Source: a virus. From it: 34,956 nt of DNA. Below the pieces are notes generated by a model. The model did not search any database. It saw only the letters and a list, made by a program, of their open reading frames with translations, and was not told where the DNA came from. Positions 1-34,956 of the stretch are shown here, piece after piece; positions within the stretch are counted from its first letter, which is position 1; the number at the start of each line of letters is the position of its first letter. The stretch is from positions 1 to 34,956 of the IMG/VR virus record IMGVR_UViG_3300010885_031524; one strand, 5' to 3'. A program made the translations under genes and the position numbers.

Positions 1-2
1 CC

Positions 3-3000
3 ACCACAGCCGCCACCACAGCGGCAACAACTGCAGCCACCACAAGAGCACAAACCACCACATCAACCACTACAAGAGCACCTACCACAACCACTACAGT
101 ACCACAAACCACTACATGCTCTCCTAATTGTGATTGTTGGAATACGTATATTATTCCTAGTCTGACAATAACAGTTGCATATTATCATCATATTGATATG
201 CGTCCAAGAGTTTCAGATTGTAGTGATTGTTTAAATCCTGAATGTGATATTTTAGGAAACCATTATTGCAATCTTGCAAGATGGAATTTAAATCTTTTAC
301 CTGTTAGAGGAAATGTATCTTCAATACAATTAGGAGAAATAAATTTAAACAATGATAATTATCCAATTACTTCAGGTAATTGTGATATACATGGTGGTAG
401 TTATTGCGATAGAAAATCTGTATTTAACCTATCATCAACAACATTAAAGAATTTATTTGCTAAAAATAGCGGTGGATTTAATTTACAGATGGTACCAATA
501 GGTGAGGTTCATGTTAACAAACCTTATATAACAATACAAACTTCTACTGGTATAACATTGTATGATAATTGTGCAGATTCTACAAAATTATTATTAATAG
601 ATAGCGATATTTTTAGATGTGAAGGACAAGCGGGTAATTGTACTCAGTGTCCAACATCCACAAGATCACCGACTACAAGCACAACCACAATTCAACCAAG
701 AAATTCTACTACAACTACTACTAGATCACCGCTGTCAACCACAACAAAAAGTTTAACAACTACAACACAAGCAAGATATTCGACTACTTCTACAAGCACA
801 ACAACAAAAGTACCAAATCCGTGGAAATGTGTTGTTAAAAATGGTAAACAAGAATGTGTTATAGAAACTATTTGTGATAATGCTGGAAATTGTCGCATTC
901 TTGAAGGTGAATACGCCAATAAAACGGTGTGTGAATCTGCATGTATTAGTGAATATGGATGGAATTGTAATGGTAATGATTGTATTAAAGCAACATCTGC
1001 AGGAAATTACCCAACATATCAACAATGCATAGCAAATTGCGTTATTCCTAATCAAACATCTTGCGGAAATATTGCAGTTATTCCTCCCATAATGAATTAT
1101 ATTAATGATTCTGTTAGAAACTTGTCACAAAATAATTTTGTATCAGAAGAAATTCCTTCTATAAATATAGAAAATATATTAAATAATTCTTCTAATAAGT
1201 CGGCAGCATTTAGAGTTAGTGGAGTTGGAAGTAGAACAAATTATGATGCTAATATACCATCAGGCGGTGTTGATCCAACACATTATGTTGCTGGTTATTG
1301 CGCTGATGGTATTCCTTCCGCTAATCCGTTAGGTAAATATCAAAGAATAATAGATGATTGTGGTGCAACGTTTACGGATGCTGGACAAGATGCACGACAT
1401 ATAGCAAATACTAATGTATTTTGTACATATTATTGGAATAAAAAACTTAAATATTCTGTATCAGAAGACACACTAGGTACATCATCTGATAATACTCTAG
1501 ATGGAAGATTCTCAAACTCTATAAATAGAGAAACTCATTGGCTTAATGGTGGGTACTTCTATGGAACAGAATCATTAAGAAATTATATTTACAATGAACA
1601 AGGAACTGTTCATTTTGTAACATCTGTAAAACACAATTTTAATAATTATGATATTACTCAGCAAACAATAGATTATGTTCCAACTATTTTATTAGACGGA
1701 TTTAATTCTGTGAAACTAGGATCTGTTGTAAAAAATCAATGGGCATATCTTATGCCAAAAAGTTTATTGGGAGATTCTGAACGTTTTAGAATATCATATA
1801 CTATGCCATCATTCTTTGATATAAGTAAATCATGGAATTCTTTAGAATTTTACTTTACTAATCATACCTATACAATGTTATCTGATAGTGTAGTATATGA
1901 TTCGGCATCAGGAACTTTTAAATCCTCCTATATTATTGATAAAATTCGAATAGAAAATACAAATCCTAACAAGAAAACATACAATGAATCTGATAATATT
2001 TGGGTTTTAAATGCCACTGGTGCCATAACAGAATTTCCTTTTACGTGGCAAACGCCAAAATCACAAAGACATTCAAGAATTTCTTTTATAGTAAGTTCTT
2101 CAGATAGTGTTGATTTTTCACGCCATAAAGATGTTATAATGAATACTACTGATATAAGAGATGCTGCAGGTACTGAAGTATTGGAACAAGCAAATAATTA
2201 TTCATATCTTAACTATTTTATTGATAATTCCACATCAAGTCCGTACACATTAAATACCTCAATTGTTGATATATCTGATGGTGTGAAATCATATGAAAAT
2301 CATAAATTTATTGGCACATTAAAAAGAACTACAGGTAATCCTTATATTGAAATTTTAGATACAGATACGGATAATCATTTTGATGAATATTCACAAAAGG
2401 TTACTACTGGAAATAATTCTGCAAAGATTTTAAACGATGTAATCACATTATTAAATAGTAATGGTGAAAAACCAATAATAACACCGTTTAATAATTTACG
2501 TGGTGGTGTTGGTGCTTTTGGTATAGGAACTGTTGTTCCACCAATTCCTTGGATTTCACCTAACTATGGACAATCAATTATTCCAAATTCTCTTAGTAAT
2601 ATTACCAATATTTCTGCTGGATACGGATGGTCTATGGGATTAAAGAATGATGGAACAGTACATGTTTGGGGTAATAATGATAAGGGTCAGTGTAGAGGAC
2701 ATAACAGCAGTGGAACCATATTAACTACACCAGAACCATATTATTATGATGGAAAAGATCCTGTAACAATTAATGGAGATATTTTAACGGGAGTTAGTTC
2801 TATTTCTGCAGGTGGACATCATGGTCTTGCTCTAGTTGGTGATAAAATTGTTGCATGGGGTCATGGTGCAAATTATAATCAAGGTGGCTGGATGAATGCT
2901 GCTAAAGTTCCAACCAATGGAACATCTGGAGTATCTAAAATTTCTGCTGGAGATGTTCATAATTTGTTTATTAAAAGTGGAAAAGTTTATGCTTGGGGTT

Positions 3001-4472
3001 GGAATAATCGAGGTGAATGTCTAGGAACAGGTATTGGTGGAGTTCCTCTAATAACTACTGGTGTGGCGGCAGATGGAACCATTCCAGTAAAAATAAATGA
3101 TACAGAACTTGCAAATATTACTAGCATAGCTGGTAGTAGATTTTTCTCACTTGCTTTGAATACTAGTGGAAAAGTTTATGCTTGGGGTGATAATAACGAC
3201 GGGCAATGCACTGTTCCTGCCTCTGCTAGTAGTGGTGTTTCTTATATTAATGTTGGAACATTTAATTCTTATGCTATTAAAAATGGAAAGGTTATTGCGT
3301 GGGGTTCTAATCTAAACGGAGAATGTCTTGGTACTGATATTAATGGAAATCCAATTACTGGTATTCCAACTGGTCAATATGTACAAATTATGGGTAAAGA
3401 ATTAACAAATGTAATTCAAATTGTTGGTGGTACTGTAGATTCTGGAGCAACTGCAAAAGGATTTACAATTGCGTTAAAGGATGATGGTACAGTTGTTTCT
3501 TGGGGTGTAAATTTTAATGGACAATGTCTAGGTACTGATATTAATGGAAATCCGATTGTTAGCGATAAAGCAAATGGAAGTATTCCTTTTAAAATAAATG
3601 GAAGTGAATATAATAATATTTCCAATATTTCATGTGGTGCTGCTCATACTATGGTTTTGCAAAAAGATAATATTACAAAATTAACACTTGATGAAACTGT
3701 TAACATTTATAACGATAGTATAATAACGTCTACATGGAATGAGCAAGTTGTTAGATTTTATCTAAATCCTAATATGATTAGTTCGGCATTAATTGGAAAT
3801 TCGTATGCAATAATTGTAAAGAGTGTAGCATTACGCAGTAATTTTAAAAATACAACAGGTACATCTGGAAATGAAGTAACTAGAGATGAAGTAGTAGGAG
3901 AATATACATTTGGTAATTCTTCAAACAATGTATCATTATTTACTTTAAATTCTTCAAGATTTGCTACACCAGATTATTCCTCTGTTACTCCTAATGTTGA
4001 TGGAAGAGTAATTCCTGTTCGTGGTGCTGAATATGGTGATACAGAATTAGATAGTTATCCTGTAATAAATATTATAAGAAAATCTAATGGTAAGTTTTAT
4101 GCTCAAATTAAAGCCGGCGCTTTTCCATATTATCATGCTATTCCTCATTATCCAGTAATTGAAAATTTAGGTGGAATTGACGGATTCATTGCCAGTTTCA
4201 TGAAAGTTTGTGATAGATCAACTGATTGGTATAATCATGTTGCTACTACTGAATGGGTATGTAAAGTTAAACATACTCAACTATCAACCACACCAACTAA
4301 TTACCAAACAAATTCTTTGGTAAAAACCAAAATAGTATCACCTGTAATATCTGTAGTGGGAAATTACCCAACCCCAAGACGACCAGATCCATCTATTGTT
4401 ATTTTTAACGGATCAACTACTAGACCTATAGTTGTTGCCTACACCACCACATTACCATTTATAAGAGATTAA
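3..4472 (+). CDS. Giant modular fiber-like virion protein with RCC1-type beta-propeller (5' end outside window)
   Basis: The frame is open from base 3, so the gene starts before the window; 1489 residues are visible. In order: a Thr/Ala/Pro-rich linker (to about base 115), a Cys-rich region, a second Thr-rich linker (about 650-812), two small Cys modules of the type W-x-C...C-x3-C (about 825-1055), a long beta-rich region, then seven RCC1-like repeats (about 2585-3668) with recurring ISAG, VxAWG and N-x-x-G-[EQ]-C motifs, and a C-terminal region of unknown type. RCC1 repeats fold as a seven-bladed propeller. The position upstream of the neck genes matches that of T4 fiber genes 12 and wac, which supports a fiber or adsorption role by inference. 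Thr-rich linkers are typical of surface stalks. The RCC1 assignment is fairly sure; the biological role is not. Confidence 0.8.
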   Translation, partial: TTAATTAATTAATTRAQTTTSTTTRAPTTTTTVPQTTTCSPNCDCWNTYIIPSLTITVAYYHHIDMRPRVSDCSDCLNPECDILGNHYCNLARWNLNLLPVRGNVSSIQLGEINLNNDNYPITSGNCDIHGGSYCDRKSVFNLSSTTLKNLFAKNSGGFNLQMVPIGEVHVNKPYITIQTSTGITLYDNCADSTKLLLIDSDIFRCEGQAGNCTQCPTSTRSPTTSTTTIQPRNSTTTTTRSPLSTTTKSLTTTTQARYSTTSTSTTTKVPNPWKCVVKNGKQECVIETICDNAGNCRILEGEYANKTVCESACISEYGWNCNGNDCIKATSAGNYPTYQQCIANCVIPNQTSCGNIAVIPPIMNYINDSVRNLSQNNFVSEEIPSINIENILNNSSNKSAAFRVSGVGSRTNYDANIPSGGVDPTHYVAGYCADGIPSANPLGKYQRIIDDCGATFTDAGQDARHIANTNVFCTYYWNKKLKYSVSEDTLGTSSDNTLDGRFSNSINRETHWLNGGYFYGTESLRNYIYNEQGTVHFVTSVKHNFNNYDITQQTIDYVPTILLDGFNSVKLGSVVKNQWAYLMPKSLLGDSERFRISYTMPSFFDISKSWNSLEFYFTNHTYTMLSDSVVYDSASGTFKSSYIIDKIRIENTNPNKKTYNESDNIWVLNATGAITEFPFTWQTPKSQRHSRISFIVSSSDSVDFSRHKDVIMNTTDIRDAAGTEVLEQANNYSYLNYFIDNSTSSPYTLNTSIVDISDGVKSYENHKFIGTLKRTTGNPYIEILDTDTDNHFDEYSQKVTTGNNSAKILNDVITLLNSNGEKPIITPFNNLRGGVGAFGIGTVVPPIPWISPNYGQSIIPNSLSNITNISAGYGWSMGLKNDGTVHVWGNNDKGQCRGHNSSGTILTTPEPYYYDGKDPVTINGDILTGVSSISAGGHHGLALVGDKIVAWGHGANYNQGGWMNAAKVPTNGTSGVSKISAGDVHNLFIKSGKVYAWGWNNRGECLGTGIGGVPLITTGVAADGTIPVKINDTELANITSIAGSRFFSLALNTSGKVYAWGDNNDGQCTVPASASSGVSYINVGTFNSYAIKNGKVIAWGSNLNGECLGTDINGNPITGIPTGQYVQIMGKELTNVIQIVGGTVDSGATAKGFTIALKDDGTVVSWGVNFNGQCLGTDINGNPIVSDKANGSIPFKINGSEYNNISNISCGAAHTMVLQKDNITKLTLDETVNIYNDSIITSTWNEQVVRFYLNPNMISSALIGNSYAIIVKSVALRSNFKNTTGTSGNEVTRDEVVGEYTFGNSSNNVSLFTLNSSRFATPDYSSVTPNVDGRVIPVRGAEYGDTELDSYPVINIIRKSNGKFYAQIKAGAFPYYHAIPHYPVIENLGGIDGFIASFMKVCDRSTDWYNHVATTEWVCKVKHTQLSTTPTNYQTNSLVKTKIVSPVISVVGNYPTPRRPDPSIVIFNGSTTRPIVVAYTTTLPFIRD
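651..812 (+). repeat. Threonine-rich linker, low-complexity ACN codon repeat
   Basis: Irregular runs of ACA, ACT and ACC codons encode Thr-rich blocks broken by Arg-Ser-Pro and Lys-Ser. The stretch joins a Cys-rich domain to two small Cys modules. Similar linkers begin at the window's left edge and recur in two other fiber-like genes here. The reverse strand is open but only as a Val/Glu-rich shadow. Confidence 0.7.
2976..3553 (+). repeat. DNA-level repeats between RCC1 propeller blades
   Basis: Two 24-base copies are identical at 2976-2999 and 3165-3188 (189 bases apart, 63 codons). Two 23-base copies are identical at 3330-3352 and 3531-3553 (201 bases apart, 67 codons). Spacing by whole codons and identity at synonymous sites suggest fairly recent blade duplication or gene conversion inside the propeller. 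Confidence 0.7.
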
Positions 4473-4473
4473 C

Positions 4474-5190
4474 ATGAAATTTAATTCAAAATACGGATTC
4501 GATCTCGGATCAATAACTAACATAGACATAAATGGCGATATCACCGAAAATGATAAGGTTCTTATAGTTACCAAAGATGAGTTATCTAATACATATTTTC
4601 TAGAACCTAGAGATATTGGTTTAACATATCAGAATAATAGAACTCATATAACATTTAAAATTAATGATTATAATTTCAATAAATCATTTGTATTTTTAAA
4701 TCAAACAGTAAAAACCGATTTAGATAAAACAATATGCACAATTGAATTGGATTTAACTACAAAACAAAAAGGAATGATATCTCTATCTGGTGAACTTTTT
4801 GCCAAAGAACAAATTCTAACAGAGTTTTATCATAATCATATATTTACTACAGGAACAAATGATTACTATGATGAAAGTAATAATACTAGACATAATTTTC
4901 AAAAAGTAGTCTGGTTATATAATCAGACAAGTGGTATTCGTGCTGTAAAGAAGAAACAACAATTTGCAAATATTGTTACTGATAATGGTAATTTTACACT
5001 AGAACCACTATCTTCCACGGTAGGAAATGATCCAACTAACAATAATATACCTACTGCAAATTTGCCTTATATAAATTATACATATATTAGTGGGATATTA
5101 AAAATAAATATTATTTGTAATCCTATATTAACTAATAGTAAACAAATTCTTTGGTTTGGTAATCTAGATCTAATAGTATCTGCAGTATAA
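4474..5190 (+). CDS. Unknown virion-associated protein, short paralogue of the next gene
   Basis: This 238-residue protein has no recognised family. It has no signal peptide or membrane segment and looks beta-rich. Its N-terminus (phenylalanine-asparagine-serine, then a G-[FY]-[DN]-L-x-x-[IL]-[ST]-N-I pattern, then D-K-V-L) matches the N-terminus of the 831-residue protein downstream. Its C-terminus (isoleucine-rich strand, then W-F-G-[NS]-[LV]-[DE]-[LM]-[LIV]-V) matches the end of the same protein. It therefore looks like the basic version of a fold that the neighbour carries with an insertion. It starts one base after the preceding stop codon and ends two bases before the next start, so it is probably translated with its neighbours. 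A fiber or baseplate attachment role is only inference. Confidence 0.75.
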   Translation: MKFNSKYGFDLGSITNIDINGDITENDKVLIVTKDELSNTYFLEPRDIGLTYQNNRTHITFKINDYNFNKSFVFLNQTVKTDLDKTICTIELDLTTKQKGMISLSGELFAKEQILTEFYHNHIFTTGTNDYYDESNNTRHNFQKVVWLYNQTSGIRAVKKKQQFANIVTDNGNFTLEPLSSTVGNDPTNNNIPTANLPYINYTYISGILKINIICNPILTNSKQILWFGNLDLIVSAV

Positions 5191-5192
5191 AC

Positions 5193-7688
5193 ATGACAGA
5201 AAAAAAACCATTTAATTCTAATCCTGGATACAATCTACAAGATCTTTCTAATATTTCTGTTACAGGAATATCTTCTTCTATAGATAAAGTTTTAAAATTG
5301 AAAAAAGATGGAGAAATTGGCAAGTATTATTTGGATATTGCCGATATTCCAAGTGTTACTGATCCTGTATTAACCGAAATAGAACTATCCAATAAAAGTT
5401 CTTATTTTAAAAAATTTGTATTTTCAGGAGTAACTAATAACGAATATACAGATTTAAAGAGTTTTGCAATAGTTATTCCAAAAACTAATGGTAGGAAAAA
5501 AGCATACATTACTATGAACATTGACATGTATGGAATGTCAGAAAATGTTGACAGCGGATCCAAATACTATAATTTTACCACAGGATACAATCTTATAGGA
5601 ACAAAATCTATAAGTAAAATTGCTGGTCCTAGTGATCCTGGTGGTCCTGGAACAATCACAAGCACAACAACATTATCAGGACCAAGTGGAGAAACTCTAG
5701 ATGTTAATTGTGTTCCATGTGGAGCCGATCCATGTAGTGCTATTGGAGAAATTGATCTTACACCAATGAAACTTTCTTCTACTCCAAATGCAATGGTTGT
5801 TGCTAATGGTAAATTATATGTTGCAGGAAAATATGATGTTCCAGGTGGTGCATTAACAAATCAGGGAGCAGTTACAGTAATTGATTTAACTACAAGAAAA
5901 ATAACTCGACTATTGCTAATTGCTACTTTAACAGGCCCAATTCAAAGTCTAGCATATAGTCCTCAAACACAATGTGTTTATGGTGTTGGTAATCAGTCAA
6001 ATGGAAATTGCCATATAGTTATAGACTGTACCAATGACACAATTAAAACCGATGTTCCTAATTTTTCAACTGCTACAGTATTACGTGCAAGAAAAGTTGT
6101 ATATAATTCAACTAATAAAAAATTATATTTCTTGCCACAAGTGGGTAATGTGGTTACTACATTAGATACATCAAATGGTCACAATCAAGTTGATATAACT
6201 ATGAGTCTTTTTAGTACAATTGTAAATAATGCAATTGGTGATATGATTCATATTCCGTTGTCTGGTACTTTTAGTAGTGGATTCAATGAAGATAAAATGG
6301 TATTTACAGGTGTTTTGACAAATGGTGCTACAAAGGCAATATCATTTATTCTTAGTAATTCGAACACGCCTAGTTCACAAGTACAAACAATTTTTAATTA
6401 TATTGGTGGTATAACATATAATCCAAATAATAAATTTATTTATATTCCTAGTGGAAATGCATATTCCACAACACAATCTCAAAACTCTTTTGTGCAAATA
6501 TTAGATAATAGTAAAAATCTTCCAGGCACATCTTCTCTTTTTAATTATGCCACATCTCCTACTGGTTACGCAACAGTTAATACATCTGGTATTACTTGTC
6601 TTAATAACAAAGTTTATGTTACCGATAATAATTCAGCTGTTGGTACTGTTTCTAATGCTATTGTAGTGTTAGATTCTGCTAGTACTCAGACTAATACAAC
6701 AAATCCGTTAATAACGAGTGGTTATATCAAAAATGACGGATACTATTCTTCAAATATAATAAGTGATCCAAATTCATCTACAATATTATATTCAACCGGC
6801 ACTTCAAAAGCATCACCACTCACATATAAAGTTTTTATATTTAATACTTCTAAATCTGAAACAGGTAGTACTCTCGGAACAGTTGATTTTCCTTCTTATT
6901 GCAGTCAACTCACATCTGCGGGCGGTTGTTGTAATCCAGTCACAACCACCTCTACATCCACCTCTACAACCTCTACCACATCAACTACTACAGCAGCACC
7001 AACCTCTACAACCTCTACCACATCAACTACTACAGCAGCACCAACCTCTACAACCTCTACCACATCAACTACTACAGCAGCACCAACCTCTACAACCTCT
7101 ACATCCACCTCTACCTCTACATCCACCTCTACATCCACCTCTACATCCAGCACTTCTACCTCTACATCCACCTCTACATCTAGCACTTCTACCTCTACAT
7201 CCACTTCTACCTCTACATCCACTTCTACCTCTACATCCACTTCTACCTCTACTACATCAACTACTACGGCGGCACCTGTTCCGTGTCCAAATGAACCAAT
7301 AGTTGATCCTGCAGGAATGACCTATACTTATAGACATATTCCTGGTTCTTTCTCTATTATTTTTACAGAAAATGATAATATACCTAAATTGTTATCTTTT
7401 GGTTCCGAGAACAGGCATCAGACATTTGTTGATTCCTTCTCTGTTTTAGACAATGAAACATGTGTAAATAATAATATTTCTAATATATTAAATCTTCAGC
7501 CAAATTTTGCAACCATGATGAATCCTATAGAAAATAATAAAACCAATATTAAGGGATATCCTAGACTAGTATCCAGTATAGATACTAATGGTAATTTACA
7601 CTTGACTTTGCAAGCAAAAAGTGTAGAATATACAGGTGAACAAATCAATTGGTTTGGGTCTGTAGAAATGTTAGTAACAATAATGTAA
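5193..7688 (+). CDS. Virion-associated protein with inserted beta-propeller and Ser/Thr stalk
   Basis: This protein has 831 residues. Residues 1 to about 150 and about 695 to 831 resemble the two halves of the 238-residue protein just upstream. Between them lie a Cys-containing hinge (V-P-C-G-A-D-P-C), then about 390 residues of repeated strands of the YVTN/NHL type (motifs such as NAMVVANGKLYVAG and GAVTVIDLTTRK, with later N-x-K-x-Y-x-x blade starts), a G-G-C-C motif, and an approximately 110-residue Ser/Thr stalk at about 583-693. I infer a propeller displayed on a flexible stalk or loop from an otherwise compact structural protein. The propeller call rests on pattern only. A surface ligand-binding role is plausible but not shown. 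Confidence 0.75.
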   Translation: MTEKKPFNSNPGYNLQDLSNISVTGISSSIDKVLKLKKDGEIGKYYLDIADIPSVTDPVLTEIELSNKSSYFKKFVFSGVTNNEYTDLKSFAIVIPKTNGRKKAYITMNIDMYGMSENVDSGSKYYNFTTGYNLIGTKSISKIAGPSDPGGPGTITSTTTLSGPSGETLDVNCVPCGADPCSAIGEIDLTPMKLSSTPNAMVVANGKLYVAGKYDVPGGALTNQGAVTVIDLTTRKITRLLLIATLTGPIQSLAYSPQTQCVYGVGNQSNGNCHIVIDCTNDTIKTDVPNFSTATVLRARKVVYNSTNKKLYFLPQVGNVVTTLDTSNGHNQVDITMSLFSTIVNNAIGDMIHIPLSGTFSSGFNEDKMVFTGVLTNGATKAISFILSNSNTPSSQVQTIFNYIGGITYNPNNKFIYIPSGNAYSTTQSQNSFVQILDNSKNLPGTSSLFNYATSPTGYATVNTSGITCLNNKVYVTDNNSAVGTVSNAIVVLDSASTQTNTTNPLITSGYIKNDGYYSSNIISDPNSSTILYSTGTSKASPLTYKVFIFNTSKSETGSTLGTVDFPSYCSQLTSAGGCCNPVTTTSTSTSTTSTTSTTTAAPTSTTSTTSTTTAAPTSTTSTTSTTTAAPTSTTSTSTSTSTSTSTSTSTSSTSTSTSTSTSSTSTSTSTSTSTSTSTSTSTSTSTTSTTTAAPVPCPNEPIVDPAGMTYTYRHIPGSFSIIFTENDNIPKLLSFGSENRHQTFVDSFSVLDNETCVNNNISNILNLQPNFATMMNPIENNKTNIKGYPRLVSSIDTNGNLHLTLQAKSVEYTGEQINWFGSVEMLVTIM
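6946..7266 (+). repeat. Tandem repeat coding for Ser/Thr stalk (three 42-base units plus 6-12 base microrepeats)
   Basis: Three identical 42-base units lie at 6960-7001, 7002-7043 and 7044-7085. Each encodes TSTTSTTSTTTAAP. They are followed by a degenerate run of tct-acc/tct-aca-tcc units encoding alternating Ser and Thr to about 7250, then a last TTSTTTAAP. All unit lengths are multiples of three, so copy number can change without a frameshift. Expect length variation between relatives and assembly trouble here. Confidence 0.9.
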
Positions 7689-7695
7689 TCTTTAT

Positions 7696-7701
7696 AAGGA
7701 G
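7696..7701 (+). promoter_or_regulatory. Ribosome binding site selecting a GTG start
   Basis: AAGGAG lies 8 bases before the GTG at 7710. The nearby ATG at 7703 is in a different frame and too close, so this site supports the GTG as the true start. Confidence 0.75.
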
Positions 7702-7709
7702 AATGTGCA

Positions 7710-8066
7710 GTGAAAGTAAAATTGTTTGATATTTATAATTCGATTCAGGTTATGAACAAGGTATTAGAAACTCCTCTTCCAGTTTCAGTTTCTTACCATT
7801 TAGGTAAAGTTTTCAAGTCATTGAATGATGAATTGAAAACAGTAGAAGAACAACGAATCAAGTTGGTTGAGAAGTTTGGTTCAAAGGAAGAAGGAAAAGA
7901 AGTTTCTGTTTCTGATGAAAACAAGGAAAAGTTTCTTAAGGAATTTTCCGAGTTATTGGAAACATCTGTTGAAATTGAATGGACACCTCTTTCAGTATCA
8001 AAATTCGACAATATTCAGTTAACAGTAGCGGATTTATCAAAGATCTCGTTCCTATTTACTGAATAA
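7710..8066 (+). CDS. Small unknown protein, GTG start, upstream of gp13
   Basis: This 118-residue protein has a GTG start behind a good AAGGAG. It is charged and mostly helical by eye: a Lys/Glu-rich middle with a predicted coiled-coil tendency around residues 30-90, ending in a hydrophobic strand (D-L-S-K-I-S-F-L-F). It contains no Cys and is unlike the beta-rich, Thr/Cys-rich proteins before it. The overall plan weakly recalls small phage proteins of the DUF1617 type, but I cannot confirm that. It lies between the fiber block and gp13, bounded downstream by a hairpin, promoter and terminator complex, so it is probably the last gene of the upstream transcript. Function unknown. Confidence 0.75.
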   Translation: MKVKLFDIYNSIQVMNKVLETPLPVSVSYHLGKVFKSLNDELKTVEEQRIKLVEKFGSKEEGKEVSVSDENKEKFLKEFSELLETSVEIEWTPLSVSKFDNIQLTVADLSKISFLFTE

Positions 8067-8076
8067 GTCAGTAAAT
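8054..8076 (+). other. Perfect 9-bp inverted repeat spanning a stop codon
   Basis: ATTTACTGA (8054-8062) and TCAGTAAAT (8068-8076) are exact reverse complements around a 5-base loop that contains part of the stop codon. No T tract follows, so it is not an intrinsic terminator by itself. It could act as an mRNA 3'-end stabiliser together with the larger hairpin 14 bases downstream. Confidence 0.6.
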
Positions 8077-8089
8077 CCTGAAAAACTAG

Positions 8090-8130
8090 AAATCTCTCCT
8101 TTATAAATAAGAATAAAGGAGAGATTTTTT
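8090..8130 (+). terminator. Intrinsic terminator-like hairpin that also encloses the gp13 RBS
   Basis: A perfect 15-bp stem has arms AAATCTCTCCTTTAT (8090-8104) and ATAAAGGAGAGATTT (8113-8127), an 8-base loop, and a run of six T (8125-8130) that ends directly at the gp13 ATG. The gp13 Shine-Dalgarno AAGGAG (8116-8121) is inside the 3' arm. The stem is AU-rich at its base, so termination strength is uncertain. Read-through transcripts should both tend to stop here and hide the gp13 RBS. Confidence 0.75.
8102..8109 (+). promoter_or_regulatory. T4-type late promoter core within the hairpin, upstream of gp13
   Basis: An exact TATAAATA, the T4 late promoter consensus recognised by gp55-directed polymerase. 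It begins in the last three bases of the 5' hairpin arm and covers the first five bases of the loop. Initiation about 6-7 bases downstream would start RNA within the 3' arm, leaving a short leader with a free AAGGAG before gp13. Confidence 0.75.
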
Positions 8131-8949
8131 ATGTCTAGACCATCCACCAGAGAAGGATTAAAAGAGTATTGTTTACGTAAATTAGGGTATCCTGTTATCC
8201 AAATAAACGTAGATGATGCTCAATTAGAAGATAGAATTGATGATGCTTTACAATTATTTTCTGAATATCATTTTGATGGGGTCGAACGAGTATATATTAG
8301 AAAACAAGTAACTCGTATAGATATTGAGCGGGGATATATTCTTACAACAGAACCAACGGCGGCGAATCAAGCAGATGGTATTGTGGCAGCACCCGCAATT
8401 GATCCTACAGGTCAGAGTTTAATTTCTGTGATAAAATGTTATCAATTATTTAATACCTTGGGTGGTGGTGGTATGTTTGATGCCAAATATCAAATTGCAT
8501 TAAATGATCTGTTTGGAACACGTGGCGGTGGATATACTCAAAGTATGGTTACTTATTATATTACTAGAGGTCATATGCAAATGCTTCAAGATCTATTAAC
8601 TCCTGAAAAGACTATAGAATTTAGTAGAGTTACTAATAGAATATATGTGAATATGGATTGGAAGGGATTGAGTACTGTTGGTGAATATTTGATGTTTGAC
8701 GGATACTCAATACTAAATCCAGAACAATATACCGATATCTATAACGATATGACTCTTAAACGATATGTTACTGCTCTTATTAAGCAGCAATGGGGATCAA
8801 ATATGATGAAGTTTGGTAATGTGGAATTGCCAGGTGGTATAACTCTTAACGGAGCAGATATCTTTAGCGAAGCATCATCGGAAGTTACAAAGATTGAAGA
8901 AGATATTCAGAGTAAGTTTGAACTTCCACCAGGATTTATTGTAGGTTAA
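8131..8949 (+). CDS. gp13: Neck protein gp13
   Basis: This 272-residue protein is homologous to T4 gp13 (309 residues), which with gp14 forms the collar or neck that closes the filled head and receives the tail. The family signature is clear at the N-terminus: REGLKEYCLRKLGYPVIQIN followed by acidic D-x-Q-L-E-D-R-I-D-D-A and a Y-H-x-D-G segment, as in cyanophage gp13. Order gp13-gp14-gp15 with two-base or shorter gaps supports the call. AAGGAG lies 9 bases before the ATG, within a hairpin that also carries a late promoter, so expression is probably restricted to late transcripts starting at 8102-8109. Confidence 0.93.
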   Translation: MSRPSTREGLKEYCLRKLGYPVIQINVDDAQLEDRIDDALQLFSEYHFDGVERVYIRKQVTRIDIERGYILTTEPTAANQADGIVAAPAIDPTGQSLISVIKCYQLFNTLGGGGMFDAKYQIALNDLFGTRGGGYTQSMVTYYITRGHMQMLQDLLTPEKTIEFSRVTNRIYVNMDWKGLSTVGEYLMFDGYSILNPEQYTDIYNDMTLKRYVTALIKQQWGSNMMKFGNVELPGGITLNGADIFSEASSEVTKIEEDIQSKFELPPGFIVG

Positions 8950-8951
8950 TA

Positions 8952-9653
8952 ATGGCTGTAAATCCATATTTTAATAATAAAAATTATAAGCCTACTCAAA
9001 ATCTGTTTGAAGATTTAACTGAAGAGGTAATAAAAACATCAGGAATTGATGTGGTGTATGTTGTTAAAACCACAGATAAAGTAGATACATTGTTTGGTGA
9101 TAACCAACATGGCAAATTAAAAAATTCATTCACAATAGAGATGTATCTATCTACAAGTAAACAGTTTGAAGGTGATAGAGATATTATTACAAAATTTGGT
9201 ATGGAAATTAAAGATAATGTCTCATTAATAGTTTCTAAGCGTAGATTTAATCAAGAAGCCTCTAAACTTCCAGAATTGGCAGGAAGATTATATCCTATGA
9301 ACAGACCTATTGAAGGAGATTTAATATATCTTCCTCTTGCTACAGTATCTGATAATCTTTATGAAATTAAGTTTGTAGAAAACGAAAATATGTTTTATCA
9401 ACAGGGAGATTACTACACATTCAGACTTGATTGTGAATTATATAAATACTCAATGGAAACAATACAAACAGGATTTAGTAAGATCGATGATATAGAAAAA
9501 GAATTAGTTGACAGCGTTGATAGTAATAATGACGGAAAAACCGATTTTATTATAGATAATAAAGAAGTAAAAGATAATAGTATTCTGGAAACCGAATCTA
9601 GAGGTGTTTTAGATTTTACAGAAAAAGATCCATTCTCAGAAGGTAATTATTAA
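8952..9653 (+). CDS. gp14: Neck protein gp14
   Basis: This 233-residue protein is homologous to T4 gp14 (256 residues), the partner of gp13 in head completion. The typical start NPYFNN is followed by E-x-L-T-E-E-x-I-x-x-S-G-I-D-V-x-Y-[VI] and a T-L-F-G-[DE] motif, the pattern seen across T4-like phages. The C-terminal part is acidic (several D and E before the end). The ATG lies two bases after the gp13 stop, and the stop codon overlaps the gp15 ATG by one base, which indicates coupled translation. Confidence 0.92.
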   Translation: MAVNPYFNNKNYKPTQNLFEDLTEEVIKTSGIDVVYVVKTTDKVDTLFGDNQHGKLKNSFTIEMYLSTSKQFEGDRDIITKFGMEIKDNVSLIVSKRRFNQEASKLPELAGRLYPMNRPIEGDLIYLPLATVSDNLYEIKFVENENMFYQQGDYYTFRLDCELYKYSMETIQTGFSKIDDIEKELVDSVDSNNDGKTDFIIDNKEVKDNSILETESRGVLDFTEKDPFSEGNY

Positions 9654-10315
9654 TGTTTACTACATTCTATCATGGAACTATTAGAAAAATTGTTACCGCA
9701 TTTGGTACTCTATTCAATAACATTTACATTGAAAGAGTTGATGGTACTACTATAAAGAAAATAAAAATTCCATTGATATATTCTGGAAAAGAAAAATTTA
9801 TATATCGTTTAAATTTTAATACAGATAAAACTCAAGTTCAAACTATATTACCTAGAATAGGATTTAATATTATTTCTTTTACATATGATTCTGAAAGAAA
9901 GAAAAATTCAATAAATAGAAGATATAAAGAACAAGTTAATACAGATAATGATGTATCATTTCAATATAGATATGAAGATGTTCCGTATAATATTGAATTT
10001 GAATTAAATATCTATGCTCGAAATATGGATGATGGTCTGCAAATTATAGAACAGATTTTACCATTTTTTACACCAGAATTTACTATTACAATTAAACCAA
10101 AGATTTTAAATACTAGTAATGAAAAAATAGATATTCCTATTGTACTTAATACCATAACACCTTCCGAAACATATGATGGTACGTTTAAAGATGATACAAG
10201 ACTATTAACTTGGGATTTAGCCTTTACAGCAAAAACCTTTTTGTATGGTCCAGTAAAACAAGCAGGACTAATTAAAGATATTAATATAAACTTTTTTGAT
10301 TTTGAAGAAATTTAA
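9653..10315 (+). CDS. gp15: Tail sheath stabilizer / tail terminator gp15
   Basis: This 220-residue protein is homologous to T4 gp15 (272 residues), the hexameric ring at the head-proximal end of the tail that binds the last sheath and tube rings and docks to the neck. It carries the family start M-F-x-x-F-Y-H-x-x-I-R-K-I-V-T-A-F-G-T-L-F-N-N-I, then P-L-[IV]-Y-x-x-K-[EQ]-K-F, and a conserved central P-R-[IM]-[GS]-F segment. It is shorter than T4 gp15, as in many marine relatives. In T4 and most relatives gp16 follows directly; here two unrelated genes intervene. It overlaps gp14 by one base. Confidence 0.9.
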   Translation: MFTTFYHGTIRKIVTAFGTLFNNIYIERVDGTTIKKIKIPLIYSGKEKFIYRLNFNTDKTQVQTILPRIGFNIISFTYDSERKKNSINRRYKEQVNTDNDVSFQYRYEDVPYNIEFELNIYARNMDDGLQIIEQILPFFTPEFTITIKPKILNTSNEKIDIPIVLNTITPSETYDGTFKDDTRLLTWDLAFTAKTFLYGPVKQAGLIKDININFFDFEEI

Positions 10316-10316
10316 A

Positions 10317-10493
10317 ATGGCAAATAAAAAATATGCACATATAAGAATACGACCCATTGTGTATGAGAAAAATACTGATGGTGAATATGAACTAGATACT
10401 AATGGTGAAAAGATTGTTTTGGTATATCCTGAATATGTAGATCCAACAGAACCATATGAATTTTTAATAGAAATTGATGAAACTATAAACTGA
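10317..10493 (+). CDS. Small unknown protein between gp15 and a giant fiber-like gene
   Basis: This 58-residue protein starts at the ATG one base after the gp15 stop. An in-frame upstream ATG at 10296 lies inside gp15 and is less likely. It is acidic, with a K-Y-A-H-I-R-I-R-P start, a D-G-E-Y-E-L-D-T-N-G-E hairpin-like stretch and an acidic beta-like end. There is no Cys, no signal peptide and no membrane segment. The stop TGA is four bases before the next ATG. The ribosome binding site is weak (purine-rich GAAGAA), so translation probably depends on coupling to gp15. It is not recognised; it could be a small adaptor for the 1483-residue protein. Confidence 0.6.
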   Translation: MANKKYAHIRIRPIVYEKNTDGEYELDTNGEKIVLVYPEYVDPTEPYEFLIEIDETIN

Positions 10494-10497
10494 TAAT

Positions 10498-13400
10498 ATG
10501 AAAAAAAAATTACCAAAAAATTATGATAGTTCTCCTGATATAAATCAGAATACGCAATTATCCCCTGATGGTGGTAATCCTGTAGTGGTTCCACCAGAAA
10601 TTTTAAATGTTCATAATGAAACTAGTACAACAACATCTACAACTTCAACAACTACAATAGCACCAACAACATATTCTGGTTCTTCAACCACTACAACACT
10701 TGCTACAACTACAACAACTACTGCAGCAATTCCAAAATTACCAACAATTACTAGTATTACTCCTAATTCAGGATTTACTTACGGTGATACTACTATAATT
10801 ATTATAGGAAGTAATTTATATGAAACCAAGTCTATTGTAATTGGTGGAGTTCCTGTTAAAACTTTTAATATTATTTCTCCAACTTATGTTGCTGCCGTTA
10901 CTGGCGCTAATACTTCGGGATATTCTACTCTAGTTTTAACAACGGATACAGGAACAGTAACAAAAATTAATGCTTTTAATTATATTACTCCATTACCAAC
11001 AATAACTTCAATATCTCCAACTGAAGGATTAATTGAAGGTGGTACTATTGTTAATATAACTGGAACAAATTTATTTGATGTTATTAGTGTAATAGTTGGA
11101 GAACACCTTGTATCTTTTTATGAAATTTCTAAAACTGTACTTAGAATTATAACAAATCCTTCAACCACAGATATTGGTGTTAAAAATATTACAGTTCAAA
11201 CTAAAACAGGATCAGTTACCTTATCAAACGCATTCACATATGTTTACGTGCCTACACCGACAACTACATCAACAACATCTACCACAACTACTACAACTTT
11301 ACCAATTACTTCAACTACTAGTACAAGTACAACCTCTACAACATCCACAACTACTATTGTACCAACCACAACAACCACCACACTTTCAACAACTACTACC
11401 ACTATAGCACCAACATCAACCACTTCAACCACATCAACAACATCTACCACTACTGCTTCTCCATATTTACGTAGTTGTAATGCAGGAGAATCCGAATGGA
11501 TTTGGAGTGGAGGTATGTTTTCTCGTCAATGCTGCGAATGTACTGGTCAAGATTTATCAACATATTGTTGGGATGTGGCTACATCTCCTTCTGGATTAGA
11601 CGAGTCTAGTAATAATGATTGTAATTGTTGTAGATTTGAAACAACTACCACACAAGCACCAGGAACTGTTCCAGATGCAGTTACAGGAATAACAGTATCT
11701 TATGGAGAATACACAGATAAAATTTCAATATCATGGACTTTACCTGCATCATTAGGTTTTGTTGATATGGATCCAACAGATCCAAATCAACCAATTGATT
11801 TTTATAATGTTTATAGAGATATGATGTTTATCACAAGCGGTTTAGGATCATCATATGATGATTCTGGCGCAACTCCTGGTGTATTACATGCATATGAAGT
11901 GTTGGCACACAATGGTTATGGATACAGTCCCGATTCCGCCATAGTTACTGGTTGGAGAAAATTAGAACAACCTATCAATTTAATAACAAGTAAAAATGAT
12001 ACTACAGGTATTACTAGCACATGGGATTCTGTTGCAGGTGCGACTAGTTATAACATTTATAGAGGAACTGATCCTAGTACTATGACTCTTTTAACAACAA
12101 CTCCATCTAATTCATATTTTGATTCTTATGTGGGATTAAACCGATCATCTTTATATTATTATAAAATTTCTGCTGGTTGCTCTTTAGGAGAGGGTGAAAC
12201 AAGTGGTGTTTCTTTTGGTCATTTAAAAATAGCACCTCCAATAATTTCAACAAGTATTAATACTCCAACAGGAGATATTAAAATAAATTGGAGTGATATT
12301 GATTCTGCTGCAAATTATGAAATTTATCGCGGATTATCTGCAAATACCGCTGCAATGACACTTATTAACCAATCCACTATATCTACATCATATATTGATA
12401 ATGACATAAAATTGGTTATGGGTACTACTTATTATTACTCTGTAAAGAGTGTAAATGGTTTTGGATCTAGTGAGTTTTCAAATATTGCGTCTAAACAAAT
12501 GGCAGCACTACCAACTCCTGTAAATTCTGCTGATTATGAAATTTGGGGTGTAGATTTTGGAAGGAATGATCCAACAAATAGTATATTCACTACTAATAAA
12601 GGAATTACTACAGTTGTATATCCAGGAATAACTGGTGAAAATGGTCAAAGAAATTCAAATGAATTAGGATATCCTATAGATAACACCAATTGGAATACAT
12701 TTAAAACGTACTTGTCATCTATACCAGCAGGGAGAAGAGTTATTGGTCTTTTTCCTTGGTGGAGAGATATTGGAGTATATATGGAAACCACTAAAATGTA
12801 TTATCAAGAAACTAGTGATGGTACTACATACAATGGTAAAAAATTCTTAACGCAATGGGCAGATCAAAATGCTTCTGATGCTGCTGCTTCTTTTACTGCA
12901 TTTTTAAATAAATGCAAAACCGATGGAGTTTCTTTTGATTATGCACAGGATGACAAAGAAACGTATTCAAAATGGATGTTAAATGGTGACAGTGCAAGAA
13001 CTTATCCTTGTAGTGAAGAAGGAAAAAGAGATTCAAAATATACTGCAACATTTACAGCAGGAAGTACTACAGCAACACTAACTTCTGGTAGCAATCAGTT
13101 TATGTTAGGTGGAAGTTCTCCTGTTGCAATTGTAAAATCTCAATGTATTGGATCTGGAGCAATTGCAAGAGAAACAAAAATAGTTAGTATTGCGTATCCA
13201 GCCAATTCAACAACATTCACAATATCACCAGCAGCAACAGTTTCAGGATCTATAACTTTTAGTGTACAACCTCTTACTTATAGTTGGGATTCTAGATTAT
13301 TAAAAGCAATGTTTAATGATGTTAGATTTACTACTAAACCACATCCTGTAACAGGGAAAACTTTTGCTCAAGAATTTATTGATAATTATAATACACTTTC

Positions 13401-14949
13401 TGGTCACTCTCATACAACTGCGGATTGTGCAGAATTATTACGACCATATTTAAATCTTTCTAAGTGCCCAACAGGAAGCGAAACTACAGGAGATTGTTAT
13501 CCAACCGCTTATTGGACACCATATGGTGGTGGCGTTGGAAATGGACATATGGGAAACGGCTACAGTTTGCTAGATGCGCAAAATAATAAAGGATATATAT
13601 CTCCTCCATACACCATAGGTGCTGGCCCAGATAATACTACAGGTAACGCATATTCAATTGTTTCTTATTTAATACCAGCATGGGAAAATACCGTATTAAA
13701 TTGGCAAATATACTATATGAATACATTCTGTCGTAATTCATTACAAAAATTTGATGAATTTAAAAATGTAAAATATTCACATTATGAATGGGCACCTATT
13801 TCATTAAGTGAAACTCCATATACTCAGGATTCTAATATACAGGCACATGCTTTACCGTATCAATCAGATGTTATTACTGGTAGTAGTTTCTATGGTGCAA
13901 TTTATGGCCCAAAAAATCTTTGGATATATGGTGGTAAAATAGGAACGTTCTCTGGTCCTACTGCTTATAATGGTGAATCGCTTGCTAGTTGGTTGCAAGA
14001 TTTTTCCTATAGAAGCGGATATGTTGCTACACCAAATGATCAATGGGAAAAATGGACATGGTCTGGTTATTTGGATGTTCCATACGGAGGACAATCTGGT
14101 AATGCAGCATTAACTCGTTATCCTGTTTCAATTCCTGTAGATGAAATAAAATTTGAAGGTTCAGTATCGGGTACTACGCTTACAGTCACTAACATATTAT
14201 CAGGAAGTGGTTCCTTTATTGGTGGTCAAATACCTGATACAACAGTAGGTAATGTTGTAACTATTATATCAGGCCCTACTACTGGAGGAACAGGTACGTA
14301 TGGACTTAGTACTACTGTAACTCCTGCTTCTTTAGTATCTCGTAAATGGAATTCTACAATTTGGAAAAAAATGTATGATGAGGGTGCGTACAAAATTTTT
14401 GTAGATTATATAAAAGAAAGTAGACATAGTCTACGAAGTAATATAAATTATCATAAAACATGGGCACCATGGGTTGCTTATGGATTTAATTGGGGAAATG
14501 ATAATGCATATTGGTACGAAATGTTATTTCATATTTTTGTTAGTGGATGTAGTCATTTGCAATTATTTGAAATTGCTAAGTCTGGATATACGTCAAATGT
14601 ACAAAACGCATTAGATATATGGAGAAATTTAAGTAAAAATTCTAAAACTATTCCATGTACTAATAGCACAGGAGATACTACGCAATTAGTTGATCGTCTA
14701 GAAATAGGTAAATGTTTTACAAAATACACCATTAGTGGCGGAAAAACAGAAAAAAGTGGATTATATATTTGGAGAATAACCTTGGCTCCAGAAAAATTCT
14801 ATACTAATTCAACAGTTACATTGCAAAGAGTTGGTTCTGATAGTGATATACCAGCAACAATAACAATAAATAGTTTAGATAGTGATGTTACAAAAAGAAG
14901 AGGATGTTGGATAACACGAAATGTTTCTACTCCTCCTGAATATGTTTAA
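10498..14949 (+). CDS. Giant modular protein: TIG domains, Cys module, FN3 domains, putative glycoside-hydrolase-like C-terminus
   Basis: This protein has 1483 residues. In order: a Thr-rich linker (about 42-80), two IPT/TIG domains (about 81-250, each starting L-P-T-I-T-S-I-[ST]-P), a Thr-rich linker (about 251-321), a Cys module (about 322-380, with C-C-E-C and C-N-C-C), three FN3-like domains (about 390-670, with S-W-T/T-W-D/N-W-S strands and Y-x-I-Y-R-G), and an about 800-residue C-terminal region. That region has barrel-like strands such as V-I-G-L-F-P-W-W-R and D-G-V-S-F-D-Y-A-Q-D-D-K-E (acidic residues at 814, 818, 819 and 821), H-Y-E-W and W-A-P-W-V-A-Y-G-F-N-W. Two small beta insertions (about 848-926 and 1216-1283) interrupt it; the second has the S-G-T-T-L-T-V-T...G-G-T-G-T-Y pattern common in phage fibers. 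Polysaccharide binding or cleavage is inferred, not shown. Confidence 0.78.
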   Translation: MKKKLPKNYDSSPDINQNTQLSPDGGNPVVVPPEILNVHNETSTTTSTTSTTTIAPTTYSGSSTTTTLATTTTTTAAIPKLPTITSITPNSGFTYGDTTIIIIGSNLYETKSIVIGGVPVKTFNIISPTYVAAVTGANTSGYSTLVLTTDTGTVTKINAFNYITPLPTITSISPTEGLIEGGTIVNITGTNLFDVISVIVGEHLVSFYEISKTVLRIITNPSTTDIGVKNITVQTKTGSVTLSNAFTYVYVPTPTTTSTTSTTTTTTLPITSTTSTSTTSTTSTTTIVPTTTTTTLSTTTTTIAPTSTTSTTSTTSTTTASPYLRSCNAGESEWIWSGGMFSRQCCECTGQDLSTYCWDVATSPSGLDESSNNDCNCCRFETTTTQAPGTVPDAVTGITVSYGEYTDKISISWTLPASLGFVDMDPTDPNQPIDFYNVYRDMMFITSGLGSSYDDSGATPGVLHAYEVLAHNGYGYSPDSAIVTGWRKLEQPINLITSKNDTTGITSTWDSVAGATSYNIYRGTDPSTMTLLTTTPSNSYFDSYVGLNRSSLYYYKISAGCSLGEGETSGVSFGHLKIAPPIISTSINTPTGDIKINWSDIDSAANYEIYRGLSANTAAMTLINQSTISTSYIDNDIKLVMGTTYYYSVKSVNGFGSSEFSNIASKQMAALPTPVNSADYEIWGVDFGRNDPTNSIFTTNKGITTVVYPGITGENGQRNSNELGYPIDNTNWNTFKTYLSSIPAGRRVIGLFPWWRDIGVYMETTKMYYQETSDGTTYNGKKFLTQWADQNASDAAASFTAFLNKCKTDGVSFDYAQDDKETYSKWMLNGDSARTYPCSEEGKRDSKYTATFTAGSTTATLTSGSNQFMLGGSSPVAIVKSQCIGSGAIARETKIVSIAYPANSTTFTISPAATVSGSITFSVQPLTYSWDSRLLKAMFNDVRFTTKPHPVTGKTFAQEFIDNYNTLSGHSHTTADCAELLRPYLNLSKCPTGSETTGDCYPTAYWTPYGGGVGNGHMGNGYSLLDAQNNKGYISPPYTIGAGPDNTTGNAYSIVSYLIPAWENTVLNWQIYYMNTFCRNSLQKFDEFKNVKYSHYEWAPISLSETPYTQDSNIQAHALPYQSDVITGSSFYGAIYGPKNLWIYGGKIGTFSGPTAYNGESLASWLQDFSYRSGYVATPNDQWEKWTWSGYLDVPYGGQSGNAALTRYPVSIPVDEIKFEGSVSGTTLTVTNILSGSGSFIGGQIPDTTVGNVVTIISGPTTGGTGTYGLSTTVTPASLVSRKWNSTIWKKMYDEGAYKIFVDYIKESRHSLRSNINYHKTWAPWVAYGFNWGNDNAYWYEMLFHIFVSGCSHLQLFEIAKSGYTSNVQNALDIWRNLSKNSKTIPCTNSTGDTTQLVDRLEIGKCFTKYTISGGKTEKSGLYIWRITLAPEKFYTNSTVTLQRVGSDSDIPATITINSLDSDVTKRRGCWITRNVSTPPEYV
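11258..11460 (+). repeat. Threonine-rich linker coding repeat
   Basis: Imperfect ACN/TCN codon repeats encode a Thr/Ser stalk with interspersed I-V-P and I-A-P-T breaks, between the second TIG domain and the Cys module. A related shorter stretch lies at about 10622-10735. The DNA resembles the stalk repeats near 660-800 and 6950-7266 in separate genes. Confidence 0.75.
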
Positions 14950-14960
14950 AAGGAATAATT

Positions 14961-15419
14961 ATGGGTGGCAAAAAATCAATTGATGAAAAATTAGAAGATG
15001 AATTTAATTTACCAACTACTGTTGGTGATATTATAGAAAATCCAATAGTTCTTGAAGCAAAGTTAGTTCCAAGACAAGAAAATTTAGATAAAGATTTTGA
15101 AGTAGTTCGAACAAATCTTTATGATATTATAAGCAAAGGTCAGCAAGCAATAGAAGGAATTCTTCATGTTGCTTCAGAAGGTGATTCTCCTAGAGCATAT
15201 GAAGTAGTATCTCAGTTGATAAAAAGCGTGTCTGATGCTAATAAAGATCTTTTACAATTACATAAAGAACTTAAACAAATTAAACAAGAATCAAATAGCG
15301 GCAATCAATCGGCAGGTACTATTACAAATCAATCAATATTTGTGGGAAGTACCGCAGATCTTCAAAAATTGTTAAAAGGTAAAGTTCAAGAAATACAAAA
15401 ACTTGAAGGCGAATTATGA
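14961..15419 (+). CDS. gp16: Terminase small subunit gp16
   Basis: This 152-residue protein is homologous to T4 gp16 (164 residues), the ring that recognises DNA for packaging and regulates the gp17 ATPase. It has the typical plan: a basic start, a P-[IV]-V-L-E-A-K-L-V-P segment, then a long helical pair (F-E-V-V-R-T-N-L-Y-D-I-I-x-K-G-Q-x-A-I-E-G-I, then V-S-Q-L-I-K-S-V-S-D-A-N-K-D-L-L-x-L-H-K) and a polar C-terminal part. AAAGGA lies 6 bases before the ATG. The stop codon overlaps the gp17 start (ATGA), as expected for coupled synthesis of the two terminase subunits. Confidence 0.92.
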   Translation: MGGKKSIDEKLEDEFNLPTTVGDIIENPIVLEAKLVPRQENLDKDFEVVRTNLYDIISKGQQAIEGILHVASEGDSPRAYEVVSQLIKSVSDANKDLLQLHKELKQIKQESNSGNQSAGTITNQSIFVGSTADLQKLLKGKVQEIQKLEGEL

Positions 15420-17086
15420 TTGGTGACAAGAATTCTTATTTGGGTAATCCAAATCTTAAAAAAATCAATGTAAATGTAAATTTTACACCAGAACAAGTAG
15501 AAGAGTATATAAAATGTTCAGAAGATCCTGTTTATTTTATGAAAAACTATGTAAAGATTGTTAATCTTGATAAAGGATTAATAAATTTTGAAACCTATCC
15601 GTTTCAAGAAAAACTTGTCAGATTGATTCGTGATAATAGATTTGTTATTGCAAAGATGCCTCGGCAGTGCGGAAAATCTACAACCATTGTGGCAGATATT
15701 CTTCACCATGCTTTATTCAATGAAAATCAGACTATTGGTATTTTGGCAAATAAAGAAAAGGTTGCCAAGTTACATATGGATCGTTTAAAGATGGCATATG
15801 AAAATCTACCAAAGTGGTTACAGCAGGGTATTAAGGAATGGAACAAGTACTCTGTTGAACTAGAAAATGGATCAAAAGTTATAGCATCTGCTACTTCTGC
15901 CTCTGCTATCCGAGGAGGTTCATTTAATTATATTCTATTAGACGAATTTGCCTTCGTTCCTGAAAATATTGCAAACGAATTCTATAGTTCAGTGTTTCCT
16001 ACAATATCTTCTGGTAAAACCTCAAAGTTAGTTGTTATTTCAACTCCAAACGGATTAAATTTATATTATAAGTTGTGGATTGAAGCAACAGAAGGTAGAA
16101 GTAGTTTTAAACACATTAGTGTTCATTGGAGCGATGTTCCTGGCAGAGACGATAACTGGTATAAAAATGAATTGGCTAATCTTGGAGAAGACAGATTCCG
16201 AACAGAGCATGAATGTGATTTCATTGGTAGTACAAATACTCTTATTACTCCTGAAAAACTTAAAACCATGGTTTTCAAAAAACCTGTACATGAAACTGAA
16301 CAAGGATTAAAGATTTATGAAAAACCTGTGGTTGATACAAAAAATCCAGAAAACAATCATACCTATGTGTTGACAGTGGATACCGCCAGAGGTGCTGGAA
16401 GCGACTACCACGCATTTGTTGTGGTTGATATAACAAAAGCCCCCTATAAAATTGCCGCAACGTTTAAAAATAATGATATATCTCCTATGGTCTATCCAAG
16501 TGTGATATATCCAGTAGCACAGCAATATAATGGTGCATACGTTTTAGTAGAAATAAATGATATTGGTGGTCAGGTGGCTGATATGTTACATAATGACATG
16601 GAATACGACAACCTATTAGTTTCTACCATTAGAGGTAGAAAGGGTCAAACCCTAGATGGTGGGTTTGGTACGGGTCATACTCAATTGGGTCTTCGTACCA
16701 CAAAGGCTGTAAAGCGTCTAGGATGCTCTGTGCTTAAGTCTATGATTGAATCCAATAAGATGCTTATATCAGATTATCATATCATACAAGAACTTGTTTC
16801 TTTTGTTTCTAAGAATAATTCGTTTGAGGCAGATGCTGGTCATAATGACGATCTTGTTATGTGCTTGGTTTTATTTGCGTGGCTAACTACACAAAATTAT
16901 TTTAAAGATCTTACAAATATGGATGTAAGAAAAACTGTATTTCAAGAAAAAATACGACAAATGGAAGATGAGATGTCCCCCTTTGGTATTATTGATGATG
17001 GAAGACCTGATATATCAGAAAATATAGATAGTTCTGGTACTGTTTGGAACGATGCGGAATATAGAAATAATGATTTTTATACATAA
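15416..17086 (+). CDS. gp17: Terminase large subunit gp17
   Basis: This 556-residue protein is the T4 gp17-type packaging motor (610 residues in T4). The N-terminal ATPase has a Walker A motif MPRQCGKST at 81-89 and Walker B I-L-L-D-E-F-A-F with D176 and E177. The C-terminal RNase H-like nuclease has acidic residues in the expected places: D322 in L-T-V-D-T-A-R-G, E379 in L-V-E-I-N-D, and D478-D479 in H-N-D-D-L-V. It docks on portal gp20 and translocates and cuts concatemeric DNA. All expected catalytic residues are present, so the enzyme should be active. It overlaps gp16 by four bases. Confidence 0.97.
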   Translation: MIGDKNSYLGNPNLKKINVNVNFTPEQVEEYIKCSEDPVYFMKNYVKIVNLDKGLINFETYPFQEKLVRLIRDNRFVIAKMPRQCGKSTTIVADILHHALFNENQTIGILANKEKVAKLHMDRLKMAYENLPKWLQQGIKEWNKYSVELENGSKVIASATSASAIRGGSFNYILLDEFAFVPENIANEFYSSVFPTISSGKTSKLVVISTPNGLNLYYKLWIEATEGRSSFKHISVHWSDVPGRDDNWYKNELANLGEDRFRTEHECDFIGSTNTLITPEKLKTMVFKKPVHETEQGLKIYEKPVVDTKNPENNHTYVLTVDTARGAGSDYHAFVVVDITKAPYKIAATFKNNDISPMVYPSVIYPVAQQYNGAYVLVEINDIGGQVADMLHNDMEYDNLLVSTIRGRKGQTLDGGFGTGHTQLGLRTTKAVKRLGCSVLKSMIESNKMLISDYHIIQELVSFVSKNNSFEADAGHNDDLVMCLVLFAWLTTQNYFKDLTNMDVRKTVFQEKIRQMEDEMSPFGIIDDGRPDISENIDSSGTVWNDAEYRNNDFYT

Positions 17087-17121
17087 CCGTAGACTAAAAT
17101 ACAGGTATAAGGAGAGAAACT

Positions 17122-18885
17122 ATGGCATTTCAAATGAGTCCAGGCGTAGAAATTAGAGAATTTGACTTAACACAGGTTATTCCAACGATTGCCACTACTC
17201 CTGCTGGGTTTGTTGGTGTGTTCCAATGGGGACCAGTAGATAAAAGAGTATTGGTTCAGACAGAAAAACAATTAACTTCCTATTTTGGTAAGCCATTAGC
17301 GTCTACTGGTTATGAAATCGATTGGTTCTTAGTTAGTAATTTTCTTTCATACGGTGGTCAATTAAATGTTGTTAGAACCTATTTAGATGATAAAAATGCA
17401 AATTCTAAGGGATTGACAAGCATTTTAATAAAAAATAGAGAAAATTACGAAATACAAAAAACAATAAATGCTGATGTATGGGGAGTTGAAATTGCTGCAA
17501 AATATCCAGGAAATTTAGGAAATTCTTTGCAAGTTGTAATGATCGATAGTGCAGATCCTTATCCAAATCCTACTGATGGAACTGGTTTATGGGATACTTA
17601 TATTGATGCTTACGGATTACCAACCACTTCTTCTTATGCAAGTCAAATAAATCCAAATGCCAATGATGAATTTCATATTCTAGTTATTGATGCTGGTGGA
17701 AAAATTTCAGGAACTGTTAATACTGTTTTGGAAGTTTTCTCAAATGTTTCTAAAGCATTAGACGCAAAAAGTCCAGAAGGTGTAACAATTTATTGGAAAA
17801 ATGTTTTAAATAATAAATCAGAATATGTGTGGGCTTGCGATAACCCTTCGGTTGCATTATATACTTCAGTATTTAATGCTCAATGGGGCACCGCAGTAAG
17901 TACTTCTAATTCTTTTAGAAAATTAGAAGATTTACAAACATATACTCTTTCTGGTGCCGAATTAACTGCATACACTGAAAACAATACACCAGATATTGAA
18001 TCTGCTAAAGTTTTATCGTTTATTCAAAATTTTGAAAATCCAGAAGAATCTGATGTTTCTCTTCTGATTGCAGGAAACCTTTCTGCAAGTAATGCAAAAA
18101 TGATTGTTAATATTGCAGAAGCACGACAGGATTGCATTGCATTTGTTTCCGCTAAATGCGGAGATGTTGTAGACGCTTCTGGAGATGTTGATTCTGAAGG
18201 TTCAATATATACTGTTCTTTCTGCTTATAGAAATATTATAGGATCTTCTTCATACGGTGTTATGGATAGTAATGCCAAATATCAATATGACCGATACAAT
18301 GATAAATTCTTTTATCTTCCACTGTGTGCTGATATTGCAGGCTGCTGTGTTAGAACAGATACTAAAAAAGATCCTTGGTGGTCTCCTGCAGGCTACGAAC
18401 GTGGAAGAATTAATAATATTGTTAAATTGGTTTGGAATCCTAGCAAAACTTTCAGAGATAAGTTGTACCAATCGGGTATCAATCCTGTAATTTCTGCTCA
18501 AGGAACTGGAGCCATTCTGTTTGGTGACAAGACATTGCAATTAAAAGCAAGTGCTTTTGATCGTATCAATGTTAGAAGACTGTTTAATGTTTTAGAAAAA
18601 ACAATATCTACTGCTGCCAAGTTCCAATTGTTTGAATTTAATGATGCTTTCACAAGAGCACAATTTAGTCAATTGGTTGAACCTTTCTTGAGAGAAGTTC
18701 AAGGAAAACGTGGTATTAGTTCTTATGCTGTTGTATGTAACGAAACAAACAATCCTGGCAGCGTGGTTGATCAAAATCAATTTGTTGCTGATATATTTGT
18801 AGCACCAGCAAGAAGCATTAATTTTATAAGACTCAATTTTGTTGCAACCCCAACAGGTGTAACTTTCGCGGAATTCGGTGGATAA
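17122..18885 (+). CDS. gp18: Contractile tail sheath protein gp18
   Basis: This 587-residue protein is homologous to T4 gp18 (659 residues), the sheath subunit whose contraction drives the tube into the host. Family features are a start of M-S-P-G-V-E-I-[RK]-E-x-D-L-T, then G-F-V-G-x-F-x-W-G-P, and a conserved C-terminal domain (R-G-I-x-S-Y-x-V-V-C-[ND], then V-A-D-I-[FY]-V-x-P-A-R-S-I-N-F-I-x-L-x-F). The middle, surface-exposed domain is the variable part. AAGGAG at 17109-17114 is 7 bases before the ATG and is preceded by TAT, giving TATAAGGAGA, the same ten bases as in front of the 118-residue gene. Confidence 0.95.
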   Translation: MAFQMSPGVEIREFDLTQVIPTIATTPAGFVGVFQWGPVDKRVLVQTEKQLTSYFGKPLASTGYEIDWFLVSNFLSYGGQLNVVRTYLDDKNANSKGLTSILIKNRENYEIQKTINADVWGVEIAAKYPGNLGNSLQVVMIDSADPYPNPTDGTGLWDTYIDAYGLPTTSSYASQINPNANDEFHILVIDAGGKISGTVNTVLEVFSNVSKALDAKSPEGVTIYWKNVLNNKSEYVWACDNPSVALYTSVFNAQWGTAVSTSNSFRKLEDLQTYTLSGAELTAYTENNTPDIESAKVLSFIQNFENPEESDVSLLIAGNLSASNAKMIVNIAEARQDCIAFVSAKCGDVVDASGDVDSEGSIYTVLSAYRNIIGSSSYGVMDSNAKYQYDRYNDKFFYLPLCADIAGCCVRTDTKKDPWWSPAGYERGRINNIVKLVWNPSKTFRDKLYQSGINPVISAQGTGAILFGDKTLQLKASAFDRINVRRLFNVLEKTISTAAKFQLFEFNDAFTRAQFSQLVEPFLREVQGKRGISSYAVVCNETNNPGSVVDQNQFVADIFVAPARSINFIRLNFVATPTGVTFAEFGG

Positions 18886-18900
18886 GTTTATAAAATGATG

Positions 18901-18908
18901 CTAAATAC
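18901..18908 (+). promoter_or_regulatory. Possible variant late promoter (CTAAATAC) upstream of gp19
   Basis: CTAAATAC lies in the short gp18-gp19 gap, 26 bases before the gp19 start, and shares TAAATA with the late core. The same eight bases occur just upstream of uvsW (34718-34725). A TATAAAAT nearby (18889-18896) is another partial match. Evidence is position and similarity only. Confidence 0.35.
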
Positions 18909-18934
18909 AAGAGGAATAACAAGGAGTAACTTAA

Positions 18935-19672
18935 ATGGCTGATTCATCAATTAATTCATTCATGTCCGCATTCGATGGTGGTTCTAGACCGAATCTTTAT
19001 TCGGTTACTATGAATTGTCCAGTTGGACCACTTCCACAGTTGCAGTTTTTATGTAAATCTGCAACACTTCCTTCCTCAATCTTAGGGGAAGTTGCTGTTC
19101 CTTATCTTGGTCGTATTGCAAAATACCCAGGAGACAGACAGTTTGAGGATTGGACAATTGATATTCTTAATGATCAAAACATGTCTTTAAGAAATGTTAT
19201 GGAATATTGGAACGAATTGTTTAACACATATTCGGGTAATACTACTCCTATTCCAAATCCTAGAGCAGGTTTTGGTTCAGCAACTGTTGCTCAATTATCA
19301 CGAAATTATCAAGTTGTCAAATATTATCAATTCTTTGATATTTGGCCCGAGAATGTTGCAGCGGTGCAATTAGGTTACGATCAAAATGATCAGGTATCTG
19401 ATTTCCAATGTACATTTAAATATTCATACTTTGTTTCAAGTTCTTCACCGTTCCAAACAAACGTTGCAATGGTTCCTGGTGCAGGTCTTGGTGGCACTGG
19501 TGGTCTTGGTGGTGCAGCAGCTGCTGCTATTGGTGGTTTGGCTAGTGGTGCAGGTCTTGGTGGTCTGGGTAGTGGTGGTGGATTTGGTGCTGGAAACAAC
19601 AACAAAACTAGTGTAGGATTCGGTATATCCACGGCTGGTGGAAATAGTTTCGGATTCGGGTTTAGTGGTTGA
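18935..19672 (+). CDS. gp19: Tail tube protein gp19 with long Gly-rich C-terminal tail
   Basis: This 245-residue protein is homologous to T4 gp19 (163 residues), the hexameric ring of the inner tail tube. Conserved features include F-L-C-K-[SA]-A-x-L-P, the G-R-I-A-K-Y-P-G-D-R motif, a W-T-I-D-I-L-N-D strand, and V-M-E-Y-W-N-E-L. The tube domain ends near residue 178. The rest is a low-complexity tail rich in Gly and Ala (G-L-G-G repeats, A-A-A-A), then Asn, then Gly/Phe (F-G-F-G-F). This tail is an addition relative to T4. AAGGAG is 8 bases before the ATG. Confidence 0.95.
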   Translation: MADSSINSFMSAFDGGSRPNLYSVTMNCPVGPLPQLQFLCKSATLPSSILGEVAVPYLGRIAKYPGDRQFEDWTIDILNDQNMSLRNVMEYWNELFNTYSGNTTPIPNPRAGFGSATVAQLSRNYQVVKYYQFFDIWPENVAAVQLGYDQNDQVSDFQCTFKYSYFVSSSSPFQTNVAMVPGAGLGGTGGLGGAAAAAIGGLASGAGLGGLGSGGGFGAGNNNKTSVGFGISTAGGNSFGFGFSG

Positions 19673-19701
19673 TTCCCTTTTAACAAAAAAGGATTTATAT
19701 T

Positions 19702-21327
19702 ATGGCATTTGATATTTTTGGGTTTACGTTTGGAAAAAGAGAAAAACCGATTGACAATATTGAATCGTTCGTTCCAAAAAATGTGGAAGACGGTTCTAGT
19801 GTTGTTGAGGCTGGTGGTTTTCAAGGATTTTATGTCGATATTGATGGAACTCTCAAATCGGACGTGGATCTTATTAGAAAATACCGTGAAATGTCTTTAC
19901 ATGCCGAAGTTGATATGGCAATTGAAGATGTAGTAAACGAAGCAGTAACAGAAGACGCTAAAGGAATAATTGTTCAATTAGTTTTGGACAAGGTTGAAAT
20001 TCCTGTTGAAATTAAAGAATTAATGTTTGAAGAATTTTCAACCATTTTAGATCTTTTAGATTTTAATAGAAAAGGTCAAGATATTTTTAGAAAATGGTAT
20101 GTTGACGGTAGATTATATTACCATCATATTCTTCACGATGATCCTACACAGGGTTTAAAAGAAGTTAGACAAATCGATCCTATTCTTATTAGAAAAATTA
20201 AAGAAGTTAAAAAAACAAATAAACTAGGCCCAATTCCTGTTGTTCAACAAACAGATGAATATTATGTATTTTCTAATTATGAAAAAACAAATCCATATGA
20301 TGTCAAGGGTTTGAAAATTTCTTTGGATAGTATCAACTACGTTCATTCTGGAATTTATGATTATGGAACCAAGCGAGTAGCAGGATTTTTGCATAAGGCA
20401 ATTAAACCCCTGAATCAATTGCGCATGGTGGAAGATGCCAGCGTAATTTACAGATGGTCAAGAGCACCTGAACGACGAGTATTTTATATTGACGTTGGTT
20501 CTTTGCCTAAAAATAAAGCAGAACAATATTTACGGGATCAGATGAACAGATTCCGAAATAAAATTGTTTATGATGCTAATACTGGTGAAATTCGAGATGA
20601 TCGTAAACATATGAGCATGTTGGAAGATTATTGGTTGCCACGACGTGAAGGTGGCAAGGGTACAGAAATTTCAACTCTACCAGGTGGTCAAAATCTAGGA
20701 GAGATGGAAGATGTTCTATACTTTCAAAAGAAATTATTGAAATCTCTTAATATTCCTATTAGTCGTATTGAAGCAGAAAATGGTTTCAATATGGGTCGTT
20801 CTTCAGAAATTACTAGAGATGAACTTAAGTTTGCAAAATTTATCAATCGTATGCGTGTAAAATTTAGTGAATTATTTTTAAACTTTTTACGAGTTCAATT
20901 ATTATCCAAACAAATTATGAGTGATGAGGATTGGAAGCAGATGCAACAAAAGATTTCTTTCCGTTTTGCTACAGATTCATATTTTGCAGAATCCAAGCAA
21001 GCAGAAATAATGAAGGATCGTGTTGCTATTCTAAGAGATGTTGCAGATTATTCTGGCAAATTCTATTCTGATAAGTGGATTCGTAAAAATCTTCTACAAC
21101 AAACAGATGATGAAATTGCCACAATGGATCAGGAAATTTCAGAAGAACAAGCAATTCAATTACAAAAACAACAAGAAGCCGCTGCACAGGCTGCACAGGC
21201 TCAGGGTGCTCCTCCTGATGGTGCTGGTGGTCAACCAGGCGCAGATCCGTCACAAGGTGGTATAAATACGGGAGAACAGTCAGATCCAACTGGAGGTAAA
21301 ACTTTCGATGCCAGCAGCCTATTATGA
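19702..21327 (+). CDS. gp20: Portal vertex protein gp20
   Basis: This 541-residue protein is homologous to T4 gp20 (524 residues), the dodecameric portal that starts head assembly and is the DNA channel. Strong family segments are visible: Y-R-E-M-[SA]-x-x-[AP]-E-V-D-x-A-[IV]-[ED]-D-[IV]-V-N-E-A, R-K-W-Y-V-D-G-R-L-Y-Y-H, R-W-S-R-A-P-E-R-R-V-F-Y-I-D-V-G-[SN]-L-P, and D-Y-W-L-P-R-R-E-G-G-[RK]-G-T-E-I. The C-terminal 70 residues are low complexity (Gln/Ala, then Gly/Pro/Asp), and their DNA carries a late promoter match for the next gene. AAGGA lies 8 bases before the start. The end overlaps the next gene by 20 bases. Confidence 0.96.
   Translation: MAFDIFGFTFGKREKPIDNIESFVPKNVEDGSSVVEAGGFQGFYVDIDGTLKSDVDLIRKYREMSLHAEVDMAIEDVVNEAVTEDAKGIIVQLVLDKVEIPVEIKELMFEEFSTILDLLDFNRKGQDIFRKWYVDGRLYYHHILHDDPTQGLKEVRQIDPILIRKIKEVKKTNKLGPIPVVQQTDEYYVFSNYEKTNPYDVKGLKISLDSINYVHSGIYDYGTKRVAGFLHKAIKPLNQLRMVEDASVIYRWSRAPERRVFYIDVGSLPKNKAEQYLRDQMNRFRNKIVYDANTGEIRDDRKHMSMLEDYWLPRREGGKGTEISTLPGGQNLGEMEDVLYFQKKLLKSLNIPISRIEAENGFNMGRSSEITRDELKFAKFINRMRVKFSELFLNFLRVQLLSKQIMSDEDWKQMQQKISFRFATDSYFAESKQAEIMKDRVAILRDVADYSGKFYSDKWIRKNLLQQTDDEIATMDQEISEEQAIQLQKQQEAAAQAAQAQGAPPDGAGGQPGADPSQGGINTGEQSDPTGGKTFDASSLL
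21261..21268 (+). promoter_or_regulatory. T4-type late promoter core inside the 3' end of gp20
   Basis: An exact TATAAATA, followed by C, 39 bases before the ATG at 21308, within the portal's low-complexity tail codons. GGAGG at 21292-21296 follows as the ribosome binding site. The context suggests separate late transcription of the 21308-30069 block. Confidence 0.6.
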
Positions 21328-21907
21328 TATAAAAGTTCAAGAAGGATCTAGTTTTAAGTTAGATTTACATTTTCGAGATACAGACTCTAAAGTTGTAGTA
21401 TTAAAAGGTGATTCAACTTCTTCTCCACCATTCATAATACCTATTCCAAAAGGATATGAAGATTTATTTGATCCGTATACTAACATGTTGGTTTTAGCAA
21501 AAATGCAGGTAAGAAGTTCTGTAAACGGTTCTATTGTGGGAATTAATAAAATTTATGAAAGTGACGATTACTCACCGTCACTTGTTGGTGAAACTCGACC
21601 AGGTAGACCAAATGCCACTCCAATAGATATTACATTAACAAAAGGTAAGAGTGCTGTACCAAATACAACTCCTGTCACATACAAAGAAGAACCAAATATA
21701 AAAATAAGAATTTCTCCAAACATAACTAAACGTATTAATTATGGAAATTATTTATACGATCTTGAATTATATTTTTATCAGAATACCTTAGCGGCTACAG
21801 ATGTTGCAAGCGGTAAATCTGGTTTAGGATCTGTGGTTATTAGAATATTGCAAGGAAGATTTATAGTATCCCCATCAATAACTAGAGGTGCTTCAGCACT
21901 ACCATAA
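21308..21907 (+). CDS. Putative virion structural protein downstream of portal
   Basis: This 199-residue protein begins Y-Y-D-I-K-V-Q-E-G-S-S-F-K-L-D-L-x-[FL]-x-D, a pattern that recalls small beta-sandwich phage structural proteins that start Y-[DN]-[IL]-x-[IV]-[EQ]-[QE]-G-[AS]-x-F. The rest is beta-rich with a Y-D-L-E-L-Y segment and an I-L-[QE]-G-x-[FV]-[IV]-V-S-P near the end, which is also common in that group. The start overlaps gp20 by 20 bases. GGAGG is 11 bases upstream, and a TATAAATA sits 39 bases upstream. It may be an anchoring or adaptor protein for the large Cys-rich proteins that follow. The exact role is unknown. Confidence 0.72.
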   Translation: MPAAYYDIKVQEGSSFKLDLHFRDTDSKVVVLKGDSTSSPPFIIPIPKGYEDLFDPYTNMLVLAKMQVRSSVNGSIVGINKIYESDDYSPSLVGETRPGRPNATPIDITLTKGKSAVPNTTPVTYKEEPNIKIRISPNITKRINYGNYLYDLELYFYQNTLAATDVASGKSGLGSVVIRILQGRFIVSPSITRGASALP

Positions 21908-21916
21908 GATCAATAA

Positions 21917-24766
21917 ATGGCAAATCCAATTGTAGATTTAAATAACTATTATGTATCAATTTTTGATAATACTCCTGTATTACAGACAAAATTAAAGGTT
22001 AATAACGTAATTGATATTGTTTCTTTTCGTGCTACAATTGTAGATATTAAAGAAGAATCACACAGAGATCCTAGTTATCAAGCAAGTTATAATAGATGTA
22101 CATCATCAACATGCTCAGATTATACTGAAGGATTCAACTATATTCCTAGTTGCGGATCTTGCGAGCAACCATTAGACACTCAATTTGGAGATACTATTAA
22201 TCCTTGTTTTTCTTCTACACTATTATCAAAAATAGATTTTAATTGGGAAAACCTATTAGAGACTCCTGATACAAATGATACTATACGAGATCCAGATTTA
22301 GGTGGTGGTTTTTCTGTTGTTGATAATATTGCAGATAATGATGATCCTGCAAATAATAATTTTTCTAATTTTTATTCTAGTTGGGTTCATTATAGTCAAA
22401 GTTTTTCAAATACCACAACGGATGGTGGGTGGAGAGGATATGCAGGAAAAAATGGTAAAGTTTCATACAATAAATTTTATGCATTAACAGGATATTGGTT
22501 GGATCCTAATTCTGATCCGTGTTTAGAAAATTCCAATTATTTATATCAATGCGCCGTATCTTGTGAAACCGGTGATGTTGTTGGTTGTTGGACAGTTGGA
22601 TATTTTCAAAGACCAAAAGGTGAACAACCAATTCCAACTTCGGGTGAAGTAGAGTTTGGTTCTGTATGGGCAATAACTGGTTTAGAAGAACCATTTCCAA
22701 CAGTTAGAAAATATTATCAAATATATGATCCTCTTCAGATTGTGGCATCAGGAATATCATTAATTGGTGTTAATAAATTGGGACAAAATCCTACAAATCC
22801 AACCAATGGTTATGAACCACTAATGATGTCAGAAAGTTGTGGAGGCAATCCAAGTTGTGCAGCAAAAGTTTGTGCTCCAATTAGAACAAATGTAGACTTT
22901 GGAGATGCAGAATTTTTGAAAGATACAAATTGTCTTTCTTCAAATGATTATAGAAACACAGATTCTCGATGCGTTACCTCTAAATGCCTGACTAATTCTT
23001 ATAAACCTACTCCATCTACAGAAAAATTTAATAAACCAGTAAATCAATTGAAATTTTCTCTTTTAGGTGATTTGGAAGGGAAAGTTTTTACGGATAGTGC
23101 AACATCTTATAATTTTGGAAATTGTTATTTTCCATTATCCGCTAAACAAGAAGGACATAACGGTAGATTTTTATACGGTGGGCCAAATAAAGCAAGTAGA
23201 GATCTTGGTTATGTACAATCAACATTTTCTAATTTAAAAATCAGTTCTTCATTTTATTATGGTGATTGTATGTCGTGTTTAGAAGCAAAAGCAAATGCAA
23301 AATATGAAGTATCAAAAATTACTGCAACCAATCAATCTTTAATATCTCCATTTTATAATAAATGTGGTGTAGATTTTCCAATTGTTAGTTCTGGTGCTGG
23401 CATGGGAAATCCTGATGATACTACATGTATGCAAATTGGAGCATGTGGTGATGGTGCAGGAAGATGTGTTTCTTGTCATAGGAAATATAACATTGACTGT
23501 AATTGTGTAAGATGTGGTGATGTATTTATTACCGGCGCACCAAAAATTACTAATTGGAACTATGCAAATACTGTATGGGGTAAACTTGATGGTACTCCGT
23601 GGGAAACTACTGGATTTCTTGTTGCATCAAATTTAAGTAAATTAGGATTTCCTAAGAATATAAATTGTAATCCAAATAATATTTTATCTCTACGTGATAT
23701 ATCTTGCTATAATCATAATTCTGGTGGATACGGAAGAATATGGTATTTTTGGGATAAGAGTAAAAAATTTACAGATTTAGGAATGAGGACTTTACCTATA
23801 CATTATCCTACTGGAATTCATAATGATTGGTCTTTATGGACTAGCTATCTGGGTAATCCTAAAGTTGGAGATAGAGCAATTGTGCCATTTTGTATTACTT
23901 GTTATGAACAAATGAATCAAATAGAAAATACTGATGGAACACGTAAAATTAATCCAACCTTGAGTGTTGTTACTGGTGTAAAATTGGCTCCAATTTCAGA
24001 ATATACGGATGGAGAATATGCAGCAAAAACTTTAGATAGAGATACTTTTTATAATGCATATACAAATACCTATTTGTATTATAGTAGAAGAGCCAGTGCT
24101 ACTATATTACCATGTGATAGTTCAAATCTTGGAGAACAAATAGGAACATATAATTGTTCATGTAATCCAACTCCATGTATAGATGATATTATGATTGGAA
24201 TGATTCCTGTTCAAAATATAGCAACTAGTTGTATCACAGGAACAACTGGATCTGATAGGTGGAAAGCCGATTCAAACCTTGGAACTTTTCCTTCAATATA
24301 TGAAATACATTTAGAGGGTGATGGATATACAGTTGATAATTTATATCCACTAATTGGCCCAAATGGTAAAGTACGTTATGGAGATAGTAAAAGTAATTTT
24401 GATACAATTACAAACGTTGGTTCAAATTGGGATTCTACTACTAATAGATTTTTGTTTACATCTAAAAAGAGTGAACCTACAGAATTTGGATTTTTTACAA
24501 ATATGGGTGTAGATATTTTAGATCCAACAATGTTTTGGTCAAAACCTATAACGTTTTTAAATACTCCAGGAGTTATTGTATCAAATCCAACAAATAGAGA
24601 TGACGGATCGGATAGTTATTCTAGATTTTTAAGATTAAGAGATGCTTATAATATTTCATATGCTAGTTCTGCAGTCTTGAGTAAGTATGGTATAGTTGTT
24701 CCTAATCCATTACCAAGAAATGAAAATGATCTTACAAATCCTGATTGGAAGAGACAATTGCAATGA
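21917..24766 (+). CDS. Large Cys-rich putative virion protein
   Basis: This 949-residue protein matches no family I recognise. Cysteines are frequent and clustered, often as C-x2-C, C-x3-C or C-x4-C: near residues 57-95 (R-C-T-S-S-T-C, then S-C-G-S-C), near 453-458 (D-C-M-S-C), at about 504-535 (a dense run with C-V-S-C-H and C-N-C-V-R-C-G-D), and in I-T-C-Y and N-C-S-C-N-P-T-P-C near the end. Some clusters resemble metal-binding knuckles, but disulfides in an extracellular protein fit equally well. Many Trp, Tyr and Gly residues suggest a beta-rich surface protein. No signal peptide or transmembrane segment is seen. The stop overlaps the next gene (ATGA). A virion location is inferred from the neighbourhood. 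Confidence 0.7.
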   Translation: MANPIVDLNNYYVSIFDNTPVLQTKLKVNNVIDIVSFRATIVDIKEESHRDPSYQASYNRCTSSTCSDYTEGFNYIPSCGSCEQPLDTQFGDTINPCFSSTLLSKIDFNWENLLETPDTNDTIRDPDLGGGFSVVDNIADNDDPANNNFSNFYSSWVHYSQSFSNTTTDGGWRGYAGKNGKVSYNKFYALTGYWLDPNSDPCLENSNYLYQCAVSCETGDVVGCWTVGYFQRPKGEQPIPTSGEVEFGSVWAITGLEEPFPTVRKYYQIYDPLQIVASGISLIGVNKLGQNPTNPTNGYEPLMMSESCGGNPSCAAKVCAPIRTNVDFGDAEFLKDTNCLSSNDYRNTDSRCVTSKCLTNSYKPTPSTEKFNKPVNQLKFSLLGDLEGKVFTDSATSYNFGNCYFPLSAKQEGHNGRFLYGGPNKASRDLGYVQSTFSNLKISSSFYYGDCMSCLEAKANAKYEVSKITATNQSLISPFYNKCGVDFPIVSSGAGMGNPDDTTCMQIGACGDGAGRCVSCHRKYNIDCNCVRCGDVFITGAPKITNWNYANTVWGKLDGTPWETTGFLVASNLSKLGFPKNINCNPNNILSLRDISCYNHNSGGYGRIWYFWDKSKKFTDLGMRTLPIHYPTGIHNDWSLWTSYLGNPKVGDRAIVPFCITCYEQMNQIENTDGTRKINPTLSVVTGVKLAPISEYTDGEYAAKTLDRDTFYNAYTNTYLYYSRRASATILPCDSSNLGEQIGTYNCSCNPTPCIDDIMIGMIPVQNIATSCITGTTGSDRWKADSNLGTFPSIYEIHLEGDGYTVDNLYPLIGPNGKVRYGDSKSNFDTITNVGSNWDSTTNRFLFTSKKSEPTEFGFFTNMGVDILDPTMFWSKPITFLNTPGVIVSNPTNRDDGSDSYSRFLRLRDAYNISYASSAVLSKYGIVVPNPLPRNENDLTNPDWKRQLQ

Positions 24767-25626
24767 GTGCATTTTCTCTTAGAGATACTTATTGTTCATG
24801 TATAGAACCACACTCCATAGGTTCCAAGGGAACTGCAGGAATTTATAAAATTCCAAGAGGAAAAAAGTGCTCTGATATGTTGCCAGCGCAAGCACATTTA
24901 AATAATTGGTGTTGTTTTTATAAACGTTGGCAAAATGTTTTAGGAAATAATATTATACCAAATGATACTAGTTTGTTTGGATTGATGGCAAAGGATCCAA
25001 AAACATACAATCAACAAATATACCCATGGGGAGATATGGGATGGTTTGGGCCATTTGATACGCAGGAAGAAGCAAAATCTGCAGTAGAAAAACAAATTTT
25101 TGAAAATTATTCTTTTTGGGATGTGCTTTGGAGACCAATGGTTAAAATTGCAACAGAGTCTTACGAACAAAGAGACATATATGGAGTTGTTGGTGGATTT
25201 AATATACACGGTCAAACATTAAATAGAGATGGTCAGACATGTGGTGCTGTTACATATTATTCTGGTAAAAAAATACAAAATATTATAGATAAAACTGGTA
25301 AAAATGTTACATTATGGATATGGGAAGTTGACGGAGATAATAAATTAGGAACATGTGTTTCAGATAAAAATGAATGTTATCGTTACAGTACTGTTATAAA
25401 TAAACAAAATTTTTGTCAAAATAATGAAAAAGATTTAACATTTGGTAATAATAATTATGGTTGTTGGTGCTGTGGTAATTATGTAAATCTAACTTCGGTG
25501 GATGATTTATATAATAATCCATTTTCTATTAATATAGGGCCATGTGGAAATCCGTTTCAATCAGATAAAAGAAATGGTCGTGGTAAATTTGATAAATATG
25601 ATAACCGACCAGGAGGAGTAATATAA
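24763..25626 (+). CDS. Cys-rich putative virion protein
   Basis: This 287-residue protein is read from the ATG at 24763, which overlaps the preceding stop as ATGA; an in-frame ATG at 24745 would add six residues inside the upstream gene. It has Cys clusters at the start (Y-C-S-C), early middle (N-W-C-C-F), and end (G-C-W-C-C-G-N-Y). It is rich in Trp, with a W-F-G-P-F-D-T-Q-E-E-A-K-S-A-V segment that recalls a short SPOR-like motif, though the rest of that domain is not apparent. The last 20 residues are basic and Gly-rich. It is probably made together with the proteins on either side, which are also Cys-rich. Function unknown. Confidence 0.7.
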   Translation: MSAFSLRDTYCSCIEPHSIGSKGTAGIYKIPRGKKCSDMLPAQAHLNNWCCFYKRWQNVLGNNIIPNDTSLFGLMAKDPKTYNQQIYPWGDMGWFGPFDTQEEAKSAVEKQIFENYSFWDVLWRPMVKIATESYEQRDIYGVVGGFNIHGQTLNRDGQTCGAVTYYSGKKIQNIIDKTGKNVTLWIWEVDGDNKLGTCVSDKNECYRYSTVINKQNFCQNNEKDLTFGNNNYGCWCCGNYVNLTSVDDLYNNPFSINIGPCGNPFQSDKRNGRGKFDKYDNRPGGVI

Positions 25627-25629
25627 GTT

Positions 25630-28600
25630 ATGGCAACACCAATATATAATTCTCCAAATGGAGGAACAAATCCTAGTTGGATATCAAACATTAATTTAGA
25701 AAATTCCACAGCCGGAGTTCCTGGTTTTATAAACATTTCTAGACATCAATGTGTTGGTGATAGTCCTGAAGGCCTTTTAAGATTTAAAGGTGGTTATGAT
25801 TGGTCATGCACTCATTATCCGTATGAGCAAGCAGTAGCGGATGCTGCTGGTATTTCTATTACATTAGATGTAAGTTCGCCAAATTTAGAAAAATCATTAA
25901 CAGGAATAGATTATGTTACTAAAAAAGAAAAAATTGTTACTACTGTAAATGGTGGTATGCCTTTAGTAAAAGGCTTAAATGGATGTGATAGAACATTAGG
26001 ATTTCGTCACCCAAGAACGAATCAACAAGATCTTAAATATTTAGGAATTCCTGGAGATGATGTTAATCCTCTTCCTAGCGTATATCCTGGATCACGTGTA
26101 GATTATTGGATTCATGCTATTGGATCTCCTATGACTGATACTCCTCAAGCAGTAAAACTTGGTTATATAATTTTAAGACCTAATGGTAGCTCAAAAAATC
26201 CAACACCTATAACTCAACAAGGTGGTATGTTTTATAGTCAACATTCTAACGTTAATGCTGATTGTCAAAGATTAGGATTACGAGGAGTATATGGTGGAGT
26301 TTTTGAAATTGGTGAAGAATTTAAAGAAGGTGATGTTTTAATTTTAACAATAGGCAGTGACGGTGATGATAATAGAGTTTCTATATCCGCTAAAGGGCCA
26401 TATGGAATTGGTTCTATGAAAAATAATGCGGGTCAAAGAATGGGAACATGTATTGGAAATAAAAACATTCCAAATAAACATTGTAAGTGTGCTGGAGATC
26501 CAGGATGTAACAGAGGTGCAGAGTATCCATGGCACGAATGTGCTTCTTCTTTTGGAAAAAGATGTGGATGTCACGGAACGTGTGATGAATTATATAATAG
26601 GTCTACTATAACAAGTTATGGTCTGTTGGCACCATCTTCAGGAAAAGTAAATGGAGTATATAGAGAGCATTATGCAAGCTGGTGGCATAAAAATGGTCAG
26701 TCTCATGGTGGAGTTGGTGATGGAAGTTGCAATGGGGGTGTTGGTGGACAACCATCATTTGGGGCTCAAAATGTTAATATTGCAGGACTATCTGTAAGAA
26801 TAGATATTACTCCAAAAACTAGAAGTCGTTCTGATATTGGGTGTTTAAATACTAGAGATTTTGATAATTCGTTTGGATTATATCAACAATTATGGGATCA
26901 TCCAGAATCTGGTAGTCATATTGCAAAATTAGTACCATATGATTATTATGAATTTCCATTAAGAACTTCTGTGAATTGGTATGCTAGAGAGTGTTCTTTA
27001 GTTGTAAATGAATTTAATGAAAATGTACAAAATTCAATAATATATAAATCTGGATGTGGTTCTAATCTTGGAGATTTACCAGGAGATGAAACCTTTGCAG
27101 GTAGAGCATATGATACAAAATGTGTTTCATATTCTATGAATATTAGTCCTAAAAATAATATTTTAACAAATACAGATAAATGTTGCGCTCCTGTTATATC
27201 TGGGCCATTTTTAATAGAAGAAAATAAAAAGGGTGTAAGAGGAGAACGACTGAATGATTCTCCAAATAAAGATGAAAGTTTGCAACCAGATATTTCTAAT
27301 TATTATAATTTAAAATATATGTTAGAAAATAGAGTTGTGTGTGAGTGTCAGGGAACTTGCAGAAATCATAGAGATGATCAAGATGATCCTGTGATAATTA
27401 TTACAGATGATACTAGTATAAAATCTTATACATGCGATCCATCCACATATAGTTGCGTAGGTACTACAATTGAACCTGACCAATTAACACATTTTGCAAA
27501 ATATACAGATTGTTCCAGTAAATGTGCTAGACCAGATGTGTGTACTTCAGGGTGTCCATGTTATGAAGCAGATGGTGAAACTAGAATATATTATCTAGAT
27601 AATTTAAATCCTTGTTTTTTTTGCTGTTCTGGACCACTAAATGGAACTCAAATGTTTACAGTTTCACCAAATATGGGTGATGTTGGAGGTGGCACTGCAA
27701 TTACTATTACTGGTCAAGAATTCACAGGAACAACTTCTGAGGATCCTCCAATCACATATACTGTAGATAGAATATATCTTGGCACTGGTGATGGTGAACA
27801 AACTAATCTTGATTGGGAATTAGTTACTTCACTTAATGTTATAAGTGATAAAAAACTTACGTGTGTTACACCACCAGGAACTGTTGGCCCTAAAGATATT
27901 ATTATGTTTACCAAGGATACAGTCACAGGTGAAACACTAGATCAGATAACTAAAGTTGAGGGATTTACATATGGTATAAGTGAAAGTTTACCAGCAATCT
28001 TAAGTTATTCTCCGAATGAAGGATCCGTAAATGGTGGTACAACATTAACAATTGTCGGAACAAATTTAACTAGTGCAGATAGTGTAAAAGTTGGAGGGGT
28101 TGCTTGTACTAATCTTACTAAAACTTCAACTTCCATTACAGCAAAAACACCGGCAGGATCTCTTGGTACAAAATCGGTTGCTGCACATTTTACATCACCT
28201 GATACAACTCTTACTCTAACACCAGTATTTACTTATACAAATAATACATCGGTAATTGATCGTATTTCTCCAACTTCAGGAACGCAGTTTGGTGGTACTG
28301 CTATAACACTTTATGGCCCAACAACATCAGATTTTTCAAATATTAATGATGTAAAGATTGGTGGCGTTTCTGTTTCTTCATTCGCAGTAGATCCTATTTT
28401 TAAATATATTCTTAGATTTACAACACCACTGAAAGATACTGGATATACAATTGGAACAACTCCAATAGTTATAACAAATAATTCAGGTAGTACTGCATCT
28501 GTAAACTTTTCTTATGTGGCAACGAATCCTTCTATTACAAGTATTGATACATTAACATCTTCTTTGCAAGTTCGTCAGGGTCAAACTATTAATATTAGTG

Positions 28601-30069
28601 GAAATAATTTTATTAATATTGATAGAGTTTATTTGTCTTATAATAGCGGAGCAACACTGCAAGAAGGAGTTTGTGGATTTACAGTACTAAGTCCTACATT
28701 AATGCAAATTATATTACCTAATGTTGCTGGTCAAGATCCACGATTAACTCCACCAATGACTGGTGTTGTTAATTTAGTTGTTTTAAATAAAGCTTCAATT
28801 AGCGGTGCGATTGGTTTTACGTGTTATGCAAACCCATATATTACAAGTTTTAGTCCTAGTAATATGGGTCAGGGAGAAACACAAAGTGCAACAATTCGAG
28901 GTTTTAATTTTACCTATAAAGGCTCTCCTCTTCCAACAGCAGTTTTAAGGAATGATACAACAGGAATTGAATATAGTGCATATACTAATTTAAATTTTGG
29001 AGTTAATGATACAACAATTAGTTGCACTGTTAATACTACAGGAATACCAGCGGGTCGATACACTATTGTGGTGAAAGATCCAGCCGGTGAAGCGTCTTTG
29101 TCGGGATTTAGTGTTGCAATGGGTGCTCCAACTATAACAGGAGTGGAAGTTTGGGCAACTGATGGTAGTGGTGTGCCAATTGGTCGTTTATATGATGGAA
29201 AAACATCACAATATATGGATACATATTCGCCAACAACACCATATGCAAGTCCTTCTATACATTACCTTAAAGTTATTGGTAATAATTTAGATACTACAGA
29301 TCCTCTTTTTGAATTTCATATAAGATCACAAATTCAAATTGCCGGAAATACAGAATGTGGAACTGATTTTAAAACGTGGGCACCGCCAAATGACCAAATT
29401 AATAAGTCATATGCTGATCCATCAGGAAAATTTTTCTTTTGGAAAATAGAAACTGGAAGATGTTTAGGTTCTGCAAAACCTACTGGTGGAACATTTGATG
29501 TTATGGATATTAAAGTTATAAGTAGTGGTGGCAGTTCTCAAAAACTCTCAGCAGTTAAGGTTGTTGGATACAGACCTCCGTTTATGTCTTATATTCGAAA
29601 TGTTGGTGGTGGTACTAGTAGTCCTACTCCTGTTTCGGGACAGGTAACATCGTGGGGTGGAGGAAATGAAAGAGTAATAACAGTGCTTGATAATAATAAT
29701 TTTGCAATACAAAGAATAATACTAGAGCCAAATTTAGTATCTGGAGATGAGTGTAAAACTACATCGTATCGAAGTGGAGTGGAATTGCTGCCGTGTTCAG
29801 ATTTAACTGCACAGAGTGTTGGAATTGGTTGTCCTGGTTCAAGACTTGGTTGTTTTGATTATGAAAGAACATTGCCGTGGAGCGCAAACTACGATCCAAT
29901 GTATATTCATATTCATGTACCAGACTTTCCTAGTCAGACTACAATGGCAAAATATTGGAAAGATCCACTAGTATATCAATTTGCAAATATTAATACTAGT
30001 GGAAAACTCTTGTCAGGTTTAAGTGGAGGCGATACCCTTCTCGTATCTAGTGTGGGAAGTGCATGGTAA
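25630..30069 (+). CDS. Giant Cys-rich protein with five IPT/TIG domains
   Basis: This protein has 1479 residues. Residues 1 to about 600 are an unrecognised Cys-, His- and Gly-rich region (dense cluster near 276-320 with H-C-K-C, C-G-C-H-G-T-C). Next comes a small Cys module (S-Y-T-C...S-C-V...C-S-S-K-C) like those in the protein at the left edge of the window, then P-C-F-F-C-C. Five tandem IPT/TIG domains follow at about 675-1163, each opening with a [IV]-x-x-[IF]-[ST]-P-x-x-G or related strand and a G-G-T-x-[IL]-T-[IL]-x-G pattern. The final 315 residues are unknown. TIG repeats act as rigid stalks in surface proteins. GGAGGAG precedes the ATG by 12 bases. I infer a long fiber or head decoration protein; the domain calls are firmer than the role. 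Confidence 0.78.
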   Translation: MATPIYNSPNGGTNPSWISNINLENSTAGVPGFINISRHQCVGDSPEGLLRFKGGYDWSCTHYPYEQAVADAAGISITLDVSSPNLEKSLTGIDYVTKKEKIVTTVNGGMPLVKGLNGCDRTLGFRHPRTNQQDLKYLGIPGDDVNPLPSVYPGSRVDYWIHAIGSPMTDTPQAVKLGYIILRPNGSSKNPTPITQQGGMFYSQHSNVNADCQRLGLRGVYGGVFEIGEEFKEGDVLILTIGSDGDDNRVSISAKGPYGIGSMKNNAGQRMGTCIGNKNIPNKHCKCAGDPGCNRGAEYPWHECASSFGKRCGCHGTCDELYNRSTITSYGLLAPSSGKVNGVYREHYASWWHKNGQSHGGVGDGSCNGGVGGQPSFGAQNVNIAGLSVRIDITPKTRSRSDIGCLNTRDFDNSFGLYQQLWDHPESGSHIAKLVPYDYYEFPLRTSVNWYARECSLVVNEFNENVQNSIIYKSGCGSNLGDLPGDETFAGRAYDTKCVSYSMNISPKNNILTNTDKCCAPVISGPFLIEENKKGVRGERLNDSPNKDESLQPDISNYYNLKYMLENRVVCECQGTCRNHRDDQDDPVIIITDDTSIKSYTCDPSTYSCVGTTIEPDQLTHFAKYTDCSSKCARPDVCTSGCPCYEADGETRIYYLDNLNPCFFCCSGPLNGTQMFTVSPNMGDVGGGTAITITGQEFTGTTSEDPPITYTVDRIYLGTGDGEQTNLDWELVTSLNVISDKKLTCVTPPGTVGPKDIIMFTKDTVTGETLDQITKVEGFTYGISESLPAILSYSPNEGSVNGGTTLTIVGTNLTSADSVKVGGVACTNLTKTSTSITAKTPAGSLGTKSVAAHFTSPDTTLTLTPVFTYTNNTSVIDRISPTSGTQFGGTAITLYGPTTSDFSNINDVKIGGVSVSSFAVDPIFKYILRFTTPLKDTGYTIGTTPIVITNNSGSTASVNFSYVATNPSITSIDTLTSSLQVRQGQTINISGNNFINIDRVYLSYNSGATLQEGVCGFTVLSPTLMQIILPNVAGQDPRLTPPMTGVVNLVVLNKASISGAIGFTCYANPYITSFSPSNMGQGETQSATIRGFNFTYKGSPLPTAVLRNDTTGIEYSAYTNLNFGVNDTTISCTVNTTGIPAGRYTIVVKDPAGEASLSGFSVAMGAPTITGVEVWATDGSGVPIGRLYDGKTSQYMDTYSPTTPYASPSIHYLKVIGNNLDTTDPLFEFHIRSQIQIAGNTECGTDFKTWAPPNDQINKSYADPSGKFFFWKIETGRCLGSAKPTGGTFDVMDIKVISSGGSSQKLSAVKVVGYRPPFMSYIRNVGGGTSSPTPVSGQVTSWGGGNERVITVLDNNNFAIQRIILEPNLVSGDECKTTSYRSGVELLPCSDLTAQSVGIGCPGSRLGCFDYERTLPWSANYDPMYIHIHVPDFPSQTTMAKYWKDPLVYQFANINTSGKLLSGLSGGDTLLVSSVGSAW

Positions 30070-30090
30070 GTGTAATATTAAAATAAACTA

Positions 30091-30098
30091 TATAAATA
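30091..30098 (+). promoter_or_regulatory. T4-type late promoter core upstream of gp67
   Basis: An exact TATAAATA lies in the 46-base gap after the giant Cys-rich gene, followed 4 bases later by AAAAGGAG and the gp67 ATG. It probably drives the prohead core genes gp67, gp21 and gp22. Confidence 0.75.
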
Positions 30099-30115
30099 TA
30101 ACAAAAGGAGTTATT

Positions 30116-30283
30116 ATGTCAGATTTTATCGAAAAGTTAAGTAATGGTGATTTGGAATCGGCTAGAGAAGAAATTTTTGCTCAATTATATGCAAAAACTA
30201 ATGCATTTATGGATGAAAAACGAAAAGAAATGGCTCTAGAAGTTTATTCTGATAATAATGAAGAATCTGAAGACGATCATTAA
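30116..30283 (+). CDS. gp67: Prohead core protein gp67-like
   Basis: This 55-residue protein starts at the ATG 5 bases after AAAAGGAG (an in-frame ATG at 30023 lies inside the upstream gene and before the promoter, so it is rejected). The sequence plan matches T4 gp67 (80 residues): a short helix F-I-E-K-L-S-N-G-D-L-E-S-A-R, a second helix with A-x-T-x-A-x-M-x-E-x-K, then an acidic tail. The tail is much shorter than in T4. gp67 is an internal scaffold component needed for proper head shape and is cut by gp21. The position just upstream of gp21 is as in T4. No separate gp68 is evident. Confidence 0.78.
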   Translation: MSDFIEKLSNGDLESAREEIFAQLYAKTNAFMDEKRKEMALEVYSDNNEESEDDH

Positions 30284-30318
30284 TGAAAAATTTGAAAAAG
30301 AAATAACAGGAACAAAGC

Positions 30319-30972
30319 ATGAAATTAATTACAGAAACACTGCAAAACATCAATATTATTCAAGAAGCCGCCGAAGGTGGTAAAAAGAGTTATTTTATTA
30401 CTGGCCCATTCATGGTTGCAGAAGCAACTAATTTGAATAAACGACAGTATTCTTTCGATGTTTTAAACAATGCCACTCAAAAGTATATTAATGATTACGT
30501 TAAAGCAGGTAGAGCATTTGGTGAATTGGGTCATCCTGACTCTCCTTCCACAAATCTAGACCGAGTCTGTTTAATGACTAAATCTTTGGTTTTTGAAGGA
30601 AATAACTGTATTGGTAAAGCTAAGATTCTTGAAACTCCATGTGGTAAAATTGTACAAAATTTAGTTGACGAAGGAGCCAAATTGGGAGTTTCTAGTCGTG
30701 GTATGGGAAGCCTCAAGGATGTTGGAGGAATTAACATGGTTCAGAACGATTTCATGCTTTCCGCAGTGGATGTAGTGGCTGATCCTTCTGCGCCTGGTGC
30801 CTTTGTGAACGGCATCATGGAAGGTCGTGAATGGGTTTGGGACAATGGTATTATTAAAGAAATGCATATTGCTGATTACAAAAAAGAAATCACAAAAGCA
30901 TCAAAACGAGACATGGAAGCAACGAAGATTAAGGTGTTTGAACACTTTTTGTCAAAATTAAAAGAATTATAA
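30319..30972 (+). CDS. gp21: Prohead core protease gp21
   Basis: This 217-residue protein is homologous to T4 gp21 (212 residues), the serine protease that cuts the scaffold and capsid proteins during head maturation and is itself degraded. Visible motifs are N-x-N-x-R-x-Y near residues 38-44, F-G-E-L-G-H-P with probable catalytic H72, and L-G-V-S-S-R-G-M-G-S with the probable catalytic Ser at 125 or 126. D-x-V-x-D-P-S-A-P-G-A-F follows, as in the family. The spacing and surrounding genes are normal. The ribosome binding site is weak (CAGGA about 7-8 bases before the ATG). The last codons contain the late promoter for gp22. Confidence 0.94.
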   Translation: MKLITETLQNINIIQEAAEGGKKSYFITGPFMVAEATNLNKRQYSFDVLNNATQKYINDYVKAGRAFGELGHPDSPSTNLDRVCLMTKSLVFEGNNCIGKAKILETPCGKIVQNLVDEGAKLGVSSRGMGSLKDVGGINMVQNDFMLSAVDVVADPSAPGAFVNGIMEGREWVWDNGIIKEMHIADYKKEITKASKRDMEATKIKVFEHFLSKLKEL

Positions 30973-30975
30973 ATA
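30968..30975 (+). promoter_or_regulatory. T4-type late promoter core overlapping the gp21 stop codon, upstream of gp22
   Basis: An exact TATAAATA includes the gp21 TAA. It is 24 bases before the gp22 ATG, with AAGGAG at 30987-30992 between them. Its placement allows extra transcription of scaffold gp22 and capsid gp23 relative to the protease. Confidence 0.75.
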
Positions 30976-30999
30976 AACAGACCAACAAGGAGATTTAAG

Positions 31000-32142
31000 A
31001 TGGATCCGAAAAAAATAGCAGAAGATATTATTAATGAACTTTTTCCACAAGGTGATGAGTTAGTTGAAAACGAAGAAACCCTTGAGGAAAATGAAGATAA
31101 CGATGAAGATGATAACGATAGTGAAGAAAGTGATGACAGCGGGGATCAAGGTGAACAGCAACAGGGTGGTATGGCTGCTTCAGTTGCTATGAAATCATCT
31201 GCAAGTGCTGTTGGTGCTTCTTCAGGTGGTGCTAAAGGCACTTACGACCAAACTGGTCAAGGCAATAAGAGTTGGGATGGTTCGTCGGGTCAAACCGAAT
31301 TTGAAACTACTGGCGTTAGTGCAGAAGCCAATCGTCAATCTGTTGCAATGAAAGTTGGAGTAGATTCAGCAAAGGTTCAAGAAGATGTTAAGACTCTTTT
31401 TGGTGCAGATGTTTCTGAAGAATTTTTAACTCAAGCCGCTTCGTTATACGAAGCATCTTTGAACACAAATTTGCAAGAAATCACCGAACAGTTAACAGAA
31501 GAATATAACACCATTCTTGCAGAAGAAGTTGCAGAAATTCAAGAAGCAGTTCAGACTCAGGTCAACGAATATCTTGGTTACGTTGTTGAAGAATGGATGA
31601 AAGAAAATCAATTGGCAATTGAAACTGGTTTGCGTACAGAAATTGCTGAAAATTTTATTGCAGGATTAAAGAATTTGTTTGCTGAATCCTACATTGAAGT
31701 TCCTGAAGACAAGACAAATGTTTTTGATGAAATGACCAATGCAATTGAAGCATTAGAAACTCGTGTTAATGAAGAAATGAATAACAATTTAAAACTTCGT
31801 GAACATGTTTCTCTTTTAGAAGCTCAAGCAATTTTCGGTGAAGAAACTAAGAATTTGAAATCAATGGACGCAGAAAATATCAAGAAGATTGCAGAGAATT
31901 TAGAATTTTCTACTGCTGCAGATTTTCAAAGCAAAGTAAAAGTTTTAGTTGAAAACTATACTAGCGTTAAATCTGCTGCCAAGAAACCAGTTGTTTCTGC
32001 TAAGACAAATGAAGCAAAGGCTATTGGAAATGCAATTGACAATTTAATGAATCATTCAGACCAATCAGATGAACAAGCTGAGTTTTTGAGTGAAAATATC
32101 AAGTTGTATTCACAAGTTTTGGGTAGAACACTCAGCGAATAA
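31000..32142 (+). CDS. gp22: Prohead scaffold protein gp22
   Basis: This 380-residue protein is homologous to T4 gp22 (269 residues), the main internal scaffold, removed by gp21 after assembly. The first 50 residues are helical then strongly acidic (Asp/Glu/Ser). A Gly/Ser/Ala/Gln-rich stretch (about 55-115) follows. The conserved helical scaffold is at about 125-300 (F-G-A-D-V-S-E-E-F, E-x-L-x-E-E-Y, then V-D/N-E-Y-L-x-Y-V-V-E-E-W-M-x-E-N, and F-I-x-G-L-K-x-L-F-x-E-x-Y-I-x-[VI]-P). S-L-L-E-A near residue 271 fits the general gp21 cleavage pattern (hydrophobic-x-Glu before Ala). The acidic and low-complexity N-terminal part makes it longer than T4 gp22. Confidence 0.93.
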   Translation: MDPKKIAEDIINELFPQGDELVENEETLEENEDNDEDDNDSEESDDSGDQGEQQQGGMAASVAMKSSASAVGASSGGAKGTYDQTGQGNKSWDGSSGQTEFETTGVSAEANRQSVAMKVGVDSAKVQEDVKTLFGADVSEEFLTQAASLYEASLNTNLQEITEQLTEEYNTILAEEVAEIQEAVQTQVNEYLGYVVEEWMKENQLAIETGLRTEIAENFIAGLKNLFAESYIEVPEDKTNVFDEMTNAIEALETRVNEEMNNNLKLREHVSLLEAQAIFGEETKNLKSMDAENIKKIAENLEFSTAADFQSKVKVLVENYTSVKSAAKKPVVSAKTNEAKAIGNAIDNLMNHSDQSDEQAEFLSENIKLYSQVLGRTLSE

Positions 32143-32163
32143 GTTTTTGAAAAAATCAAGTTT

Positions 32164-32171
32164 TATATATA
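32164..32171 (+). promoter_or_regulatory. Possible late promoter variant upstream of gp23
   Basis: TATATATA differs from the late consensus at one base, lies in the 59-base gap before gp23 and is 16 bases before its strong ribosome binding site. In T4 the major capsid gene has its own late promoter, so a site is expected here, but AT-rich sequence makes chance matches common. Confidence 0.4.
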
Positions 32172-32186
32172 GAAATAGAAATCTTT

Positions 32187-32193
32187 AAAGGAG
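32187..32193 (+). promoter_or_regulatory. gp23 ribosome binding site that decides the start
   Basis: AAAGGAG lies only 2 bases before the ATG at 32196 but 8 bases before the in-frame ATG at 32202. The second has normal spacing, so 32202 is preferred. Confidence 0.75.
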
Positions 32194-32201
32194 ATATGCA
32201 G

Positions 32202-33650
32202 ATGGAAAACCGACAACAGGCACTAACAGAATCAGCTCGCAAAAAATGGCAACCAATTCTTGAACACTCGGCTCTTCCGCCAATCAAGGATAACTACAGA
32301 AAGTATGTTACCACAGTTCTCTTGGAAAACGAAGAACGATTTCTTCGTGAAACCAATCAGGGAATTGCAGGTACACAACTTGGTTCTTCGCTTCCTGGCG
32401 CAAGCGCAGGAACGGGTATCGATTCTTTTGATCCTGTTCTCATCTCGCTTGTTCGTCGTGCAATGCCAAATTTGATGGCATACGACATTGCGGGTGTTCA
32501 ACCAATGACAGGCCCAACAGGTCTTATCTTTGCCATGAAGAGCAAGTACGGTCCTGTTAATAGTTCTACTGGTGCTCGTCCTGGCAGCAGTTCAGAAGCC
32601 TTCTTCGGTGAAGCCAATACTGCTCACTCTAACAGTGGTCAGGGTGGCGTTCAAGTCGGTAACATGGGTGATCTGTTTGCTGATGATCGTTTAGGATCTG
32701 ACTTGGGTTTTGAACCAGGTCGTGGTATGCCTACTGGAACAGGTGAACGTCTCGGCGTTACTGGTTCAGGAGTAGATTTTAATGAAATGTCATTCACCAT
32801 CGAAAAGAGTGCGGTTGAAGCAAAGACCCGTGCTCTCAAGGCTGAATACACGATTGAACTTGCGCAAGATCTCAAGGCTGTTCACGGTCTTGATGCTGAA
32901 ACTGAGTTGTCAAATATTCTTTCAACTGAAATTATGTTTGAAATCAATCGTGAATTGGTTAGATTGGTTTACGACGTTGCTAAGTTGGGTTGCCAACAAG
33001 TTGATTTGGATTCGGTTGCCAATACAACTAATCGTTTCTCGGCAAATCTTGCTGGCGGTATCTATGATCTTGAACTTGATTCAGACGGTCGTTGGAGTGC
33101 TGAAAAGTTCCGTGGACTTCAGTTCCAAATGGAACGTGAATCCAACGTTATTGGTGCTGAAACTCGTCGTGGTCGTGCAAATATGGCAATCGTCTCTCCA
33201 GACGTTTGCTCTGCTCTAAGCATGAGTGGTCTTCTTGACTTCTCTCCTGCCTTTAGCGGTGCTCTGAACACTGACGTTAACGGCAGTACTCTTGCAGGTA
33301 CAATGGCTGGTGGCAAAATTAAGGTCTATATTGATCCTTATTCAATGCCAACTTCAATTGAAAGCTTTACTTCAGTAAATTATGTCTGCATGGGTTATAA
33401 GGGTGTAAGTCCTTACGATGCAGGTATCTTCTATTGCCCATACGTTCCGCTCCAAATGGTTCGTGCAGTTGATCCTAACAGTTTCCAACCAAAGATTGGT
33501 TTCAAGACTCGTTACGGCTTGTCTTCAAATCCGTTTGTTTCAGGAACTGATGGTCTTGCTGACGGTATGCGTCTGCAACGCCGTCGTAATCAATACTATC
33601 GCTTGTTCCAAATTAAGAACTTGCATGGTAATGATGCTTCTCAGAGTTAA
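32202..33650 (+). CDS. gp23: Major capsid protein gp23
   Basis: Read from 32202 this protein has 482 residues (T4 gp23 has 521). It is the main shell protein of the HK97-fold head and needs the gp31-type chaperonin cap in T4. Family segments include K-W-x-P-[IV]-L-E-H at the N-terminus, F-D-P-V-L-I-S-L-V-R-R-A-M-P-N-L-[MI]-A-Y-D-[IV]-x-G-V-Q-P-M-T-G-P-T-G-L-I-F, and K-x-R-A-L-K-A-E-Y-[TS]-[IL]-E-L-A-Q-D-L-K-A-[VI]-H-G-L-D. No clear gp21 cleavage sequence was seen near residues 40-60. Codon use is distinct: CGT is frequent for Arg and C-ending codons are common, whereas fiber genes here use mostly AGA. This fits very high expression. Confidence 0.96.
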   Translation: MENRQQALTESARKKWQPILEHSALPPIKDNYRKYVTTVLLENEERFLRETNQGIAGTQLGSSLPGASAGTGIDSFDPVLISLVRRAMPNLMAYDIAGVQPMTGPTGLIFAMKSKYGPVNSSTGARPGSSSEAFFGEANTAHSNSGQGGVQVGNMGDLFADDRLGSDLGFEPGRGMPTGTGERLGVTGSGVDFNEMSFTIEKSAVEAKTRALKAEYTIELAQDLKAVHGLDAETELSNILSTEIMFEINRELVRLVYDVAKLGCQQVDLDSVANTTNRFSANLAGGIYDLELDSDGRWSAEKFRGLQFQMERESNVIGAETRRGRANMAIVSPDVCSALSMSGLLDFSPAFSGALNTDVNGSTLAGTMAGGKIKVYIDPYSMPTSIESFTSVNYVCMGYKGVSPYDAGIFYCPYVPLQMVRAVDPNSFQPKIGFKTRYGLSSNPFVSGTDGLADGMRLQRRRNQYYRLFQIKNLHGNDASQS

Positions 33651-33672
33651 TTTCTAAATTAAGTTATTAAAG

Positions 33673-33708
33673 AAAACGGAGACCCTTAAGAAAGGTCTCT
33701 GTTTTTTT
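33673..33708 (+). terminator. Intrinsic terminator after gp23
   Basis: The stem is CGGAGACC (33677-33684) with GGTCTCTG (33694-33701), 8 pairs including one G-U, with a 9-base loop and seven T (33702-33708). Four A before the stem can pair with the T tract. It ends late transcription of the head genes and isolates the gp3-uvsY-uvsW group. Confidence 0.88.
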
Positions 33709-33724
33709 ATACCTATATAATTAC

Positions 33725-34255
33725 ATGGATAACACCTTTCTAAGATCAGTAATAGCAAGAGAACCTAAAACTCTAAATGCTTTGCAGCCCAATGAGTTTA
33801 GACTTGTTTTTAGTAGAATTCCCAATGTTGTATATTTTTGTCAAAGCGCAAATCTGCCAGGTATAGGAATAAATGAATTTGTTGTTCCTGCACCATTTGC
33901 AACACAAATTCGTAGACCTGCTGGTGGATTAACCTATGATAATTTTGATATGAATTTCATAGTTTCAGAAGATATGGCAAACTGGAGAGAAATTTATAAT
34001 TGGATTACAGAAATTACTCCAACTACTAGTCTAAATTACGGATACGACAAATATAGAGATAATTTCTCAGATGCCACCTTGATTATAATGAATAATTCTT
34101 CTAAACCGTTTTATGCCATAAAATTCAAGGATTGTTTTCCTACAAGTATAGGCTCTATGACATTTGAAACTCAAGTTGTAGATATACCACCTGTTATTTG
34201 TAATGTTTCTTTTGCATATACTGGCTATAGCGTAGAAGATTTGACTTTACCGTAA
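33725..34255 (+). CDS. gp3: Tail completion / sheath stabilizer gp3-like protein (tail-tube fold)
   Basis: This 176-residue protein is the same length as T4 gp3, which caps the tail tube. It has the tube-family layout: F-R-L-V-F-S-R-I-P-N-V-x-Y-F, C-Q-S-A-N-L-P-G-[IM], then R-R-P-A-G-G-L-T-Y-D-N-F-D-M-N-F-I-V-S-E-D-M-A-N-W-R-E-I-Y-N-W-I. This is related to gp19 but clearly a separate protein. The position between gp23 and uvsY matches that of gp3 in marine T4-like phages. The alternative is a second gp19 or gp54-like tube-fold protein. No Shine-Dalgarno is evident; TATAAT at 33716-33721 is only 3 bases before the start. It follows a terminator, so it should have its own transcription. Confidence 0.72.
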   Translation: MDNTFLRSVIAREPKTLNALQPNEFRLVFSRIPNVVYFCQSANLPGIGINEFVVPAPFATQIRRPAGGLTYDNFDMNFIVSEDMANWREIYNWITEITPTTSLNYGYDKYRDNFSDATLIIMNNSSKPFYAIKFKDCFPTSIGSMTFETQVVDIPPVICNVSFAYTGYSVEDLTLP

Positions 34256-34274
34256 TCCGTGATATACTTTACAT

Positions 34275-34712
34275 ATGACTCTACAAGACCTCTATAACGC
34301 TGTTAAATCGGATCTGGGACTAGATAAGACTGAACTTGATACAGAATCGCTTCGAATCCCTCAACTCCACAACAAGTACCTGATCATGTTTCATGATGAA
34401 CGGTTGCGGTTGACAGCGTTCAAGACATCCTACTCTAAACTATACAAGGATAAGTGGGAGTATTACACAGGTAAAATGAGTGAAGAACGATTAAAGGAAC
34501 TTGCGTGGGAAGCCTTTGATCTTAAGATTCTTCGTCAAGATGTAGAGATATATCTACAATCCGACAGTCAACTACTTGAATTAAAGGGTAAACTGAGTAT
34601 TCAAGAAGAAAAGGTTGATTATTTGAGTTCCATTCTTAAGGGTATCACTAGCAGACAATTTCATATTAGAGATGCTATTACTTGGAGAAAGTTCCTAGAC
34701 GGCAGTATGTAA
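34275..34712 (+). CDS. uvsY: Recombination mediator UvsY
   Basis: This 145-residue protein is homologous to T4 UvsY (137 residues), which loads UvsX recombinase onto single-stranded DNA coated with gp32. It has the family plan: L-x-x-x-[VW]-x-x-D-[LC]-x-[LI]-D near the N-terminus, then I-P-x-L-H-[NS]-K-[YW] followed by a K-L-Y-K-D-K-W-[EL]-Y-Y-[TL]-G-[KR]-M segment, and a C-terminal half with W-R-K-F-L-x-G. The preceding 19 bases hold TATACT but no clear Shine-Dalgarno. Composition is less AT-rich than in the fiber genes. Confidence 0.93.
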   Translation: MTLQDLYNAVKSDLGLDKTELDTESLRIPQLHNKYLIMFHDERLRLTAFKTSYSKLYKDKWEYYTGKMSEERLKELAWEAFDLKILRQDVEIYLQSDSQLLELKGKLSIQEEKVDYLSSILKGITSRQFHIRDAITWRKFLDGSM

Positions 34713-34717
34713 ACCAC

Positions 34718-34725
34718 CTAAATAC
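34718..34725 (+). promoter_or_regulatory. Possible promoter element CTAAATAC upstream of uvsW
   Basis: These are the same eight bases as in front of gp19, placed 6 bases before the uvsW start in a 19-base gap. The distance leaves almost no leader, so a promoter role for uvsW itself is doubtful; an RNA or downstream role is also possible. Confidence 0.25.
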
Positions 34726-34731
34726 TGGTAT

Positions 34732-34956
34732 ATGTCTGACTTAGTGATTGAACCTATAGATTCTGTGTTTATAAAAGTGGATTGTGAAAGAAGCTTTGCC
34801 AAGGAGTTATCCGATCACTTTACCTTTCAAGTTCCAGGACACAAATTCATGCCCGCCTACAGAAACAAAATGTGGGACGGACAAATCAAGCTGTATAATA
34901 TCTACAAACAGCAAATCTATGCAGGACTTTCAGAATATGTTGAACAGTTCGCAAAA
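34732..34956 (+). CDS. uvsW: DNA/RNA helicase UvsW, N-terminal part (3' end outside window)
   Basis: 75 codons are open to the window edge. The translation begins M-S-D-L-V-I-E-P-I-D-S-V-F-[IL]-K-V and includes H-F-T-F-Q-V-P-G-H-K-F-M-P-A-Y-R-N-K-M-W-D-G-Q-I-K-L-Y-N, which is the N-terminal domain signature of T4 UvsW. The full protein is a superfamily 2 helicase that rewinds and branch-migrates DNA and unwinds R-loops to switch the replication mode late in infection. The helicase motifs lie beyond the window. It follows uvsY by 19 bases, as in relatives. Confidence 0.9.
   Translation, partial: MSDLVIEPIDSVFIKVDCERSFAKELSDHFTFQVPGHKFMPAYRNKMWDGQIKLYNIYKQQIYAGLSEYVEQFAK

Follow-up and report, generated by a model that had tools for sequence, protein, structure and literature searches.

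In phage T4, late promoter sequence of gene e lies within the DNA from which the 5′ strand of a hairpin is transcribed; the Shine-Dalgarno sequence (SD) is hidden in longer RNAs and open in the late RNA (PMC3014915). The same logic of a late promoter combined with a hairpin over the ribosome-binding site (RBS) applies to I-TevI, I-TevII, I-TevIII and segB of T4 and to mobE of Aeh1 (PMC2988022). The SD is sequestered in an RNA helix in the leaders of T4 soc and gene 49 as well (PMC3014915). The late box described for the T4-like cyanophage S-PM2 is NATAAATA (PMC2984593).

We analysed a viral DNA of 34,956 bases from IMG/VR, the whole of which is called 'the window' here. On one strand it carries a T4-like structural cluster comprising gp13, 14, 15, 16, 17, 18, 19, 20, 21, 22, 23 and UvsY. 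An initial annotation had compared the leader of gp13 with that of T4 gene e, and the analogy is correct (PMC3014915). Here 'read-through RNA' refers to RNA made by polymerase coming from upstream, and 'late RNA' to RNA starting 6 nt past the late box.

A late promoter box within a hairpin before gp13

The segment 8090–8130 reads AAATCTCTCCTTTATAAATAAGAATAAAGGAGAGATTTTTT, and the gp13 ATG follows at 8131. Its parts and the adjoining genes are listed below.

7710–8066, + strand: 118-aa gene of unknown function (PHROG 1401, MKVxLxxIY family); all 44 close relatives have it directly before gp13
8090–8104, + strand: hairpin 5′ arm, which is the anti-SD arm; it covaries in relatives and is predicted to be missing from RNA begun at the embedded promoter
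8102–8109, + strand: late promoter box of T4 type, TATAAATA, spanning the end of the 5′ arm and the loop; the loop position is kept in relatives
8113–8127, + strand: 3′ arm of the hairpin, from its complementarity to the 5′ arm and from the fold
8115, + strand: late start that the T4 rule predicts, 6 nt beyond the box (from T4 late promoters and spacing statistics), giving a 16-nt leader
8116–8121, + strand: gp13 SD, AAGGAG, wholly within the 3′ arm; predicted unpaired probability 0.001 in read-through RNA and 0.61 in late RNA
8125–8130, + strand: six-T run between the SD and the ATG; its first three T belong to the stem, and such T runs are enriched at gp13 hairpins
8131–8949, + strand: gp13, neck protein (head-tail adaptor Ad2), 272 aa (PHROG 211, E 3e-38), the putatively regulated gene

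The initial annotation had described a perfect 15-bp hairpin with the box at the end of its 5′ arm and in its loop and AAGGAG in its 3′ arm. Its coordinates are confirmed: the arms are 15 nt each, 100% complementary, and enclose a loop of 8 nt. At such a spacing, no full complement of at least 12 nt other than this arm pair (8090–8127) was reported in the window. Dinucleotide shuffling of the whole 35-kb window (60 shuffles, loops of 3–12 allowed) gave longest perfect stems of mostly 9–10 bp and at most 12 bp, compared with the real 15 bp. The 90-nt gp13 leader folds at −25 kcal/mol (z = −4.6), a value equalled in 0 of 200 shuffles, and RNA from the predicted +1 (8115) has a z of +1.0, with no notable structure. 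The word TATAAATA by itself is common in the AT-rich window, and the evidence is its placement and conservation, not its mere occurrence. An Rfam search of the hairpin gave zero matches above the gathering score. The hairpin with an embedded late box before gp13 is real and non-random.

Six T had been noted as following the hairpin. A T run does occupy 8125–8130 with the ATG directly next to it, but T8125–T8127 form the end of the 3′ arm and T8128–T8129 also pair in the predicted fold, leaving a tail of 1–3 U.

The genes upstream of gp13 are co-directional over tens of kb, and the annotated ones are baseplate, tail and structural genes; in one contig (G006) they include head closure, tube-like, and baseplate wedge and hub genes. 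The 118-aa gene has a single weak match in the phage collection. Homologues of gp55, gp33, gp45 and RegA are encoded by relatives (tblastn), the window being a 35-kb fragment without that region.

Conservation of the arrangement among gp13 relatives

A gp13 protein search of viral_contigs yielded 80 loci. A gene-blind pattern search led to a distant relative (L197), and a second protein search starting from it yielded 80 more. In most leaders of gp13 relatives, which are 77–42% identical, a late box (TATAAATA, CATAAATA or the marine TATACATA) is in the loop. All 46 loci at ≥61% identity (L001–L046) have TATAAATA or CATAAATA in the hairpin loop and the SD in the 3′ arm, with arms that differ. 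A majority of the second set (L355–L434) has the same arrangement, including marine lineages with TATACATA, whose arms are unrelated (GTTGTC/GACAAC, GATGC/GCATC and TATATC/GATATA). This second set lacks the PHROG 1401 gene upstream and the hairpin is still present; where the upstream gene differs, the hairpin remains with gp13. The loci L047–L079 have either a weaker SD hairpin of 5–8 bp around a TACATATAA element inside the upstream coding sequence or no hairpin. The exact hairpin word gave zero matches in viral_contigs because the arms vary, and a nucleotide search against phages gave zero matches.

On the gp13 tree, the hairpin occurs in 66 of 98 lineages, with at least 6 gains or losses. 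The initial annotation had proposed to look in relatives for covarying arms around a preserved loop box, which were found in those 66 lineages, and had held that a box kept without its arms would speak against the switch. A minority of lineages do have such a box (L387, L397, L403, L412, L416, L417 and L429), but most keep complementary arms. The device is not universal among relatives, because some lineages keep the box but have lost the arms. At gp13 of the cultured phages S-SM2, HTVC008M, Melnitz and DLP6 the hairpin switch was looked for and not found, and Mosig has a weak version at most. That the hairpin is missing wherever the upstream genes point away fits HTVC008M, but a contig without the hairpin (G038) has co-directional upstream genes, and the rule is not general.

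Covariation of the arms

Because MAFFT leader alignments mis-registered the arms, pairs were counted in an SD-anchored register. Pairing is retained at 77% of the positions beyond the SD core, compared with 47% (maximum 55%) in 2000 shuffles of the 3′ letters and 36–54% in slid registers, part of this excess being built in since the register of each sequence was picked for maximal pairing. The swap test and plain folding are free of that bias; arms fold with their own partners at a mean of −16.5 kcal/mol, as against −8.2 kcal/mol with swapped arms.

The lineages fall into 12 arm clusters, between which only the SD side is constant. The pair types TA, AT, GC and CG are all seen at the same arm positions, and the arms contain some U.G wobbles. 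By parsimony, the gp13 tree requires at least 42 changes from one Watson-Crick pair type to another, at seven positions. From these comparisons, the hairpin structure appears to be kept by selection in related phages.

Predicted accessibility of the ribosome-binding site

Over 67 distinct leaders, the median unpaired probability of the SD is 0.001 in read-through RNA, which is low by definition as the leaders were chosen partly by low read-through accessibility, versus 0.57 in late RNA, which is free of that selection. The predicted late leaders of these 67 hairpins are 9–22 nt long. In 24 of the 67, including the TATAAATAATAAGGAG subgroup, the start given by the T4 rule falls 1–3 nt inside the SD and would clip it, and therefore the start rule or the state of the late RNA may be different in these leaders.

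The same calculation applied to T4 gave read-through and late values of 0.0007 and 0.91 for e, 0.0008 and 0.63 for I-TevI, 0.0002 and 0.83 for I-TevII, and 0.0007 and 0.68 for gene 49. As in the e/I-TevI class, the window hairpin pairs the SD in RNA from upstream (unpaired probability about 0.001), and RNA from the predicted +1 at 8115, given the box at 8102–8109, would lack the 5′ arm. The initial proposal that the SD is hidden in read-through RNA and open in late RNA is strongly supported by the covariation, by the predicted accessibility and by the presence of gp55, gp33 and gp45 in relatives.

Comparison with T4 leaders

The leader of e thus shows the same predicted accessibility switch. 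The two genes differ in setting: e encodes lysozyme and is carried on early transcripts, whereas gp13 is a head-tail connector gene after other virion genes, and e has two late boxes where the window gp13 has one. The I-TevII leader is near-identical in geometry: TATAAATA starts in the 5′ arm and extends into the loop, and the 3′ arm contains the SD. However, the homing-endonuclease hairpins of the I-TevI group are within early or middle units, whereas the gp13 hairpin belongs to a virion gene in another phage group and is conserved over far greater divergence. SD hiding in the gene 49 leader was reproduced by the calculation, at a gene different from gp13. The soc product is a capsid protein and its SD is sequestered, so a virion gene can be regulated in this way.

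T4 gene 13 is the same gene in the same position after structural genes, but it has no TATAAATA within 60 nt and its SD is unhidden (0.39). We also observed in T4 (NC_000866, ~93590–93624; L457) that the gene 13 SD is immediately preceded by a GC-rich hairpin, GGGGCCGCAAGGCCCC, in the same place and without a late box.

Specificity and generality

Among 64 genes with a late box and an SD in 13 contigs, accessibility was ≤0.001 in 11 of 12 gp13 leaders and ≤0.005 in 3 of 52 others. The SD is open at scaffold, capsid, sheath and tube genes. The hairpin structure is nearly private to gp13 within this set, and the idea that every late promoter of these phages sits in a hairpin was rejected, as other late-box genes are mostly open. 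A second clear hairpin-embedded late promoter (GCCTTCTATAAATAACAAAAGTAGGAGGC) was seen in G017, the contig of L033, on the minus strand at 49401, before a virion-like gene of 478 aa.

A gene-blind scan of viral_contigs for CTCCT..ATAAATA..AGGAG gave a hairpin with a start and an ORF of ≥80 aa in 36 of 118 cases among the matches listed. When these sequences were read by eye, the genes other than gp13 seemingly included homing endonucleases and gp5-like, gp21-like and tail-fibre-like proteins; of two endonuclease-like genes checked by Pfam, one is over the curated cut-off and one under it.

A proposed two-state leader of gp13

We consider it quite probable that 8090–8130 is a cis-acting two-state leader of gp13, similar in kind to the late-promoter/RBS-hairpin switches of e and I-TevI in T4. 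Polymerase coming from upstream would make RNA with both arms, in which the 15-bp hairpin would form and pair the SD, suppressing gp13 translation; the hairpin may also cause some termination. Polymerase with the phage late sigma gp55 would begin from TATAAATA in the loop, at a predicted start about 6 nt downstream of the box, where the 3′ arm begins. Such late RNA would have no 5′ arm and could not form the hairpin, and AAGGAG, lying about 1 nt behind the 5′ end, would be open. The expected outcome is that gp13 is made solely from its own late promoter.

As for the purpose, the co-directional genes upstream are virion genes, so the read-through RNA silenced by the hairpin may be late RNA too, in which case insulation of gp13 dosage, rather than its timing, may be the role of the device. 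A possible reading, though less likely than not, is a late-to-late insulator and not an early/late clock, with the gp13 dose uncoupled from read-through of the baseplate/tail operon and set only by its own promoter. In this reading, hairpin, partial termination and promoter would be combined within about 40 nt and conserved in much of the uncultured T4-like phages. The purpose, whether timing or insulation from upstream late transcription, is an inference.

The initial annotation had also envisaged that the hairpin guards the whole neck-to-tail cluster. This is not supported: the hidden site is that of gp13 only, and gp14, gp15 and later genes have their own separate starts; control of the whole cluster would need termination or polarity.

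Alternative readings

The hairpin might instead be mainly a terminator or insulator of the upstream operon, with the next promoter embedded by happenstance and SD pairing as a by-product. Of 73 hairpin leaders, 53 have a U-rich run past the last G-C pair. The spacer has a T fraction of 0.65 at gp13 hairpins and of 0.31 at other SD genes, and at least 5 T in 8 are found at 49 of 73 gp13 hairpins versus 9 of 135 other SD genes. However, at least 5 T within 8 bases past the full stem are found in only 12 of 73 leaders, many hairpins of relatives are without any U run (GGAGAACAAATG, GGAGAATTAAATG), and SD pairing accompanies every hairpin. In the window itself, the U run is mostly in the stem and just 4 of 15 pairs are G-C, so that the G-C-rich stem with an unpaired U run at once after it, by which intrinsic terminators are recognised, is lacking. 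We regard this explanation as unlikely. A narrower version, a terminator of the upstream 118-aa gene, was ruled out, as the second set of relatives drops the gene yet keeps the hairpin. The tendency of read-through RNA to terminate, which had been expected from the window alone, finds no support there, given the weak terminator tail; because much of the enriched U-rich spacer pairs, termination at the gp13 hairpin is possible rather than firm.

It is far less probable that the inverted repeat acts at the DNA level, where a palindromic operator or a cruciform covering the late promoter would be a site for a repressor or late factor. The palindrome does overlie the promoter box, and I-TevI shows that late-promoter operators exist (PMC2988022). 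But 12 arm clusters between lineages are hardly compatible with a shared DNA-binding protein, constancy is confined to the SD side, and the tolerated G.U pairs fit RNA rather than a DNA operator; this reading was rejected on the arm covariation. Chance juxtaposition of an anti-SD stretch and an AT-rich look-alike of TATAAATA can practically be dismissed. Words like TATAAATA are frequent in the AT-rich window, and a permuted core also gave some SD hairpins in the gene-blind scan (13 of 124 among the matches listed). The real core was significantly richer in hairpin plus start (36 of 118 among the matches listed, P = 1e-4), and dozens of lineages share the arrangement at the same gene with covarying arms, a covariation that already refutes chance.

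Relation to known switches

In the limited collection of literature that we searched, no description of a late-promoter hairpin at gp13 was found. There is good support for a known T4 mechanism acting on a new gene here, within a large T4-like group of uncultured phages. A core virion gene would thereby join the handful of T4 genes known for this regulatory trick, and the compensatory changes in dozens of lineages are stronger comparative evidence than a few close phages give. The two-state leader raises the question of why the head-tail connector, among late genes, should stay untranslated on read-through RNA. The hairpin with its box also provides a sequence signature for finding T4-type late promoters in uncultured phages.

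Further observations

At one locus (L185:1629–3388), an endonuclease-like gene lies between a gp13-type hairpin and gp13; it looks like HNH by eye and has a weak, sub-threshold NUMOD3 match in Pfam. Its first codons (MATITNRNDFK) are nearly a copy of the start of the gp13 that follows (MAATPITNRNDFK), and it therefore seems likely that a homing-type gene took over the late switch of gp13, which was left without a hairpin of its own.

Upstream of the neck cluster, positions 198–4472 of the window encode a protein of 1424 aa that contains RCC1 repeats (RCC1-like domain in Pfam, E 7e-48). A strong terminator-like hairpin with a T run, at 33664–33725, separates the major capsid gene from a second tail-tube-like gene.
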